A stretch of 64,000 nucleotides of DNA from Streptococcus respiraculi (GTDB lineage: Bacteria > Bacillota > Bacilli > Lactobacillales > Streptococcaceae), in assembly GCF_003595525.1 (NCBI RefSeq), contig NZ_CP022680.1:1576001-1640000 (forward strand). The letters run 5' to 3'. The notes under the pieces were generated by a model that saw only the letters and a list, made by a program, of their open reading frames with translations, was not told where the DNA came from and did no database searches. Shown here one piece after another: positions 1-64,000 of this stretch. Position 1 is the stretch's first letter. Every line of letters starts with the position of its first letter. The position numbers and the translations under genes are program-made.

Positions 1-145
1 TCAACAGTCCCCCGGACTGACATTAGTTGAAGATTATTTCATAATCCTTATTTCCAACCTTCAACAGTCCCTCGGACTGACATTAGTTGAAGATTATTTC
101 ATAATCCTTATTTCCAACCTTCAACAGTCCCCCGGACTGTTGAAG
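1..145. repeat. 60-bp tandem repeat containing CAGTCC/GGACTG palindrome
   Basis: Two nearly identical 60-base units (1-60 and 61-120) are followed by the start of a third (121-145). Units 1 and 2 differ at one base of the CCCCC/CCTCG core. Each unit begins with the left arm TTCAACAGTCC and GGACTG; in the third the palindrome is complete and closes as GGACTGTTGAAG. Closely similar sequence, including the preceding TATTTCC.ACCTT, recurs at 37368-37410, and a shorter relative sits at 63287-63309. The last complete palindrome supplies the stop codon of the neighbouring membrane-protein gene. The array may continue beyond the left edge of the window. Confidence 0.85.
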
Positions 146-795
146 CAAGATGAGTTAACGACGTCAGACTTTGATTTCTGACGAGTATTAATCGCTTTGA
201 CTAGGAGCAGTCCATATCCTGCTAGCAGATAAGCGATAAAAATAGTAGCTGCATAGGTCAAGACATAATGCCAGCCATACTTGGGTACATTTAAGAAGAA
301 ATAGGCAAAAGGACTGTCTTTGGCATCAGGAATCGGTAGCTTGATAACAAGACCATTGATGAGAGCAAAGGCCAAGTAGGCAACAGGTAAAGCAGTCCAC
401 CAAATAGGGTCAAACCACTTGTACTGACCTTGCTTGTCCACAAATAAGGTATCCAATAGAAAATAAAGAGGTACAATATAGTGGCAGAGAAGATTTTCCA
501 CCCGCCAAAAATCTGTCGCTAAAGGCGCCAGCATAAAATGGTAAATAACACAGGTAATCATAATCGACATGGTTACAGCTGCTTTCAACCGCAGAAAACT
601 CTGGCGCTGCAAGTCTTTCTTCTGATACATGGCATAGACCATATAGACTGAAAAAAGCGAGACTAATAGATTCGATTGAACCGTATAGTACATCAACATA
701 CCGATACTATGCTTAACGATTTCAAGAGTCGTTCCGATGATGGCAAGTACAGCCAACAAACAGCGCGAATAAAACAATTTACTTTGATACTTCAA
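121..795 (-). CDS. Small multi-pass membrane protein (Pr6Pr-like)
   Basis: A 224-residue protein with about six hydrophobic segments separated by short polar loops. The aromatic-rich pattern, including WFDPIWWTALP and an FFLNVPKYGWHYV loop near the C-terminus, resembles Pr6Pr-type integral membrane proteins of Firmicutes; the biochemical role is unknown. I chose the TTG start at 795 because a perfect AGGAGGA lies five bases upstream (801-807). The longer in-frame ATG at 852 would run through the phnA terminator hairpin. The final codons and the TGA stop fall inside the palindromic repeat at 121-145, so the C-terminal tail (about eight residues, ending NSPGDC) was probably replaced when the repeat arrived. 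It lies alone, downstream of phnA and behind that gene's terminator. Confidence 0.6.
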   Translation of the reverse strand: MKYQSKLFYSRCLLAVLAIIGTTLEIVKHSIGMLMYYTVQSNLLVSLFSVYMVYAMYQKKDLQRQSFLRLKAAVTMSIMITCVIYHFMLAPLATDFWRVENLLCHYIVPLYFLLDTLFVDKQGQYKWFDPIWWTALPVAYLAFALINGLVIKLPIPDAKDSPFAYFFLNVPKYGWHYVLTYAATIFIAYLLAGYGLLLVKAINTRQKSKSDVVNSSCFNSPGDC

Positions 796-819
796 TTTAT
801 TCCTCCTAAAATAAGAAGA

Positions 820-850
820 GGGAGCGAGACAAGATGCTTGCCTTACTCCC
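820..850 (-). terminator. Rho-independent terminator of phnA
   Basis: On the minus strand a stem of GGGAG and AGGCAAG pairs with CTTGTCT and CTCCC around a CAT loop, followed by TCTTCTTATTTT. It starts about 20 bases after the phnA stop codon. Confidence 0.75.
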
Positions 851-870
851 AACTAGTAAAATCTATCGTA

Positions 871-1206
871 TTAGATTTTCTTCACAAATTCTGATTTTAA
901 TTTCATGGCACCAAAACCGTCAATCTTACAATCGATGTTGTGGTCACCTTCAACGATACGGATGTTTTTCACACGCGTACCTTGTTTCAAATCTTTAGGC
1001 GCACCCTTGACCTTCAAATCCTTGATGAGGGTCACTGTATCACCGTCTGCCAAGCGATTTCCGTTGGCGTCGATTGCTACCACACCTTCTTCTTCTGCGA
1101 CTTCTGCTGGATTCCATTCGTAGGCGCATTCTGGACAGATGAGCAATACTCCGTCTTCATAGACATATTCTGACTGACATTTTGGGCAATTTGGTAAAGT
1201 TTCCAT
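871..1206 (-). CDS. phnA: PhnA/YjdM-family zinc-ribbon protein
   Basis: A 111-residue protein of the PhnA (YjdM) family. The N-terminal zinc ribbon is visible as [21 protein letters not shown] at residues 6-26, with two CxxC pairs. The C-terminal half is the small conserved PhnA domain ([20 protein letters not shown], then a [14 protein letters not shown] end). Despite the name, family members are not shown to act in phosphonate use and the function is unclear. The start at 1206 is preceded by GGAGAG; the upstream in-frame ATG would lie in the promoter. A promoter at 1235-1263 and a terminator at 820-850 make it a single-gene unit. Confidence 0.85.
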
Positions 1207-1234
1207 ACTCTCTCCTCTTATTTTTAACCTATCT

Positions 1235-1263
1235 AGTATACCATGCTGACGCCAATTGAGCAA
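1235..1263 (-). promoter_or_regulatory. Sigma-A promoter of phnA
   Basis: Minus strand: TTGCTC (1263-1258), 17-base spacer, TATACT (1240-1235) with TGG just upstream (extended -10). Transcription would start about 23 bases before the phnA ATG. Confidence 0.7.
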
Positions 1264-1283
1264 GCCATACTCTTCTTTTCAAT

Positions 1284-2183
1284 TTACAACAAATTCGTGT
1301 TTCTGAGCTTGTCGAGGGTTTCACGGAAAATAGCTGGGGCTTCTGCCGTAAAGGTCACGACCTCTCCTGTCCGAGGGTGGGTAAAACCGAGGGTCTTGGC
1401 ATGTAAAAACTGACCGTGCCCTTTCAAGGTTTTCCGCGGTCCGTATACCTCGTCACCCGCTACGGGGTGACCGATATAAGCCATGTGAACACGAATCTGA
1501 TGTGTCCGCCCTGTTTCAAGAGTTAATTCAACCAGAGTATAATCTCCGAAGCGCTCCAAGACCTGAAAGCGGGTGAGAGCTTCTTTTCCCTTAGCGGTTA
1601 CCGCCTGCTTCTTACGATCCTTGTCAGAACGACCAATTGGCGCTTCAATCACACCACGGTCATTTGGCAGATTGCCATGGACAATGGCAATGTATTTCCG
1701 TAAGGATTTCTTGGCTTTTAGTTCCTCTGCTAATTTCTGGTGGGCTTCATCGTGTTTGGCAATCATTAACAGCCCTGATGTATCCTTGTCAATCCTGTGA
1801 ACAATCCCAGGCCGCATGACCCCATTGATACCCGACAAATCCTTGACGTGGTACAAAAGCGCATTAACCAAGGTACCTGAAGTATGACCCGCCGACGGAT
1901 GAACGACCATGTCTTGTGGCTTATTGACAACCGCCACGTCCATATCCTCGTAGACAATCTCAAGGGGAATGTCTTCTGCTACATAGTCAACTTCTTCCAC
2001 CTCTGGAATTTCGTACTGGATACAATCCCCATGCTGAACAGTATATTTGGCTTTTTTTGCCTGACCATTGACAAGGACCAGACCAGCCTTGATTTGCTCA
2101 TTAGCTACCGAGCGCGATAGAGGGGTAAAATCCGCCAAGGCCTTATCAAGACGCATTCCGCCTGTTTCAACTCTTACTTCCAT
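1284..2183 (-). CDS. rluD: 23S rRNA pseudouridine synthase RluD
   Basis: A 299-residue RluA/RluD-family enzyme that isomerises uridines of large-subunit rRNA (helix 69 positions in characterised RluD). Residues about 10-60 form an S4 RNA-binding domain. The catalytic motif HRIDKDTSGL (130-138) contains the nucleophilic Asp132, and GRTHQIRVHM follows near residue 225. Length is typical. Its start overlaps the end of lspA by 17 bases, so translation is probably coupled. It is the last gene of the lysR-lspA-rluD transcript. No terminator is obvious in the 77 bases before phnA. The residue specificity (RluD versus another RluA-type subfamily) is inferred from context. Confidence 0.9.
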   Translation of the reverse strand: MEVRVETGGMRLDKALADFTPLSRSVANEQIKAGLVLVNGQAKKAKYTVQHGDCIQYEIPEVEEVDYVAEDIPLEIVYEDMDVAVVNKPQDMVVHPSAGHTSGTLVNALLYHVKDLSGINGVMRPGIVHRIDKDTSGLLMIAKHDEAHQKLAEELKAKKSLRKYIAIVHGNLPNDRGVIEAPIGRSDKDRKKQAVTAKGKEALTRFQVLERFGDYTLVELTLETGRTHQIRVHMAYIGHPVAGDEVYGPRKTLKGHGQFLHAKTLGFTHPRTGEVVTFTAEAPAIFRETLDKLRNTNLL

Positions 2184-2631
2184 TTTTCTCTTCTTTCATA
2201 ATGTAGATAAATAAAGCCATCACACCGACTGTCAAGCACATGTCTGCGACATTAAAAACTGGAAAATCGATAAAATCAAGATGAAACATATCCACAACGT
2301 AGCCCAAACGAACACGGTCGATAAAATTCCCAATCCCCCCCGCAATCACAAGCGCAAGGCTAGACAAGAGCCGCAAACTCCCCTTGATATGCTTGATAAA
2401 ATACCAAATAGCAGCCGTCATCACAACCAAGGTCACGATGGTAAAGAACCACTGCTGATTCTGGAGAATAGAGTAGGCTGCGCCATAATTACGCAAGTAA
2501 TAAAAGTTGACCAATCCAGGAATAAAAGCCCGCTGTTCATTCAAGGCGATAGTGGCTACTGTCCAAGCCTTGACCCATTGATCTAAGGCAATCAAGCCCA
2601 CAATTCCTAGTGGAAATCCAATTTTTCTCAT
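2167..2631 (-). CDS. lspA: Lipoprotein signal peptidase II
   Basis: A 154-residue aspartic membrane protease that removes the signal peptide from diacylglyceryl-modified prolipoproteins in the cytoplasmic membrane. Four transmembrane segments are visible. The catalytic pair is Asp114 (YVVDMF) and Asp130 (FNVADMC), with the conserved GNFIDR at 101-106. I use the ATG at 2631, preceded by AAGGATAG. The ORF can be read 19 codons further upstream into the LysR gene, but that would add a non-hydrophobic extension not found in the family. The gene begins one base after the LysR stop codon and overlaps rluD at its 3' end. The lipoprotein at 37668 is a likely substrate. Confidence 0.95.
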   Translation of the reverse strand: MRKIGFPLGIVGLIALDQWVKAWTVATIALNEQRAFIPGLVNFYYLRNYGAAYSILQNQQWFFTIVTLVVMTAAIWYFIKHIKGSLRLLSSLALVIAGGIGNFIDRVRLGYVVDMFHLDFIDFPVFNVADMCLTVGVMALFIYIMKEEKNGSKS

Positions 2632-2632
2632 A

Positions 2633-3538
2633 CTATCCTTTCTTCTTGGCAAAATAGCCTTCCATAACACGGATAAAATCTTGCGCACACTGGCTTAGTT
2701 CCGTATCTTCTCGCTTAACATAGACCATGCGGTTGCCTTTTCCTTCCTTGAAAGGAATCACCGTAATCCCGTGCACACTCTCACTGTCTAAAAAACCTGA
2801 CCCCGTTGCATAAGCATCCGTCCGCTCCAAAATCCCATTTAAGGTTGCTCGGTCTGTCACATCAAAGGTTACAGACGAATCGGACGTATCAAAGAAATTC
2901 TCAGAGTAGTAAAGATATTCGTCCTTTTCTTGGGTAAAACGAACAGTCGGAAGCCCCGCCAAATCGGCCAATTCAATCTCAGCTTTTTGCGCCAAGGGAT
3001 GACCTTTGCGGATGTAGATATGGGTTTGAAAGGGGATCAAATCGACCACTTCCAAGCGTAATTTTTCCAGCTTTTGCATGATGCCCTTGGTGTTGCGGTT
3101 GTTCAGATAGATAATGCCCAACTCGCTATGGCCTTGCGACACTTCATCCAAAATCTGTACCGTCGTTGACTCAAAGAGACGAAACTTGGGATATGCTGGA
3201 AATTGCTGCGAAAACTCTGTAATCAGCGGTGGTAAAAAATCATAGTGCTGACTGGAAATCGAAAACTCAGCTTCTCCCTCATCATGCTGTAAATAAAGGT
3301 GTTCAAAGCTATCAAATCCCTTGACCAAACTCTGAGCCTTATCATAAAATTCCATTCCCCGACGAGTCAAAAACGTCCCTGAACTAGTCCGACTAAAAAT
3401 TTTAAAGCCCAATTCTTTTTCCAAATCACGTACAGAAATGGATAGACTCGGCTGTGAGACAAACATTTTTTCTGCTGCTTCTCGAAAAGTCCCGCTATTT
3501 GCAATCGCCACAACATAGCGCAATTGTTGAATATTCAT
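2633..3538 (-). CDS. LysR-family regulator (MtaR/CpsY-like)
   Basis: A 301-residue LysR transcriptional regulator. The winged helix-turn-helix spans residues 1-60 (MNIQQLRYVV, FREAAEKMFVSQPSLSISVR) and the rest is the periplasmic-binding-protein-like effector domain. The N-terminus and the position immediately upstream of lspA-rluD match the streptococcal MtaR/CpsY group, which governs methionine uptake genes and surface traits in group B streptococci. The effector and targets here are inferred. A paralogue with a similar N-terminus lies at 30625. The promoter is at 3568-3576, and the start ATG has AAGGAAG upstream. lspA begins one base after its stop codon, so the three genes form one operon. 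Confidence 0.75.
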   Translation of the reverse strand: MNIQQLRYVVAIANSGTFREAAEKMFVSQPSLSISVRDLEKELGFKIFSRTSSGTFLTRRGMEFYDKAQSLVKGFDSFEHLYLQHDEGEAEFSISSQHYDFLPPLITEFSQQFPAYPKFRLFESTTVQILDEVSQGHSELGIIYLNNRNTKGIMQKLEKLRLEVVDLIPFQTHIYIRKGHPLAQKAEIELADLAGLPTVRFTQEKDEYLYYSENFFDTSDSSVTFDVTDRATLNGILERTDAYATGSGFLDSESVHGITVIPFKEGKGNRMVYVKREDTELSQCAQDFIRVMEGYFAKKKG

Positions 3539-3567
3539 GCTGCCACTTCCTTTGTAAAATACTCTTT

Positions 3568-3576
3568 ATTATACCA
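3568..3576 (-). promoter_or_regulatory. Extended -10 promoter of lysR-lspA-rluD
   Basis: Minus strand TGGTATAAT, with TATAAT at 3573-3568. There is no good -35 box at 17 bases, so recognition would depend on the TGn extension. The start would be near 3561, about 22 bases before the gene. Confidence 0.65.
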
Positions 3577-3857
3577 TAATCCATTGCAAATGATATAGCG
3601 CACGTCGTACAAATTACACGCCGTACGCATGAAAACTTTCTCTTCATCCTTTTGTGCCCTGACATCAATTTTGAAAAGATAGCTTTTTAAATCAATCATC
3701 TGCTTAGCCTCTTTCTCCAAATAATTGGACTAAATAATCTTCTAAATGAACAGAAACACTTGCAAAAACAAGTATGTTGGAGTATGTTATTTTAGCAAAC
3801 TGTTAAACTAGCTTGTAAATCCCCCTTTAGGTCAAGGGTAGAAAACGGGTAAAGATT

Positions 3858-3962
3858 ATGAGAAGTCGTAAAGACCTCAAAAGGAAAGAGCACCTAGAAC
3901 CTATCAAGCTAGCGATTCCCGTCGCTAAATTGATGAAAGAGTTACTAAACGCCCTAAATTAA
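3858..3962 (+). CDS. Possible 34-residue basic small protein
   Basis: An ATG-started frame encodes 34 residues beginning MRSRKDLKRKEHLEP and ending KLMKELLNALN, so it has a highly basic head and an amphipathic leucine-rich tail. Nine bases after the stop codon is a perfect 9-bp hairpin (3971-3996). There is only a weak GGTAAAG ahead of the start and a weak promoter (TTGCAA, 17 bases, TATGTT near 3770-3800). I do not recognise the peptide. It could equally be chance in an intergenic region. Confidence 0.3.
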   Translation: MRSRKDLKRKEHLEPIKLAIPVAKLMKELLNALN

Positions 3963-3970
3963 TCTTTAAT

Positions 3971-3996
3971 AGCAAGTAGGTATTCGTCTACTTGCT
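3971..3996 (+). terminator. Hairpin after the 34-codon ORF
   Basis: AGCAAGTAG (3971-3979) pairs perfectly with CTACTTGCT (3988-3996) across an 8-base loop. The following CCCTTGA is not a good U-tract, so termination is uncertain. Confidence 0.4.
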
Positions 3997-4115
3997 CCCT
4001 TGACATTGGTTATAACATAGCTTGCTATCTTGTGCAAGGACTACACCGCTCAAGAAACTATTTCATCCACTGATAGCCCCACAAGGCTTTTTCTTTTGCT
4101 CTGCTGTATGCTATT

Positions 4116-4979
4116 CTAGTTCTTAGCAGCTAGGTAAACGACTTCTGTAACATCTGTGAAGCCTAGTTTGCGATACAGAGTGGCAGCTACTATGTTTTCT
4201 TTTTCAACGACAATCTGAAAGGCTTTATCATTTCGAGAAAGCAACTGACAGATGACCTCTTTCATTAAGTAACTCCCCAGTCCCTGCCCTTGATGAACAG
4301 GTGCTACTCCCAAGCCAAAAATATGGTTATAATCAGATGTCGTATCGATTGTGACCGAAGCAAGCACTTCCTTGTCCTTCATCAATACATATAACAAGGT
4401 GTCGTCTCCTTCAAGGCTAGCATGTGCATATTGCTCACTATTATCAATGCTCTTCTGAAAGGCTTCAGCTTGAACCTTGGCAATGGCTCTAATCATCTCT
4501 TTTTCAGCTAAGACGACTTTACAATCATCACGACTCTCCAGATTATAGGGCTTTAGCTCTCGCCGCAACCACAGTTCTGCATAGTCTTCCTCGACCAAGT
4601 TAAAGTGAGATAGCAACCATGGATTTTTCTCGATAAAAATTCGCTCTGTCTCATAGGAAATCCCTGACAGTTGATACTCTTTGGCAACTTGGATAAATGC
4701 TGCTTCCAAGGCTCTTGCAATTCCTTGATTTCTAGCTGACGGTAAGACAAAGAGTGATACACTTACATCCTCTCGTTCGTCCGCATAAACATAAAGACAG
4801 CCCAATAATGTCTCTTCTTCATAGGCCAGAAAGATGCAAGGCATATCTGGATCAACATTATAGTCATTCGCCAAATAAGGGATACTAGCTGTTCCATCAT
4901 ATTCATGACAGGTCTCTAGCAAGTTCAAGACCTGCTTCATTTCTTCATCTGGTAAACAATTCCTTTTCCTAATCCTCAT
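4116..4979 (-). CDS. Two-domain GNAT acetyltransferase
   Basis: A 287-residue protein with two GNAT folds. The first acetyl-CoA motif is LPSARNQGIARALEAA (about residues 80-100) and the second is VAPVHQGQGLGSYLMKE (about 220-240), which is the better Q/RxxGxG/A loop. Such tandem-GNAT proteins acetylate small-molecule or peptide amines, but the substrate cannot be read from sequence. AGGAGGACG sits directly before the ATG at 4979; an ORF extension to 5018 runs through the rpmA terminator and is not used. It lies downstream of rpmA behind that terminator and probably depends on read-through or a weak local promoter. Confidence 0.75.
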   Translation of the reverse strand: MRIRKRNCLPDEEMKQVLNLLETCHEYDGTASIPYLANDYNVDPDMPCIFLAYEEETLLGCLYVYADEREDVSVSLFVLPSARNQGIARALEAAFIQVAKEYQLSGISYETERIFIEKNPWLLSHFNLVEEDYAELWLRRELKPYNLESRDDCKVVLAEKEMIRAIAKVQAEAFQKSIDNSEQYAHASLEGDDTLLYVLMKDKEVLASVTIDTTSDYNHIFGLGVAPVHQGQGLGSYLMKEVICQLLSRNDKAFQIVVEKENIVAATLYRKLGFTDVTEVVYLAAKN

Positions 4980-4994
4980 ATCGTCCTCCTGAAC

Positions 4995-5022
4995 AAAAAA
5001 GAACCTGCCAAAAGGCAAGTTC
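4995..5022 (-). terminator. Terminator of rplU-rpmA
   Basis: Minus strand GAACTTGCC, TTTT loop, GGCAGGTTC, then TTTTTTG. It starts about 40 bases after the rpmA stop and ends just before the ribosome binding site of the GNAT gene. Confidence 0.85.
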
Positions 5023-5062
5023 TCAGGTAAGCTTTCTAAAGCCAGTAATAAGGTGTTCCTTA

Positions 5063-5356
5063 TTATTTCGCGATAGGGTAAACAGATACTTGTTTTTTAT
5101 CGCGTCCTTTACGTTCAAAACGTACTACGCCTTCAACTTTAGCGTAAAGTGTGTCATCTCCTCCACGACCTACGTTAGCTCCTGGATAGATTTTTGTACC
5201 ACGTTGGCGGTAAAGAATTGAACCACCTGATACAGTTTGACCGTCAGCCGCTTTAGCTCCAAGACGTTTTGCTTGAGAGTCACGACCGTTTGACGTTGAA
5301 CCTCCACCTTTTTTGTGGGCGAATAGTTGCAAGTTAGCAAGATTCAAGTTTAACAT
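5063..5356 (-). CDS. rpmA: 50S ribosomal protein L27
   Basis: A 97-residue bL27. It has the Firmicutes N-terminal extension [13 protein letters not shown] ahead of the mature start [14 protein letters not shown], which carries the residues that reach the peptidyl-transferase centre. In Firmicutes this extension is cut by the cysteine protease Prp. Here the gene follows rplU with a 51-base gap, and the prp (ysxB) gene that usually lies between rplU and rpmA is absent. The RBS is GGAGGA. It is transcribed from the rplU promoter. Confidence 0.97.
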
Positions 5357-5407
5357 AATGTTAGTCCTCCAATATTCTGTGATGAGTGTTGTTGCGCCAG
5401 GCTAAAA

Positions 5408-5722
5408 TTAAGCGTTGATAGCGTTGATAACAACTTTTGTATAAGGTTGACGATGACCTTGTTTACGGTGGCTACCTTTTTTAGGTTTGTATTTGAAAGT
5501 AACAACTTTCTTTTGTTTTCCTTGTTTTTCAACAGTTCCAACAACAGTAGCACCTGCTACAAGTGGAGTTCCGACAACAGTCTTTTCACCACCAACAAGA
5601 ACAACTTCGTTAAATGTAACGTCTTGACCAGCTTCTACGTTCAATTTTTCAACGTAGATTGCTTGACCAACTTCAACTTTAACTTGTTTTCCGCCAGTTT
5701 TAATGATTGCGTATGTGCTCAT
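5408..5722 (-). CDS. rplU: 50S ribosomal protein L21
   Basis: A 104-residue bL21 starting [13 protein letters not shown] and ending in the basic [20 protein letters not shown] tail, which is full family length. AGGAGGTG lies four bases before the ATG at 5722. A structured leader (5735-5842) precedes it and a consensus promoter lies further upstream. A longer frame reaching 5824 only reads through the leader. It forms a two-gene operon with rpmA. Confidence 0.97.
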
Positions 5723-5734
5723 TATGCACCTCCT

Positions 5735-5842
5735 ATGATAATATGGGACTTGTCCCGAATTTTTTGTGAAGACTCGCCTAGCATCGTGGGACGAACCTCT
5801 TAAACGATGATCGAGCGGTTGCACAGGCTGTGCATAGTCAAC
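5735..5842 (-). promoter_or_regulatory. L21-type mRNA leader
   Basis: The transcript ahead of rplU is about 110 bases and rich in pairing segments: GCACAGCCTGTGC, then ATCATCG/CGATGCT, then a GGGACAAGTCCC hairpin just before the RBS. Position and length match the L21 leader known in Firmicutes, an autoregulatory element for rplU. The assignment is from position and visible stems, not from a covariance search. Confidence 0.6.
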
Positions 5843-5848
5843 ATTCTT

Positions 5849-5877
5849 ATTCTATCACTCTTAGCGGAATTTGACAA
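5849..5877 (-). promoter_or_regulatory. Sigma-A promoter of rplU
   Basis: Minus strand TTGTCA (5877-5872), 17 bases, TAGAAT (5854-5849). Confidence 0.8.
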
Positions 5878-5940
5878 GTATTACCACTCAATAAATACAA
5901 TTTTCTTCTGTGAATTGAGGGAAAGGCAAATTTCAAGTTC

Positions 5941-6980
5941 AAGTTAGCCAGTCTGTAAAAATTCTCTAGGAGATTTGTAACCCAATATCTTCTTTGGATA
6001 GTTGTTAATCCAGTTTTCAATAAATGTGACTTGTTGTTGAGTCACATTTTTGCTTCTCTTAGGCAACCAACGCCGGATGAGTCTATTATGATTCTCATTA
6101 GTTCCCCTCTCCCAAGAGGAATAAGGGTGGGCATAGTAGATATGATCGGGGTCAAAAACTTCTGCTAAACGACTGAATTCAGTCCCGTTATCAGCTGTGA
6201 TTGAGTTAATTTGATAATCTCTGAGGATCATTTTCAGAGCTTGATTGACTGAAGACGCGGACTTATCGGGAATAAGTCGGATGATTTGATAACGACTCTT
6301 TCTATCAGTTAGAGTCAACAGACACTCATTTTTTGCCCGTGTTTGAATAACTGTATCAATTTCAACATCACCAACATTCTCACGTTGATTAATGCTTTCT
6401 GGTCGTTCCTCAATCGATTTTCCAGCCGGCTTAAAGTTAGGACTCGCTTGTTTTTTCTTCGTTTTCTCTTTCCGAGGATAAAGCATGTCAGCCTTGGTCA
6501 ACCCTAAGTGCCCACGATGAATCCAGTAGTAAATGGTGGAGACGGAGGCAGGTATCCCTTTTACTTTTACCATCATCTCAGGAGAGTATTTCTGTTTGAT
6601 GTAGTGAAGAATTTTTTCTTTGAGTTCCTTGGTTAGGGAAGTTTGCTTCACAGAATGTTTGCGATTATTTTGATAGGTTTTTTGAGCGAAGTCAGCTGAG
6701 TAGATTATTTCAAATTTTCCTTTACGCACTTGTTGCCTAACCTGACCACGTTTGACTTCGTTGTGAATGGTTTGAGGAGCCTTCTCTAATCTTCTAGCGA
6801 TTTCACGATTTGAGAACCCTTCTTGAAGCCAACGCTCAATCATTCTACGCTCAGCTAGTGTCAAATGTTTCCTTTTTGGTGTATAATAGTGTTGCATCTC
6901 AGAGTCTTTCTAATTGTTCTTGTGGTGATTACAATTATATCTCTCTGAGATGTTTTTTTATACCCTTGACTGGCTAACTT
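5941..6980 (-). mobile_element. IS30-family insertion sequence
   Basis: A 1040-bp element bounded by perfect 13-bp inverted repeats AAGTTAGCCAGTC (5941-5953) and its complement (6968-6980), containing a single transposase gene. Removing exactly this segment restores an in-frame 3' end for the interrupted minus-strand gene, which confirms the edges. No target duplication of more than one or two bases is visible. Confidence 0.85.
5944..6897 (-). CDS. IS30-family transposase
   Basis: A 317-residue IS30-type DDE transposase. The N-terminal helix-turn-helix appears as LTLAERRMIERWLQEGFSNR and EIARRLEKAPQTIHNEVKRG. The catalytic core shows the acidic residues in GDVEIDTVI, ITADNGTEF and GTNENHNRLIRRWLPK. 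Length is complete, with no frameshift, so the element may be active. The coding region runs nearly edge to edge, and its stop codon overlaps the left inverted repeat. The transposase start at 6897 is 84 bases inside the right end. Confidence 0.93.
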   Translation of the reverse strand: MQHYYTPKRKHLTLAERRMIERWLQEGFSNREIARRLEKAPQTIHNEVKRGQVRQQVRKGKFEIIYSADFAQKTYQNNRKHSVKQTSLTKELKEKILHYIKQKYSPEMMVKVKGIPASVSTIYYWIHRGHLGLTKADMLYPRKEKTKKKQASPNFKPAGKSIEERPESINQRENVGDVEIDTVIQTRAKNECLLTLTDRKSRYQIIRLIPDKSASSVNQALKMILRDYQINSITADNGTEFSRLAEVFDPDHIYYAHPYSSWERGTNENHNRLIRRWLPKRSKNVTQQQVTFIENWINNYPKKILGYKSPREFLQTG

Positions 6981-7627
6981 CATTGTAGAACTTTCGGAAT
7001 TGAGGGAAACAGGCACCATAGCTCCCTGAGCTGTCTCAGCTTCTCTTGCTTTTTGTTTTGTAGAGTTGGAAACATTCACTAGATGTTGCTCGCCATTTGA
7101 CGCTTCAAGAGTCATTAAGATTGAAGAATAGTGGCTACGACTATAGCCAATCCTTGTTGTTACTTCCTTTACCTGCATCACCTCTACTTGGACAACTGTT
7201 TGGTTGGCAAAATACTCATAACGCTGCCATACAGTGGATAAACGGTAACATTCGTATGCAGGATAGAAAAGTGCCAAAAAGGGTAAGCCAACAAGTAGCT
7301 GTAATTTTTTCTTTGTCATGTGGCTGTCAAATAAGTTCTCTCTTATAGTAAAAAATACTGCTCTCCATCCTCGCCTTCGTAGCTTTCGATAACAGAAAAG
7401 ATAGACAAGTAAGATGAGCAAAAACCGAAGAAAAGCTCCTACTACATAATACTTAGACGGCACCATTCCCATAATAGCATTTTCAACTTCTGCCTTCCAA
7501 GATAGTGTATTCCATAGCCCATCTAGCACATCTTTTCCCATTCTGTATGTTTCCTTTTCAACTCCTGATTCCTTGTCAAAGCCCTTCTTTTCGTTAATAT
7601 CTACTATGTGGCAATCTCAGATGATCA

Positions 7628-8842
7628 TTACAACAAATCGCTAATCAAGTCATCAACTTCATCTTTTTCTGCCTGAGGGGTAATTTCTGTTACCATAATA
7701 CCACGAACAGCCCGCTCTACCAGCCCCTCTACATCCAGACGGCTTTCGTACTGCTCGACATTTTTTATCTTAGGATTGGTCTTTGGACGGTCTGGAGCAA
7801 AAATCGTACAGCAATCTTCAAAAGGCTGAATGGAAATCTCAAAGGTATCGATTTTCTCAGCGATGTCAATAATTTCTAGTTTGTCCATGGTCACAACAGG
7901 GCGAATGACGGGGGTATTGGTCACCGCGTTAATGGCCTGCATACTTTCTAAGGTCTGACTCGCCACTTGTCCTAGGCTTTCTCCATTGATGATCACAAGA
8001 CCACCACGTTCTTCACGAATGCGGTCGGTAATCCGCATCATGAAACGACGAGTCAGAGTCATCAGATAGGCTTCGGGCGCTTTTGCCTTAATTTCTTCTT
8101 GGATTTCTGTAAATGGAACTTCGATAAACTGGATATTACCACCAAACTTAGTCAATTTCCGCGTCAAATCTTGTGCTTTTTTGAGCGCACCTGGACTGGT
8201 ATAAGGAGGACTGGCAAAATGCACTGCTTCAATATCTACACCACGTTTAAGAGCTAAATAACCAGCTACTGGCGAATCGATTCCTCCAGATAGCATGAGC
8301 ATCCCCTTTCCAGACGTCCCGACAGGAAGCCCACCTGCCCCACGAATGGTTTCGTAGGAAATATAGGCTGCTTCTGAACGAATCTCCACTCGCAACTCAA
8401 TGTCTGGCGCCTTCATCTTGACTTGAACATGGGGAATCGCATCAAAAATGGCATTTCCCAAGGTTTGATTGAGCTCACGGCTATCCAGTTCAAAGCCATG
8501 GTCGCTTCGCTTGCTAGAGACCTTAAACGTCATTCCTTCTTGGTAGATGTCTGTCATAATTTCTTGTACCGCTGCAATCAAGGCTGGAACAGATTTCTCA
8601 ATCTTATAAGACGGAGAAAAATTTTGAATCCCAAAAATCTGTTTGAGACTTTCTGCGACTGGCTTGTAGTCGGTTCCGTGGAGATAAACATGGGCCCGAT
8701 CGCGATCTGCCATGACCTTGACTGCTGGATAGATGGATAAGACATCCTGAATATTATTTCTGAGTTTGTTGATAAAGTGCATCCGATTTTTGCCTTTGGT
8801 AGACAATTCTCCGTAGCGAATCATAATTTCTGAATACTGCAT
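7628..8842 (-). CDS. thiI: tRNA 4-thiouridine synthase ThiI
   Basis: A 404-residue ThiI, which adenylates tRNA U8 and transfers sulfur to give 4-thiouridine; it also serves thiazole synthesis in some bacteria. An N-terminal ferredoxin-like/THUMP region (about 1-165) is followed by the PP-loop ATPase motif [13 protein letters not shown] near residue 185. As usual in Firmicutes there is no C-terminal rhodanese domain, so sulfur must come directly from a cysteine desulfurase. That enzyme is encoded 11 bases upstream in the same transcript. Confidence 0.95.
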
Positions 8843-8853
8843 AGTTTCTCTTT

Positions 8854-9999
8854 CTATCTTACTTTTTTCGTTTGTTCATAAATGATTTTAAAGGTCGTCA
8901 GTACCTGCTCTATTTGGCTCATATCATTTTCTAAATCCAAACTCATGCGAACGGCTGTTGTTGCAAGCTGAGATTGAACCCCCATGGATAAGAGCGTTCC
9001 AGCGGGTTTTCCTGCCTTAGATGAGCAAGCTGAGGTCGTTGAAACATAGATACCATACTCCTCAAAGGCATGAACTAGGACCTCTCCCCGAACTCCTTTG
9101 AGACCAAAGGTCAGAATATGCGGGGCAAACTGGTCTTGACCGGAGAAAATTCGAATATCTTCATAGGCGGACAGTCCTTGGAGCAACACTTGCTTCATCT
9201 GACTAGTTTTGTGGGTAAATTCTTCCTGCCGCTCCATTGCTAGTCGAAGAGCTTTAGCTGTTGCTGCAATCCCTGCTAGATTTTCAGTTGTGGAACGCTT
9301 ATCTGTTTCCTGCCCACCACCTGTTAGCAGAGGGGTGATTTTCTTTCCATTTTTAATGTAAGCAAAGCCGACACCTCGAAGACCATGAAATTTATGGCTG
9401 GAAAAAGTGGCAAAATCAACACGATCCGTTAAATAAGTAGCTACCGGAATCTTAGCCAAGGCCTGTACGGCATCCACATGAAAAGAAATCGTTGGTTTAT
9501 CTTTTAGTAAATCCGAAATACCCTGAATGGGCTGAATCGAGCCAATCTCATTATTGACTGCCATAACGGAGACCAAGATTGTATCTGGGCGTAGTAAGGT
9601 TGCCAATTTCTCCACATCGACAAAACCTTGCTGATCAACAGGGGCAAAATCCACTTCATATCCTTGTGTTTTCAGCCAAAGTGCAGATTCCTTGACCGCA
9701 GGATGTTCAATATCAGACACAACGATATGCTTGCCAAACTGCTCCTTTTCAAAAGCAACACCCTTGATAACCCAATTATCCCCTTCTGTCCCACCAGAAG
9801 TAAAAAAAATTTCCTGAGGCATGACGCCAAGTAAGTCTGCAATTTGCTTCCGAGAAGCCTGCAAGATTCGTGTTGCTTGACTGCCCAGATGATGCAAACT
9901 GGACGGATTGCCCCAAATCTTAGTAGCAACTTCTGTATAGGTCGCAAGCGCCTCAGAATACGGTCGGGTCGTTGCCGCATTATCTAAATAAATCATCAT
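8854..9999 (-). CDS. Cysteine desulfurase (NifS/IscS-type) partnered with ThiI
   Basis: A 381-residue class V aminotransferase-fold enzyme that uses PLP to take sulfur from L-cysteine. The PLP lysine is in [16 protein letters not shown] (about residue 201). The persulfide cysteine lies in [12 protein letters not shown] (about residue 325), in the longer loop typical of IscS-like group I. It begins with tandem ATG codons behind AGAGGATAG. Placement directly before thiI indicates a dedicated sulfur donor for tRNA thiolation. The promoter at 10025-10033 drives both genes. Confidence 0.92.
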
Positions 10000-10024
10000 C
10001 TATCCTCTTTTCATCTATCTTCCT

Positions 10025-10033
10025 ATTATACCA
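10025..10033 (-). promoter_or_regulatory. Extended -10 promoter of cysteine desulfurase-thiI
   Basis: Minus strand TGGTATAAT with TATAAT at 10030-10025, and no clear -35. The start would be about 18 bases before the ATG. Confidence 0.6.
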
Positions 10034-10054
10034 AATTTTAGGGCCCGAGAAATA

Positions 10055-10077
10055 GAAAAAACTCTGTTGCGACAGAG
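10055..10077 (-). terminator. Terminator of ltaE
   Basis: Minus strand CTCTGT, CGCA loop, ACAGAG, then TTTTTTC. It is 17 bases past the ltaE stop codon. Confidence 0.8.
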
Positions 10078-10093
10078 CTTTTCGCTATGAATC

Positions 10094-11122
10094 CTATAAG
10101 ACCTGCGCCAAGGCATTGATATCTTCCTGCGTAGTCGACCAGCTAGTGGCTAGACGGATAATGGTATCGGTATCATTATGCTTTTCCCAAAAGCCATAGC
10201 GTACACCCGCCCGATCCAGTTTCTCCAACTCTTCTGCTGTCATCAGCAAAAACTGCTGATTGGTCGGGGACTTGAGATAAAAGCGGTAGCCTTTTTCTTC
10301 TAGTAAGACAATCAGCTGCTCTGCCATTTCAATCGCATGCGTCCCCAACTGCAGGTACAAATCATCTGTAAAAAAACGGTCAAACTGGATACCTGTCAAA
10401 CGTCCCTTGGCTAGAAGAGCGCCATGCTGCTTGACAATGGTCGTAAAATGCTTGGGTTGATTGCATTTTGTAAAGACAACAGCTTCTCCCATAAGAGCTC
10501 CCATCTTGGTCCCACCGATATAAAAAACATCTGTTAAGGCAGCAATTGTCGGCAAATCAAGATCCGTTGTGCTGGCAGCCAAGGCATATCCCAGACGTGC
10601 ACCGTCTAAAAAGAGGGGAATCTGATAGTTCTTACACACCGTTGCTAAATCAGTCAGCTCCTCTTTGCTATAGAGCGTTCCGTATTCTGTTGGATGCGAG
10701 ATGTACACCATTCCTGGAAAGACCATATGTTCGTGATTGGCATCTGCATAAAAACTTTCCAATAGGCGACGGACAGCGCTAGCCTCGATTTTTCCATTCG
10801 TATGTGGCAAGGTCAAGACCTTATGACCTGAAAATTCAATCGCGCCAGCCTCATGCACAGCAATGTGACCAGTGTCTGCTGTAATGACTCCCTCGTAGGA
10901 AGCAAGTAGGGCATCAATGACCACTTGATTGGTCTGAGTGCCTCCCGTCAAAAAGGTGACCTCAGCATTCGGACAATTAGTCGCCTCGCGAATTTTCTCT
11001 GCTGCACTCAGGCTGTAGTCATCTGTCCCATAACCAGCTAACCCCATATCGTTGGTAGCTACTAGGGCTTCTAAAATTGCTGGATGAGCTCCCTTATTAT
11101 AGTCATTTTCGAAATGTAGCAT
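10094..11122 (-). CDS. ltaE: Low-specificity L-threonine aldolase family protein
   Basis: A 342-residue fold-type I PLP enzyme of the threonine aldolase/beta-eliminating lyase family, which cleaves L-threonine or L-allo-threonine to glycine and acetaldehyde. The cofactor lysine lies in VFYIGGTKMGALMGEAVV (about residue 205). The preceding FLDGARLGYAL holds the PLP-pyridine aspartate. Length fits the family. It lies downstream of the tRNA-Arg terminator and ends at its own terminator. The stereospecificity cannot be read from sequence. Confidence 0.85.
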   Translation of the reverse strand: MLHFENDYNKGAHPAILEALVATNDMGLAGYGTDDYSLSAAEKIREATNCPNAEVTFLTGGTQTNQVVIDALLASYEGVITADTGHIAVHEAGAIEFSGHKVLTLPHTNGKIEASAVRRLLESFYADANHEHMVFPGMVYISHPTEYGTLYSKEELTDLATVCKNYQIPLFLDGARLGYALAASTTDLDLPTIAALTDVFYIGGTKMGALMGEAVVFTKCNQPKHFTTIVKQHGALLAKGRLTGIQFDRFFTDDLYLQLGTHAIEMAEQLIVLLEEKGYRFYLKSPTNQQFLLMTAEELEKLDRAGVRYGFWEKHNDTDTIIRLATSWSTTQEDINALAQVL

Positions 11123-11149
11123 GCTTCTCCTTTTTCTCCTACATAAGTC

Positions 11150-11174
11150 AAAAAGCCTTGAGTTTCAAGGCTTT
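11150..11174 (-). terminator. Terminator after tRNA-Arg
   Basis: Minus strand AAGCCTTGA, short loop, TCAAGGCTT, then TTTTGAC. It lies 14 bases downstream of the tRNA 3' end. Confidence 0.8.
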
Positions 11175-11187
11175 CCATGTTCAATCA

Positions 11188-11259
11188 TCCGTCCTGAGGG
11201 AATCGAACCCCCATCTCAAGAACCGGAATCTTACGTGATATCCATTACACTAAGGACGG
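11188..11259 (-). tRNA. tRNA-Arg (CCG)
   Basis: A 72-nt cloverleaf. The acceptor CCGTCCT pairs perfectly with AGGACGG, discriminator A. The anticodon stem TAAGA/TCTTG encloses loop TTCCGGT, so the anticodon is CCG. The T-arm is GGGGG-TTCGATT-CCCTC. CCA is not encoded. It lies behind rpsA on the same strand. Confidence 0.95.
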
Positions 11260-11268
11260 CAAGAGAAA

Positions 11269-11287
11269 GACTTGCTTTTCGCAAGTC
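11269..11287 (-). terminator. Hairpin after rpsA
   Basis: GACTTGC and GCAAGTC pair across GAAAA just after the rpsA stop codon. The following TTTCTCTT is a poor U-tract, so some transcripts may continue into tRNA-Arg. Confidence 0.55.
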
Positions 11288-11295
11288 ATTCAACA

Positions 11296-12501
11296 TTACA
11301 ACTCAATGTCACCGAAAAGGTCAGCCATTGAGAATCCAGTTTGAGTTTCTGGAAGTTCAAAATCACGTTTTTCTTGACGTTTTGGACGACGTGGACGTGA
11401 TTCACGTTTTTCAGCTTTTTCTTCGCCTTCAGCTGCAGCTGGACGCTCTTCTAAAGCTTTGATAGAAAGTGATACACGCTCATCAGCAGCATTTACTTCA
11501 AGCACTTTAACAGTTACATCTTGACCAACTGTAAGGGCATCTTTTGGATTTTCAACACGTTTGTGTGAAATTTGTGAGATGTGTACAAGTCCGTCAATTC
11601 CTGGCAATACTTCTACGAAAGCACCGAAGTCAGTCAAACGTTTTACTTTACCTTCAATAACGTCACCAGCAGCTAATTTTTGTTCAACACCATCCCATGG
11701 TCCAGGTGTTGTAGCTTTCAATGAAAGTGATACACGACCTTCTTCTTCGTCAATCGCAAGAACCTTCACTTCAACTTCTTCACCAACAGTTACAACTGAT
11801 TTAGGTGATACGTTGCGCTCATGTGACAATTCAGTCAAGTGAACAAGTCCGTCTACACCACCAAGGTCGATGAAAGCACCGAAGCTTGTGATACGAGCAA
11901 CTTTACCTGTTACATTTTCACCAACAGTCAATTTGCTAAATACTTCTTGACGAGCTGCAGCAGCTACTTCTTCTACTACGTCACGACGTGACAAGATGAA
12001 GCGGTTTTCTGCTGGATCAACTTCTTTGATTTTCGCATCAAATTCTTGACCTACAAAACGTTCAGTGTTACGAGTGAAACGAGTATCAATCATTGAAGCT
12101 GGAATGAATCCACGTAAACCTTCAAATTCAACTGAAAGTCCACCTTTTACTGCGCGAGTTGCTTTAACAGTAACGACTTCACCTTCACGTCCAACAAGTT
12201 TGTCCCATGCTTTGCGTGCTTCTAAACGTTTTTTAGATACAAGATAGGTAACAGTGTCTGTATCTTTACCAACTACTTGGCGAAGTACAAGCAATTCAAG
12301 TGTTTCACCAACTTTAACAAGTTCGTTGATGTCAGCTTCACGGTCGTTTGTCAACTCACGAAGAGTTAGGACACCTTCAACACCAGTTCCAGAAATAGCT
12401 ACATTCGCTTGACCAGCATCAACTGTCAATACTTCTGCAGTTACCACATCACCAGGTGCAACTTCACTTACACTGTTCAACAAATCTTCAAATTCGTTCA
12501 T
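11296..12501 (-). CDS. rpsA: 30S ribosomal protein S1 homologue
   Basis: A 401-residue S1-type RNA-binding protein with four S1 (OB-fold) motifs. Examples are [12 protein letters not shown] near 20, [20 protein letters not shown] near 195 and [20 protein letters not shown] near 280. A charged tail follows (about 355-385, [20 protein letters not shown]). This is the short four-domain form found in Firmicutes rather than the six-domain proteobacterial S1. The ATG at 12501 is preceded by GGAGG; an upstream ATG at 12525 is ignored because it lies ahead of that RBS. It assists ribosome loading on mRNA. Confidence 0.93.
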
Positions 12502-12622
12502 TATAAAAAAACCTCCGACAATCAAGTCTCTCGACTCAACATAAAATATATTTTATTAAGGCACACGCAAGGACTAACAAAAGAGCATCTTTGACGAATT
12601 AGGAAAATTCCTAATACCTTGA

Positions 12623-12694
12623 CTGGGGTAGCTGGATTCGAACCAACGCATGAGGGAGTCAAAGTCCCTTGCCTTACCGCTTGGCTATACCCCA
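12623..12694 (-). tRNA. tRNA-Gln (TTG)
   Basis: 72 nt. Acceptor TGGGGTA/TACCCCA, discriminator G. Anticodon loop CTTTGAC in stem GGGA/TCCC gives anticodon TTG. T-loop GGTTCGAATCC. CCA is not encoded. Confidence 0.95.
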
Positions 12695-12754
12695 AAATTG
12701 ATACTAACTATCCAGTTCATTTAGAACTGAACTCGTGCTAAATCCCTAGTAAAA

Positions 12755-12858
12755 AAGAGACGCAACTATTCCGGTTTTAACCGGATTACAGATGTGGCTA
12801 CCTTTAGGTACAGACTTCCTTGTGTCTAAAGACTCAGCGTCACTCTTCTATTTTCATA
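12755..12858 (-). ncRNA. Possible structured RNA between tRNA-Tyr and tRNA-Gln
   Basis: On the minus strand a closing stem of AGAAGAG/GACGC pairs with GCGTC/CTTTTTT. It encloses three small hairpins: GTC-TTTA-GAC, TACC-TAAA-GGTA and CCGG-TTAAAA-CCGG. The right side of the closing stem runs into TTTTTT, so the whole shape can act as an intrinsic terminator. I found no convincing promoter for it and no ORF. It may be a separate small RNA, or an elaborate terminator of the tRNA-Tyr transcript. I do not recognise the family. Confidence 0.4.
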
Positions 12859-13002
12859 CGGGATTTTTAACGCACTCGTATCCTATCTAATTGAACACGA
12901 CCTGAAATTTCGGAAAAAAAGATAAATTGTCTCTTGAACAATGTTCAATTCGCCAATTTCCTATTTTTTCTGTCAATTTCCGCGGTCTTTGTATCTTAGA
13001 TA

Positions 13003-13083
13003 TGGAGAGAGAGGGATTCGAACCCCCGAACCCGAAGGAGCGGATTTACAGTCCGCCGCGTTTAGCCTCTTCGCTATCTCTCC
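13003..13083 (-). tRNA. tRNA-Tyr (GTA)
   Basis: 81 nt, with the long variable arm of a class II tRNA. Acceptor GGAGAGA pairs with TCTCTCC, discriminator A. Anticodon loop CTGTAAA gives GTA. T-arm GGGGGTTCGAATCCCTC. Confidence 0.95.
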
Positions 13084-13135
13084 TTTAGCACTAACAGTCA
13101 CTATTCTATCATAAAATAGTGACTATTACAAGAGG

Positions 13136-13369
13136 TTAATGGTGCAAATTGTAATTTTCAATGACATTTCCGACAGCTTTTTCGAGCTTTTTATAAAAAC
13201 TCTCTGTATTTCCATTTTTTACGACCGCAAAATGATGTTCTGCCAGTTCTGCAATCTCACCAATGACCTTTTTCCCAATGGTTAGAGTGTAGCCTGAAAA
13301 TGTTTCTCCATTGACTTGTACACTGCTTTCTTCTAGTTGGATTTCAATTTTTTTATCTTTTTTACTCAT
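13136..13369 (-). CDS. DUF2969 family small protein
   Basis: A 77-residue protein (MSKKDKKIEIQLEES and onward) matching the DUF2969 family of streptococci and lactobacilli, found downstream of ilvE in related genomes. No catalytic motif is visible; it looks like a small beta-rich cytoplasmic protein with a C-terminal helix (EKAVGNVIENYNLHH). GAGG precedes the ATG at 13369, and the longer frame to 13423 crosses the promoter. It has its own promoter (13389-13417), which overlaps the ilvE terminator. Confidence 0.75.
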   Translation of the reverse strand: MSKKDKKIEIQLEESSVQVNGETFSGYTLTIGKKVIGEIAELAEHHFAVVKNGNTESFYKKLEKAVGNVIENYNLHH

Positions 13370-13388
13370 ATCAAACCTCACTTTCTCC

Positions 13389-13417
13389 ATTGTACACAAA
13401 AAGAATAGAGCTTGCAA
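13389..13417 (-). promoter_or_regulatory. Sigma-A promoter of the DUF2969 gene
   Basis: Minus strand TTGCAA (13417-13412), 17 bases, TACAAT (13394-13389). The -35 lies in the second arm of the ilvE terminator hairpin GGCTTGCACTTGCAAGC. Confidence 0.7.
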
Positions 13418-13424
13418 GTGCAAG
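13400..13424 (-). terminator. Terminator of ilvE
   Basis: Minus strand GCTTGC-ACTT-GCAAGC followed by TCTATTCTTTTT, immediately after the ilvE stop codon. Confidence 0.6.
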
Positions 13425-13426
13425 CC

Positions 13427-14455
13427 CTAGTTTTCATCCACTTTTACAATCCAGCCTTCTGGCGCTTCAATATCGCCGAATTGGATCCCTGTCAATTCTT
13501 CATAGAGTTTGCGTGTAACAGGTCCCACTTCTGTTTCACTGTAGAATACATGGAAATCATCTCCGTGTTGGACACCGCCGATTGGAGAGATCACAGCAGC
13601 TGTTCCGCACGCTCCTGCTTCAACAAATTGGCTCAACTCTTCTACAGAGACCTCTCGCTCTACCGCCTTCATTCCCAAGCGATGTTCCGCTAAGTACAAT
13701 AAGGAATATTTAGTGATAGACGGTAAGATAGACGGACTGATTGGCGTAACAAATTCGTTGTCTTTGGTAATCCCAAAGAAATTGGCAGATCCAACCTCTT
13801 CAATCTTAGTATGTGTTGCTGGATCCAGATAAATCACGTCTGAAAAGCCTTTTTTCTTAGCATATTGACCAGGCAAGAGAGAGGCGGCATAGTTTCCGCC
13901 AACCTTAGCTGCTCCTGTTCCGTGAGGCGCCGCACGGTCATACTGATCTTGGATGAGGAAATTGGTCGGCGCCAATCCACCTTTGAAATAATTGCCAACT
14001 GGCATGGCAAATACTGTAAAGATATACTCCTCTGCGGGCTTGACTCCAATAATATCACCAACTCCAATCAAAAGTGGACGCAGATAGAGCGTTCCTCCTG
14101 TTCCATAAGGTGGTACGTAATCGCTATTAGCACGCGCTACCGCTTTACAAGCCTCCACAAACAACTCTGTCGGCACCTGTGGCATCAAGAGACGGTCAGC
14201 AGTCCGCTTTAAGCGCTCTGCATTTTGGTCTGGGCGGAACAGTTGGATAGAACCGTCCTTGGTTCGATAAGCCTTTAAGCCTTCAAAAGCTTGCTGTCCG
14301 TAGTGGAGGGCTGGAGAGGATTCGGACAGGTGAAGAGTCGCATCTTCTGTTAGACCACCTTCATTCCACTTTCCGTCTGTATAAGTTGCTAAGTAACGAT
14401 AGGGTAATTTCATATAGGAAAATCCGAGGTTTTCCCAGTCAAGTGATACGTTCAT
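13427..14455 (-). CDS. ilvE: Branched-chain amino acid aminotransferase
   Basis: A 342-residue fold-type IV PLP aminotransferase for the last step of valine, leucine and isoleucine synthesis (and the first of their breakdown). Seen are LHYGQQAFEGLKAYR (about 50-65), the PLP lysine in GTGAAKVGGNYAAS (about 200), and VEEVGSANFFG-like (EEVGSANFFGIT) and GTAAVISPIG near the C-terminus. The start has AAGGAG upstream. It lies downstream of parC as in other streptococci, but has its own promoter at 14647-14674. A 160-bp repeat element lies between that promoter and the RBS. Confidence 0.93.
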   Translation of the reverse strand: MNVSLDWENLGFSYMKLPYRYLATYTDGKWNEGGLTEDATLHLSESSPALHYGQQAFEGLKAYRTKDGSIQLFRPDQNAERLKRTADRLLMPQVPTELFVEACKAVARANSDYVPPYGTGGTLYLRPLLIGVGDIIGVKPAEEYIFTVFAMPVGNYFKGGLAPTNFLIQDQYDRAAPHGTGAAKVGGNYAASLLPGQYAKKKGFSDVIYLDPATHTKIEEVGSANFFGITKDNEFVTPISPSILPSITKYSLLYLAEHRLGMKAVEREVSVEELSQFVEAGACGTAAVISPIGGVQHGDDFHVFYSETEVGPVTRKLYEELTGIQFGDIEAPEGWIVKVDEN

Positions 14456-14471
14456 AGACTTCTCCTTTTTA

Positions 14472-14631
14472 AGAACCTGTATTCATAGCGAAGTCATTCT
14501 AATCGGGAGCTTATTTTACGATCATCAAGGCGTTTTTTTGAAGGAATACTGACTGTATTTCGAAAAAAAGCAACGATGAGTAGCGAAAAATAAGCCCTGA
14601 ATAGAGTTGCTGAGTTGTGAATACAGGTTCT
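14472..14631. repeat. 160-bp palindromic repeat element, copy 1
   Basis: Ends AGAACCTGTATTCA and TGAATACAGGTTCT form 14-bp terminal inverted repeats. Inside, GAGCTTATTTT pairs with AAAATAAGC and GCGTTTTTTTGAA with TTCGAAAAAAAGC, so the whole element folds into one long imperfect hairpin. No coding capacity. Copy 2 is at 30356-30516 (about 95% identical by eye), and single ends lie at 26932-26945 and 38528-38541. The structure fits a miniature inverted-repeat transposable element. Confidence 0.85.
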
Positions 14632-14646
14632 AACTCTGTGCTTCCT

Positions 14647-14674
14647 ATTGTACACCTTTTTTTAAAATTTTCAA
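14647..14674 (-). promoter_or_regulatory. Promoter of ilvE
   Basis: Minus strand TTGAAA (14674-14669), 16 bases, TACAAT (14652-14647). The 160-bp repeat copy 1 lies between this promoter and the ilvE RBS, giving a leader of about 180 bases. Confidence 0.6.
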
Positions 14675-14711
14675 GCATTATTTTCAATTTTCAGATAATT
14701 TAATTTAAAGA

Positions 14712-14734
14712 AAAATCAGCACGAGGCTGATTTT
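14712..14734 (-). terminator. Terminator of parC
   Basis: Minus strand AAAATCAGC-CTCGT-GCTGATTTT then TCTTT, beginning at the parC stop codon. Confidence 0.8.
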
Positions 14735-17184
14735 TACTTCATATAAGCTTCGCTGACTTCTTCATCTGAAATCGTATCAGAGATAAAGCTGCCATTGCTG
14801 GTGCGTTCTGAGAAAGAAAGGTCTGAAAGGTTGATCTCGTATACTTGAGCTGTGGTCGAAATCACTTTCAACATTTGACTTTCTTCTGAGGTTTCACCTT
14901 GGTGAAACAAGTCAAAATCAATTGCCTCTCCCTGCACCATTCCTGCGGCAAAGACGCGGTGCGGTTTGGCTTTTAATTCCCGTAAGACTTGCAAGCCTCG
15001 GTTGGCACGGCTGGTTGCTGGAATCTCCTCAACCGCTACTTTCTTCAATGCCCCTCGATGGGTCAAAAGATAGAAGGCCTTGCTGGATACAAGGAAGGCT
15101 GCTGCCACGGTATCATCTCCTTTTAGGTTAATCGCTTTGACACCAGCTGCCTTAGCTCCTACAACGGGCACTTCTTCGCTATTAAAGCGCAACGCATAGC
15201 CATTTTTCGTGATGATCATAACATCTTCTAGCTGGGCTGGTGCGACCAAGACCACTTGGTCATCATCGTTTTTCAATTTGGCAAATTTGAGCGATTTGGA
15301 CTTATAGGTCCGCCAAGGGCTAAATTCGCTACGTTCAACCCGCTTGATTTGTCCCATTTTGGTTGCAACAACATAGACACCTGCATCAAAATTGTCTACT
15401 AATTCCGCATAGATGATTTCTTCACGAACCTCAAAATTGGAAACAGTCTGGCTGAGGTGTTCGCCAATCTCCTTCCACTTGATGTCTGATAATTCATGAA
15501 CAGGTCGGTAGATAACATTTCCTAGACTCGTGAACAACAAAAGCTGCTGGGTAGTTTTTGCTGGGCTCATGAAGATTACTCGATCATCATCACGCTTGCC
15601 GATTTCCTCAATCGTTGAAGCCGCAAAGGAACGAGGGCTAGTGCGTTTGATGTAGCCTGCCTTGGTGATGCTGACATAGGTTTCTTCTTCGACCACAAGA
15701 CTCGCTGTATCGATTTCAATGGTCTTAGCCGTATCTTGCAATTCACTTAGACGTGGATTGCCAAATTTCTTTTTAACCTCACGGAGTTCTTTTTTCATGA
15801 GGTTGTACATGGTACGCTCATCGCCAATAATCGCTGCCAAGTAGGCAATTTGCTCGCGGAGCTCTGCTTCTTCTTCCTCAAGAACCACAACGTCGGTATT
15901 GGTCAAGCGGTAGAGTTGCAAGGTCACGATTGCTTCTGCCTGCTCCTCAGTAAACTCATAGCTAACCTTAAGATTTTCCTTAGCATCGGCCTTGTTTTCG
16001 CTGGCACGAATCAGGGCAATGACCTCATCCAAGATTGAAATCACCCGAATCAATCCCTCAACAATGTGGAGGCGCTTTTCAGCTTTGGCTTTATCAAATC
16101 GGCTACGGGCTAAGATGACATCTTTACGATGGGCGATGTAACTCGTCAAAATCGGAACAATCCCAACCTGACGGGGAGTGAAATTGTCAATGGCCACCAT
16201 GTTGAAATTATAATTGACTTGTAAATCCGTATATTTGAAGAGATAATTCAAAATCAATTCACGATTGGCCTCTTTTTTGAGTTCAATGGCAATCCGCAAG
16301 CCCGTCCGGTCTGACTCATCACGGACTTCGGCAATCCCTGCCACCTTGTTATTGACCCGTACATCGTCAATCTTTTTGACTAGAACAGACTTGTTAATTT
16401 CATAAGGAATCTCAGTGACGACAATCTGCTCTTTGCCCCCTTTTAACTGCTCAATTTCGGTCTTAGACCGCACAACGACACGCCCTTTTCCAGTCTCATA
16501 GGCTTTCTTGATTTCATCGCGCCCTTGGATAATCGCTCCTGTCGGGAAATCTGGTCCCGGCAAGAATTCCATGAGCTTGTCCACCTTGGCTGATGGGTGA
16601 TCAATCATGTAAACGACCGCATCGATGACCTCTGAGAGATTGTGGGGCGGAATGTCCGTTGCATATCCAGCAGAAATCCCTGTCGCCCCATTGACCAAGA
16701 GATTTGGAAAGGCAGCAGGCAGAACGGTCGGCTCTTTTTCTGTATCGTCAAAGTTCCAAGCAAAGGGAACGGTCTTCTTTTCGATATCCTCTAGCAGGAA
16801 GCCTGCCATTTCAGACAAGCGTGCCTCGGTATACCGCATGGCAGCAGGAGGATCCCCGTCCATAGAACCATTATTTCCGTGCATTTCGACCAAAATCTCG
16901 CGGTTTTTCCAGTCCTGACTCATGCGGACCATAGCATCGTAAATCGATGAATCCCCATGCGGATGGAAATTCCCCATGATATTTCCGACAGACTTAGCTG
17001 ATTTTCGATAGGATTTATCAAAGGTATTGCCATCCTTATTCATCGAATAAAGAATCCGCCGCTGAACAGGCTTCAAGCCATCACGAATGTCTGGCAAAGC
17101 CCGCTCCTGAATGATGTATTTGGAATAGCGCCCAAAACGCTCTCCCATAATGTCCTCAAGGGACATGTTTTGAATTGTACTCAT
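14734..17184 (-). CDS. parC: DNA topoisomerase IV subunit A
   Basis: An 816-residue ParC, which cuts and rejoins DNA to decatenate daughter chromosomes with ParE. The catalytic tyrosine is in AAMRYTEARLS (about residue 118). The quinolone-determining region reads NFHPHGDSSIYDAMVR with Ser79 and Asp83, the wild-type residues, so no target-site fluoroquinolone resistance is seen. The C-terminal part is the beta-pinwheel (blades such as VSITKAGYIKRTSPRSF and VATKMGQIKRVERSEFSPWR). It normally follows parE directly; here a Fic gene stands between them. Confidence 0.97.
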   Translation of the reverse strand: MSTIQNMSLEDIMGERFGRYSKYIIQERALPDIRDGLKPVQRRILYSMNKDGNTFDKSYRKSAKSVGNIMGNFHPHGDSSIYDAMVRMSQDWKNREILVEMHGNNGSMDGDPPAAMRYTEARLSEMAGFLLEDIEKKTVPFAWNFDDTEKEPTVLPAAFPNLLVNGATGISAGYATDIPPHNLSEVIDAVVYMIDHPSAKVDKLMEFLPGPDFPTGAIIQGRDEIKKAYETGKGRVVVRSKTEIEQLKGGKEQIVVTEIPYEINKSVLVKKIDDVRVNNKVAGIAEVRDESDRTGLRIAIELKKEANRELILNYLFKYTDLQVNYNFNMVAIDNFTPRQVGIVPILTSYIAHRKDVILARSRFDKAKAEKRLHIVEGLIRVISILDEVIALIRASENKADAKENLKVSYEFTEEQAEAIVTLQLYRLTNTDVVVLEEEEAELREQIAYLAAIIGDERTMYNLMKKELREVKKKFGNPRLSELQDTAKTIEIDTASLVVEEETYVSITKAGYIKRTSPRSFAASTIEEIGKRDDDRVIFMSPAKTTQQLLLFTSLGNVIYRPVHELSDIKWKEIGEHLSQTVSNFEVREEIIYAELVDNFDAGVYVVATKMGQIKRVERSEFSPWRTYKSKSLKFAKLKNDDDQVVLVAPAQLEDVMIITKNGYALRFNSEEVPVVGAKAAGVKAINLKGDDTVAAAFLVSSKAFYLLTHRGALKKVAVEEIPATSRANRGLQVLRELKAKPHRVFAAGMVQGEAIDFDLFHQGETSEESQMLKVISTTAQVYEINLSDLSFSERTSNGSFISDTISDEEVSEAYMK

Positions 17185-17444
17185 AAGATACTACGGGCCT
17201 CAAGCAAGCAGTTTTGACGAAGAACCTCACATTCTTATCTTTTTTTGCACAGCTCCTAGCCCAAGTTCAGTTATTAAAAAATAACTAAACCGCTCCTTTC
17301 TCTGTTTCTTAGCACTAACAGGATTGAATCCTTTTTTGGTGTTATATAATGAACTGAATAAAGGTGAGAACATTGTTAAGTCGCTTTGATGAACGCCAGT
17401 TCTATCTGCAGCTCCTTGTCTTGTCCTATTCCTTTCTCAGTCCA
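17185..17444. other. 260-bp spacer between fic and parC
   Basis: No ORF with a start signal. A possible plus-strand promoter (TTGAAT, 15 bases, TATAAT near 17323-17349) points away from parC, but its spacing is poor. GAGG lies just ahead of the parC ATG. I see no strong terminator between fic and parC, so parC may be read from the parE promoter. Confidence 0.4.
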
Positions 17445-18050
17445 CTATAGTTTGTCAGTCTGATAGAGGGTGTAGCCTTCGTAGTAATAACTATAGTCAA
17501 TCCCCTTCATATACAGCTCGCGACTAGTAATCTTATCTGTTAACGCTTGCTGTAAAACATACTTAATTTCTGTATCTCGAATGGGACTTCTTTCCATAGC
17601 AAGTAGGTAGTCTTCTTTGTCGACTTTTGACCAATCAATCATTTTTTTCAACTGATGTTTCAGAATATGGTCCAGCCAGATACGCATGCTTCTACCATTC
17701 CCCTCTCGAAAAGGGTGTGCAATATTCATCTCCACATACTTCTCTACAATCTCTTCAAACGTCGTTTGGGGCATTGATTGAATATGAGCCAGTGATGTCT
17801 CTAAATACATAACTGGAGCAAATCGAAAACTTCCTTTCGCCATATTGACAGTACGAACCTTGCCCGCAAAATCGTAGATTTCATCAAACAGAAATCGGTG
17901 GATAAAGGCAAGTGTATCAAAAGTCCCCACTGTTTGATTCGCTAAAAGATTGTCGTCAAATAAGCGTTTCGCACGACTTTTACTGATTTTTTCTTCTTGT
18001 TTGGCTAGCTCGAGAGAATCTGTTAACCCCAGTCTATTTTCTAAAACCAT
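17445..18050 (-). CDS. Fic-domain protein (predicted AMP transferase)
   Basis: A 201-residue Fic/Doc-fold protein. The active-site motif HPFREGNGRS (about residues 115-124) is complete, with the catalytic histidine and the anion-binding EGNGR loop, so AMP (or other nucleotide monophosphate) transfer to a protein hydroxyl is predicted. I do not see a clear inhibitory (S/T)xxxE(G/N) helix at either end, and no separate antitoxin ORF is adjacent. The TATTATGG start has only a GAAAGTGAG RBS. It is inserted between parE and parC. Some Fic enzymes modify GyrB and ParE, so the type IIA topoisomerase is an attractive but unproven target. Confidence 0.85.
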   Translation of the reverse strand: MVLENRLGLTDSLELAKQEEKISKSRAKRLFDDNLLANQTVGTFDTLAFIHRFLFDEIYDFAGKVRTVNMAKGSFRFAPVMYLETSLAHIQSMPQTTFEEIVEKYVEMNIAHPFREGNGRSMRIWLDHILKHQLKKMIDWSKVDKEDYLLAMERSPIRDTEIKYVLQQALTDKITSRELYMKGIDYSYYYEGYTLYQTDKL

Positions 18051-18106
18051 AATAGCTCACTTTCTGACATGACTTTACAAGCTCACATTTCAAATGGAAG
18101 ACGACA

Positions 18107-18143
18107 CTCTGACACGTAAAACGATATTTTTTACGGGTCAGAG
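18107..18143. terminator. Long hairpin between parE and fic
   Basis: CTCTGACACGTAAAA pairs with TTTTACGGGTCAGAG (two mismatches) across a short AT-rich loop. Two weaker hairpins lie closer to parE (CCGCCTGATAGCGG and CATTAGGAGCCTTCGCTCCAATG). None has a long U-tract, so they may attenuate or protect rather than end the transcript. Confidence 0.5.
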
Positions 18144-18225
18144 TTAGTAAGGGAGTTAGCTTGACCGCCTGATAGCGGCAAGCGTCGTTTCATTAGGAGC
18201 CTTCGCTCCAATGAAGCGTACTTCA

Positions 18226-20169
18226 TTAAAACACTCCACTCTCCTCCAAGGTAAACTTGACATTATCTTCAATCCACTTGCGGCGAGGTTCGACCTTGTC
18301 TCCCATGAGGACAGATACACGGCGCTCGGCGCGCGCTAGATCTTCAATGGTCACACGAATCAAAGTGCGGGTGTCAGGATTCATGGTCGTTTCCCAGAGC
18401 TGGTCTGCGTTCATCTCTCCAAGTCCCTTGTAGCGCTGCAACATAGCTCCCTTGCCGAAGTCCTTACGGAGTTGCTCGAGTTCGTTGTCTGACCAAGCGT
18501 AGGCAATCTTTTCCTGCTTGCCTTTTCCCTTACTCATCTTATAAAGTGGCGGTAGCGCAATATAGACTTTTCCTGCCTCAACCAAGGGCCGCATATAGCG
18601 GTAGAAAAAGGTTAAGAGGAGAGTCTGAATGTGGGCTCCATCCGTATCCGCATCGGTCATAATGATAATTTTGTCATAATTGGCATCTTCTAAATTAAAG
18701 TCAGAACCAACACCAGCTCCAATGGTATAAATCATGGTATTGATTTCTTCGTTTTTGAGAATGTCTGCCATCTTAGCCTTGGCGGTATTGATAACCTTTC
18801 CTCTAAGGGGCAAAATAGCCTGAAATTTACGATCTCGTCCTTGCTTGGCCGATCCTCCAGCTGAATCTCCCTCAACCAGATAGAGTTCGTTTTTAGCTGC
18901 ATTCTTCGACTGGGCTGGGGTTAATTTCCCTGATAAGAGCCCCTTGTCTTTCTTGTTTTTCTTGCCGTTTCGGCTTTCATCTCGGGCTTTGCGTGCAGCT
19001 TCTCTGGCATCTCTTGCCCGAATCGCCTTGCGAATGAGATTAGAAGCTAATTCGCCATTTTCCAAAAGAAAGAAGGTCAATTTTTCGGATACAATACTAT
19101 CAACCGCTGGACGAGCAAGGGGACTGCCTAACTTGTCCTTAGTCTGTCCTTCAAACTGCAAATGCTCCTCGGGTACCAAGATAGACAGGACAGCTGCTAG
19201 ACCTTCTCGGTAATCGGATCCTTCCAAGTTCTTGTCCTTTTCCTTGAGAAGGCCTGTCTTTCTGGCATAGTCATTCATAGCCTTGGTAATGGCGGTCTTG
19301 AGCCCTGTCTCGTGCGTTCCACCGTCCTTGGTGCGGACATTATTGACAAAAGAAAGGATATTGTCTGAATAACCATCATTGTACTGAAGCGCAACTTCAA
19401 CTTGAAATCCACTTTCTTCCCCATCGAAATATAGAACAGGTGTCAAGGTTTCCTTATCTTCATTTAGATAGCTGACGAAATCCTGTACGCCATTTTCATA
19501 GTGGAATTGGCTTTCTTCTCCTGTACGCTCATCTACTAACGTAAGAGTGACTTGTTTCAAGAGAAAGGCGGATTCGTTCAAGCGCTCGGCAATCGTGTTG
19601 TATTTGAAGTCCGTCGTTGAAAAAATACTGCTGTCTGGCATGAAGCGAACCTTGGTCCCTGATTTAGACTTGGGCGCTACTCCAACCTTATCAAGACTTG
19701 TTACGGGCTTGCCACCATTTTCAAAACGCTGACGGTAGACAGCACCATCACGGGTAATTTCGACTTCAAGCCAGCTAGATAGGGCATTCACGACAGAAGA
19801 ACCTACCCCGTGCAGACCACCTGAAGTCTTGTAACCACCTTGACCAAATTTTCCTCCAGCATGGAGCACTGTAAAAATGACTTCTACTGTCGGAATCCCC
19901 ATGGCGTGCATACCGACTGGCATTCCCCGACCGTGGTCAGATACGCTCAGACTTCCGTCTTTGTGGATGGTGACATCAATCTTGTCACCGAATCCAGATA
20001 AGGCTTCATCGACTGCATTGTCCACGATTTCCCAAACCAAGTGATGGAGTCCAGCCCCGTCGGTTGACCCAATATACATACCAGGGCGTTTGCGGACTGC
20101 ATCCAACCCTTCTAAGACTTGGATCGCGTCATCATTGTAATTGTTAATATTGATTTCCTTTTTTGCCAC
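18226..20169 (-). CDS. parE: DNA topoisomerase IV subunit B
   Basis: A 647-residue ParE ATPase subunit. The GHKL nucleotide fold shows [15 protein letters not shown] (about 45-60) and the [15 protein letters not shown] loop. The TOPRIM domain has [15 protein letters not shown] (about 430) and the metal-binding DADTDGAHI (about 505). It starts with GTG at 20169, six bases after AGGAGG. The promoter is at 20200-20228, back to back with that of plsY, an arrangement shared by many streptococci. Confidence 0.97.
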
Positions 20170-20199
20170 AAGGAACCTCCTGTGTTGTTCATCCTCACT

Positions 20200-20228
20200 A
20201 TATTACAAGTTTTTTACTATTTTTGCAA
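20200..20228 (-). promoter_or_regulatory. Sigma-A promoter of parE
   Basis: Minus strand TTGCAA (20228-20223), 17 bases, TAATAT (20205-20200). Confidence 0.65.
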
Positions 20229-20302
20229 ATGGTGATTGTTTTCCGCTGTCACATTTTCCTCAAGATATTTTGGTTTATAGAATAGGTCTCCTAGTGATTT
20301 CA

Positions 20303-20311
20303 TGGTATAAT
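20303..20311 (+). promoter_or_regulatory. Extended -10 promoter of plsY
   Basis: TGGTATAAT with TATAAT at 20306-20311. The plsY ATG begins only six bases later, exactly where transcription should start, so the mRNA is probably leaderless. Confidence 0.7.
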
Positions 20312-20317
20312 GGGAAT

Positions 20318-20962
20318 ATGATGAAAACGATATTACTTTTATTGATTGCTTATGTACTAGGTTCTATCCCGTCTGGCTTGTGGATTGGGCAGATTTTTTT
20401 CCATAAAAACATCCGTGAATACGGCTCAGGAAATATTGGAACGACCAATACCTTCCGTGTTCTGGGCAAACAAGCTGGCATTGCGGTCTTTATTGTAGAC
20501 TTTTTAAAAGGGACCTTGGCTGTGCTTCTGCCCATCTTCTTTCCTGCTGAAGGAGTGTCTCCTGTTATATTTGGCTTGGTGGCTGTGCTAGGACATACCT
20601 TTCCACTCTTTGCCCAGTTTAAGGGAGGCAAGGCTGTTGCAACATCCGCAGGCATGCTCATGGGATTTGCGCCACTCTTTTGCTGCTATTTAATTATCGT
20701 GTTTGCGGTAACCCTCTACTTGACCTCCATGGTATCCCTGTCAAGCGTCATCGGAGCAATCCTCGGTATGCTAGGCGCTCTGATTTTTCCAAGCATGGGC
20801 TTTCTCATTGGTGGCTACGATCTCATCTTTACTCTAGTCATCCTCTTTTTAGGAAGCTTTGTCATTGTTCGACACAAAGAAAATATCGAGCGCATTCTCA
20901 AGAAAGAAGAAAACCTCGTCCCATGGGGCTTAAATCTGACCAAACAAAACCAAAAAATCTAA
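20318..20962 (+). CDS. plsY: Acyl-phosphate glycerol-3-phosphate acyltransferase
   Basis: A 214-residue five-span membrane enzyme that moves an acyl group from acyl-phosphate (made by PlsX) to glycerol 3-phosphate, the first step of phospholipid synthesis. The three family motifs are visible: [11 protein letters not shown] with GSGNIGTTN (about 38-46), the glycine-rich [12 protein letters not shown] (about 105-116), and the C-terminal [15 protein letters not shown] (about 188-202). The N-terminus aligns with known PlsY proteins from the ATG pair at 20318/20321, so the start is not further downstream. No Shine-Dalgarno is present; the -10 box ends six bases before the ATG. Confidence 0.95.
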
Positions 20963-20986
20963 GGACATTTTCCTTAGATTTTTCTT
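20953..20986. terminator. Bidirectional terminator between plsY and pyrC
   Basis: AAAAATCTAAGG pairs with CCTTAGATTTTT around an ACATTTT loop, with T-tracts on both strands. It serves the converging plsY and pyrC transcripts. Confidence 0.85.
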
Positions 20987-20988
20987 TT

Positions 20989-22260
20989 CTAGTCTACCTC
21001 ATAGACAATCTCACCATCGCAAATCGTGTAGCAGACCTGACCTACCAACTCTTCACCGACAAACGGCGAATTGCTAGCCTTAGATCGAAAATCAGGCGCA
21101 ACGGTTCGTTCCGCATCTGGTGCGAAAATCGTAATGTCTGCTGGACCATTTTCTGCCAAGTAACCCGCATCAAACTGATAGAGCTTAGCAGGATTCACTG
21201 TCATTTTTTCCAATAACTCCATTAAGGTCAAGTGACCTGCCTGAACCAAATAGGTCAAGCCGAGCGAGAGCGATGTTTCAAGACCTGTCATACCAGACGG
21301 AGCCTGGGTAATATCAGCTACATTTTTCTCATCCCGATGATGAGGAGCATGGTCTGTTGCAATAATGGAGATAACTCCTGATTTCAAGCCCTCAATAACA
21401 GCCAAGCGGTCAGATTCCAAGCGCAAAGGCGGATTCATCTTGGCATTGCTGCCTTGAGTCAAGAGTAGATTTTCTGTCTTTGAAAAATGCTGCGGTGCTA
21501 CTTCTGCCGTGACCTGAGCCCCCAATTGCTGGGCAAATTCGACTACCTTGACACTTTCTTCCTTAGACAAATGCTGAATATGGACAGGTGCCTTAGTCGC
21601 ATAGGCAATCATGACATCACGCGCCACCATGCTATATTCTGCCACACCTGTCGCCCCGCAGACGTGAAAATGCTTGCGGGCAATTTCTTCATTAAGCCCT
21701 AAAATACCATTTAGTTCGGGGTCTTCTTCGTGGAGACTGATAAAGGTTCCTAATTTTTTCGCCTTTTCCAGAGCCTCACGGACCACGCGACTACTGGTCA
21801 AGGGAATGCCATCATCTGAGAATCCTGCTGCCCCTGCTTTCAATAAGCCCTCAAAATCCGTCAAGTGTTGCCCATCAAAATTCTCCGTAATGGTCGCCAC
21901 CGAATGAATATGAATATCTTCACGCTCGGCAGAAGCTAGTACCTCTTTCAAGGTTTCAATCGTAGAAATGGTTGGATTAGTATTGGCCATCATGACCACC
22001 CGTGTAAAGCCACCAGCAGCTGCTGAAAGCGCTCCTGTGTGAATATCCTCCTTGTGAGTCTGACCAGGTTCTCTAAAATGCACATGAATATCAATCAAAC
22101 CAGGAGCCACAACCATACCTGTCGCATCCACAACACGAGTTGCTTCTGCCTCAATATCCTTTGCAATTTGCACGATGTTTTTGTCTTTAACCAAGACATC
22201 ACAGACCTGATCAAATCCTGTTTTAGGGTCCATCACTCGACCATTTTTGATAAGTAACAT
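20989..22260 (-). CDS. pyrC: Dihydroorotase
   Basis: A 423-residue class I dihydroorotase (amidohydrolase fold), which closes carbamoyl-aspartate to dihydroorotate in pyrimidine synthesis. Zinc ligands are visible in [13 protein letters not shown] (about 55-65), in [10 protein letters not shown] and HIQHLSKEE in the middle, and in [13 protein letters not shown] (about 300). AAAGGAG precedes the ATG at 22260. It is the last gene of an operon starting at the GT-C protein, and carries no PyrR-type leader of its own, unlike the other pyr genes in this window. Confidence 0.95.
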
Positions 22261-22270
22261 GTCTACTCCT

Positions 22271-22735
22271 TTATTCATAAAAATCTACCTGACTATCTAC
22301 CAGTTCATCACCCTTGTAACTAAATTTAGCAGAAAAGAATGGTTTATCATCTAGTAACCAAGAAACAAAGGTGTGATCACCCTCCCAAGTCGGTTTATCT
22401 AACACTTCCCCGTAAGGGACCCATTCAAGCGTTCCTTCGTCACAATCCCTCAACTCACCCTCAAACTCTGTTGCCTTAAACACATAAGTATACCAGTCAT
22501 GACCTGGGGTAAAATCTGGAAAGGTGATAATGCCTTTTAAGACGGGCTTTGCTCGTAATCCTGTTTCTTCAAATATTTCTCTCACAGCGCATTCCTGCGG
22601 TGTTTCACCTGCTTCTAGCTTGCCACCAACGCCAATCCATTTGCCTGCATGAACATCGTTTTTCTTTTTATTACGGTGTAGCATGAGCACTTCTTTTCCG
22701 TTGTCAAGATAACAAATCGTTGCTAACTTTACCAT
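22271..22735 (-). CDS. mutX: Nudix hydrolase, 8-oxo-dGTP diphosphatase type
   Basis: A 154-residue Nudix enzyme. The Nudix box [20 protein letters not shown] (continuing ETGL) lies at about residues 37-60 and is complete. The DNA-repair neighbour ung and the order ung-mutX-pyrC match the pneumococcal mutX, whose product removes 8-oxo-dGTP from the nucleotide pool. The gap to pyrC is 10 bases and to ung 8 bases. Confidence 0.88.
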
Positions 22736-22743
22736 TTTTCCTC

Positions 22744-23397
22744 CTACAAGAGCCAGTTGATTGGTCTTAAGCCCTTACTTTCTAAAAAGTGATTAGTCTG
22801 TGAAAAAGGTTTACTCCCCAAAAATCCACGATAGGCCGACAAGGGACTTGGGTGAGCTGACTCAATCACCAAGTGCTGAGGATTGGTCACCAAAACTTTT
22901 TTCTTACGGGCATAAGAACCCCAAAGAATAAAGACAACAGGCGTTTCCTTTTGATTGACTACCTTGATAATGGCATCCGTAAACGGCTCCCAGATTTGGC
23001 CGGCATGGCCATTGGCTTGACCAGCTGGAACGGTCAAACTAGCATTGAGCAGTAAGACTCCTTGCTCCGCCCAAGGTGTTAAATCGTGCTGGGCTTTTTC
23101 ACCCACATCATCTGCCAGTTCTTTTAAGATATTTTGCAAAGATGGAGGTGCAGGTAAATCATTGGGTACGGAGAAACTCAAGCCCTGTGCCTGCTTGGGC
23201 CCATGATAGGGATCTTGTCCTAAGATGACCACTTTTACATCTTCTAAGGCCGTGGTCTGAATGGCATTGAAAACTTTTTCCCTCGGCGGATACACCACTC
23301 CTTGTCCATAGGCGGAATCTAAAAATTGATTGATTTTCCCAAAATACCCTTTAGGGAGTTGCTGTTTGATTAAATCATGCCAGGCCGAATGTTCCAT
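22744..23397 (-). CDS. ung: Uracil-DNA glycosylase
   Basis: A 217-residue family 1 enzyme that removes uracil from DNA. The water-activating loop [19 protein letters not shown] is at about residues 59-77 (catalytic Asp in GQDPYHG), and the DNA-minor-groove loop [13 protein letters not shown] at about 187. Its ATG overlaps the stop codon of the upstream oxidoreductase by one base, so translation is coupled. Confidence 0.97.
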
Positions 23398-24395
23398 TAA
23401 CTGCCTCTTTCTTCCTCTTCTTCTGGATAAGTTAAGCCCCAGTTACTACGTAACTTTGTCATCATCTCCATAACATCACAACTATAAGCCAGATACATCT
23501 GATTATCATCACCTGCTACCGCTCGCTCCATATCAAGAACTTCATAACGAAGGGCATCTTTTGTATTCCCTGTTTCAATCACTTCCTGATGACCATCTTC
23601 TGTGTAGGTGATGACTGCTTTTTGACCTCTTGGGTATTCATAGAGTTCGATATAGCCCTTGTCATAAGCTAGCATTCCCCTTTTTGGTTGTTTAGCATGA
23701 AGACTCAAGCTAATGGTTGCCATTTCCTTTTCTTGATTGGTCAACAAGATTCCCACCTGTTCATCAACACCTGTCGGAGCAAATTGTACTTGAGAAAGGA
23801 TATTCTGAGGACAAGAAGACATAAACCACCTCACAAATGATAGGGCATAGACACCGATGTCTAGTAAGGCCCCGCCTGCTAGTTCTCGATTGAAAAACCG
23901 ATTGGTCATGTCATAATCTTTGTAGCTACCAAAATTCATCTGAATCATTTTGAGCGGTCCAAGTTTCCCTGAATCTACCACATCTTTCAACTGGCGATAA
24001 ATAGGCATGTGGTAAATGGTCATTGCTTCGGCTAATACAAGCCCCTTTTCTTCTGCAAGTTGAATCGCTTCTTCCAATTCAGCACTATTTAGGGTTATCG
24101 ATTTTTCACATAAAACGTGCTTCCCTGCTGCTAAGGCCTTGCGCAGAAAGTTGATATGCGTATTATGGGGTGTTGAAATATAAATAATATCTACTTCGTC
24201 ATCTGCAAATACTTCATCAATCTCACGGTAGACTTTTTGTATGCCATATTGTTCTGCAAAAGCTAATCCTTTTTCATAGGTACGATTGGCGACAGAATAA
24301 AGATTTCCACCCAATCCTTGCAACGCTTGAGCAAGTTCATGCGCAATCACACCTGTTCCCAGCGTTGCCCACTTTAATGATTTTTCACTCATCAT
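23397..24395 (-). CDS. Gfo/Idh/MocA-family oxidoreductase
   Basis: A 332-residue NAD(P)-dependent oxidoreductase. The Rossmann segment is [17 protein letters not shown] (about 9-25). The family EKP motif appears as CEKSITLN (about 95-102), with serine in place of proline. [14 protein letters not shown] carries the catalytic-region aspartate near residue 175. Substrates in this family are mostly sugars and inositols; here unknown. It starts with two ATG codons behind GGAGAG. Its position between a glycosyltransferase pair and DNA-repair genes suggests shared transcription rather than shared pathway. Confidence 0.85.
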
Positions 24396-24405
24396 CTCTC
24401 CTTTC

Positions 24406-25341
24406 TCACACTTCCTTTTTCTTACTTCTTTCTTTGACTAAATAAATCGGACGTTTCTTGGTTTCGAGGAAGACTTTTGAAATATATTTCCCTAAAATTC
24501 CAATGGTCATCAGCTGCAAGCCGCCTAAGAATAAAATGATGCAAATTGTTGACGGCCAGCCGATAGTCGGATCGCCAAACACCAAGGTTTTAACGACAAT
24601 CACTACCATCATCAAAATAGAAAAGAGGAAGGTCAAAAATCCCAAATAAGAGGCGATATTAAGTGGAACTTCTGAGAAATTGATAATCCCCTCAATTGAA
24701 TAGGACAAGAGTTTCCAGAAAGACCAGCTGGTCTCACCAGCCACCCGCTCGACATTTTCATAGGGCAGATATTCCGTCTCAAAACCAACCCAGGCAAAAA
24801 TCCCTTTTGAAAAGCGATTGTACTCGGATACTTCTAAGATTCCATCTACCATGTGGCGACGCATCAAACGAAAATCACGGGCTCCGTCCACCACCTCAAC
24901 CTGGCTGATTTTATTCATTATTTTGTAGAATAGAGTCGCAAAAGCACTGCGAATCGGAGGCTCACCAGCACGGGTCACACGGCGTGTTCCGACACAGTCC
25001 AAATCAGGATTGACATCGAGCATGGCCTTCATTTCAATTAGCATCTCAGGTGGGTCTTGCAGGTCCACATCCATGACCGTCACCAAATCACCCTTTGCTT
25101 CCTTGAGACCTGCATAGAGCGCTGCTTCTTTTCCGAAATTCCGAGAAAAAGACAGATACTGAACCGCCTCATCGTGACTGGCCAACTCTCGTAAAACCTC
25201 TAAGGTTCGGTCTTTTGAGCCATCATTGATAAAGAGGTATTCAAAACGTTCCTCCATTTGCGCGCGGATATTCTCCATTTCCTGATAAAAGAGGGGAATT
25301 GCTTCTTCTTCATTGAAGCAGGGTACAATGACTGAAATCAT
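24406..25341 (-). CDS. Membrane family 2 glycosyltransferase (GtrB/CsbB-like)
   Basis: A 311-residue GT2 enzyme with two C-terminal transmembrane helices (about 230-255 and 265-290). Seen are the GT-A motifs VIVPCFNEEEAIPL (4-17), FINDGSKDRT (39-48) and VMDVDLQDPPE with the metal-binding DxD. Relatives make undecaprenyl- or dolichyl-phosphate-linked sugars for transfer outside the cell. The adjoining GT-C protein (4-base ATGA overlap) is the likely transferase that uses the lipid-linked sugar. No GtrA-type flippase is encoded beside them. Confidence 0.85.
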   Translation of the reverse strand: MISVIVPCFNEEEAIPLFYQEMENIRAQMEERFEYLFINDGSKDRTLEVLRELASHDEAVQYLSFSRNFGKEAALYAGLKEAKGDLVTVMDVDLQDPPEMLIEMKAMLDVNPDLDCVGTRRVTRAGEPPIRSAFATLFYKIMNKISQVEVVDGARDFRLMRRHMVDGILEVSEYNRFSKGIFAWVGFETEYLPYENVERVAGETSWSFWKLLSYSIEGIINFSEVPLNIASYLGFLTFLFSILMMVVIVVKTLVFGDPTIGWPSTICIILFLGGLQLMTIGILGKYISKVFLETKKRPIYLVKERSKKKEV

Positions 25342-26825
25342 AGTTTCCTTTCCTTGTTACATAATCTTGTTAATCCAAGACTGGATAGCAATAAAATCTG
25401 TGGAAAAAATTGCAAGAGATAACGGGTCTTTCCTCCTTCAAAAATCATGAGAAACAAAAGACCACCAAAAATGGCTAGACTTAAAAAGTTGATTGTGTCA
25501 TCGGCACGATAGCGCCACACAGCTCCAACTAGACCAAGCACCGCCATAAGCCAAACAACTTGTTTTATCGCTTTGTAAGTAGCATAATACTTCCCGTCAT
25601 ACTCAATGACTGACTGACGAATAACTTCTGCAACTGCATGATCTTTTGTAGAGACATAAAGTGGTGAAACCAAGGGTGTTTTCTCATCTTCAGGCTTGGT
25701 ATACAACCAATTCAAGGCACCGTCATACAGGGTGTTTTCAAACTTGTAGCCTAAATGGCCCATGAATGAAACAGGGGTATAAGCATGAAGACGACGTTTG
25801 ATTTCTTTGAGTTCATTTGCTTGGGCAAACATTCCGTTATTGTAGTCGCTTCTGCGTTCTGGAGCAATATACTGCAACAACCCCTTTTTCATATCTTCTT
25901 GGTCCGTCCCAGAGTAAGTTAAACCTAAATTGATAAAGGTTGTCAGTCCCTTTGCCAAGGCTTCATCATGGACAATCTTTACTTCTTTCTGCTGATTCAT
26001 TCCATAGCTCAGGCTGCCAAAGACTAGCCCAAAACCACAAACCAAGATAGCCATAGCATGGGCAAACCGTTTCCAGTTTCCCTTAAAAAACAAGACCATA
26101 CTAAAGGCAATCACACTAATCAAGGCAGTTGGTCGAAGAAGACTAGCAACTGCTGTGACCACTCCTACCCCTATTAAACGTTGATGAATAGGCCTGTTTT
26201 CTTGCAACAAGGCGACCATTACATAAAGCTGGCCCGCCAAAAATGGAAGGGAGGTAATATCTGTATAGGTCTGAATGACATAAGGCGAAAATCCAAGCAA
26301 AACGAGATACAGGCTAAAGAGGCAATCTGCCACCTCTTGGCTAAAGAAATCACGACCAACTCGGTACAGAATATAAGCCGTCCCATTCATATAAAGGATT
26401 CCTAAAACTTGGAGTACCCAAATAGTAGCTTGTCCAAACAGATGATAAAGTCCTCTGGCATATAAAAACAAGGCAAGATTATTGGGATTGCGTGTCAGAT
26501 AGTTGGAAATCGACTGCCCATCCAACATCTCTAACGCGCCCATTATCACTACCGCTGCATCTCGCCTGACCAGCAGATTAGCAGAGAGAACTACTGCAAT
26601 TTGAAACAAGAAAGCAAGGGTCAACAAGACTTTTTTATGACACATGGCATAGGCATAAATCCTACCTAGCAGCTCTTTTTTGACAAGGTAGAGAAGGACA
26701 ATAACAACAGTAAGACCTATCCCAATCCAAGGCAGAATCAATAAATGCTTTACCACAACCGCTAGCCAAAACAGAAGTAAGAGCCACATTATTTTTTGCA
26801 GACACTTAAAAAATAACTGATACAT
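25338..26825 (-). CDS. GT-C-fold membrane glycosyltransferase (predicted)
   Basis: A 495-residue protein with about 11-12 transmembrane helices and one large loop (about 275-380). It has the layout of polyprenyl-phosphate-sugar-dependent GT-C transferases, with an acidic pair near the first outer loop (VRRDAAVVIMGALEM) and late helices ending in FEGGKTRYLLQFFPQI. Acceptor unknown; a wall polymer or teichoic acid is reasonable given the partner GT2 gene. I use the ATG at 26825. The nearby ATG at 26834 lies inside the -10 box and cannot be transcribed. No RBS is present, so the mRNA appears leaderless. It heads a six-gene operon to pyrC. Confidence 0.75.
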   Translation of the reverse strand: MYQLFFKCLQKIMWLLLLFWLAVVVKHLLILPWIGIGLTVVIVLLYLVKKELLGRIYAYAMCHKKVLLTLAFLFQIAVVLSANLLVRRDAAVVIMGALEMLDGQSISNYLTRNPNNLALFLYARGLYHLFGQATIWVLQVLGILYMNGTAYILYRVGRDFFSQEVADCLFSLYLVLLGFSPYVIQTYTDITSLPFLAGQLYVMVALLQENRPIHQRLIGVGVVTAVASLLRPTALISVIAFSMVLFFKGNWKRFAHAMAILVCGFGLVFGSLSYGMNQQKEVKIVHDEALAKGLTTFINLGLTYSGTDQEDMKKGLLQYIAPERRSDYNNGMFAQANELKEIKRRLHAYTPVSFMGHLGYKFENTLYDGALNWLYTKPEDEKTPLVSPLYVSTKDHAVAEVIRQSVIEYDGKYYATYKAIKQVVWLMAVLGLVGAVWRYRADDTINFLSLAIFGGLLFLMIFEGGKTRYLLQFFPQILLLSSLGLTRLCNKERKL

Positions 26826-26832
26826 ACTGCTC

Positions 26833-26841
26833 ATTATAGCA
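26833..26841 (-). promoter_or_regulatory. Extended -10 promoter of the GT-C operon
   Basis: Minus strand TGCTATAAT with TATAAT at 26838-26833. The chosen start codon begins seven bases further on. Confidence 0.65.
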
Positions 26842-26867
26842 TTTTCGATAAAAGATTTCTATTCTTA

Positions 26868-26914
26868 CAAAAAAAGAGGGGAAATACTGGCAAGCCGCCA
26901 TTTCCGCACTCTTT
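26868..26914 (-). terminator. Terminator of pyrFE
   Basis: Minus strand AGAG/GGAAAT pairs with ATTTCC/CTCT around a GC-rich loop, then TTTTTTT. It lies about 30 bases after the pyrE stop. Confidence 0.75.
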
Positions 26915-26931
26915 CCTTCAAGACTAGCTTA

Positions 26932-26945
26932 GAATACAGGTTCTT
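26932..26945. repeat. Solo end of the 160-bp repeat element
   Basis: GAATACAGGTTCT matches the right terminal repeat of the elements at 14472 and 30356, without the rest of the element. It overlaps the pyrE stop codon. Confidence 0.6.
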
Positions 26946-27573
26946 AATCCTGCCAAGTTTCTTGATTTTCTTTAAATTTCTTCAACAAGGTCAAGCCGTC
27001 CGCATTGATGTAGCCTTGGACCTTGGCAACTTTGATGAGTTCGCTATAGTTTGATAGGGTCACCAGTTTGACACCAGCCTCTTCAAAGTTGGCATCTGCC
27101 TTTGGCAATTCATAGGTGAAAATGGCCACCACACCTAGCACATCTGCCCCTTCACGTTCTGCAGCTGCTACAGCATCTAGCACTGAACCACCCGTCGAAA
27201 TCAAGTCCTCAATCACGACCATTTTTTGCCCCTTGACAATACGACCTTCTACCTGATTCCCCGCTCCATGGTCTTTTGGTTTGCTACGAATATAAGCAAA
27301 TGGCAAGTTCATTCTGTCTGCAATAATCGCTCCGTGAGGAATTCCTGCAGTTGCCGTTCCTGCAATCACTTCTACTTCAGGAAATTCTTCTTTGATTTTT
27401 TCAACAAAACCATTTTCAATCAAGGTACGTGTGTCTGGATAAGAAAGCGTAATCCGATTATCTGTGTAAATTGGTGATTTAATACCAGATGCCCAAGTAA
27501 ATGGCTCTTCTGGTTGCAAATATACTGCCTTAATATCGAGCAAGTGTGCTGCAATTTCTCTTGATAATGTCAT
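26944..27573 (-). CDS. pyrE: Orotate phosphoribosyltransferase
   Basis: A 209-residue type I phosphoribosyltransferase that joins orotate and PRPP to give OMP. The PRPP loop [16 protein letters not shown] lies at about residues 120-135. A catalytic flexible loop is seen in [15 protein letters not shown] (about 94-108). The final bases coincide with a solo end of the 160-bp repeat, which supplies the stop codon. It follows pyrF at 27 bases and uses its promoter and attenuator. Confidence 0.96.
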
Positions 27574-27600
27574 CGTATACTCCTTTTTGATTCCTTTATT

Positions 27601-28296
27601 CTATAGTTGGTTCCATTCTTTATAAATAGCGCGGTAGGCTTGAACAGGGTCTTCTGCCTGAGTAATGGGACGTCCGACCACAATGTAGTCACTTCCAATT
27701 CGGTAGGCATCTGCGGGGCTGACCATCCTCTTTTGATCACCTGCTGTAGCACCTTGCGGACGAATGCCAGGTGTCAAGCAGATAAAGTCATCAGAAGTCA
27801 CTTGTTTGATGGCTTCTGCTTCTTGGGCAGAGCAGACAACACCATCCAGACCCGCTTCATAGGTTTTTTGCGCGTAGTGTAACACCGACTCTTTCAGACT
27901 AGTTTGAATGTTTTGGTAGTCTCGCATCTGCTCTTCTGACGTTGACGTCAGCTGAGTCACTGCGATGAGTCTTGCACCGTCGCCTAAGCCACGTTTTGCA
28001 GCCTTCATCATCTCCACACCACCTGCTGCGTGGACGTTGGTCATATCTACTCCAAAACCTGCCAAGACACGCATGGCGGACTCCACAGTATTTGGAATAT
28101 CATGCAATTTCAAATCAAGAAAAATGCTATGCCCTAATCCCTTGATATAGGTCAGCATCTCAGGGCCTACTGCGTAGTATAACTCCATCCCCACCTTGAC
28201 GTACAAGCTCTCATCGCTTGGAAACAACCCTAAAAAGGCTTTCACCTGCTCAAAACTTGGAAAATCAAGGGCGATAACTGGTCGTTCTTCTCTCAT
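27601..28296 (-). CDS. pyrF: Orotidine 5'-phosphate decarboxylase
   Basis: A 231-residue TIM-barrel enzyme that decarboxylates OMP to UMP. The catalytic lysine/aspartate motif [13 protein letters not shown] lies at about residues 59-71. The phosphate-binding end is [10 protein letters not shown] (about 208). It is preceded by a PyrR-type attenuator and a consensus promoter, so pyrFE should be expressed when uridine nucleotides are scarce. Confidence 0.96.
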
Positions 28297-28312
28297 TCAT
28301 TCTTCCTTTCTA

Positions 28313-28405
28313 CAAAAATAACCTTGTCCACAACTAGACAAGGTTACACGAAAAGAAGGGCAAGCCCCCGCTTTTACCATGAACACCTTTCTAGCCTCTC
28401 TGGAC
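28313..28405 (-). promoter_or_regulatory. PyrR-type attenuator ahead of pyrFE
   Basis: Minus strand: CAGTCCAGAGAGGCT (about 28408-28393) is the PyrR-binding anti-antiterminator loop. About 50 bases later comes the terminator TAACCTTGTC-loop-GACAAGGTTA (28346-28319) followed by TTTTTG. When UMP/UTP is high, PyrR binding favours the terminator. Confidence 0.85.
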
Positions 28406-28454
28406 TGAGTTAAAGGTTTTATCGGATGTTTACTGTTTGCATTCTACTACACAC

Positions 28455-28483
28455 ATTATACTAATGTATTTGGCGATTGTCAA
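28455..28483 (-). promoter_or_regulatory. Sigma-A promoter of pyrFE
   Basis: Minus strand TTGACA (28483-28478), 17 bases, TATAAT (28460-28455), a full consensus match. It lies four bases past the pyrD stop codon. Confidence 0.9.
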
Positions 28484-28486
28484 CCG

Positions 28487-30225
<1,739 letters not shown>

Positions 30226-30237
30226 GTTTCCTCCTAC

Positions 30238-30550
30238 AAAAAATAACCCTGCCAAGGGGCAAGGTTACACGAAAAGAATGAGAACATGGACCTTCCAAAC
30301 CGACAGACCTGCTTTGGTCTAACAAACAGCTTGGTACGGAAATCGCTCGTCTCTTAGAACCTGTATTCATAAGCGAAGTAATTCTAATCGGGAGCTTATT
30401 TTACGATAATCAAGGCGCTTTTTTGAAGGAATACTGACTGTATTTCGAAAAAAAGCAACGATGAGTAGCGCAACATAAGCCCTGAATAGAGTTGCTGAGC
30501 TGTGAATGCAGGTTCTTTATATCTGTATTCGCCTTTTTTGCCTCTCTGGA
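30238..30550 (-). promoter_or_regulatory. PyrR-type attenuator ahead of pyrKD, interrupted by a repeat
   Basis: Minus strand: the PyrR loop TCCAGAGAGGC is at 30550-30540. The terminator AACCCTGCC-type stem (30266-30245) followed by TTTTTT is at 30238-30266, and TTTTCGTGTAACCTTG just before it matches the pyrFE leader. In pyrFE these parts are about 50 bases apart; here the 161-bp repeat element (30356-30516) and extra sequence separate them. Whether PyrR control still works is open. Confidence 0.75.
30356..30516. repeat. 160-bp palindromic repeat element, copy 2
   Basis: The same terminal repeats (AGAACCTGTATTCA at left, TGAATGCAGGTTCT at right) and the same internal palindrome as copy 1 at 14472. 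About eight differences by eye. It is inserted within the pyrKD leader between the PyrR loop and the terminator. Confidence 0.85.
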
Positions 30551-30576
30551 CTCAATTAAAGGTTTTGTTATTGTGC

Positions 30577-30605
30577 ATTATACATTTTTCGCCTTTTTTT
30601 GTCAA
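30577..30605 (-). promoter_or_regulatory. Sigma-A promoter of pyrKD
   Basis: Minus strand TTGACA (30605-30600), 17 bases, TATAAT (30582-30577). It overlaps the upstream region of the divergent LysR gene. Confidence 0.9.
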
Positions 30606-30609
30606 ATCA

Positions 30610-30618
30610 TGATACAAT
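30610..30618 (+). promoter_or_regulatory. Extended -10 promoter of the second LysR gene
   Basis: TGATACAAT with TACAAT at 30613-30618. The ATG starts six bases later (30625), so the mRNA is probably leaderless. Confidence 0.6.
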
Positions 30619-30624
30619 AGAGCT

Positions 30625-31536
30625 ATGAGAATCCAACAATTACACTACATCATTAAAATTGCTGAGACAGGTAGCATGAACGAAGCTGCCAAACAACTCT
30701 TCATCACCCAGCCGAGCTTATCAAACGCCGTCCGTGATTTGGAACGAGAAATGGGAATCGAGATTTTCTATCGCAATCCCAAGGGTATTACCCTGACACG
30801 AGACGGTATGGAGTTTCTCTCCTATGCTCGTCAGGTGGTCGAACAGACCGAACTCTTAGAAGAACGCTATAAAAATCCCGGTGCCAAGCGCCAGCTTTTT
30901 AGTGTGTCTTCTCAGCACTACGCCTTTGTCGTCAACGCCTTTGTTTCCCTCCTCAAAGAGACTGACATGGAAGATTACGAGCTTTTCTTGCGGGAAACAC
31001 GGACCTGGGAAATTATCGACGACGTCAAAAATTTCCGCTCTGAAATCGGCGTCCTCTTTCTCAACAGCTTTAACCGAGATGTCCTGCTTAAGATGCTCGA
31101 TGACCATCGTTTGAGTCACACCCATCTCTTTACTGCACGCCCCCATGTCTTTGTCAGCAAGACCAATCCTCTAGCCAAAAAGTCGCTGATTACCCTAGAA
31201 GACTTGACAGATTTTCCATATCTAAGCTATGAGCAAGGGATTCACAATTCCTTCTACTTCTCAGAAGAAATTCTTTCACAAGAGCACCACAAAAAATCCA
31301 TTGTCGTGTCTGACCGTGCCACCCTCTTTAATCTCCTAATCGGTCTCAACGGCTACACGATTGCAACAGGGATTTTAAATTCCAATCTAAACGGTGATAA
31401 CATCGTCTCCATTCCGCTTGATTACGACGACGAGATTGAATTGGTCTATATTCAGCACGAAAAAACCATTCTCTCTGAAATGGGAGAAAAATTCATCAAC
31501 TACCTCCTTGATGAGGTCAAATTCGATACACACTGA
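30625..31536 (+). CDS. LysR-family regulator (CysR/MtaR-like paralogue)
   Basis: A 303-residue LysR regulator with a helix-turn-helix at residues 1-60 (MRIQQLHYIIKIAETGSMNE, FITQPSLSNAVRDLE) and an effector-binding domain. It is a clear paralogue of the regulator at 2633: both carry QPSLS.(S/N)(A/I)VRDLE and a SSQHY motif near residue 95. Relatives in streptococci control sulfur amino acid genes, but the target here is not shown. It diverges from pyrKD, whose promoter lies within 50 bases. No RBS; the start codon lies at the predicted transcription start. Confidence 0.7.
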   Translation: MRIQQLHYIIKIAETGSMNEAAKQLFITQPSLSNAVRDLEREMGIEIFYRNPKGITLTRDGMEFLSYARQVVEQTELLEERYKNPGAKRQLFSVSSQHYAFVVNAFVSLLKETDMEDYELFLRETRTWEIIDDVKNFRSEIGVLFLNSFNRDVLLKMLDDHRLSHTHLFTARPHVFVSKTNPLAKKSLITLEDLTDFPYLSYEQGIHNSFYFSEEILSQEHHKKSIVVSDRATLFNLLIGLNGYTIATGILNSNLNGDNIVSIPLDYDDEIELVYIQHEKTILSEMGEKFINYLLDEVKFDTH

Positions 31537-31544
31537 CGATTTTT

Positions 31545-31620
31545 TAACATAATGAAAGCGTACCGCAAGAAAAGGTGAAAATAATTCATCTATTCTTTCG
31601 GAAAACGCTTCCATTATGTT
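31545..31620. repeat. Inverted repeat between lysR and glgC
   Basis: AACATAATG.AAGCGT (31549-31562) pairs with ACGCTT.CATTATGTT (31604-31620) around about 40 bases. The right arm contains a catabolite-response-like site next to the glgC promoter. It may end the lysR transcript as well. Confidence 0.6.
31600..31613 (-). promoter_or_regulatory. CcpA (cre) site at the glg promoter
   Basis: Minus strand TGGAAGCGTTTTCC matches the cre consensus TGNAARCGNWWWCA at 13 of 14 positions. It overlaps the -35 region of the TATAAT at 31632-31637, so binding of CcpA would repress glgCDAB. Confidence 0.6.
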
Positions 31621-31631
31621 TTTATTTATGC

Positions 31632-31637
31632 TATAAT
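31632..31637 (+). promoter_or_regulatory. -10 box of the glgCDAB operon
   Basis: TATAAT preceded by ATGC (extended -10). The -35 position is covered by the cre-like site. Confidence 0.6.
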
Positions 31638-31669
31638 AAGTCTATCATATATATAAGGAGTGATCTATT

Positions 31670-32797
31670 TTGGCACAAAATAAATTATTAGCAATGATTC
31701 TTGCTGGCGGACGTGGAACACGCTTGGAAGGGTTGACCAAAAAGGTTGCAAAACCTGCTGTTGCATTTGGTGGAAAGTACCGTATTATTGACTTCCCACT
31801 CAGTAACTGTGCAAACTCAGGGATTGACATTGTTGGTGTTTTGACCCAGTACGAGCCTGTCCTACTCAACTCTTATGTTGCCCAATCGCAGCGTTGGGGA
31901 TTGGATGTGCAAGGTTCAGGTGTCTTTGTGCTTCCTCCAAGTGAAAAAATTGAAGGATTCGGTCTTTATAAAGGAACGGCTGACGCCATTACCCAAAATA
32001 TCGACTTCGTAGACCTTCACGACCCTGAATATGTCCTCATTTTATCGGGTGACCACATATACAAGATGAACTACGACAAGCTACTTGACACCCACATTCA
32101 AAATGAAGCTGATGCAACGATTGCCGTTATCGAAGTCCCAATGAAAGAAGCATCTCGCTTTGGTATCATGAATACAGACAGCGAATACCGCATCGAAGAA
32201 TTTGAAGAAAAACCAGCCAAACCTAAGAGCAATCTAGCTTCTATGGGAATCTACATCTTCACTTGGAAAACCTTACGGAAATATCTCCTTGAAGACGATA
32301 AACTTGACACCTCATCGCATGACTTCGGCCATGACATTATTCCAAAATATTTAGCAGACGGCAAACGCCTCTACGCTCACCCATTCCGTGGCTACTGGAA
32401 AGACGTGGGTACTGTCAACAGCCTCTGGGAATCCAACATGGACTTGATTGACCATGCAGATGATTTGGACCTCTCTGATTCATCTTGGAGAATCTACTCA
32501 GAAGATTCTGGCTCACCAGCCCAAGTCATCGGCAGCAACGCAACTGTCCGTAGTGCCTATATTGACAAGGGAGCGATTATCGAAGGAAATGTCGAGCACT
32601 CTGTTATCTCTACCGATGTAGTCGTTAACGAAGGAGCCTCCGTGAAAAATTCTGTCCTCCTTCCAGGAGCTGTTATCGGAGAAAATGTTCAACTAGACTA
32701 TGTCATCGTGGCAGAAAATATCAAGATTGCCGAAGGGACAAAACTCTCTGGTACTGCTGATGCTATCCTCTTAATCGATAAAAACGTAAGCAAGTAA
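31670..32797 (+). CDS. glgC: Glucose-1-phosphate adenylyltransferase GlgC
   Basis: A 375-residue ADP-glucose pyrophosphorylase that makes ADP-glucose, the donor for glycogen. The nucleotide-binding motif [19 protein letters not shown] lies at about residues 13-31. The C-terminal beta-helix (hexapeptide-like [11 protein letters not shown]) serves allosteric control. It starts with TTG at 31670, nine bases after AAGGAG. The catalytic partner of GlgD, whose gene follows at 12 bases. Confidence 0.95.
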
Positions 32798-32809
32798 GAA
32801 AGGATTACC

Positions 32810-33925
32810 ATGCTAAGAAATACATTAGGAATTGTAAATATTGAAGGAAATAATGTCCATTTTGGAGATGTTATGGATCACCGTGGGATTCAAGCCTTCG
32901 GATTTTTAGGACGCTACCGCTTGATTGACTTTGTCCTTTCCAACATGTCCAATTCTGGTATCAGTGATTTCCAAGTCTACATGCCTGCAAAAATGCGCTC
33001 CACTATTCAGCACGTTGGGACAGGTAAGCACTACAATGTCAACAGTAAACGTGGCAAATTGCGCCTCTTAAACAGTGTAACAGACCCAAATTCTATCTAC
33101 CAACATGATATCAAGGCCTTTTCAGATAACATTCACTACATTGAAAATTCTCATAAAGAATATGTCTTGATTGCCCCATCCTACTTCATCTACAGCCAAG
33201 ATTTTTCAAAACTAATGGATGAACATTTAGAAACCAAGGCGGATATTACAGTCTTGTACAAGAATGTCACCAACGCTAAAGAAAACTTCATCGGCTGCCA
33301 AACCCTTAAATTTGGAGAAGACAAGCGAATCGTCGAATTTGAAGAAAACCACGGGAAATACAAAAACCGTCCTGTTTCTCTTGAAGCCTACTTCATGAAA
33401 CGCACGCTTTTCCTTGAATTGATCAAACGTGCCAATAAAGTATCAGCCCTTTACTGGCTCAAGGATATTTTACGCGACGTGGTTGATCAATACCGCATTG
33501 TCGGCTATGCTCATCGTGATTTTGTCGCTTGTATCAACACAGTTGAAGCCTACTTCCAAACCCAACTTGATTTGATTGATCCAGATACGCGCAAGCTCCT
33601 CTTCAAACATAACTGGCCGATCCATACACAAACCAGCGACAGCTCACCATGCCTTTACGGACCGCTTGCCGAAGTCAAACGTTGCCTCATCTCAAATGGG
33701 GGTACTATCAATGGTCAGGTCGAAAACTCTGTGATTGACCGTGATGTGGTCATCGAAGAAGGGGTGGTCATTAAAAACTCAATCATCTTAAACGGCGTGA
33801 AAATCAAGAGCGGTGCCAACATTGAAAATGCCATTATTGATAAAGCAACTGTGATTTCACATCCGGTTGATATCAAAGGAAGTGCATCAGCACCCGCCTA
33901 TTTGAAAGCCTATCAAGTTATTTAG
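32810..33925 (+). CDS. glgD: GlgD, regulatory subunit of ADP-glucose pyrophosphorylase
   Basis: A 371-residue homologue of GlgC in which the GGRGTRL loop is missing (the N-terminus reads MLRNTLGIVNIEGNN), so it cannot bind ATP the same way. In Firmicutes GlgD forms a heteromer with GlgC and raises its activity. The left-handed beta-helix with repeated I-x-x-S/G motifs occupies the last third. RBS AAAGGA. It lies between glgC and glgA. Confidence 0.93.
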   Translation: MLRNTLGIVNIEGNNVHFGDVMDHRGIQAFGFLGRYRLIDFVLSNMSNSGISDFQVYMPAKMRSTIQHVGTGKHYNVNSKRGKLRLLNSVTDPNSIYQHDIKAFSDNIHYIENSHKEYVLIAPSYFIYSQDFSKLMDEHLETKADITVLYKNVTNAKENFIGCQTLKFGEDKRIVEFEENHGKYKNRPVSLEAYFMKRTLFLELIKRANKVSALYWLKDILRDVVDQYRIVGYAHRDFVACINTVEAYFQTQLDLIDPDTRKLLFKHNWPIHTQTSDSSPCLYGPLAEVKRCLISNGGTINGQVENSVIDRDVVIEEGVVIKNSIILNGVKIKSGANIENAIIDKATVISHPVDIKGSASAPAYLKAYQVI

Positions 33926-33933
33926 GAGGAACT

Positions 33934-35379
33934 ATGTCCAAAAAATCTGTTCTCTTTGTCGCCTCAGAAGGTCTTCCCTTTATTAAAACGGGAGGTTTGG
34001 CAGATGTTATCGGCTCCCTCCCCAAAGAGCTCGTCAAGCAAGGCATGGACGTTCGCGTTGTTCTTCCACTCTATCTCAAAGTCGCTGTCAACAATCACGC
34101 TGATTTTGACTATGTCTCTAGCTTTGATGTCCGAGCAGGCGATATTCAGTCTATGGCTAATGTCTATCAGCAGGTCGTAGACGGAGTAACCTTCTACTTC
34201 ATCGAACATCGAGACTACTTCGAACGTAAGGACTTATACGGCTACGACGATGATGCCATGCGTTTTGGCTTCTTCCAGCATGCAACTTGTCGCTTATTAG
34301 AAGCTCTCAACTACTTCCCAGACGTCATTCATAGCCATGACTGGCATACAGCTGCGATTCCCTTCCTTTGCAGGACCTTTTATAGCTATCGTGAAGAATT
34401 TCGTACGATTAAGCATGTCTTTACCATTCACAATCTAGCCTTTCAAGGGATTTTCAACAAGCAAGCTCTCTGGTCTGCCTTGGGGATGGATTACAGCTAC
34501 TATGTAGACGGTATTGCCCGCTTCCATGATGACTGTATCAGCTTTATGAAATTAGGGATTCTCTACGCAGATAAGGTAACTACCGTATCTGAAACCTATG
34601 CGCAGGAAATCCTAACAGAAGAATTTGGCGAACACATGCAGCATGTCTTAGAATTACGCCGCCATGATTTACTAGGAATTGTCAACGGAATCGACTACGA
34701 TACGTGGAATAGCCAGACAGACAGCTATCTGGCTCATAACTACAGCCTTGAAAGCATTCACGAAAAGAAAGCAAATAAACTCGCTCTCCAAGCTCAGTTT
34801 GGTCTGCCTCAAGACGAGCATGTCATCTTGATTGGAATCGTCTCCCGCTTGACCTGGCAAAAAGGCTTCTATCTCTTGACCGAAGTTCTCAACCAGCTCT
34901 TGCAGGCCCATGTCCAATTCGTCATTCTCGGCAATGGAGAGGCCGACATTGAACATGCCTTCCACTATTTCAAAGGTGCTCACCCGGATAAATTTGCTTT
35001 CTACCAAGGCTACAATGAGCCTTTGGCACATCAGATTTATGCCGCAAGCGACCTCTTTCTCATGCCATCCATGTTCGAACCATGTGGCATCAGCCAGCTC
35101 ATTTCCATGCACTACGGTACGCTTCCGCTCGTTCGGGAAACAGGTGGATTACGCGATACCGTACACCCTTACAATTGGGTGACCAAGGAAGGATGCGGCT
35201 TTAGCTTCTGGGGCAAGGATGCCTACAATATGAAACAAGTCTACGATTTAGCTCTTGATACTTACTATAATCGCCCAGAAGATTGGCAGCGCTTGATCCA
35301 ACAAGCCATGACAGCAGATGTCAGCTGGACAGCCTCTGCGAAACGCTATATTGATCTCTATAAGGAAATTACCTTCTAG
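33934..35379 (+). CDS. glgA: Glycogen synthase
   Basis: A 481-residue GT5 enzyme that extends alpha-1,4-glucan from ADP-glucose. The N-terminal KTGGLADVIGSLP loop (about 18-30) binds the donor phosphates. The C-terminal site is MPSMFEPCGISQLISMHYGT (about 375-394), with the E-x7-E glutamates of retaining GT-B enzymes. AGGAGG lies nine bases after the glgD stop codon region, with a gap of eight bases. Confidence 0.96.
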   Translation: MSKKSVLFVASEGLPFIKTGGLADVIGSLPKELVKQGMDVRVVLPLYLKVAVNNHADFDYVSSFDVRAGDIQSMANVYQQVVDGVTFYFIEHRDYFERKDLYGYDDDAMRFGFFQHATCRLLEALNYFPDVIHSHDWHTAAIPFLCRTFYSYREEFRTIKHVFTIHNLAFQGIFNKQALWSALGMDYSYYVDGIARFHDDCISFMKLGILYADKVTTVSETYAQEILTEEFGEHMQHVLELRRHDLLGIVNGIDYDTWNSQTDSYLAHNYSLESIHEKKANKLALQAQFGLPQDEHVILIGIVSRLTWQKGFYLLTEVLNQLLQAHVQFVILGNGEADIEHAFHYFKGAHPDKFAFYQGYNEPLAHQIYAASDLFLMPSMFEPCGISQLISMHYGTLPLVRETGGLRDTVHPYNWVTKEGCGFSFWGKDAYNMKQVYDLALDTYYNRPEDWQRLIQQAMTADVSWTASAKRYIDLYKEITF

Positions 35380-35454
35380 AATTGACATCTATTTATACAG
35401 CAACGGTTGGGGCAACCTTGTCCCAACCTCATCATTTTCTAGAAAGGAGAATCT

Positions 35455-37302
35455 ATGACCTTCACAGATCTTGATTTATATTATTTGCATACTGGTGAGC
35501 ACACCAGTCTCTATGAAAAATTCGGAGCCCACATCATCAAGGAGCGTAATAAGATTCTTGGGACAGCATTTCGCGTCTTTGCTCCCAATGCGGAAGCAGT
35601 CTTTCTAGTGGGCGCATTTAACAACTGGCAAAAGACCCATCCCATGCAGAAAGAACAAGACGGAGTCTTTCAGCTCTATGTTGAGGGGTTAAAATCACTG
35701 GAGGACTATAAGTACCTCATCGTGACTCGTGACGGACGAGAGCTATATAAGGCAGATCCTTATGCTTTCTTTAGCCAACTACGCCCCAACACTGCGTCAA
35801 CCACCTACAACTCTCGCTATAAATTTAAAGATGATACTTGGATGTATGAGCGGGTCAACTACGACTTCAGAGAAGCACCAGTTTCGGTCTACGAAGTCCA
35901 CCTAGGCTCTTGGAGACAAAAAATCGCAGGTAATGCCGACGGAACAGACGCCTTTTATTCCTATAAAGAAATCGCTCCGCTCCTCATTGACTATGTCAAA
36001 GAGCACCAGTTTACCCATATCGAACTCCTGCCCATTACCGAACATCCGCTGGACGCTTCTTGGGGCTACCAAGTGACCGGTTACTATAGCCCGACCAGCC
36101 GCTATGGCAAGCCTGATGAATTGAAATACCTCATCGACCAATGCCACCAAGCAGGAATCGGGGTCATTCTGGACTGGGTACCACTTCATTTTTGTAAAGA
36201 TGCACACGGACTCTACCAGTTTGATGGCAGCTGGCTCTACGAGTACGAAATGGAAGGCGACCGTGAAAATCAACAATGGGGAACGGCCAATTTCGACCTT
36301 GGAAAAGGGGTGACCCGTTCTTTCCTCCTCTCCAATATCAAATACTGGCTTCAGGAATACCATTTTGACGGCATTCGTGTCGATGCGCTTTCCTACCTCC
36401 TCTATTGGCGAGGAGAGACAGAAGACGACAAGCTCAACCACACTGCCATTGACTTTATCAAACGGGTCAATGCCTTGATTCATACCGAATTTAAGGGTGT
36501 GGTCATGATTGCAGAAGACTCCTCCAGCTATCCAAAAGTCACCCATACCCTTGAAGAAGGCGGACTTGGCTTTGACATGAAATGGGACTTGGGCTGGATG
36601 AATGACACTCTCAAGCACATGGAACGCCCGTCCATTTACCGCAAGCATCATACCAATGAAATCACCTTTGGCATGTACTACAATCCAAGTGAGCAATTTA
36701 TCCTGCCACTATCACACGACGAAGTGGTTCACGGCAAGCTCTCCATTGTCAATAAGATGAATGGCGACTATGAGGATAAATTCCACCTAGCGCGTGCCTA
36801 CTATAGCTATTTCTTTGCTCACCCTGGTAAGAAACTACTCTTTATGGGAAATGAATGGGGGCATATCCGTGAATGGCACGAATATACCCAAATGGACTGG
36901 AATCTCCTTGACTTTCCAATCCACCAATCCTTTGCCCAAATGATGAAGTCGCTCACCAATTTCTACCGCAAACATGATGCCTTCTGGAAATACGACTACC
37001 AAGCCCACGAAAAAGGCTTTAAGTGGGCAAAAATCCTAGAAGAAGCCAATTGCTACGCCTTCTGTCGCTACAGCGATGTCGAAGAAATCCTCGTGGTCAA
37101 CAATTTCAATGACCAGGAAATCTACGATCTACCACTTGATTTACCAGAAGGCGCTGAGTACAAACTGGTCTTTTCATCAAACGCCATTCCAACCGCAGAC
37201 TTTACCCTAAAAGCAGACGACAATGGCGCCCGCATCACCATTCCGCGGCTGACCACCTATTACCTCGAAAGGATAAATCCTGAACAAGCCAAAAAGGACT
37301 GA
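35455..37302 (+). CDS. glgB: 1,4-alpha-glucan branching enzyme
   Basis: A 615-residue GH13 branching enzyme. An N-terminal CBM48-type beta-sandwich (about 20-110) is followed by the barrel. The nucleophile aspartate is in DGIRVDALSYLLYW (about 300-313), the acid/base glutamate in VMIAEDSSSYP (about 350), and the third aspartate in LSHDEVVHGK (about 420). It lies last in the operon, 75 bases after glgA behind AAAGGAG. In many streptococci glgB comes first and glgP follows glgA; here glgB is last and no glgP is in view. Confidence 0.95.
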   Translation: MTFTDLDLYYLHTGEHTSLYEKFGAHIIKERNKILGTAFRVFAPNAEAVFLVGAFNNWQKTHPMQKEQDGVFQLYVEGLKSLEDYKYLIVTRDGRELYKADPYAFFSQLRPNTASTTYNSRYKFKDDTWMYERVNYDFREAPVSVYEVHLGSWRQKIAGNADGTDAFYSYKEIAPLLIDYVKEHQFTHIELLPITEHPLDASWGYQVTGYYSPTSRYGKPDELKYLIDQCHQAGIGVILDWVPLHFCKDAHGLYQFDGSWLYEYEMEGDRENQQWGTANFDLGKGVTRSFLLSNIKYWLQEYHFDGIRVDALSYLLYWRGETEDDKLNHTAIDFIKRVNALIHTEFKGVVMIAEDSSSYPKVTHTLEEGGLGFDMKWDLGWMNDTLKHMERPSIYRKHHTNEITFGMYYNPSEQFILPLSHDEVVHGKLSIVNKMNGDYEDKFHLARAYYSYFFAHPGKKLLFMGNEWGHIREWHEYTQMDWNLLDFPIHQSFAQMMKSLTNFYRKHDAFWKYDYQAHEKGFKWAKILEEANCYAFCRYSDVEEILVVNNFNDQEIYDLPLDLPEGAEYKLVFSSNAIPTADFTLKADDNGARITIPRLTTYYLERINPEQAKKD

Positions 37303-37380
37303 TATGCAATTAAAACAACGTTAGCATTTTGGGGTACTTTCTTAAATAGTGCGGTCGCAAGCAACCTTGTATTTCCGACC

Positions 37381-37405
37381 TTTAACAGTCCACTGGACTG
37401 TTAAA
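37381..37405. repeat. CAGTCC/GGACTG palindrome
   Basis: TTTAACAGTCC-ACT-GGACTGTTAAA, perfect 11-bp arms. With the preceding TATTTCCGACC and following GCAA it matches the repeat at 1-145. Confidence 0.8.
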
Positions 37406-37430
37406 GCAATCTTGAGCCTAAGGTCTCAAA

Positions 37431-37465
37431 AATGCCGAGCAACTACTTTGCTGTTGCTCGGCATT
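37431..37465 (+). terminator. Terminator of glgCDAB
   Basis: AATGCCGAGCAAC pairs with GTTGCTCGGCATT across a nine-base loop. A CCATTATTTC tail follows; a U-tract is weak but the stem is strong. Confidence 0.65.
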
Positions 37466-37630
37466 CCATTATTTCAAATCTATCGTCTTGGCTCACTTCA
37501 TTCAATCCAGTTTCTTAAAGAGTGGATATGTATAAGATGAAATAACTATTTTTGAAATTTAGTGAGTATGAAATAGGGCTACAGAGCGAGCCTCATCAGC
37601 TGCTTTTTGCTAGAACTTTTTCATCACTCT

Positions 37631-37664
37631 AAAACCCCAATCCAACATGTTGGACTGGGGTTTT
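37631..37664 (-). terminator. Terminator of the amino acid binding protein gene
   Basis: AAAACCCCAATCCAAC pairs with GTTGGACTGGGGTTTT (one mismatch). T-tracts lie on both strands, just past the stop codon. Confidence 0.8.
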
Positions 37665-37667
37665 ATT

Positions 37668-38483
37668 CTATTCAACTGCTGTGTACTTGGCTACATCTTT
37701 CAAGTAGTTTTCGTATTCGCCTGACTCGACCAATTCTTTCACGATTTTATCGATTTCTTCTTTTAAGCTACCGCTATCTTTTGGCATCACAATCGCTTTG
37801 GTATTAGCCTCTGTCTCAGGAAAGCTCACTTCTGCCATTGCGAGATCCTTATTTTGGGTAATGTAGCCCAAAGCTACTGGAGAATCAAGCAAGACCGCAT
37901 CAACCTGACCAGATTTCAACTCGTTAATCGCTTCACCCATTTGCGTCAAGGAAACGATGCTAGCATCTTTCACATTTTCCTTAGCGTAAACTTCTTGAGT
38001 TGTTCCTTTTTGAACGGCTAATTTTTTACCAGCTAGGCTGTCAATAGAGGTGTAGCTGCCCACTACATCTTTTTTTACCAACAAGATATCCTGAACTTTG
38101 TAGTAGGCTTCCGAAAAGTCAAAGACTTTCATCCGATCTTCTGATACAGAGAGCCCTGCAATCGCAATATCTGCCTTGCCATTTTGGACGCTATTTAAGA
38201 CATTGTCAAAGCTCATAGAAGATACCTCAAGCTTAACACCCAACTTCTCAGCAATCTTTTCTGCTAGTAAAATATCTGCTCCGACAACCTTGTTTTTTCC
38301 ATCCACCAAGGTCTGGAATTCAAATGGTGCATAGTCAGGACTGGTCGCAACCACCAAGGTCCCTTTTTCCTTAATCTTATCCAAGGGTGCCTTGCCTGCG
38401 TCCTTACTGCCTGAACCACAAGCTGCCAAGGTCAAACCCGCTACAAGAGCAACTGCTGCTGTCATCATCTTTTTCAATTTCAT
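37668..38483 (-). CDS. Amino acid ABC transporter substrate-binding lipoprotein
   Basis: A 271-residue extracellular solute-binding protein (family 3). A lipoprotein signal ends in LTLAACGSG, with lipidation at the cysteine near residue 23. The ligand domain shows GTLVVATSPDYAPFEF, NSVQNGKADIAIAGLSVSED and FDFSEAYYKVQD, typical of polar amino acid transporters. Two ArgR-like boxes at the promoter suggest arginine or another basic amino acid as ligand. The permease and ATPase genes are not beside it, so it must work with components encoded elsewhere. GAGGAAG precedes the ATG at 38483. Confidence 0.88.
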   Translation of the reverse strand: MKLKKMMTAAVALVAGLTLAACGSGSKDAGKAPLDKIKEKGTLVVATSPDYAPFEFQTLVDGKNKVVGADILLAEKIAEKLGVKLEVSSMSFDNVLNSVQNGKADIAIAGLSVSEDRMKVFDFSEAYYKVQDILLVKKDVVGSYTSIDSLAGKKLAVQKGTTQEVYAKENVKDASIVSLTQMGEAINELKSGQVDAVLLDSPVALGYITQNKDLAMAEVSFPETEANTKAIVMPKDSGSLKEEIDKIVKELVESGEYENYLKDVAKYTAVE

Positions 38484-38527
38484 GTTTCTTCCTCTTTTTC
38501 TATTCTTCAATCCTATTTGCTACTCTT

Positions 38528-38541
38528 AGAACCTGTATTCA
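38528..38541. repeat. Solo end of the 160-bp repeat element
   Basis: AGAACCTGTATTCA is identical to the left terminal repeat of the elements at 14472 and 30356. Nothing else of the element follows. It lies in the leader of the binding-protein gene. Confidence 0.65.
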
Positions 38542-38613
38542 TCTTCTCAAAACATCATCGGACTTTCCATATCTTTTTCATTGTATTTTCTCCCCTTTTC
38601 AAAAGATAATCCT

Positions 38614-38665
38614 ATTGTACGGTATTTTTATTCATTTGTCAATCACAAAATGTATTTTTATTCAT
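38614..38665 (-). promoter_or_regulatory. Promoter with two ArgR-type boxes
   Basis: Minus strand TTGACA (38642-38637), 17 bases, TACAAT (38619-38614). ATGAATAAAAATAC occurs twice, once filling the spacer (38635-38622) and once upstream (38665-38652), with centres 30 bases apart. The sequence fits the ARG-box half-operators of Firmicutes. Confidence 0.75.
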
Positions 38666-38728
38666 TTTTATAAAAATATGCATATTCAAAAAAAGAAGAC
38701 CTAGCATTGCTGTTAAGTCTTCTCTTTC

Positions 38729-39196
38729 TTACCGAAAATTCCGATCCCACTCCCCATCTGCTCCTTTTTGGGTATAAAAGAATTCCGACAGACTCGGGTC
38801 ATCCATGACCTTTAGAATTTCAAGGAGATCGTAGGCCAAATCCATCTGAGGCAGGTCTACTTTGGGGAGCCAGAAAACTTCTCCCTCAACACTCGACTGG
38901 AGTTGCCCGGAAAAGCATGTCGCCTTATAAAGAAAGACCAGATAGCGATGTCCATCCTTGTCTGGCCAATGCTTAATCCCGACTAACTGCGGATTTTCAA
39001 TAGTCAAGCCCGTCTCTTCTTTCACCTCTCGTATAACAGCATCATGGAAGTTCTCATACGCTTCGACATGGCCTCCTGGGAATGCAAGACCAGACCACCG
39101 ATACATTTTTGAATCCCTGCGCTGCACCACCACGCGCCCCTTGCTATCTTCGATTAGACACATATTGGTCAATGTGACCATCTCTTTTCGTGACAT
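38729..39196 (-). CDS. Nudix hydrolase (MutT-like)
   Basis: A 155-residue Nudix protein. The box GGHVEAYENFHDAVIREVKE (continuing ETGL) lies at about residues 41-64 and is intact. Short YjhB/MutT-like enzymes of this type hydrolyse oxidised nucleoside triphosphates; the substrate here is not known. The start codon is 9 bases after the stop of the GNAT gene, with which it is co-transcribed. Confidence 0.82.
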   Translation of the reverse strand: MSRKEMVTLTNMCLIEDSKGRVVVQRRDSKMYRWSGLAFPGGHVEAYENFHDAVIREVKEETGLTIENPQLVGIKHWPDKDGHRYLVFLYKATCFSGQLQSSVEGEVFWLPKVDLPQMDLAYDLLEILKVMDDPSLSEFFYTQKGADGEWDRNFR

Positions 39197-39205
39197 ACAC
39201 CCTCC

Positions 39206-39691
39206 TTATCGTTGATACACCATTCTTTTTTCGAGCATTTCTTTTCCTAGGTGGACAATCTTGGTGGCTCCATCAAAGCGAAATCCAACTCGCTCGTAGA
39301 AGCAGATAGCCCGTTCATTGCCGTCCAGCACCCAGAGGACTACTTGCGGAAAATCTTTCAGTTGCTCCAAGGCAAACTGCATCAAGCGGTAGCCGATTTG
39401 ACGTCCGTAGTATTCTTCCAAAATATAGATAGCATAAATCTCCCCTGTACCTTTCAAATCTTCCTGAAGAGAGGCTGCGCAGCAAACAAAGCCGACAATC
39501 TTATCCTCTATCTTCGCGACAAAAACATCATTTGGGTAATCAAAAGCCCATTTACGGCAACGTTCCACGGTATACTCTTGACAGAAATGTTCAGGTAGTA
39601 AATGTGAATAAGCTTCTGTCCAAGCTTTCCAGTGAACATAGGCTTTTCCTTCTTTTTCATCATCTGTTAGCATTTGGGTAATGGTTAGCAT
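39206..39691 (-). CDS. GNAT-family N-acetyltransferase
   Basis: A 161-residue single-domain GNAT. The acetyl-CoA loop appears as IYILEEYYGRQIGYRLMQFA (about 92-111), with the later NERAICFYERVGFRFDG typical of RimI-like enzymes. Substrate unknown. AAGGAGG precedes the start. First gene of a two-gene unit with the Nudix hydrolase. Confidence 0.82.
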   Translation of the reverse strand: MLTITQMLTDDEKEGKAYVHWKAWTEAYSHLLPEHFCQEYTVERCRKWAFDYPNDVFVAKIEDKIVGFVCCAASLQEDLKGTGEIYAIYILEEYYGRQIGYRLMQFALEQLKDFPQVVLWVLDGNERAICFYERVGFRFDGATKIVHLGKEMLEKRMVYQR

Positions 39692-39872
39692 AGACAGACC
39701 TCCTTTTAAGAGAGATAAAATAGCATTTACTTTCTTACATTATGCATTAAAAATGTAGAAATCGCAAGGTGTTTCCTATTTTTATTTTAGACAAGCTTGG
39801 ATTCTAATGAAAAAATAGATATAGCCCTTGACAATCATCAAAGACCATATCTTTTACTTAGCATAGCATTCA

Positions 39873-41414
39873 TTAGTCATGTTTTCGTAAAACCTTTTTT
39901 GAAATGAAGGCTACCCACCATTTGAACTCCTCATTTTGACAGAACACAAGGAAGAGTATCGCCAGCAAGGAAAGTCCTGACACCAGAGCCAGCAAGAACC
40001 AGCTCAGCACATTGTTTGAGAACCACTGCTGAGGAGATAGGAAATAAAGGGCAGCTAAGGTAGTGAAAAAGAGCAGCCACTGTTTGGTATTGATCCATAC
40101 GTATTCTCTTACCAGACGCTTCAGACCGTATTTAAAAATAATATAGGGTTCAAACCAGGTATTAGTCAGAAGAGTCGAGCCAATCGTTCCCAATAAAATC
40201 CCCTCAATTCCCCTTTTAAACCCTACCAAAAAGAGCATGGAGAAAGCCAGATTCAACACTGCTTCAGCAATCGGCTTATAGCGCGATTCCCAGTATAGAC
40301 CGTAGGCACCATATAAGATAAATCCAGCATACCGATAGGTTTGAAGAAACAAATAAATGCTTAATAAAGCTACTACTTCTACTGGAAACAGATATTCTTT
40401 TCCCAACCATAAGGTAACAAATGGATTAATCAGGATAAAAATAAGGAGCGAGACCAAATAAGAGATTATAAAATTTACAAACTGATAACGCTTAAATACA
40501 GTATACACTTTATCTGAATTAGAAGTATGAATTAAATTACCAACAGAAGCTATTTGTGAACCCATTACCTGAGAAAGCATATTGGTAAAAGAGTTCGTAA
40601 TCATTGTGTAATTGGAATATAAGCCGACTGTCGTTACACTAATAAAGGATGAAATGAGGATATTATCTGTGCTAAAAACAACAACGCTTGCAATATTGCC
40701 TGCGAGATTGCCCAAGACATTCTTCTTCAAGGAAGTCTTTTCCTCTTGGGTTAAGGGCTCTGGTACTATATTCTTTAAGGAATGTCTGTTATCCGCCACA
40801 AAGGCAACTACGAGATTCGATAAAATCGTCGAGGTCAGCGTTAAACACAGCACAAAAATATAGTTATGTGTCAACCACATAACACCCCATTGACAAAACG
40901 TCACAGCAGCAAAAAATCCGAAATCAAGCCAAGAAACAATGTAATTCTCTTGGTGAGCAATCAAGAGACTTCTTTTGTATGAAAACAGTAAATAACCAAT
41001 AATCGAATTAACTAGAAATAGGAAATAGATCATTGTCTCCTCGGTACTCAACTGAGAAACCTGCAGGATAGCTGGCAAAAATGGAAAAACTAGTATTCCT
41101 AACCCCAAGATAATAAAAGCAATGAATTTATACACCTTCCTGTACAGATTCATATAAACCAATATTTTTCCTTTACGACCTTCTGCAATCGGCTTATAAA
41201 GTGCAAAGACTATCGAAGTTCCTAATCCCAGCTCAGCAAGAGAGAGCATTCCTAAAATATTAGCAAATACTCCATTCAGCCCTAAATAATAAATTCCGAG
41301 AAGAGTAATAAACAAAGTTCGGTTGATAAATTGCAGTATCAACTTTGCTACAAAAAGAACGAGACTAGAAGCAGAATTATAAAATGCCCGCTGTGTCCTA
41401 GTTTTTGTTGTCAT
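39873..41414 (-). CDS. wzx: Wzx-type polysaccharide flippase
   Basis: A 513-residue membrane protein with about 14 predicted transmembrane helices, of the MATE/MVF polysaccharide exporter type (GLNGVFANILGMLSLAELGL near residue 45). It should flip the lipid-linked repeat unit outward for the polymerase. It is the last gene of the exopolysaccharide operon, 19 bases after the sugar transferase gene. No terminator with a clear U-tract is seen after it. Confidence 0.85.
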   Translation of the reverse strand: MTTKTRTQRAFYNSASSLVLFVAKLILQFINRTLFITLLGIYYLGLNGVFANILGMLSLAELGLGTSIVFALYKPIAEGRKGKILVYMNLYRKVYKFIAFIILGLGILVFPFLPAILQVSQLSTEETMIYFLFLVNSIIGYLLFSYKRSLLIAHQENYIVSWLDFGFFAAVTFCQWGVMWLTHNYIFVLCLTLTSTILSNLVVAFVADNRHSLKNIVPEPLTQEEKTSLKKNVLGNLAGNIASVVVFSTDNILISSFISVTTVGLYSNYTMITNSFTNMLSQVMGSQIASVGNLIHTSNSDKVYTVFKRYQFVNFIISYLVSLLIFILINPFVTLWLGKEYLFPVEVVALLSIYLFLQTYRYAGFILYGAYGLYWESRYKPIAEAVLNLAFSMLFLVGFKRGIEGILLGTIGSTLLTNTWFEPYIIFKYGLKRLVREYVWINTKQWLLFFTTLAALYFLSPQQWFSNNVLSWFLLALVSGLSLLAILFLVFCQNEEFKWWVAFISKKVLRKHD

Positions 41415-41433
41415 GTTACTTATTTCCCCATCT

Positions 41434-42366
41434 TTAGTCGCTAATTCCTTCGGCTTTCACTTTGGAAAACAAAACCCATATTGTTTTCAACATAATTTTC
41501 ATATCTAGCAATAAGTTAAACCGAGTTATATAAAGTATATCTAATAACAACTTATCTTTTAAATCTGTATTGTATTTTCCTTCGACTTGAGCCAGTCCTG
41601 TCAATCCCGCTTTTACTTTTAATCGTTCATTAAAATCAGGGATTTCAGCTAACTTACTAGCAACAATCTCTGGCCTTTCAGGTCTAGGACCAACTAAAGA
41701 CATGTCTCCGACAAGAACATTGAATAACTGAGGCAGCTCATCAATACGGGTATTTCTCAAAAAACTTCCGATAGGCGTTATTCGGCTATCGTTCTTTTGG
41801 GCAAATTGAGGTCCCCCTACTTTTTCAGCATCCGTAATCATGCTTCTAAACTTAAAAATTTTAAAGACTTTTCCATTCAATGTAAGTCTGTCCTGTGAAT
41901 ACAACACTGGACCTCTGTCTTGTAATTTTATGCCTATTGCTACTAGTAGTAATAGCGGACAAACTAGTATTAGGGCTATAGCACTCAGTACTATATCGAT
42001 AAATCTCTTAATGGCCAGTTGAATCTTCTTAGAATTTCTCACTGAATACCCATAATTAAAAACAGGTATATCGTCTACATACGAAATCTTTGGATTTGTT
42101 AATAATAGTTGTCCCTTGTTTGGAATAACTACTAAATTATAATTTTTAGCAAAAGTATCTATAGCTAATTCTTCCAATAAATCAGATGTTAACTTATAAG
42201 CTAGTATCGTATCATTTTCATTCAGGCTACCTCTTCTTCCTAGCCATTCTTCATACGTCATACAAGCTCCTATCTGACTTGTTGGATAGTTGAGCTTTAC
42301 AAATTCTTTCACTTCATTTTCACAAGATACCTTATCTGCTTGATGACAAATAATCACAACTTTCAT
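41434..42366 (-). CDS. Polyprenyl-phosphate sugar-1-phosphate transferase
   Basis: A 310-residue initiating enzyme of polymer assembly. One hydrophobic helix (about 125-147) is followed by the bacterial sugar transferase domain: FKIFKFRSMITDAE, FLRNTRIDELPQLFNVL and MSLVGPRPERPEIV. The first 110 residues are a soluble domain without the four extra helices of CpsE/WbaP. It is thus longer than the minimal PglC type but unlike the large CpsE type. It is the next-to-last gene, whereas in capsule loci of this group the enzyme usually comes right after wze. The sugar is not known. Confidence 0.85.
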   Translation of the reverse strand: MKVVIICHQADKVSCENEVKEFVKLNYPTSQIGACMTYEEWLGRRGSLNENDTILAYKLTSDLLEELAIDTFAKNYNLVVIPNKGQLLLTNPKISYVDDIPVFNYGYSVRNSKKIQLAIKRFIDIVLSAIALILVCPLLLLVAIGIKLQDRGPVLYSQDRLTLNGKVFKIFKFRSMITDAEKVGGPQFAQKNDSRITPIGSFLRNTRIDELPQLFNVLVGDMSLVGPRPERPEIVASKLAEIPDFNERLKVKAGLTGLAQVEGKYNTDLKDKLLLDILYITRFNLLLDMKIMLKTIWVLFSKVKAEGISD

Positions 42367-42402
42367 AAAAAATTCCTACTTTATTTTTCAACTACCACGA
42401 CC

Positions 42403-43446
42403 TTAACCGTCATACTTTCGGTATATCCTATCCAGTTGATTTCTATAGTTTGCAATATCATTGATTTTCTCAAAATTTTTTGCAGCTCCTTTTGATAATC
42501 TCTCTCTGAGGGCTTCGTCAGAAACAATCTCGAATATCTTGTCAGCTAATGCCTGACTGTCTTCTGCTAAGAAACCATTAAGACCATTTTCAACAACCTC
42601 TTTCAATCCATCAACCGGAGTCGAAACAACAGGCGTTCCTAGCGCTAAAGATTCCAAAGCAACCATAGGTAGCCCTTCAAATTTAGACGTCATCACCATC
42701 ACCTTAGCATTCTTTAAGTAAGGTAAGGGATTAAGGATAAAGTCATAAAAGGTTATATGTCTTAACAATTTTTTCTCTTTAGCCACTTCTAAGACTTTTT
42801 CTTTCATGTCTCCACTACCTATTACAGCAATTTTGACATCAGACTGTTTAACAATAACCCTTTCCAAAACGTCTAACAGTTTTAGAGGATTTTTTTGAGC
42901 GGTTAATCTACCTACATAGATGATATCGTAGTTTTCAGTTTTTACTAATTCACTTCTTTTCTGAATATCTTCTCCATCAACTACATTCGCTAAAACAATA
43001 CTCTTTTGAGCAATCTTATCTTTAAAGCGGTACTCTTTATAACAGGAATCAGAGACCCAAATTATCTTGTCAAATCTCTTGGAAAACGAATGATATAGCA
43101 ATGTTTTTACATTTATTTTTGCCATATTCGCGTGATTGACATGAATATGAGAGATGATTCTAATCGATTTAGGACACGCTAGTGCCGCTACAATACTAGC
43201 CGTCACATCATGCGCATGAACAACATCCGGACTATATTCTTGAACTAGCTTCATTGTTTCTGTTATACCTAGTTTTTCCAGAGATAAATAGTCAATGTTT
43301 TTTTCTGCTAGTGCCTCCTGTATCGGCCCTTTAGGAGAAGTATAAACCATTTGTATGTCCGTTTTCGAAAAAAATTTTATAATTTGGCATACGACATTTT
43401 CTGCTCCTGAAAATACATTGCTTCTCAACAAATGCAGAACTTTCAT
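42403..43446 (-). CDS. Family 4-type glycosyltransferase
   Basis: A 347-residue GT-B enzyme. Seen are the N-terminal LLRSNVFSGAENVVCQI (about 6-22), the donor-site start YVGRLTAQKNPLKLLDV (about 177) and the retaining E-x7-E motif MTSKFEGLPMVALESLALGT (about 255-274). Linkage and sugar unknown. AT-rich like its neighbours. It precedes the sugar transferase gene by 36 bases. Confidence 0.85.
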   Translation of the reverse strand: MKVLHLLRSNVFSGAENVVCQIIKFFSKTDIQMVYTSPKGPIQEALAEKNIDYLSLEKLGITETMKLVQEYSPDVVHAHDVTASIVAALACPKSIRIISHIHVNHANMAKINVKTLLYHSFSKRFDKIIWVSDSCYKEYRFKDKIAQKSIVLANVVDGEDIQKRSELVKTENYDIIYVGRLTAQKNPLKLLDVLERVIVKQSDVKIAVIGSGDMKEKVLEVAKEKKLLRHITFYDFILNPLPYLKNAKVMVMTSKFEGLPMVALESLALGTPVVSTPVDGLKEVVENGLNGFLAEDSQALADKIFEIVSDEALRERLSKGAAKNFEKINDIANYRNQLDRIYRKYDG

Positions 43447-43456
43447 TTTCTTTCTC

Positions 43457-44587
43457 CTATGATTTAGTTTTCAATAAATCACTATACAACCTATTCAATT
43501 TATCCATCGCTACAGTATCATTAAATTCACTAGTACACATTGTTTCGTAATAATCAGCTCTATTATTTTCTGTCTTTTTAAAATGGACATGCCATGCATT
43601 TATTGGGGCTGTCAACTCAACAAAAGATACTAGATCAGTTGCTTGAGTATCTTTAGAGATAGCTGTGCTGAGTACACAAGAAAGCCCCGTTGTCTGCGCT
43701 TCTAAAGCAACTAGCGGCAATCCTTCCGAAAGAGATGGTAAGACAAACACATCCATTGCCATCAGATAGTTTTTAGAATTTTTAACCTGTTCGATTCTTA
43801 AAATACGATTTTTAACAGTACTTTCCAAAATCCGTTTATCAACAATTTCTTGCATATCTCCTTTACCGATATACAAAAATTTCGCTTTAGGATGTTGCTC
43901 TAAATAAGGGATAATAATATCTAATAGTTGCAGTGGATTTTTAGACATCGCTACTCGACCGATGTGGCCTAACAATAACTCATCATTTTCAACACCTAAA
44001 CTTTTTCTAGTAGATTCTCGAATGTGTTCATCAAATTGATAGCCCTGCATATCGATTCCTGCATAAAAGATACTCGCTTTCGATACTTGAATATCCTGCT
44101 TAAAAAAAGCATCCTCAAGCACTAGTTTCGAAACGGCTAAACTTTTATCAACAAAAAATCGTGACAAGTAACCCACTCCTAAACGATCCAACCACTCTCT
44201 TACTTTTAATTTAAAAGTTCCATCGCTTAGTGATACTGTGTGACAATATACGATTACTTTAGCTCTTGGAAAAGCAAATTTCGTAATAATCGCCTTAGCA
44301 TTTTCAACTCTATGCGCCGTATGAATATGAACAAGGTCATATGACTGTTGAGAGGCCACATTTTTCAAGCCCTTGCTAATACTTTTTTCTTTATTGATAT
44401 AAATATTGACGTGATGTTTTTTTAATAGCGTTTCATAAATATTATCATTCATATAATTGCGTGCGACAAATAAATCATGTTGATATTTGTCGCTTGTTTT
44501 TTGTATGATGTTCGTAATAATTTTCTCTACACCACCATTCCCCCACACACTAACATAGTGTAGTATTTTTCTTCTAGATTGCTTCAT
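43457..44587 (-). CDS. Family 4-type glycosyltransferase
   Basis: A 376-residue GT-B glycosyltransferase. The glycine-rich head VSVWGNGGVEKIITNI (about 13-28), HIGRVAMSKNPLQLLDI (about 213) and VLPSLSEGLPLVALEAQTTG (about 289-308) mark the GT4 fold. The start overlaps the end of the polymerase gene by 14 bases, so the two are translationally linked. Confidence 0.85.
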   Translation of the reverse strand: MKQSRRKILHYVSVWGNGGVEKIITNIIQKTSDKYQHDLFVARNYMNDNIYETLLKKHHVNIYINKEKSISKGLKNVASQQSYDLVHIHTAHRVENAKAIITKFAFPRAKVIVYCHTVSLSDGTFKLKVREWLDRLGVGYLSRFFVDKSLAVSKLVLEDAFFKQDIQVSKASIFYAGIDMQGYQFDEHIRESTRKSLGVENDELLLGHIGRVAMSKNPLQLLDIIIPYLEQHPKAKFLYIGKGDMQEIVDKRILESTVKNRILRIEQVKNSKNYLMAMDVFVLPSLSEGLPLVALEAQTTGLSCVLSTAISKDTQATDLVSFVELTAPINAWHVHFKKTENNRADYYETMCTSEFNDTVAMDKLNRLYSDLLKTKS

Positions 44588-45701
44588 TATAATTATTTAA
44601 CCTTATTGTTTTCTGTTCCTTATCATAAAGAGAGACAAACACCCCAATAATAAGTATCCAGGAGATGACTCTAAGCCTTGACGCTGTTCCTATATTATCA
44701 TTTGTAAAAGCTATCATCATGTTCCATACAAAAGCCTGAATCAACGTATATTTTCCTAATTGAGAGATTGAACTTTTCCTTTTATAAATATAGAATAACA
44801 TGGCAACCATGAAGAAAAACTCTGTTACAAAAACTAAAAGTGTCCCCAATCCTTTTATTTGCCAGGGAAAAGGTGATAGCAAATTATATAAATAAGATTG
44901 GGCATAGTTAAACAAAAACACAAAAATATTTTCTACATCCAAGCGTATATTTAAATTAGATCCCCCTGAGAACTCTGTCATATTTAAATTTCTGTATTCC
45001 AACGCATTTGTCAGACTAAAGCCGGCTATTTCAAAATGTTTAAAAAATGTATAATAGATGGCAAAAAGACCAATTGCTAGGAGCAATAAACGTCGATAGT
45101 TTGTGACATGTTTAAAAAATAAATAGACGCACATGCCAAGTACAGCAGAAAACGCTGCATATCCCCTAAAACCAAATAGAAAATAAAAACTAACAGCAAG
45201 CATTACCAACGATGCTACACGTCGAGTAGATAAAACATCGTAACTATAATAAACAGTCATCATAAAGAATAAATAAATCCATACATCTCTATAAATCCCC
45301 AGTGTAACAATGGTTAATAAAGAAGCGTAAAACATCAGAATCATATTGGAAAATTTTACAGCTGTCTCACTAGCTGATTGCAACCGAACTAATCGATTAC
45401 TATAAAGGATAAGTGTTGCTAGAGCAACTATATTTAACATCCTGACAAAGTAAGGAGAGTTAAAACCTGTTATTTGAATAAAAAAACCTATAAAATCAAC
45501 ATAGATTGATGTTTTTATGTAGGGGAGCCCTTCCAATTTATTTTGAAGAAAAGACCAATAAACGAGGGAGTCATCCCCTTTTCCAAAAAGAGCAAAGGAT
45601 ACTCCCATATTTTTTTCTAGCGATAATAAGAAAAAAATACTTGTCATTGTGAAATAGAAGAGAACAGTAAGCAAGCTATATTTATTGATTTTAAATTCCA
45701 C
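44574..45701 (-). CDS. wzy: Wzy-type polysaccharide polymerase (predicted)
   Basis: A 375-residue protein with about ten transmembrane helices and a larger outer loop (about 240-270), the topology expected of an O-unit polymerase; sequence alone in this family is weakly conserved. The GTG at 45701 is chosen because AGGAGG ends six bases before it; the ATG at 45707 would touch the RBS. It lies between two glycosyltransferases in a locus that otherwise lacks a polymerase. Confidence 0.7.
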   Translation of the reverse strand: MEFKINKYSLLTVLFYFTMTSIFFLLSLEKNMGVSFALFGKGDDSLVYWSFLQNKLEGLPYIKTSIYVDFIGFFIQITGFNSPYFVRMLNIVALATLILYSNRLVRLQSASETAVKFSNMILMFYASLLTIVTLGIYRDVWIYLFFMMTVYYSYDVLSTRRVASLVMLAVSFYFLFGFRGYAAFSAVLGMCVYLFFKHVTNYRRLLLLAIGLFAIYYTFFKHFEIAGFSLTNALEYRNLNMTEFSGGSNLNIRLDVENIFVFLFNYAQSYLYNLLSPFPWQIKGLGTLLVFVTEFFFMVAMLFYIYKRKSSISQLGKYTLIQAFVWNMMIAFTNDNIGTASRLRVISWILIIGVFVSLYDKEQKTIRLNNYNEAI

Positions 45702-45711
45702 TACCATCCTC

Positions 45712-46890
45712 CTATATCTTGCTACTCTCGTCACCTAGTATAGACAAATAAATTGATGTCATTTCTTCTCTTATGATTTCTAACGTATATCGCTTGCTAA
45801 GCTCTAAAGATGCATCTGACATTTTTTTATATTCCGTTTCATCTGATAAGATACCGAGAATTTTATCGGCAAACACTTCAGCCTCAAAAGGGAGTACGTA
45901 GCCATTTTTTTCATTTACGACTAAATCTCTATTACCTCTAACGTTACTTACAACACAAGGCAAACCAACTAGCATGCCTTCGATAATATTAACAGGTAAA
46001 CCTTCTCTTTTAGAGGTAGATACTAACACATCGCTACTATTCATTAGCTCATTAATACTTGAGGTATCCCCTACAAATTTTATATGGTCTTCCAAACCTT
46101 TTTCGGAAACTAGCGCTCTTATTTTGTTTTCTTCATTTCCGCTGCCAGCTAAAAGGAGCAAAATGTTTGGATTTTGTGCTTTCATTTTATCAAGCACCTT
46201 AAGTAAGAAAGCATGGTTTTTTCTAGATGTAAATGATGCGACATACAACAACACTTTTCTATGTGGTGTGATGCCCAGCTCATTTTTGATTTCATTGATT
46301 TTTTCTTTAGATAGTCTATAAAATATTTGATCACTAACGCCTACACCATTTATCAGATACGATTTCTTCATCGAGAACTTTTTATCCGTCAAAAGAGTAT
46401 AATCTTCATGATTAATGGTAATCAAAACGTCTGTATACTTCGACATATATTTTTCTATAGGGTAAAATATGAGCCAATCTAATTTTGAACTCCCTTTAGT
46501 AAACTGGAAACCATGTGCTGTATAAATTTTCTTGATATCTTTAAAGTGCCGAAGCGCTAATCTTGTGATAACACTCGCAAACGGTGTATGTGTATGCACA
46601 GCAACGTATTGATTGCTTTTTACTAGTTCTTTTATTTTCCTATAAGCCGTTACATGTTTTCCTACGCTACTAATAGAGTTTGTAAAAGGTACCTCATAAA
46701 ATCTAACACCAATATCTGACAAGCTCTTTTTGAAATTCTCGATACTTTGTTCATCCATAGGATTTCGAGACTTATCAAAGTTTACTGCAACTTCTACATC
46801 ATATCCCATATCTTGCAATAGTTGAATATTAGGGATTTCAAAAGACTTTATCATATAAGCTGTCGTTGCTGTAATTAAAATTTTTTTCAT
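45712..46890 (-). CDS. Family 4-type glycosyltransferase
   Basis: A 392-residue GT-B enzyme starting MKKILITATTAYMI. Seen are HTHTPFASVITRLALR (about 100), YTAHGFQFTKGSSK (about 123) and the E-x7-E motif STSKREGLPVNIIEGMLVG (about 292-310). The HTPFASVITR-AHGF pattern resembles sugar transferases that act early on the lipid-linked unit. It opens the AT-rich half of the locus and follows a 261-bp spacer with its own promoter. Confidence 0.85.
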   Translation of the reverse strand: MKKILITATTAYMIKSFEIPNIQLLQDMGYDVEVAVNFDKSRNPMDEQSIENFKKSLSDIGVRFYEVPFTNSISSVGKHVTAYRKIKELVKSNQYVAVHTHTPFASVITRLALRHFKDIKKIYTAHGFQFTKGSSKLDWLIFYPIEKYMSKYTDVLITINHEDYTLLTDKKFSMKKSYLINGVGVSDQIFYRLSKEKINEIKNELGITPHRKVLLYVASFTSRKNHAFLLKVLDKMKAQNPNILLLLAGSGNEENKIRALVSEKGLEDHIKFVGDTSSINELMNSSDVLVSTSKREGLPVNIIEGMLVGLPCVVSNVRGNRDLVVNEKNGYVLPFEAEVFADKILGILSDETEYKKMSDASLELSKRYTLEIIREEMTSIYLSILGDESSKI

Positions 46891-47151
46891 ATATCTCTCA
46901 TTATTTATTTCTCAACATCTAGAACTATATTTTTTGCGCTTCGTTTTACAATGTTGGCTAATTATAAAATTGCTATTTTTTATCCCCAATCTACCCGTTA
47001 ATCATACATAGTACCGTGAGCATTTCAGAATCAAATCAAATTCATTGTGACTGGCTGCAACGATAATTGAATGGTTGCATACAATTATTGGCACTCAAAA
47101 TTGTAGTGTCCAAAAACTTCGACAGCATAAGTATTCGATTCCTAAACTTTC
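46891..47151 (-). promoter_or_regulatory. Spacer in the exopolysaccharide operon with internal promoter
   Basis: Minus strand TTGGGG (46989-46984), 17 bases, TATAAT (46966-46961) drives the glycosyltransferase genes. No ORF is present. In related loci the initiating sugar transferase gene occupies this position, so the spacer may mark its loss. Base composition changes here. Confidence 0.55.
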
Positions 47152-47835
47152 TTATCTCTTCCCATAATCCCCGTAGGAGCCATACGATCCATACTTATCA
47201 AGCTGTGCATTGTACTTGTTTAAAATGACGCCCAAAAATGGTTTACGTGTCTGTTCCAATTGCTCTTTCGCTTTTGCTAATACTTTTTGATGAACACTTC
47301 CAGCTTCCGTTACCAAAATACTTGCATCACAGTTTTGCGTAATAATTGCCGCATCAATGACCAAACCAATCGGCGGTGTATCAACAATGACATAATCGTA
47401 ATGCTGATGCAAAATCGTCATCATGTTGCCGAACTGTTTACTTTGTAGCAAAGCAGTCGGATTGGGCGAGGTGCTTCCTGCCGTAATCACTGACAAATTT
47501 TCAATAACTGTATCACAGAGTCCGTACGACAAATCGGCTGTTCCAGCTAAATACTCTGTTAAACCAGTAATGCGTTCACGTGCCTTGAAAACACCGGATA
47601 AAGCTGAATTACGAACATCAGCATCCAATAACAAGGTACGATAACCTGCACGTGCAAAGGAAAGGGCTAGATTAGTTGAGGTAGTTGATTTTCCCTCGCC
47701 CGGATTGACAGAGCTGACGGCTATACTTTTTATATCTGCCCCACTTAGCTGGATATTCGTTCGGAGAGCATTGTAATATTCTTCTGCTTTTTTAAAATCA
47801 GCTAATTTTTTATGATTTAATTCTAAAACTGGCAT
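47152..47835 (-). CDS. wze: Capsule-type autophosphorylating tyrosine kinase
   Basis: A 227-residue BY-kinase (CpsD/Wze). The Walker A is SSVNPGEGKSTTSTNLAL (about 41-58), the second aspartate motif LLLDADVRNS (about 69-78) and Walker B YVIVDTPPIG. The C-terminal tyrosine cluster YGSYGSYGDYGKR is the autophosphorylation site. It needs Wzd as membrane activator and is dephosphorylated by Wzh. Together these control polymer length and export. Confidence 0.95.
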   Translation of the reverse strand: MPVLELNHKKLADFKKAEEYYNALRTNIQLSGADIKSIAVSSVNPGEGKSTTSTNLALSFARAGYRTLLLDADVRNSALSGVFKARERITGLTEYLAGTADLSYGLCDTVIENLSVITAGSTSPNPTALLQSKQFGNMMTILHQHYDYVIVDTPPIGLVIDAAIITQNCDASILVTEAGSVHQKVLAKAKEQLEQTRKPFLGVILNKYNAQLDKYGSYGSYGDYGKR

Positions 47836-47844
47836 TTCTTCCCC

Positions 47845-48543
47845 TTACTTCAGCTTGTCAATATTTGGTACGATTCCAAGCAATGTCATTCCCATTTCTT
47901 CTTCGATGTCTTCAGGACGTTTTACTCGATCATCAATCAGTTCAACAATTACTACTATAGCTGTCATCAAGGCAGCACCGACCAAGAAACTGATTGCTGT
48001 ATTTTGCTTTACTTTAGGCGCTGAAGGAGTCGTTGCCGCAACCCCTTCATCAACTAATGTGACATCTGAAGCCTTTGTTACTTCAAGGATTTTTTCAGCT
48101 GCTTTTTGTCGAAAAGTATTCACAATCTTTGCTGCTATTTCCGGATCTTTATCCATTACAGTAATGGATATAATCCGTGTATCTGTCGGTACAACTACCT
48201 TGATTTTAGCCAATAGTTTATCAGGCGCGATATTAAGGCCCAACTCATCGATAGACTTTCTCAATACATCTTGCGACAGGATAATCTCTTGGTAGTCTTT
48301 TACAAGGTAGGATCCTGCTTGCAAATCTTGATTGGTAATCGTAGCCCCCTCATTATTTTGACGACCAACAACATAAATTCGTGTTGTACTCTCGTAGCGT
48401 GGCGTTACTAATAATACATTGTAAGCAAACGAAAGAATTCCTGCCAAGAAAGCAGAGGTGAGGATTAATACCTTCTTTTTCCAAATCATTCGAAATAAGG
48501 CTAGAATATCAATTTCTAGCCCTGGAGTGGCTTGTTGATTCAT
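47845..48543 (-). CDS. wzd: Polysaccharide co-polymerase Wzd
   Basis: A 232-residue Wzz-type membrane protein (CpsC/Wzd). Helices are at about 25-45 and 180-200, and the periplasm-facing domain between them includes RIISITVMDKDPEIAAKIVN. The cytoplasmic C-terminus activates the kinase Wze encoded 9 bases downstream. Typical length for the family. Confidence 0.93.
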   Translation of the reverse strand: MNQQATPGLEIDILALFRMIWKKKVLILTSAFLAGILSFAYNVLLVTPRYESTTRIYVVGRQNNEGATITNQDLQAGSYLVKDYQEIILSQDVLRKSIDELGLNIAPDKLLAKIKVVVPTDTRIISITVMDKDPEIAAKIVNTFRQKAAEKILEVTKASDVTLVDEGVAATTPSAPKVKQNTAISFLVGAALMTAIVVIVELIDDRVKRPEDIEEEMGMTLLGIVPNIDKLK

Positions 48544-48551
48544 TTTTTCTC

Positions 48552-49283
48552 CTATACTAGTTGATCTATTAACAACAATTGTTGATTTTCTTTAAATAAC
48601 TTCTGGGCATACGACTCTCCATATTGCGCTGAAATGCTTTCATAAGCCTGAGCCATATAAGTGGTTCGATGATCGACACTATGCATATCACTTGCTACAA
48701 AATGGACCAGACCGTGCTCAAGGAAAAAGCGTACCCGTCTTTTCATAAACTTGTACCTATCCCCAAATAATTTAGGTTTGAGAACACTGGAACTATTGAC
48801 TTGCATGTAACAGCCCATGGCAATCAAATCTTGTACCTTTTTCGCATCCTTCTCTAAACAATGATAGCGTTCAATATGAGCTAGTACAGGTGTTAAACCC
48901 AAGCGTAATAGGTTACTAAGACCTGCTTGTATGTCCTTGTACGTTGTATTCATACTAAATTCAATCAAGACATAGCTCGTTCCAGCAAGGGTTGGAATGG
49001 ATTTATTCTCCAATTTTTCCAAAATATCACTGGTATAATAGATTTCTGCCCCATATAAAATCGTTAAATCCGGTGCGATTTCGTGAGCGAGCTTTTGAAC
49101 TTCTCGAAAATTCGTAGCAATTGTTTCTTCTGGGGTCTCAAACATCCCTTTCCTCCGATGTGAGGTCGAAATAATCGTCCGAACTCCTTGACGGTAACTT
49201 TCCTCAAGAAGAGCACGTGTCTCCTCAAGATTGCTAGACCCATCATCCACACCAAACACGATGTGTGAGTGAATATCAATCAT
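48552..49283 (-). CDS. wzh: Manganese-dependent tyrosine phosphatase Wzh (CpsB)
   Basis: A 243-residue PHP-fold phosphatase that removes phosphate from Wze. Metal-binding motifs MIDIHSHIVFGVDDGS (1-16), HIERYHCL and FVASDMHSVDHR (about 195-206) are complete. It is preceded by a 29-codon ORF that overlaps its start by eight bases, and not by the wzg (cpsA) gene seen in most streptococcal loci. Confidence 0.94.
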   Translation of the reverse strand: MIDIHSHIVFGVDDGSSNLEETRALLEESYRQGVRTIISTSHRRKGMFETPEETIATNFREVQKLAHEIAPDLTILYGAEIYYTSDILEKLENKSIPTLAGTSYVLIEFSMNTTYKDIQAGLSNLLRLGLTPVLAHIERYHCLEKDAKKVQDLIAMGCYMQVNSSSVLKPKLFGDRYKFMKRRVRFFLEHGLVHFVASDMHSVDHRTTYMAQAYESISAQYGESYAQKLFKENQQLLLIDQLV

Positions 49284-49365
49284 CTTCTTTCCCTTCCATC
49301 ACAGATTGAATGGTATTTTTAGCAGTATCAAGACTGGCTGTATCCAACTGCTTGTCATCTAACAT
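49276..49365 (-). CDS. 29-residue acidic leader ORF of the exopolysaccharide operon
   Basis: An ATG at 49365, five bases after TAGGAG, opens 29 codons beginning MLDDKQLDTASLDTAKNTI and ending EGKEDD. It ends in TGA eight bases into wzh, so wzh translation is likely coupled to it. The peptide is acidic and amphipathic, and I do not recognise it. It could be a real small protein, a translated leader, or the last remnant of a lost upstream gene such as wzg. Confidence 0.5.
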   Translation of the reverse strand: MLDDKQLDTASLDTAKNTIQSVMEGKEDD

Positions 49366-49487
49366 ATAGACTCCTACCTCATTTTTTGTACCATAAGCGA
49401 TCTACTCTTACTATGTAGTATAAAATAAACATACTTCTAATAGAGGCTCTTGCTACTCATTAGTTCTGATTCAAACTCTAACATCTC

Positions 49488-49496
49488 ATTATACCA
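49488..49496 (-). promoter_or_regulatory. Extended -10 promoter of the exopolysaccharide operon
   Basis: Minus strand TGGTATAAT with TATAAT at 49493-49488. The leader to the 29-codon ORF would be about 115 bases. Confidence 0.6.
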
Positions 49497-49775
49497 CCCC
49501 ACCCCCTAATTATCAATTTATACCCCTTTAATTCCAAAAATAGCCATTTGGACTATCACTATTTATTTTTTACTATAATACAGGGCAAGCTAAGTCAGTT
49601 CAATAAGATGGTTTCTCAGTAAACGGAATAAATAGTGATAGAAAAGGATGTTTATGTCCGAATCATCTAAAAGGCTAAGTTTAATTTTCATTGAGTAGTA
49701 TAACCTGTTGCTGTCCTATATGAAGGTTGCACTAATACAATTGCAAAAAGAAGATAGTAGATTTGACTAGCACAC

Positions 49776-49811
49776 AAAAATACCTACTGACAAAATTGTC
49801 AGTAGGTATTT
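49776..49811 (-). terminator. Terminator downstream of the surface protein gene
   Basis: AAATACCTACTGACA pairs perfectly with TGTCAGTAGGTATTT over an AAAT loop, with TTTTT on the minus strand. It could serve both strands. Confidence 0.8.
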
Positions 49812-49880
49812 CAAACTTTAGATGAGTTTTTGGAGAGAGTATCGGTAATCTCCTTGTTTAAATATCGTGTGAGAGCTAAT

Positions 49881-49924
49881 GTACGAAAAATTTTCTTGTC
49901 TGATAGTAGAAAATTTTCTCGTAC
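49881..49924 (-). terminator. Hairpin just after the surface protein stop codon
   Basis: GTACGAAAAATTTTCT pairs with AGAAAATTTTCTCGTAC (one mismatch) around an 11-base loop, 22 bases past the stop codon. Confidence 0.6.
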
Positions 49925-49945
49925 AATCTACCTGTTCACCCGTTT

Positions 49946-52900
49946 TTATGATTCCTCATCTTTTTTAGCTTTGCGTGAAGCTAGGCTTGTAAGGGCTACG
50001 AGACCTACGATTCCTAAGCCGTATGGCAGTGCCTTATCTTCCTCACTACCAGTTCTTGGTAACATGAGATGTTTAGGATGAACCGAGATTCGTTTAGCCG
50101 GTACACCTTGACGTGGGCTGTCTTGGTCGCCACCCTTAGAGCCGCCTTGGTGGTCGCCACCCTTAGAGCCGCCTTGGTGATCGCCACCTTTAGAGCCGCC
50201 TTGGTGGTCACTACCCTTAGAGCCGCCTTGGTGATCGCCACCTTTAGAGCCGCCTTGGTGATCGCCACCTTTAGAGCCGCCTTGGTGATCGCCACCTTTA
50301 GAGTCGCCTTGGTGGTCACTGCCCTTAGAGTCGCTATGCTGATCATCACCCTTGTTTTGATCTGAATCGCCACCATTTGTAGCAGATGGTTTGCTTGATG
50401 GGTCTTTCGCATCAGTGCCTGCTTTTTTCTCATCGCCGTCAGACACACCATCTCCATCGGTATCTGGGTTGTTGATGTCAGTACCGTTTTGAAGTTCTTC
50501 ACCGTTGGTTATACCATCATTATCATCATCACCTTCGAGATCGAGGACTGGTTTATCTGGAGTTTCGATACCTGTTCCAGTGTCATGATTTGGCTTACTA
50601 GTTGCAGCTTTTGGATCCGTTCCTTTGGCAACTTCCTCGCCGTCATTTACGCCGTCACCATCTGAATCTGCTTTAGTCGGATCTGTACCAAGTTCTTTTT
50701 CCTTACCATCAGTTAAACCATCGCCGTCGGTGTCAGTCTTCAATGGGTCAGTACTGTCTTGTTTCTCAACACCATCTTCAACACCATCACCGTCAGTGTC
50801 ATGGTTGAGTGGATTTGTTCCATCTTGTTTTTCTTGGCCATCTTCAACTCCGTCCCCGTCGGTATCGTGTTTCAATGGGTCAGTATTATTGACTTTTTCT
50901 TCACCATCTGATAGACCATCACCATCTGTGTCAGACTTAAGTGGATCCGTATTATCAACTTTCTCATCGCCATCGCTTACACCGTCACCATCTGTGTCGA
51001 CTTTAGTATAATCGGTACCGTTTTGAAGTTCTTCACCATTTGTAACACCATCATTGTCATCGTCTTCATCTAACTTCAAGACTGGCTTATCCGGAGTTTC
51101 GATACCTGTTCCAGTGTCATGATTTGGCTTACTAGTTGCAGCTTTTGGATCCGTTCCTTTGGCAACTTCCTCGCCATCGTTCACACCATCTCCATCGCTA
51201 TCAGCTTTCAACGGATCAGTTCCAAGGTCTTTTTCCTTACCGTCAGATAGACCGTCTTCATCGCTGTCGGATTTCAATGGGTTAGTGCCAGCAGCTTTTT
51301 CATCGCCGTCTGATACACCATCACCATCGGTATCATGGTTGAGTGGGCTTGTTCCATCTTGTTTTTCTTGGCCATCTTCAACTCCGTCACCGTCTGTATC
51401 GTGTTTCAATGGATCAGTATTATTGACTTTTTCTTCACCATCTGATAGACCATCACCATCTTCAACACCATCACCGTCAGTGTCATGGTTGAGTGGATTT
51501 GTTCCATCTTGTTTTTCTTGGCCATCTTCAACTCCGTCCCCGTCGGTATCGTGTTTCAATGGGTCAGTATTATTGACTTTTTCTTCACCATCTGATAGAC
51601 CATCACCATCTGTGTCAGACTTAAGTGGATCCGTATTATCAACTTTCTCATCGCCATCGCTTACACCGTCACCATCTGTGTCGACTTTAGTATAATCGGT
51701 ACCGTTTTGAAGTTCTTCACCATTTGTAACACCATCATTGTCATCGTCTTCATCTAACTTCAAGACTGGCTTATCCGGAGTTTCGATACCTGTTCCAGTG
51801 TCATGATTTGGCTTACTAGTTGCAGCTTTTGGATCCGTTCCTTTGGCAACTTCCTCGCCATCGTTCACACCATCTCCATCGCTATCAGCTTTCAACGGAT
51901 CAGTTCCAAGGTCTTTTTCCTTACCGTCAGATAGACCGTCTTCATCGCTGTCGGATTTCAATGGGTTAGTGCCAGCAGCTTTTTCATCGCCGTCTGATAC
52001 ACCATCACCATCGGTATCATGGTTGAGTGGGCTTGTTCCATCTTGTTTTTCTTGGCCATCTTCAACTCCGTCACCGTCTGTATCGTGTTTCAATGGATCA
52101 GTATTATTGACTTTTTCTTCACCATCTGATAGACCATCACCATCTGTGTCAGACTTAAGTGGATCCGTATTATCAGCTTTCTCATCGCCATCGCTCACAC
52201 CGTCACCATCTGTATCTGCTTTCAACGGATCTGTACCAAGTTCTTTTTCCTTGCCATCAGATAGACCGTCACCGTCGGTATCAGATTTAGCTGGATCAGT
52301 GCCGTCTTTGGCTTCGTCCTCATCAGACACGCCATCGTTGTCGCTGTCTTTTGGTGTTTCAGTTGGAGTGCTAGTTATTGCTTTTGGATCAGAACCTTTG
52401 TCTACTTCCTCGCCATCGTTCACACCATCACCGTCGGTATCAGCTTTCAACGGATCGGTTCCTAGCTCTTTTTCTTTACCATCAGATAGACCATCGCCAT
52501 CTGAATCTGCTTCATTTGGATTAGTGCCGTCTTTGGCTTCGTCCTCATCAGACACGCCATCGCCGTCGCTATCTTTCGGTGTTTCAGTTGGTTTGCTAGT
52601 TATTGCTTTTGGATCAGAACCTTTGTCTACTTCCTCGCCATCGTTTACGCCGTCACCATCTGAATCTGCTTTAGTCGGATCTGTACCAAGTTCTTTTTCC
52701 TTACCGTCAGATAGACCATCGCCGTCTGAATCTGACTTCAATGGATCAGTGCCGTTAGCTTTTTCATCACCATCATTTACACCGTCGCCATCTGAATCTG
52801 CTTCATTTGGATTAGTACCATCTTTGGCTTCATCTTCATCAGATACGCCATCGTTGTCGCTGTCTTTCGGTGTTTCAGCTGGTTTGCTAGTCGCAGCTTT

Positions 52901-55900
52901 TGGATCAGAACCTTTGTCTACTTCCTCGCCATCGTCCACACCATCGCCGTCAGTATCAGCTTTCAACGGATCGGTACCAAGTTCTTTTTCCTTGCCATCA
53001 GATAGACCATCTCCGTCTGAATCTGCTTTAGCTGGATCGGTGCCGTTGGTCTTTTCATCGCCGTCGTTAACACCGTCACCATCAGTATCTGCTTTCAATG
53101 GATCGGTGCCGTTGGTTTTCTCATCACCGTCATTTACACCATCGCCATCAGTATCTGCTTTCAATGGATCGGTGCCGTTGGTTTTCTCATCACCGTCATT
53201 TACACCATCGCCATCTGAATCTGCTTCATTTGGATTAGTACCATCTTTGGCTTCATCTTCATCAGATACGCCATCGTTGTCGCTGTCTTTTGGTGTTTCG
53301 GCTGGTTTGCTAGTCGCAACTTTCGGATCAGAACCTTTGTCTACTTCCTCGCCATCGTTCACACCATCACCATCGGTATCAGCTTTCAACGGATCGGTAC
53401 CAAGTTCTTTTTCCTTGCCATCAGATAGACCATCGCCATCGCTATCAGATTTCAATGGATCAGTGCCGTTGGTCTTTTCATCGCCGTCGTTAACACCGTC
53501 ACCATCAGTATCTGCTTTCAATGGATCGGTGCCGTTGGTTTTCTCATCACCGTCATTTACACCATCGCCATCTGAATCTGCTTCATTTGGATTAGTACCA
53601 TCTTTGGCTTCGTCTTCATCAGATACGCCATCGTTGTCGCTATCTTTCGGTGTTTCAGTTGGTTTGCTAGTCGCAACTTTTGGATCAGAACCTTTGTCTA
53701 CTTCCTCGCCATCGTTCACACCATCACCGTCTGTATCTGCTTTAGTCGGATCCGTACCAAGTTCTTTTTCTTTACCATCAGATAGACCATCGCCATCGCT
53801 GTCAGATTTCAGTGGGTCGGTGCCATCGGCTTTTTCATCACCATCATTTACACCATCGCCATCACTATCAGCTTTCAATGGATCGGTGCCGTTAGCTTTT
53901 TCATCACCGTCATTTACACCATCGCCATCGCTATCAGATTTCAATGGATCGGTGCCATTAGCTTTTTCATCACCGTCATTTACACCGTCACCATCGCTGT
54001 CAGATTTCAGTGGATCGGTGCCGTTGGCTTTTTCATCACCGTCATTTACACCGTCGCCATCGCTATCAGATTTCAGTGGATCGGTGCCGTTGGTTTTCTC
54101 ATCACCGTCGTTAACACCATCGCCATCGCTATCAGATTTCAATGGATCGGTGCCGTTAGCTTTTTCATCGCCGTCGTTCACACCGTCGCCATCGCTATCA
54201 GATTTCAATGGATCGGTGCCGTCGGCTTTTTCATCACCGTCATTTACACCATCACCATCTGAATCTGCTTCATTTGGATTGGTACCATCTTTAGCTTCGT
54301 CTTCATCAGACACGCCATCGCCGTCGCTATCTTTCGGTGTTTCAGTTGGTTTGCTAGTCGCAACTTTCGGATCAGAACCTTTGTCTACTTCCTCGCCATC
54401 GTTCACACCATCACCATCGGTATCTGCTTTCAACGGATCTGTACCAAGTTCTTTTTCCTTGCCATCAGATAGACCATCGCCATCGCTATCAGATTTCAAT
54501 GGATCAGTGCCGTTGGTCTTTTCATCGCCGTCGTTAACACCGTCACCATCAGTATCTGCTTTCAATGGATCGGTGCCGTTGGTTTTCTCATCACCGTCAT
54601 TTACACCATCGCCATCTGAATCTGCTTCATTTGGATTAGTACCATCTTTGGCTTCGTCTTCATCAGATACGCCATCGTTGTCGCTATCTTTCGGTGTTTC
54701 AGTTGGTTTGCTAGTCGCAACTTTTGGATCAGAACCTTTGTCTACTTCCTCGCCATCGTTCACACCATCACCGTCTGTATCTGCTTTAGTCGGATCCGTA
54801 CCAAGTTCTTTTTCTTTACCATCAGATAGACCATCGCCATCGCTGTCAGATTTCAGTGGGTCGGTGCCATCGGCTTTTTCATCACCATCATTTACACCAT
54901 CGCCATCACTATCAGCTTTCAATGGATCTGTGCCGTTAGCTTTTTCATCACCGTCATTTACACCATCGCCATCTGAATCTGCTTCATTTGGATTAGTACC
55001 ATATTTGGCTTCGTCTTCATCAGATACGCCATCGTTGTCGCTGTCTTTCGGTGTTTCGGCTGGTTTGCTAGTCGCAACTTTCGGATCAGAACCTTTGTCC
55101 ACTTCCTCGCCATCGTCCACACCATCGCCGTCAGTATCAGCTTTCAACGGATCGGTACCAAGTTCTTTTTCCTTGCCATCAGATAGACCATCGCCGTCTG
55201 AATCTGACTTCAATGGATCTGTGCCGTTGGTCTTTTCATCGCCGTCGTTCACACCATCACCATCGGTATCTGCTTTCAACGGATCGGTACCAAGTTCTTT
55301 TTCTTTACCATCAGATAGACCATCGCCATCTGAATCTGCTTCATTTGGATTAGTACCATCTTTGGCTTCGTCTTCATCAGATACGCCATCGTTGTCGCTG
55401 TCTTTTGGTGTTTCGGCTGGTTTGCTAGTCGCAACTTTCGGATCAGAGCCTTTGTCTACTTCCTCGCCATCGTTCACACCATCACCATCGGTATCTGCTT
55501 TCAACGGATCGGTACCAAGTTCTTTTTCCTTACCGTCAGATAGACCATCGCCATCGCTATCAGATTTCATTGGATCTGTGCCGTTGGTCTTTTCATCGCC
55601 GTCATTTACACCATCGCCATCTGAATCTGCTTTAGATGGATCGGTGCCATCAGCTTTTTCATCACCATCATTTACACCGTCGCCATCTGAATCTGCTTCA
55701 TTTGGATTAGTACCATCTTTGGCTTCATCTTCATCAGATACGCCATCGTTGTCGCTGTCTTTCGGTGTTTCAGCTGGTTTGCTAGTCGCAACTTTCGGAT
55801 CAGAACCTTTGTCTACTTCCTCGCCATCGTTCACACCATCACCATCGGTATCTGCTTTCAACGGATCTGTACCAAGTTCTTTTTCTTTACCATCAGATAG

Positions 55901-58900
55901 ACCATCGCCGTCTGAATCTGACTTCAATGGATCAGTGCCGTTAGCTTTTTCATCGCCGTCATTTACACCATCGCCATCTGAATCTGCTTTCAATGGATCG
56001 GTGCCGTCGGCTTTTTCATCACCGTCATTGACACCGTCACCATCTGAATCAGCTTTAGATGGATCAGTGCGATCTGCGATTTCCTGATCATCTGATACGC
56101 CATCGCCATCTGAATCTGACTTCAATGGATCGGTGCCATCGGCTTTTTCATCACCGTCATTTACACCGTCGCCATCGCTATCAGATTTCAATGGATCGGT
56201 GCCAAGTTCTTTTTCCTTGCCATCAGATAGACCATCGCCGTCTGAATCTGACTTCAATGGATCGGTGCCGTTAGCTTTCTCATCACCGTCGTTCACACCA
56301 TCGCCATCTGAATCTGACTTCAATGGATCGGTACCGTCAGCTTTTTCATCGCCGTCGTTCACACCATCGCCATCTGAATCTGACTTCAATGGATCGGTAC
56401 CATCAGCTTTTTCATCGCCGTCATTTACACCATCGCCATCGCTATCAGATTTCAATGGATCGGTGCCATTAGCTTTTTCATCACCGTCATTTACACCGTC
56501 ACCATCGCTGTCAGATTTCAGTGGATCGGTGCCGTTGGCTTTTTCATCACCGTCATTTACACCGTCGCCATCGCTATCAGATTTCAGTGGATCGGTGCCG
56601 TTGGTTTTCTCATCACCGTCGTTAACACCATCGCCATCTGAATCAGCTTTAGATGGATCAGTGCGATCTGCGATTTCCTGATCATCTGATACGCCATCGC
56701 CATCCGTATCTTTATTAGCATCGTGAATAATCTCAACTGGAACATTTACTATTTCCTTAGAGCCATCACCGTATGTAACTTCAACTGGAACTGTATGCTC
56801 ACCGACTGTAGTTGGAACATCGCTCTTCAATTCCTTGTTAGTAATTTCAGCACCGGCTGGGGTTGGAATAGCATTCTTGATGTCATCTTCCGTAACGCCT
56901 TCGGTTTTTGGCTTGGTAACCTTGTTAGCAGTTGGTTCATATTTCTCGTTGTCGGCTACCTTAGTGATTTCAACTGGAACATTAACTGTATCTTTGGTGC
57001 CATCGCCGTATGTAACTTCAACTGGAACTGTATGCTCACCTACAGTAGTTGGAACATCACCTTTGAGCTCTTTATTGGTAATTTCTGCACCGGCTGGTGT
57101 CGGAATGGCATTCTTGATGTCATCTTCCGTAACGCCTTCGGTTTCTGGTTTGCTTACCTTGTTAGCAGTTGGTTCATATTTCTCGTTGTCGGCTACCTTG
57201 GTAATGGTAACAGGAACATTTACTGTATCTTTAGTACCATCACCGTATGTAACTTCAACAGGAACTGTATGCTCACCGACAGTAGTTGGAACATCGCTCT
57301 TCAATTCCTTGTTGGTAATTTCAGCACCGGCTGGTGTCGGAATGGCATTCTTGATGTCATCTTCCGTAACGCCTTCGGTTTCTGGTTTGCTTACCTTAGT
57401 AGCTGTTGGGTCGTATTTCTCGTTATCATCTACCTTGGTAATCTCAACAGGAACGTTAACCGTGTCTTTGGTGCCATCACCGTATGTAACTTCTACTGGT
57501 ACTGTGTGTTCACCGACTGTAGTTGGAACATCACTCTTCAATTCCTTGTTGGTAATTTCTGCACCAGCTGGTGTCGGAATAGCATTCTTGATGTCATCTT
57601 CCGTAACGCCTTCAGTTTCTGGTTTGCTTACCTTGTTAGCAGTTGGTTCATATTTCTCATTGTCGGCTACCTTGGTAATGGTAACAGGAACATTTACTGT
57701 ATCTTTAGTACCATCACCGTAGGTGACTTCTACTGGGACTGTATGCTCACCTACAGTAGTTGGAACATCACTCTTCAATTCCTTGTTGGTAATTTCAGCA
57801 CCGGCTGGTGTCGGAATGGCATTCTTGATGTCATCTTCCGTAACGCCTTCAGTTTCTGGTTTGCTTACCTTAGTAGCTGTTGGGTCGTATTTCTCGTTGT
57901 CGGCTACCTTGGTAATGGTAACAGGAACATTCACTGTATCTTTAGTACCATCACCGTATGTAACTTCAACAGGAACTGTATGCTCACCGACTGTAGTTGG
58001 AACATCACTCTTCAATTCCTTGTTAGTAATTTCAGCACCATCTGGTGTTGGAATAGCATTCTTGATGTCATCTTCCGTAACGCCTTCGGTTTCTGGTTTG
58101 CTTACCTTGTTAGCTGTTGGTTCATATTTCTCGTTGTCGGCTACCTTGGTAATGGTAACAGGAACATTCACTGTATCTTTAGTACCATCACCGTATGTAA
58201 CTTCAACTGGAACTGTATGCTCACCGACTGTAGTTGGAACATCACCTTTGAGCTCTTTGTTGGTAATTTCAGCACCATCTGGTGTTGGAATAGCATTCTT
58301 GATGTCATCTTCCGTAACACCCTCAGTTTCTGGTTTGCTTACCTTATTCGCTGTTGGCTCATATTTCTGGTTATCATCTACCTTGGTAATCTCAACAGGA
58401 ACATTAACCGTATCTTTAGTGCCATCGCCATACGTTACAACAACTGGTACTGTTGTTTCACCTACTGCGGTTGGTAATTCTCCTTGGATAGCTTTATCTG
58501 TGATGGTCGCTCCATCTGGTGTCGGAATAGCATTCTTGATGTCATCTTCCGTAACGCCTTCGGTTTCTGGCTTGGTCACCTTGTTAGCAGTTGGTTCGTA
58601 TTTCTCGTTGTCGGCTACCTTAGTGATTTCAACTGGAACATTAACTGTATCTTTAGTACCATCGCCGTATGTAACTTCAACAGGAACTGTATGATTGCCA
58701 ACTGTGGTTGGAACATCACCTTTGAGCTCTTTGTTGGTAATTTCAGCACCGGCTGGGGTCGGAATGGCATTCTTGATGTCATCTTCCGTAACGCCTTCGG
58801 TTTCTGGTTTGCTTACCTTGTTAGCAGTTGGTTCGTATTTCTCGTTGTCGGCTACCTTGGTAATGGTAACAGGAACATTTACTGTTTCCTTAGTACCATC

Positions 58901-61270
58901 GCCATAGGTCACTTCAACAGGAACTTCATAGTTTCCGATTTCGGTTGGAAGAGTACCTTTGATCTCCTTGTTGGTAATTTCTGCGCCGTTTGGAGCAGTA
59001 ATAGCGTTCTTGATATCGTCTGCCGTTAGTGGACTAGTTTCTGGGGCACTAAGTGATGTAATATTTGGATCAAATTGATCTCTATCTGGAACTTCAAATA
59101 TCTCTACTGGTACCTTAACTGTTTCCTTAGAACCATCGCCATAGGTCACTTCAACAGGAACTTCATAGTTTCCGATTTCGGTTGGAAGAGTACCTTTAAT
59201 CTCCTTGTTGGTGATTTCTGCACCGTCTGGAGCAGTAATGGCATTTTTGATGTCGTCTGCTGTAACAGAGGCATTCTCTGGGACACGAAGTGATGTAATA
59301 TTCGGATCAAACTGGTCCTTATCAGACGGATAATTTACAACAACCGTCACAATCTTTTCTTGCCCACTTGGAGTAGTTAATTTGACATATACCGAATTGT
59401 TCTTACCTTTTGTTGGTAGGGTAGTGGTTGGTTGTGCAGTAGCAACATCAGCCGAATCAACGATTTCAGCTTGGATTTGATCTCTTGTGATGTTGTATCC
59501 AACATTTCCATCTGCTTCCGTTGTGGTACCAAGGTAGTTTTCAAATACCTTATCCTTGATTTCTTGCTCAGTAACTGTTTGATTTGCCTGCTTTTCAATC
59601 GGACTTGCTGGATTAGTTACACGTAAGGCTGCAATCTTAAACTTCTCAGAAACCGCCTCTTGGTTGGAAGAACTAGTCTCTGCAACAGCTCGAACCGTGT
59701 AGTATGGAAGAGCATTTGTATTTGGGAAATGGTGAATAATATTCCCTCTACCAAAGGTAACTCGGCTCTTATCTTCTGGCTGCGTGAAATTCACTACATC
59801 GTCATGTACAAATGCTTGTGGATCATTCGGATCGCCCTTACCTCCGGTCAAATGAAGACCAGTAATCGGACGTTCACTCGCAGCTGTAATCGTTCCTGTC
59901 GTAAATTCTTTGGTCGTTGGTGTATCTTCCCAAACAAAATAATTTTCAAAATTTGTCGCCTTCGCTACTGCCGTAATCGTAACGGGCACAGTCAATTCAT
60001 CCCTTGTCTCATCTGCGTATGTCACGACAACTGGCACTTCATAATCTCCAGGTGCACTTGGAAGTGTTGTGCCTTCTTTGAGCGTAACGGTACCATTTCC
60101 CTTGTTAATTACAGCACCAGTCACATCAGCTTCTGTCAACCCACCTTCTGGACGCGTCACACGAGAAGCGGTTGGATTGTAGCGGAGGTTATCCGGCATT
60201 GGAACAGCTCGAGTACTTCCCATAATACGGTTAAATGGATTGGCTACACCACTTGATGTCATACCAGCTAAGAATGGTAAATCTTCTTTAAGATTATCTG
60301 GAATTTCTGCAGTTACAACCATTCTATATGCATTGTCACCACCACCTGTTTCCCAAGAAGCATAGACTGCTCCCATTTTGTCCTTAACGTTGCTATCAAG
60401 AAATCCTGTTAACGCTTCATCCCCACGGGAGACACGAGTCCCCCATTCTCTGTCAAATTTTCCATTTTCTCTCGAACCAACAAAACGGCTATTGGTGCTT
60501 TTATCAAAATCATTCGGATTAACAGACCATCTGTGAGACCATTCATGCCCATAGCCATTTCGACCATCATATTTTGCAATCGAATCAATGATCACACCTT
60601 TTGGCACAGCAAAGTAGATAAGTGGTCTAGTGTTCCATTGCTCATTACTAAGGTTATACTTAATATCCCAAACAACTGAGCGTTTCCCAGTTCTTGGATC
60701 TGTCAGGATTCTTTGATCATATACAACGGAACGTTCAACGTAGTTCGTACCATCTTCGCTTCTTGCTCTTAAACCTTTGGTATTGGCTAACTTGAAGTTC
60801 CCATTGTCTTCTACACTAGCTGCACGGAAGCCTGTTCCTTCTGGAATTGACTCTGCTGCATGGACAAGTTTTGCCCCTTCAATGACATAGGTTGCACCAT
60901 TGTAAACAATTGTTGCAGCCCCATCAGAAGCGATAGTGACCATTTCTGCTGTTAATTCAGGATTAGCCTTTAAGACACGTTTTAGAACACGCTCACGGTC
61001 ATCGTCTGTTAAGTTGGAACTATCTGCCACACTGACTTGTTCCGGTTCTTTGGGTACAAATTCTCCTGTGGATAGAGTAATTTCAGATGCAGCATTGCCC
61101 AATGCCTTATCGCTTTCGCTGACAATTGTTGCAACAACATCTGAAATGACCGACTCTGGAGTTTCAGCTGATACCGTTGGTACACCGATAATGGCAGCCC
61201 CTAAAAATACAGAAAAAACTCCAATCTTAAACTTTCTTATTGAAAATCGTTCTTGTCGTTTAAAAAACAT
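49946..61270 (-). CDS. Giant YSIRK/LPXTG surface protein with Rib and TSP3 repeats
   Basis: A 3774-residue sortase-anchored wall protein. Order: YSIRK-type signal (FSIRKFKIGVFSVFLG, cut after VSA near 35); an N-terminal region to about 355 with no family I can name, probably ligand-binding; a Rib-like module (about 359-437) and a linker; 11 Rib/alpha-type modules of 79 residues (about 650-1518); roughly 2100 residues of thrombospondin type 3 repeats (about 1519-3620; DSDGDGVNDGDEKANGTDP and variants), which bind calcium through DxDxDG loops; a repeated GGDHQGGSK segment (about 3640-3720); LPRTG at 3737-3741, a hydrophobic span and the tail SRKAKKDEES. RBS AAGGAG. The likely role is a long calcium-stiffened stalk carrying an adhesin; this is inferred. 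Confidence 0.93.
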   Translation of the reverse strand: MFFKRQERFSIRKFKIGVFSVFLGAAIIGVPTVSAETPESVISDVVATIVSESDKALGNAASEITLSTGEFVPKEPEQVSVADSSNLTDDDRERVLKRVLKANPELTAEMVTIASDGAATIVYNGATYVIEGAKLVHAAESIPEGTGFRAASVEDNGNFKLANTKGLRARSEDGTNYVERSVVYDQRILTDPRTGKRSVVWDIKYNLSNEQWNTRPLIYFAVPKGVIIDSIAKYDGRNGYGHEWSHRWSVNPNDFDKSTNSRFVGSRENGKFDREWGTRVSRGDEALTGFLDSNVKDKMGAVYASWETGGGDNAYRMVVTAEIPDNLKEDLPFLAGMTSSGVANPFNRIMGSTRAVPMPDNLRYNPTASRVTRPEGGLTEADVTGAVINKGNGTVTLKEGTTLPSAPGDYEVPVVVTYADETRDELTVPVTITAVAKATNFENYFVWEDTPTTKEFTTGTITAASERPITGLHLTGGKGDPNDPQAFVHDDVVNFTQPEDKSRVTFGRGNIIHHFPNTNALPYYTVRAVAETSSSNQEAVSEKFKIAALRVTNPASPIEKQANQTVTEQEIKDKVFENYLGTTTEADGNVGYNITRDQIQAEIVDSADVATAQPTTTLPTKGKNNSVYVKLTTPSGQEKIVTVVVNYPSDKDQFDPNITSLRVPENASVTADDIKNAITAPDGAEITNKEIKGTLPTEIGNYEVPVEVTYGDGSKETVKVPVEIFEVPDRDQFDPNITSLSAPETSPLTADDIKNAITAPNGAEITNKEIKGTLPTEIGNYEVPVEVTYGDGTKETVNVPVTITKVADNEKYEPTANKVSKPETEGVTEDDIKNAIPTPAGAEITNKELKGDVPTTVGNHTVPVEVTYGDGTKDTVNVPVEITKVADNEKYEPTANKVTKPETEGVTEDDIKNAIPTPDGATITDKAIQGELPTAVGETTVPVVVTYGDGTKDTVNVPVEITKVDDNQKYEPTANKVSKPETEGVTEDDIKNAIPTPDGAEITNKELKGDVPTTVGEHTVPVEVTYGDGTKDTVNVPVTITKVADNEKYEPTANKVSKPETEGVTEDDIKNAIPTPDGAEITNKELKSDVPTTVGEHTVPVEVTYGDGTKDTVNVPVTITKVADNEKYDPTATKVSKPETEGVTEDDIKNAIPTPAGAEITNKELKSDVPTTVGEHTVPVEVTYGDGTKDTVNVPVTITKVADNEKYEPTANKVSKPETEGVTEDDIKNAIPTPAGAEITNKELKSDVPTTVGEHTVPVEVTYGDGTKDTVNVPVEITKVDDNEKYDPTATKVSKPETEGVTEDDIKNAIPTPAGAEITNKELKSDVPTTVGEHTVPVEVTYGDGTKDTVNVPVTITKVADNEKYEPTANKVSKPETEGVTEDDIKNAIPTPAGAEITNKELKGDVPTTVGEHTVPVEVTYGDGTKDTVNVPVEITKVADNEKYEPTANKVTKPKTEGVTEDDIKNAIPTPAGAEITNKELKSDVPTTVGEHTVPVEVTYGDGSKEIVNVPVEIIHDANKDTDGDGVSDDQEIADRTDPSKADSDGDGVNDGDEKTNGTDPLKSDSDGDGVNDGDEKANGTDPLKSDSDGDGVNDGDEKANGTDPLKSDSDGDGVNDGDEKADGTDPLKSDSDGDGVNDGDEKADGTDPLKSDSDGDGVNDGDEKANGTDPLKSDSDGDGLSDGKEKELGTDPLKSDSDGDGVNDGDEKADGTDPLKSDSDGDGVSDDQEIADRTDPSKADSDGDGVNDGDEKADGTDPLKADSDGDGVNDGDEKANGTDPLKSDSDGDGLSDGKEKELGTDPLKADTDGDGVNDGEEVDKGSDPKVATSKPAETPKDSDNDGVSDEDEAKDGTNPNEADSDGDGVNDGDEKADGTDPSKADSDGDGVNDGDEKTNGTDPMKSDSDGDGLSDGKEKELGTDPLKADTDGDGVNDGEEVDKGSDPKVATSKPAETPKDSDNDGVSDEDEAKDGTNPNEADSDGDGLSDGKEKELGTDPLKADTDGDGVNDGDEKTNGTDPLKSDSDGDGLSDGKEKELGTDPLKADTDGDGVDDGEEVDKGSDPKVATSKPAETPKDSDNDGVSDEDEAKYGTNPNEADSDGDGVNDGDEKANGTDPLKADSDGDGVNDGDEKADGTDPLKSDSDGDGLSDGKEKELGTDPTKADTDGDGVNDGEEVDKGSDPKVATSKPTETPKDSDNDGVSDEDEAKDGTNPNEADSDGDGVNDGDEKTNGTDPLKADTDGDGVNDGDEKTNGTDPLKSDSDGDGLSDGKEKELGTDPLKADTDGDGVNDGEEVDKGSDPKVATSKPTETPKDSDGDGVSDEDEAKDGTNPNEADSDGDGVNDGDEKADGTDPLKSDSDGDGVNDGDEKANGTDPLKSDSDGDGVNDGDEKTNGTDPLKSDSDGDGVNDGDEKANGTDPLKSDSDGDGVNDGDEKANGTDPLKSDSDGDGVNDGDEKANGTDPLKADSDGDGVNDGDEKADGTDPLKSDSDGDGLSDGKEKELGTDPTKADTDGDGVNDGEEVDKGSDPKVATSKPTETPKDSDNDGVSDEDEAKDGTNPNEADSDGDGVNDGDEKTNGTDPLKADTDGDGVNDGDEKTNGTDPLKSDSDGDGLSDGKEKELGTDPLKADTDGDGVNDGEEVDKGSDPKVATSKPAETPKDSDNDGVSDEDEAKDGTNPNEADSDGDGVNDGDEKTNGTDPLKADTDGDGVNDGDEKTNGTDPLKADTDGDGVNDGDEKTNGTDPAKADSDGDGLSDGKEKELGTDPLKADTDGDGVDDGEEVDKGSDPKAATSKPAETPKDSDNDGVSDEDEAKDGTNPNEADSDGDGVNDGDEKANGTDPLKSDSDGDGLSDGKEKELGTDPTKADSDGDGVNDGEEVDKGSDPKAITSKPTETPKDSDGDGVSDEDEAKDGTNPNEADSDGDGLSDGKEKELGTDPLKADTDGDGVNDGEEVDKGSDPKAITSTPTETPKDSDNDGVSDEDEAKDGTDPAKSDTDGDGLSDGKEKELGTDPLKADTDGDGVSDGDEKADNTDPLKSDTDGDGLSDGEEKVNNTDPLKHDTDGDGVEDGQEKQDGTSPLNHDTDGDGVSDGDEKAAGTNPLKSDSDEDGLSDGKEKDLGTDPLKADSDGDGVNDGEEVAKGTDPKAATSKPNHDTGTGIETPDKPVLKLDEDDDNDGVTNGEELQNGTDYTKVDTDGDGVSDGDEKVDNTDPLKSDTDGDGLSDGEEKVNNTDPLKHDTDGDGVEDGQEKQDGTNPLNHDTDGDGVEDGDGLSDGEEKVNNTDPLKHDTDGDGVEDGQEKQDGTSPLNHDTDGDGVSDGDEKAAGTNPLKSDSDEDGLSDGKEKDLGTDPLKADSDGDGVNDGEEVAKGTDPKAATSKPNHDTGTGIETPDKPVLKLDEDDDNDGVTNGEELQNGTDYTKVDTDGDGVSDGDEKVDNTDPLKSDTDGDGLSDGEEKVNNTDPLKHDTDGDGVEDGQEKQDGTNPLNHDTDGDGVEDGVEKQDSTDPLKTDTDGDGLTDGKEKELGTDPTKADSDGDGVNDGEEVAKGTDPKAATSKPNHDTGTGIETPDKPVLDLEGDDDNDGITNGEELQNGTDINNPDTDGDGVSDGDEKKAGTDAKDPSSKPSATNGGDSDQNKGDDQHSDSKGSDHQGDSKGGDHQGGSKGGDHQGGSKGGDHQGGSKGSDHQGGSKGGDHQGGSKGGDHQGGSKGGDQDSPRQGVPAKRISVHPKHLMLPRTGSEEDKALPYGLGIVGLVALTSLASRKAKKDEES
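50105..50345 (-). repeat. 27-bp repeats encoding GGDHQGGSK
   Basis: About eight near-identical 27-base units code for nine residues each, rich in Gly, His, Gln and Asp, just before the LPRTG motif. Variants GSDHQ and HSDSKGSDHQGDSK start the array. Confidence 0.85.
50400..56730 (-). repeat. TSP3 calcium-binding repeat array
   Basis: Tandem units of mostly 66 bases (22 residues) with interspersed longer units containing EEVDKGSDPKVATSKPAETPK. On the order of 90 DxDxDGxxD loops are present. Long stretches are identical at the DNA level, showing recent amplification. Confidence 0.9.
50775..52142 (-). repeat. 684-bp tandem duplication inside the TSP3 array
   Basis: The segments 50775-51458 and 51459-52142 match at an offset of exactly 684 bases over all parts I compared. 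The junction gives the irregular residue string GVEDGDGLSDGEEK, where one repeat lost its middle. 684 is 228 codons, so the frame is kept. Confidence 0.8.
56735..59325 (-). repeat. Eleven 237-bp Rib-type repeats
   Basis: Eleven 79-residue modules, each running from D(N/K/R)(E/D/Q)(K/Q)(Y/F) to VPV.I. Modules 5-11 are almost identical to each other; the two outermost (first in the protein) are more divergent, as expected of an array growing at its inner end. Confidence 0.9.
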
Positions 61271-61360
61271 TCTTTTCTCCTTTTTTATTGATTTTTAACG
61301 AACGAATAATGATTCATCACTATTTTCCGAACAACTGCATTCCACCTTTCTTTGATTTAT

Positions 61361-61392
61361 AAAAAATAGAGGCTTGATACAACCCCTATTTT
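61361..61392 (-). terminator. Terminator-like hairpin in the surface protein leader
   Basis: Minus strand AAAATAGGGG (61392-61383), ten-base loop, CCTCTATTTT (61372-61363), then TTATAAAT. It lies about 95 bases before the ATG of the giant gene and may attenuate its transcription. Confidence 0.45.
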
Positions 61393-61433
61393 AAAAGTTA
61401 GATAGGCAAGAGTAACAGGAACTCTCGTCTACC

Positions 61434-61526
61434 TTGACATTTAGGCAGTAACACGATACAATAAGAATACCACTAATTATTGTGTGTTGGTCAGCCAATC
61501 AAGCCCGGTTGTCTGACGCACTTTTT
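61434..61526 (+). ncRNA. Small RNA candidate with promoter and terminator
   Basis: A consensus promoter TTGACA (61434-61439), 17 bases, TACAAT (61457-61462) predicts a start near 61469. A hairpin with GTG..GTCAG pairing CTGACGCAC ends in TTTTT at 61522-61526. The transcript would be about 58 nt. No start codon with an RBS lies within it. It diverges from the giant surface protein gene. Confidence 0.5.
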
Positions 61527-61850
61527 ACTTGCTGCCAGATTCCGAATTTGACACTTCTCCCCTCGGATACCTCCCAATACTGTTATTTTTTGAAAGGGAA
61601 GGATTGTGAACTGTATTCCTTACATATATGCAACTGATTTAGGGATTTGGATGATCACTCTGCAAGTATATGCGAAAAAGTTTAATAGTAAGTGGGAGTT
61701 ATCCGCAGAAAGAGATGTACATTTTATACCTACTCTTCAATAGGTATAACAAAAAAATCAAAAAATTGATTTCTTTATTATAGCTATTGACCATTTCCCA
61801 CCCCTAAGGAATAGTTGCCACACAAGCTAGAATAGCTACATCTATGATTT

Positions 61851-61894
61851 GTGTAATCAAATGATTACACAAACATTATATAATCATTTGATTA
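61851..61894 (+). promoter_or_regulatory. Operator-promoter of the XRE gene
   Basis: A palindrome GTGTAATCA-AA-TGATTACAC (61851-61870) and a second, TAATCA-TT-TGATTA (61881-61894), share the half-site TAATCA. The -10 TATAAT (61879-61884) overlaps the second, so the product likely represses its own gene. Confidence 0.65.
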
Positions 61895-61944
61895 CCTTGT
61901 CAACACTTTTGCCTCAATATTTTGTATTTTTAGAAAGAAAACCT

Positions 61945-62304
61945 ATGTTTACCAAACGATTGAAAGATTTACGCCTCAAAGCAGGCCTAACACAACGCCA
62001 AGTCGCAAATGATTTCAAGACCAGCCCCCAAAGCTATGCTCAATGGGAAAAAGGCCTGCGCAAACCCTCAAGCGAAAGTTTAGAAAAACTAGCTCAGTAT
62101 TTTGATGTCTCAACAGATTACCTCCTTGGAAAAACCGACCTCAAACAACCTACTATAGCTCTCCTTCACGAAGCTGAACAAGCCTTTCTAACTGCAATTG
62201 AGACCCATCACCTCTCAGCAGCTGAACAAGAAACCCTCAAACAAGACCTCACCACCTTCATCGAAGAACGAGCTAATGAACTAGCCACAAACAACAAAGC
62301 GTGA
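61945..62304 (+). CDS. XRE-family transcriptional regulator
   Basis: A 119-residue Cro/CI-type repressor. The helix-turn-helix lies at about residues 4-58 (LKDLRLKAGLTQRQVANDFK, TSPQSYAQWEKGLRKPSSES), ending with STDYLLGKTDL. The C-terminal half is helical and charged, probably for dimerisation. It has its own operator-like palindromes and a terminator overlapping its stop codon. No partner gene is adjacent. Such lone repressors often remain from phages or integrative elements. The start has only a weak AGAAAG RBS. Confidence 0.85.
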   Translation: MFTKRLKDLRLKAGLTQRQVANDFKTSPQSYAQWEKGLRKPSSESLEKLAQYFDVSTDYLLGKTDLKQPTIALLHEAEQAFLTAIETHHLSAAEQETLKQDLTTFIEERANELATNNKA

Positions 62305-62324
62305 TTCCACCGAACCACGCTTTT
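62297..62324 (+). terminator. Terminator of the XRE gene
   Basis: AAGCGTG.TTC pairs with GAA.CACGCTT over a four-base loop, then TTTT. It includes the XRE stop codon. Confidence 0.8.
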
Positions 62325-62483
62325 CCGGCTCTATAATTTCTGTAGTGGGTAACTCCACTATGGAGATTATAGAGCTTTTTGACTATATCAAAAAGTCCCA
62401 TAAGACTTATAATGAAAAGCGACCAAACTATCATTAGAAAGACTCTTATGGAACACCTCAATAATACCACATTACTCATCTGA

Positions 62484-63752
62484 ATGAAAGACAAAAATAT
62501 TACCTTGAATCATGCCATTCAACACGAGACCCATATCGAACTCATCGCTACACTTGATTATCACCCTCCCAAATGTAAATACTGCAAAGGGAAACAAATC
62601 AAATACGACTTCCAAAAACCTTCTAAAATCCCCTACTTAGAAACTGCTGGCTACCCGCTACTTATCCGCCTTCGAAAGCGTCGTTTCAAGTGCAAGGAAT
62701 GTGGGAAAATGGCGGTCGCTGAATCTCCTCTTGTTAAGAAGAACCATCAAATCTCTGTCGCTGTCAACCAGAAAATCGCACAATTACTCATCGAAAATCA
62801 AGCAATGATACATATCGCACACAGACTCTCCATTTCAGCTTCATCTGTAAGTCGAAAGCTAAATGAGTTTAAATTTGAAACGGATTGGGGTAAGCTCCCA
62901 GAAGTCATGTCCTGGGATGAGTATGCCTTCAAGAAAGGGAAAATGAGCTTTATTGTTCAAGATTTTGACACAAATAACATCATCGCTATCCTTGATGGGC
63001 GGACGCAGGCGGTCATCCGAAATCACTTTCTGAGATACCCTAGACAGGTTAGAAACCGCGTCAAAGTCATTACCATGGATATGTTTAGCCCCTACTACAA
63101 ATTAGCTAGGCAGCTTTTTCCACATGCTAAAATAGTGCTTGATCGCTTCCACATTGTGCAACGTCTCAGCCGTGCTATGAATCGTGTCCGCATACAAATC
63201 ATGAATGCTTTTGACCGCAAATCGCATGAATACAAGACGCTCAAACGCTACTGGAAACCTCGCTTTTTTATTTCTAGGCTCAGGCTAAATCAGTCCACTG
63301 GACTGATTTACTTCAACAGGACAGTCGAAAACTCAGTGACAAGCGCTTTTACCGCCCTACATTTCGGATGCATTTGACAAACAAGGAAGTAGTCGAACGT
63401 CTTTTGGGCTGCTCTGACGAACTTAGGAGGCATTATGACCTCTACCAGCTCTTGCTTTTCCATTTTCAAGAGAAACAAGCTGACTATTTTTTCGACTTAA
63501 TTGAAGAACAGATAGAGGGGGCAATCCATTCTTTCAGACTGTTTTTAGGACATTCATGAAAGACAGGGACAAAATTGAGAAGGCTTTGGTTTTACCCTAT
63601 TCAAACGCCAAACTGAAGGCTACAAATAACATCATCAAAGTCATCAAGCGTAATGCCTTTGGATTTCGGAAGATGAAAACTTCAAAAAGCGGCTTTTGAT
63701 TGCCATCAACATCAAAAAAGAGAAGACCAAGATGGTCCTCTCTAGATGTTAG
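62484..63752 (+). pseudogene. ISL3-family transposase, frameshifted
   Basis: The N-terminal zinc-finger region (CKYCKGKQIKYDF, then FKCKECGKMA) and DDE core (VMSWDEYAFKKG, VITMDMFSPYYKLARQLFPH) are intact to about residue 258 (RYWK). There an insert of about 53 bases (63259-63311) carrying a CAGTCC/GGACTG palindrome breaks the frame. The reading resumes as FRMHLTNKEVVERLL, then shifts again near 63520 (a one-base change after LIEEQIEG) and near 63668. The remaining pieces (VIKRNAFGFRK, LIAINIKKEKTKMVLSRC) complete the usual C-terminus. Three lesions mean it cannot be active. Confidence 0.9.
63259..63311. repeat. Palindrome-bearing insert within the ISL3 transposase
   Basis: About 53 bases not expected in the transposase, ending in AAATCAGTCC-ACT-GGACTGATTT (63287-63309). 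The palindrome core is the same as at 37381 and similar to 1-145. Confidence 0.7.
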
Positions 63753-63785
63753 CTGACATCTACCCACTACAGTTGACAAAGAGCC

Positions 63786-64000
63786 TAGAAAGAAAGAGAC
63801 AGCTAGATTCTCTCTCGTATGGGATAGTACATCACCCACTACAGTGGACAAAGTACCACGATTACGAAGCATCATATTTTCATGAATCTTTTAAAACCAA
63901 ATCTCAAGACATTAGTTTTTTTAGATTCTTATGTGTATCACAGAATGAAGCTTTTTTTACAAGTAAATATGCTCCATAGAAAATTATATATAAAGTAATT
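63786..64000. other. Right edge, no gene recognised
   Basis: An ISL3-like end (63834-63858, CACCCACTACAG and GGACAAAG) lies 73 bases outside the first. A short plus-strand frame ending in a stop at 63979 has no start signal. Nothing else can be supported. Confidence 0.5.

Follow-up and report, generated by a model that had tools for sequence, protein, structure and literature searches.

A palindromic MITE within the PyrR attenuator of pyrKD in Streptococcus respiraculi: a switch more likely retuned than broken

The window analysed here is a stretch of 64,000 nucleotides of the S. respiraculi genome (G000:C1:1576001-1640000, where G000 denotes the source genome; relatives without a strain name are likewise given by handle), and the source genome lies near S. 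cuniculi, S. azizii and S. acidominimus. Among the genes of the window are pyrK, pyrD, pyrF and pyrE, for each of which at least one NCBIfam model scored above its cut-off. The pyrKD leader region occupies positions 30238-30605 and is read on the minus strand. The features are as follows, in window coordinates.

30600-30605, minus strand: -35 hexamer TTGACA of the pyrKD promoter, by consensus scan (found in eight of eight clade loci)
30577-30582, minus strand: -10 hexamer TATAAT, by consensus scan
30532-30562, minus strand: PyrR-binding (anti-antiterminator) hairpin with a CCTTT/AAAGG stem, by sequence and folding
30540-30550, minus strand: PyrR loop TCCAGAGAGGC, by sequence
30523-30543, minus strand: 5' half of the antiterminator, AGGCAAAAAAGGCGAATACAG, predicted to pair with 30258-30279 in the nascent fold
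30516-30518, minus strand: AAA adjoining the element, by alignment a decayed target duplication for which TAA is expected
30357-30515, minus strand: palindromic MITE copy 2, GAACC...GGTTC, 159 bp, one end-to-end hairpin, by sequence and folding
30354-30356, minus strand: TAA target duplication (TTA on the plus strand), by sequence
30280-30353, minus strand: remaining spacer with a hairpin of its own, by folding and comparison
30258-30279, minus strand: 3' half of the antiterminator, ATTCTTTTCGTGTAACCTTGCC, overlapping the 5' arm of the terminator, by folding and alignment
30238-30268, minus strand: intrinsic terminator and T run, by terminator scan and sequence
29452-30225, minus strand: pyrK, dihydroorotate dehydrogenase electron transfer subunit, ATG at 30225 (NF000797, 454.6 bits, cut-off 270)
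28487-29455, minus strand: pyrD, dihydroorotate dehydrogenase (NF005574, 429.1 bits, cut-off 269)
28312-28420, minus strand: PyrR attenuator of pyrFE, intact, internal control (Rfam RF00515, 64.7 bits)
14473-14630, minus strand: element copy 1, by sequence; site filled also in S. cuniculi CCUG 65085, G213, G069 and G304

The two hexamers of the pyrKD promoter match the consensus at 12 of 12 positions, with a 17-bp spacer. A LysR-type regulator gene (30625-31536) is divergent from pyrKD and is adjacent to it in the eight clade loci as well as in G023, G126 and G091; its best NCBIfam match is CidR, at 78 bits far below the cut-off of 415. On the plus strand, the element end and the adjoining leader (30502-30532) form a terminator-like hairpin followed by CTTTTTT, directed towards this gene. 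Elsewhere in the window, an open reading frame of 3774 aa (49946-61270) runs across repeats spaced 66 and 237 bp, and its product is probably a surface protein.

The pyrKD leader has a hairpin with a TCCAGAGAGGC loop and an intrinsic terminator before pyrK, and the genome has a gene for PyrR (G000:C1:1574032-1574544, 223 bits against a cut-off of 138) about 1.5 kb to the left of the window. Folding prediction adds a mutually exclusive antiterminator that overlaps both the PyrR hairpin and the terminator, and the RF00515 model has its parts in the same order, a PyrR hairpin, then a middle hairpin, then the terminator. In S. pneumoniae D39 the same genes stand under the same kind of switch, with a PyrR site and a terminator in the pyrKDb leader, validated by its luciferase response to uridine (PMC6212727). 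What distinguishes the present leader from D39 pyrKDb and from the RF00515 model is that its antiterminator loop is filled by a mobile element; the leader scores only 36.6 bits against the gathering cut-off of 54, and the model puts the 3' half wrongly into the element. However, intact pyrK leaders of relatives also fall slightly below gathering (50.6 bits in G014 and 49.9 in G016), so the low Rfam score is not damning on its own. The initial annotation had taken the pyrFE leader as an intact internal control, and its Rfam match bears this out. By its sequence, the pyrKD leader belongs to the PyrR-type transcription attenuators and has a 159-bp MITE inserted in its antiterminator loop, which confirms the earlier claim, coordinates included, that an element copy lies between the PyrR loop and the pyrKD terminator. 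The element is placed between the antiterminator strands, themselves a folding prediction, and outside the PyrR loop, the pairing strands and the terminator. The leader measures 333 nt, compared with 104-109 nt in 10 of 11 hand-chosen leaders of other Streptococcus groups and 202 nt in the eleventh (G006).

The inserted repeat belongs to a family with 60 matches in the whole genome, comprising about 20 long copies and ends-only forms of about 55 bp (eight examined in one set, with further ones elsewhere in the genome). The 159-bp element is a near-perfect palindrome with terminal inverted repeats, and its ends read GAACCTGTATTCA. Of the 37 long copies scored, which come from seven genomes, 30 are flanked on both sides by identical 3-bp TAA or TTA, a count that is not made up entirely of independent cases since some copies are one site in different genomes. 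Scoring covered 37 of 44 rows, leaving out L014 and L019, which equal copy L007, and the mis-trimmed L015, L016, L017, L020 and L021. L007 itself is a copy nested within another, with a TTA duplication. The flanks of the pyrK-site copy are AAA/TAA, and at the position of the AAA the leaders of S. cuniculi WM131, CCUG 65085 and G304 have TAA. RUP, a repeat taken up again below, has TA as its target. None of the 20 long copies lies within an open reading frame of at least 100 aa. The family was detected in 36 of 284 genus genomes (E <= 1e-25), and the element is 95-96% identical in G069, G057 and G304, while PyrK of G069 and G057 is only 64-65% identical. By these features of its sequence the palindromic repeat is a MITE. 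An end search found 112 end-like matches; among the wide end pairs noticed by eye, the one that was read, a 1.36-kb pair at 593-594 kb with its ORFs judged by eye, yielded no recognisable helper transposase and no parental IS was found. The literature matches listed include no paper on this element.

Several other traces of the family were seen. At 26929-26946 of the window there is a 12-bp remnant of an element end, GAATACAGGTTC, with TTA on either side, the second TTA being the pyrE stop codon on the opposite strand; this remnant is likely a scar. A single element end, TTAGAACCTGTATTCA, is found at 38526-38541, with no partner end seen within 240 bases, and bigger composite variants of about 500 bp, which enclose repeated sequence of another kind, occur at G000:C1:234000-234520 and 1722758-1723253. 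A copy at G000:C1:374194 was considered as a second case inside a PyrR leader, that of what we take to be a uracil permease gene, and was rejected because the copy lies about 1.8 kb downstream, beyond a gene presumably S15-like from its translation, and hence outside that attenuator. When 20 of the 30 copy loci were scanned with cmscan for other leaders hit by the element, only a tRNA came up at gathering scores.

Comparison with relatives showed that occupancy of the pyrK site varies within the clade. The initial annotation had allowed that all relatives might carry the same sequence as part of a conserved leader, but four of the eight clade leaders (G213, S. azizii, Streptococcus sp. LYSM12 and S. 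acidominimus) are element-free. Two have the long element in the same orientation (G000 and WM131) and two a short one (G304 and CCUG 65085), which in CCUG 65085 stands in the other orientation. The PyrR loop, both antiterminator strands and the terminator are recognisable with small changes in all eight aligned leaders, occupied or empty; the PyrR hairpin is unchanged apart from one substitution in LYSM12, and the antiterminator 5' strand has a 5-base deletion in WM131 and altered bases in CCUG 65085. Spacer positions 30272-30342 of G000 are 97% identical over 71 bp in the element-free G213, whose leader is on that alignment a natural empty control for the source leader. The possibility that the 3' spacer is a second mobile element was rejected, as it is present in two of 284 genus genomes, one time each. 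Long spacers were also seen outside the clade: loci L137 and L138 (G057 and G069), with their diverged pyrK, have a PyrR-like loop, GTCCAGAGAGACTT, followed by a long spacer that showed no element end, and in L050 (G006) and L067 (G020), pyrK leaders of other Streptococcus, unrelated long spacers stand between the PyrR loop and the terminator, so that loop expansion happened more than once.

How the site came to be filled in some leaders and not in others can be read in different ways. A tree of pyrK and lysR gave six lineages in a star-like, unresolved arrangement, three of them with an occupied site, and joined WM131 with CCUG 65085 and G304 with G213, so that sister genomes differ in occupancy: long against short and inverted in the first pair, short against empty in the second. 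The element of G000 is 94.4% identical to that of WM131, although pyrK differs at 66 of its 109 fourfold sites. These observations would suit a true transposition hotspot, at which the insertions in G000 and WM131 arose independently and not as one old insertion homogenised by gene conversion or swapped by stem-loop exchange. On the other hand, three near-full-length copies were found in the two S. cuniculi genomes, and G000 is occupied at each of their sites (pyrK, copy 1 and L012, with long flanks in agreement), and the copy 1 site is occupied in five genomes, which would hardly be expected from independent hits and speaks for old insertions. We therefore consider a hotspot somewhat unlikely. 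The high identity of the element at the pyrK site could reflect gene conversion, stem-loop replacement as in IS1272 or repeated insertion.

The effect of the element on the switch was approached by folding. The survey of pyrK leaders took in 30 loci, three of them without the searched loop motif, with 27 leaders of other Streptococcus; 11 of these 27, chosen by hand, entered the folding sets, and nine of the 11 were used for full-length balance. All energies are equilibrium predictions with crude multiloop terms, and co-transcriptional kinetics lie outside the model. The element RNA is predicted to form one end-to-end hairpin of -50.7 kcal/mol, against a shuffle mean of -26.8 (z -6.5; none of 200 shuffles reached this stability). 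In the predicted fold of the nascent leader the antiterminator strands pair, and the element and the spacer hairpin stand as branches between them. Antiterminator closure, defined as the free energy lost once pairing between both strands is forbidden, is -4.94 kcal/mol in the native G000 leader and -7.44 after removal of the element, the strands still pairing in its presence; reversal of the element leaves the value at -4.94. With 60 shuffled elements in its place the mean was -1.2 (sd 1.31; one of 60 as strong as native), and with 60 random window segments of equal length it was -1.35 (0 of 60), or about -1.3 kcal/mol over both sets with one in 120 as strong as the native element. Thus the palindrome is predicted to cost about 2.5 kcal/mol, where an arbitrary insert of equal length costs about 6. 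The WM131 leader behaved alike (native -6.03, empty -8.75, shuffled -2.57 with three of 60 as strong). The predicted cost of the element in closure ranged over 0.6-2.7 kcal/mol. Closure in the other 17 leaders ranged from -3.64 to -13.55, so that native G000 falls inside this range.

Shuffling of the whole spacer extended this result to leaders without the element. Shuffles as strong as native numbered 2/40 in G000, 2/40 in WM131, 1/60 in CCUG 65085, 2/60 in G304, 0/60 in G213, 0/60 in S. azizii, 1/60 in LYSM12, 0/40 in S. acidominimus and 1/60 in G006. The native spacer beat nearly all shuffles in each of these nine leaders although the spacers are largely unlike, and S. acidominimus and G006, whose long spacers lack this element, gave the same outcome. 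Part of the whole-spacer effect may come from spacer bases that extend the antiterminator stem, from which the element-only shuffles are free. From the nine leaders, the antiterminator loop seems to be kept self-closing, which a palindromic MITE would seem to achieve at once.

Full-leader balance in the absence of PyrR was predicted to lie towards termination in the occupied leaders (+2.65 in G000, +1.46 in WM131, +1.61 in CCUG 65085 and +1.44 in G304) and towards antitermination in the empty clade leaders (-1.38 in G213, -1.31 in S. azizii, -3.96 in LYSM12 and -1.77 in S. acidominimus), these values being few and not independent. Balances from -9.0 to +0.9 were obtained for nine leaders of other Streptococcus groups and the pyrFE leader, of which three lay slightly above zero. 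Removal of the element in silico changed the balance of the four occupied leaders by 0.6, 2.9, 1.3 and 1.1 kcal/mol; in G000, +2.07 of the +2.65 persisted, so that this share does not come from the element. The model thus predicts that the element shifts the balance towards termination by 0.6-2.9 kcal/mol, the opposite of an escape from control, and the switching range of the occupied leaders could be reduced.

A balance of +2.65, a closure lowered by 2.5 kcal/mol and the five bases missing from the antiterminator 5' strand of WM131 might be taken as signs of a switch broken by the insertion, in which the antiterminator forms too late and the terminator wins, so that pyrKD would be constitutively low or expressed from elsewhere. 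We regard this as quite unlikely, since the antiterminator strands and the terminator remain recognisable in G000, WM131, CCUG 65085 and G304, the reading frames of pyrK and pyrD are open and score above their family cut-offs, element removal alters the balance of the full-length G000 leader by only 0.6, and nascent closure in G000 falls among the values of other streptococcal leaders. The folding is more readily reconciled with a pyrKD switch that is retuned, and retuning is more likely than breakage. Of the two outcomes offered in the initial annotation, the one in which the hairpin keeps the two halves close and preserves switching is favoured, as a prediction, by the folding controls and by the survival of both halves in all four occupied leaders, though WM131 has lost five bases. 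The other outcome, uncoupling of pyrKD from uridine nucleotide control, was not borne out, as the predicted balance goes towards termination and not towards escape.

Uncoupling could also be imagined through a promoter within the element, or through lost termination, that makes pyrKD constitutive. One weak promoter-like match (TTCAAA-18-TAAAAT, 9/12) does occur within the element, on the strand of pyrK, but two promoter-like sites in the region compare with 1.2 expected in shuffles, and a transcript started internally, lacking the antiterminator 5' strand, would still meet the intact terminator. This reading is highly improbable, and uncoupling by an internal promoter or terminator was rejected given that weak match and the lack of any minus-strand terminator-like site in the element. 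Since the element RNA is a long near-perfect hairpin, its main effect might instead be on RNA processing, with RNase III cutting the hairpin and altering the life of the pyrKD mRNA rather than attenuation; cleavage of Correia elements is cited as background in PMC3049150. As the main effect this is very unlikely, and processing could act together with an effect on attenuation.

The closest precedent is another small streptococcal repeat within a leader RNA, a BOX element of the pneumococcal trp leader, which has a T-box riboswitch on either side; regulation seems to survive there, and the authors of that work reason that the parts fold largely independently (PMC3049150). The difference is that BOX lies between two switches, whereas the MITE described here lies within one, between strands that must pair. 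The MITEs RUP and SPRITE and the S. suis RepSU1 and BOX repeats are likewise below 200 bp as a rule, multicopy and bounded by terminal inverted repeats, and RUP and BOX also have target duplications, here 3 bp of TAA or TTA; RUP, BOX and RepSU1 are set beside our element by description rather than by sequence (PMC3049150). A different parallel is IS1272 of Staphylococcus aureus, for which stem-loop-replacing transposition has been described, a palindrome-ended element replacing a stem-loop at the same spot (PMC5678879). Stem-loop replacement of that kind would explain the swap between long and short forms at the pyrK site, but according to the same source new IS1272 insertions have no target duplication and carry a transposase gene, unlike the MITE with its 3-bp duplications and no transposase recognised. 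Among the literature matches listed, none describes a PyrR attenuator with a MITE in it, and as far as those matches go, two things are new: an insertion that separates the strands which pair in a single attenuator, and a natural allele series at such a place.

In the retuned switch that we favour, the transcribed MITE would snap into a single end-to-end hairpin and, since it folds on itself, would add only one extra branch to the multiloop of the antiterminator, so that both switch strands could still pair. The attenuator would still answer to PyrR-UMP with a set point shifted modestly to termination, and the interval between synthesis of the PyrR site and the termination decision would be longer. 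Going by the folding of the nine leaders, the spacer loop may be a tolerated place for landing or exchange if the inserted DNA self-folds. We hold it to be fairly likely that the MITE-carrying pyrKD attenuator keeps its PyrR response with such a modest shift and that self-folding inserts are tolerated in the loop. More tentatively, and with some doubt on our part, the antiterminator loop might be an evolvable docking site open to self-closing DNA only; palindromic MITEs would be admitted since each adds no more than a further hairpin branch, and arrival, shortening, flipping and loss of a MITE would retune set point and decision time between sister lineages and leave the working parts untouched. 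The empty, short, long and flipped forms found in close relatives constitute a natural allele series of one attenuator, on which it can be measured directly how loop insertions affect transcription attenuation. The case also suggests a reason why bacterial leaders might tolerate palindromic repeats, whose length the folded RNA would conceal.
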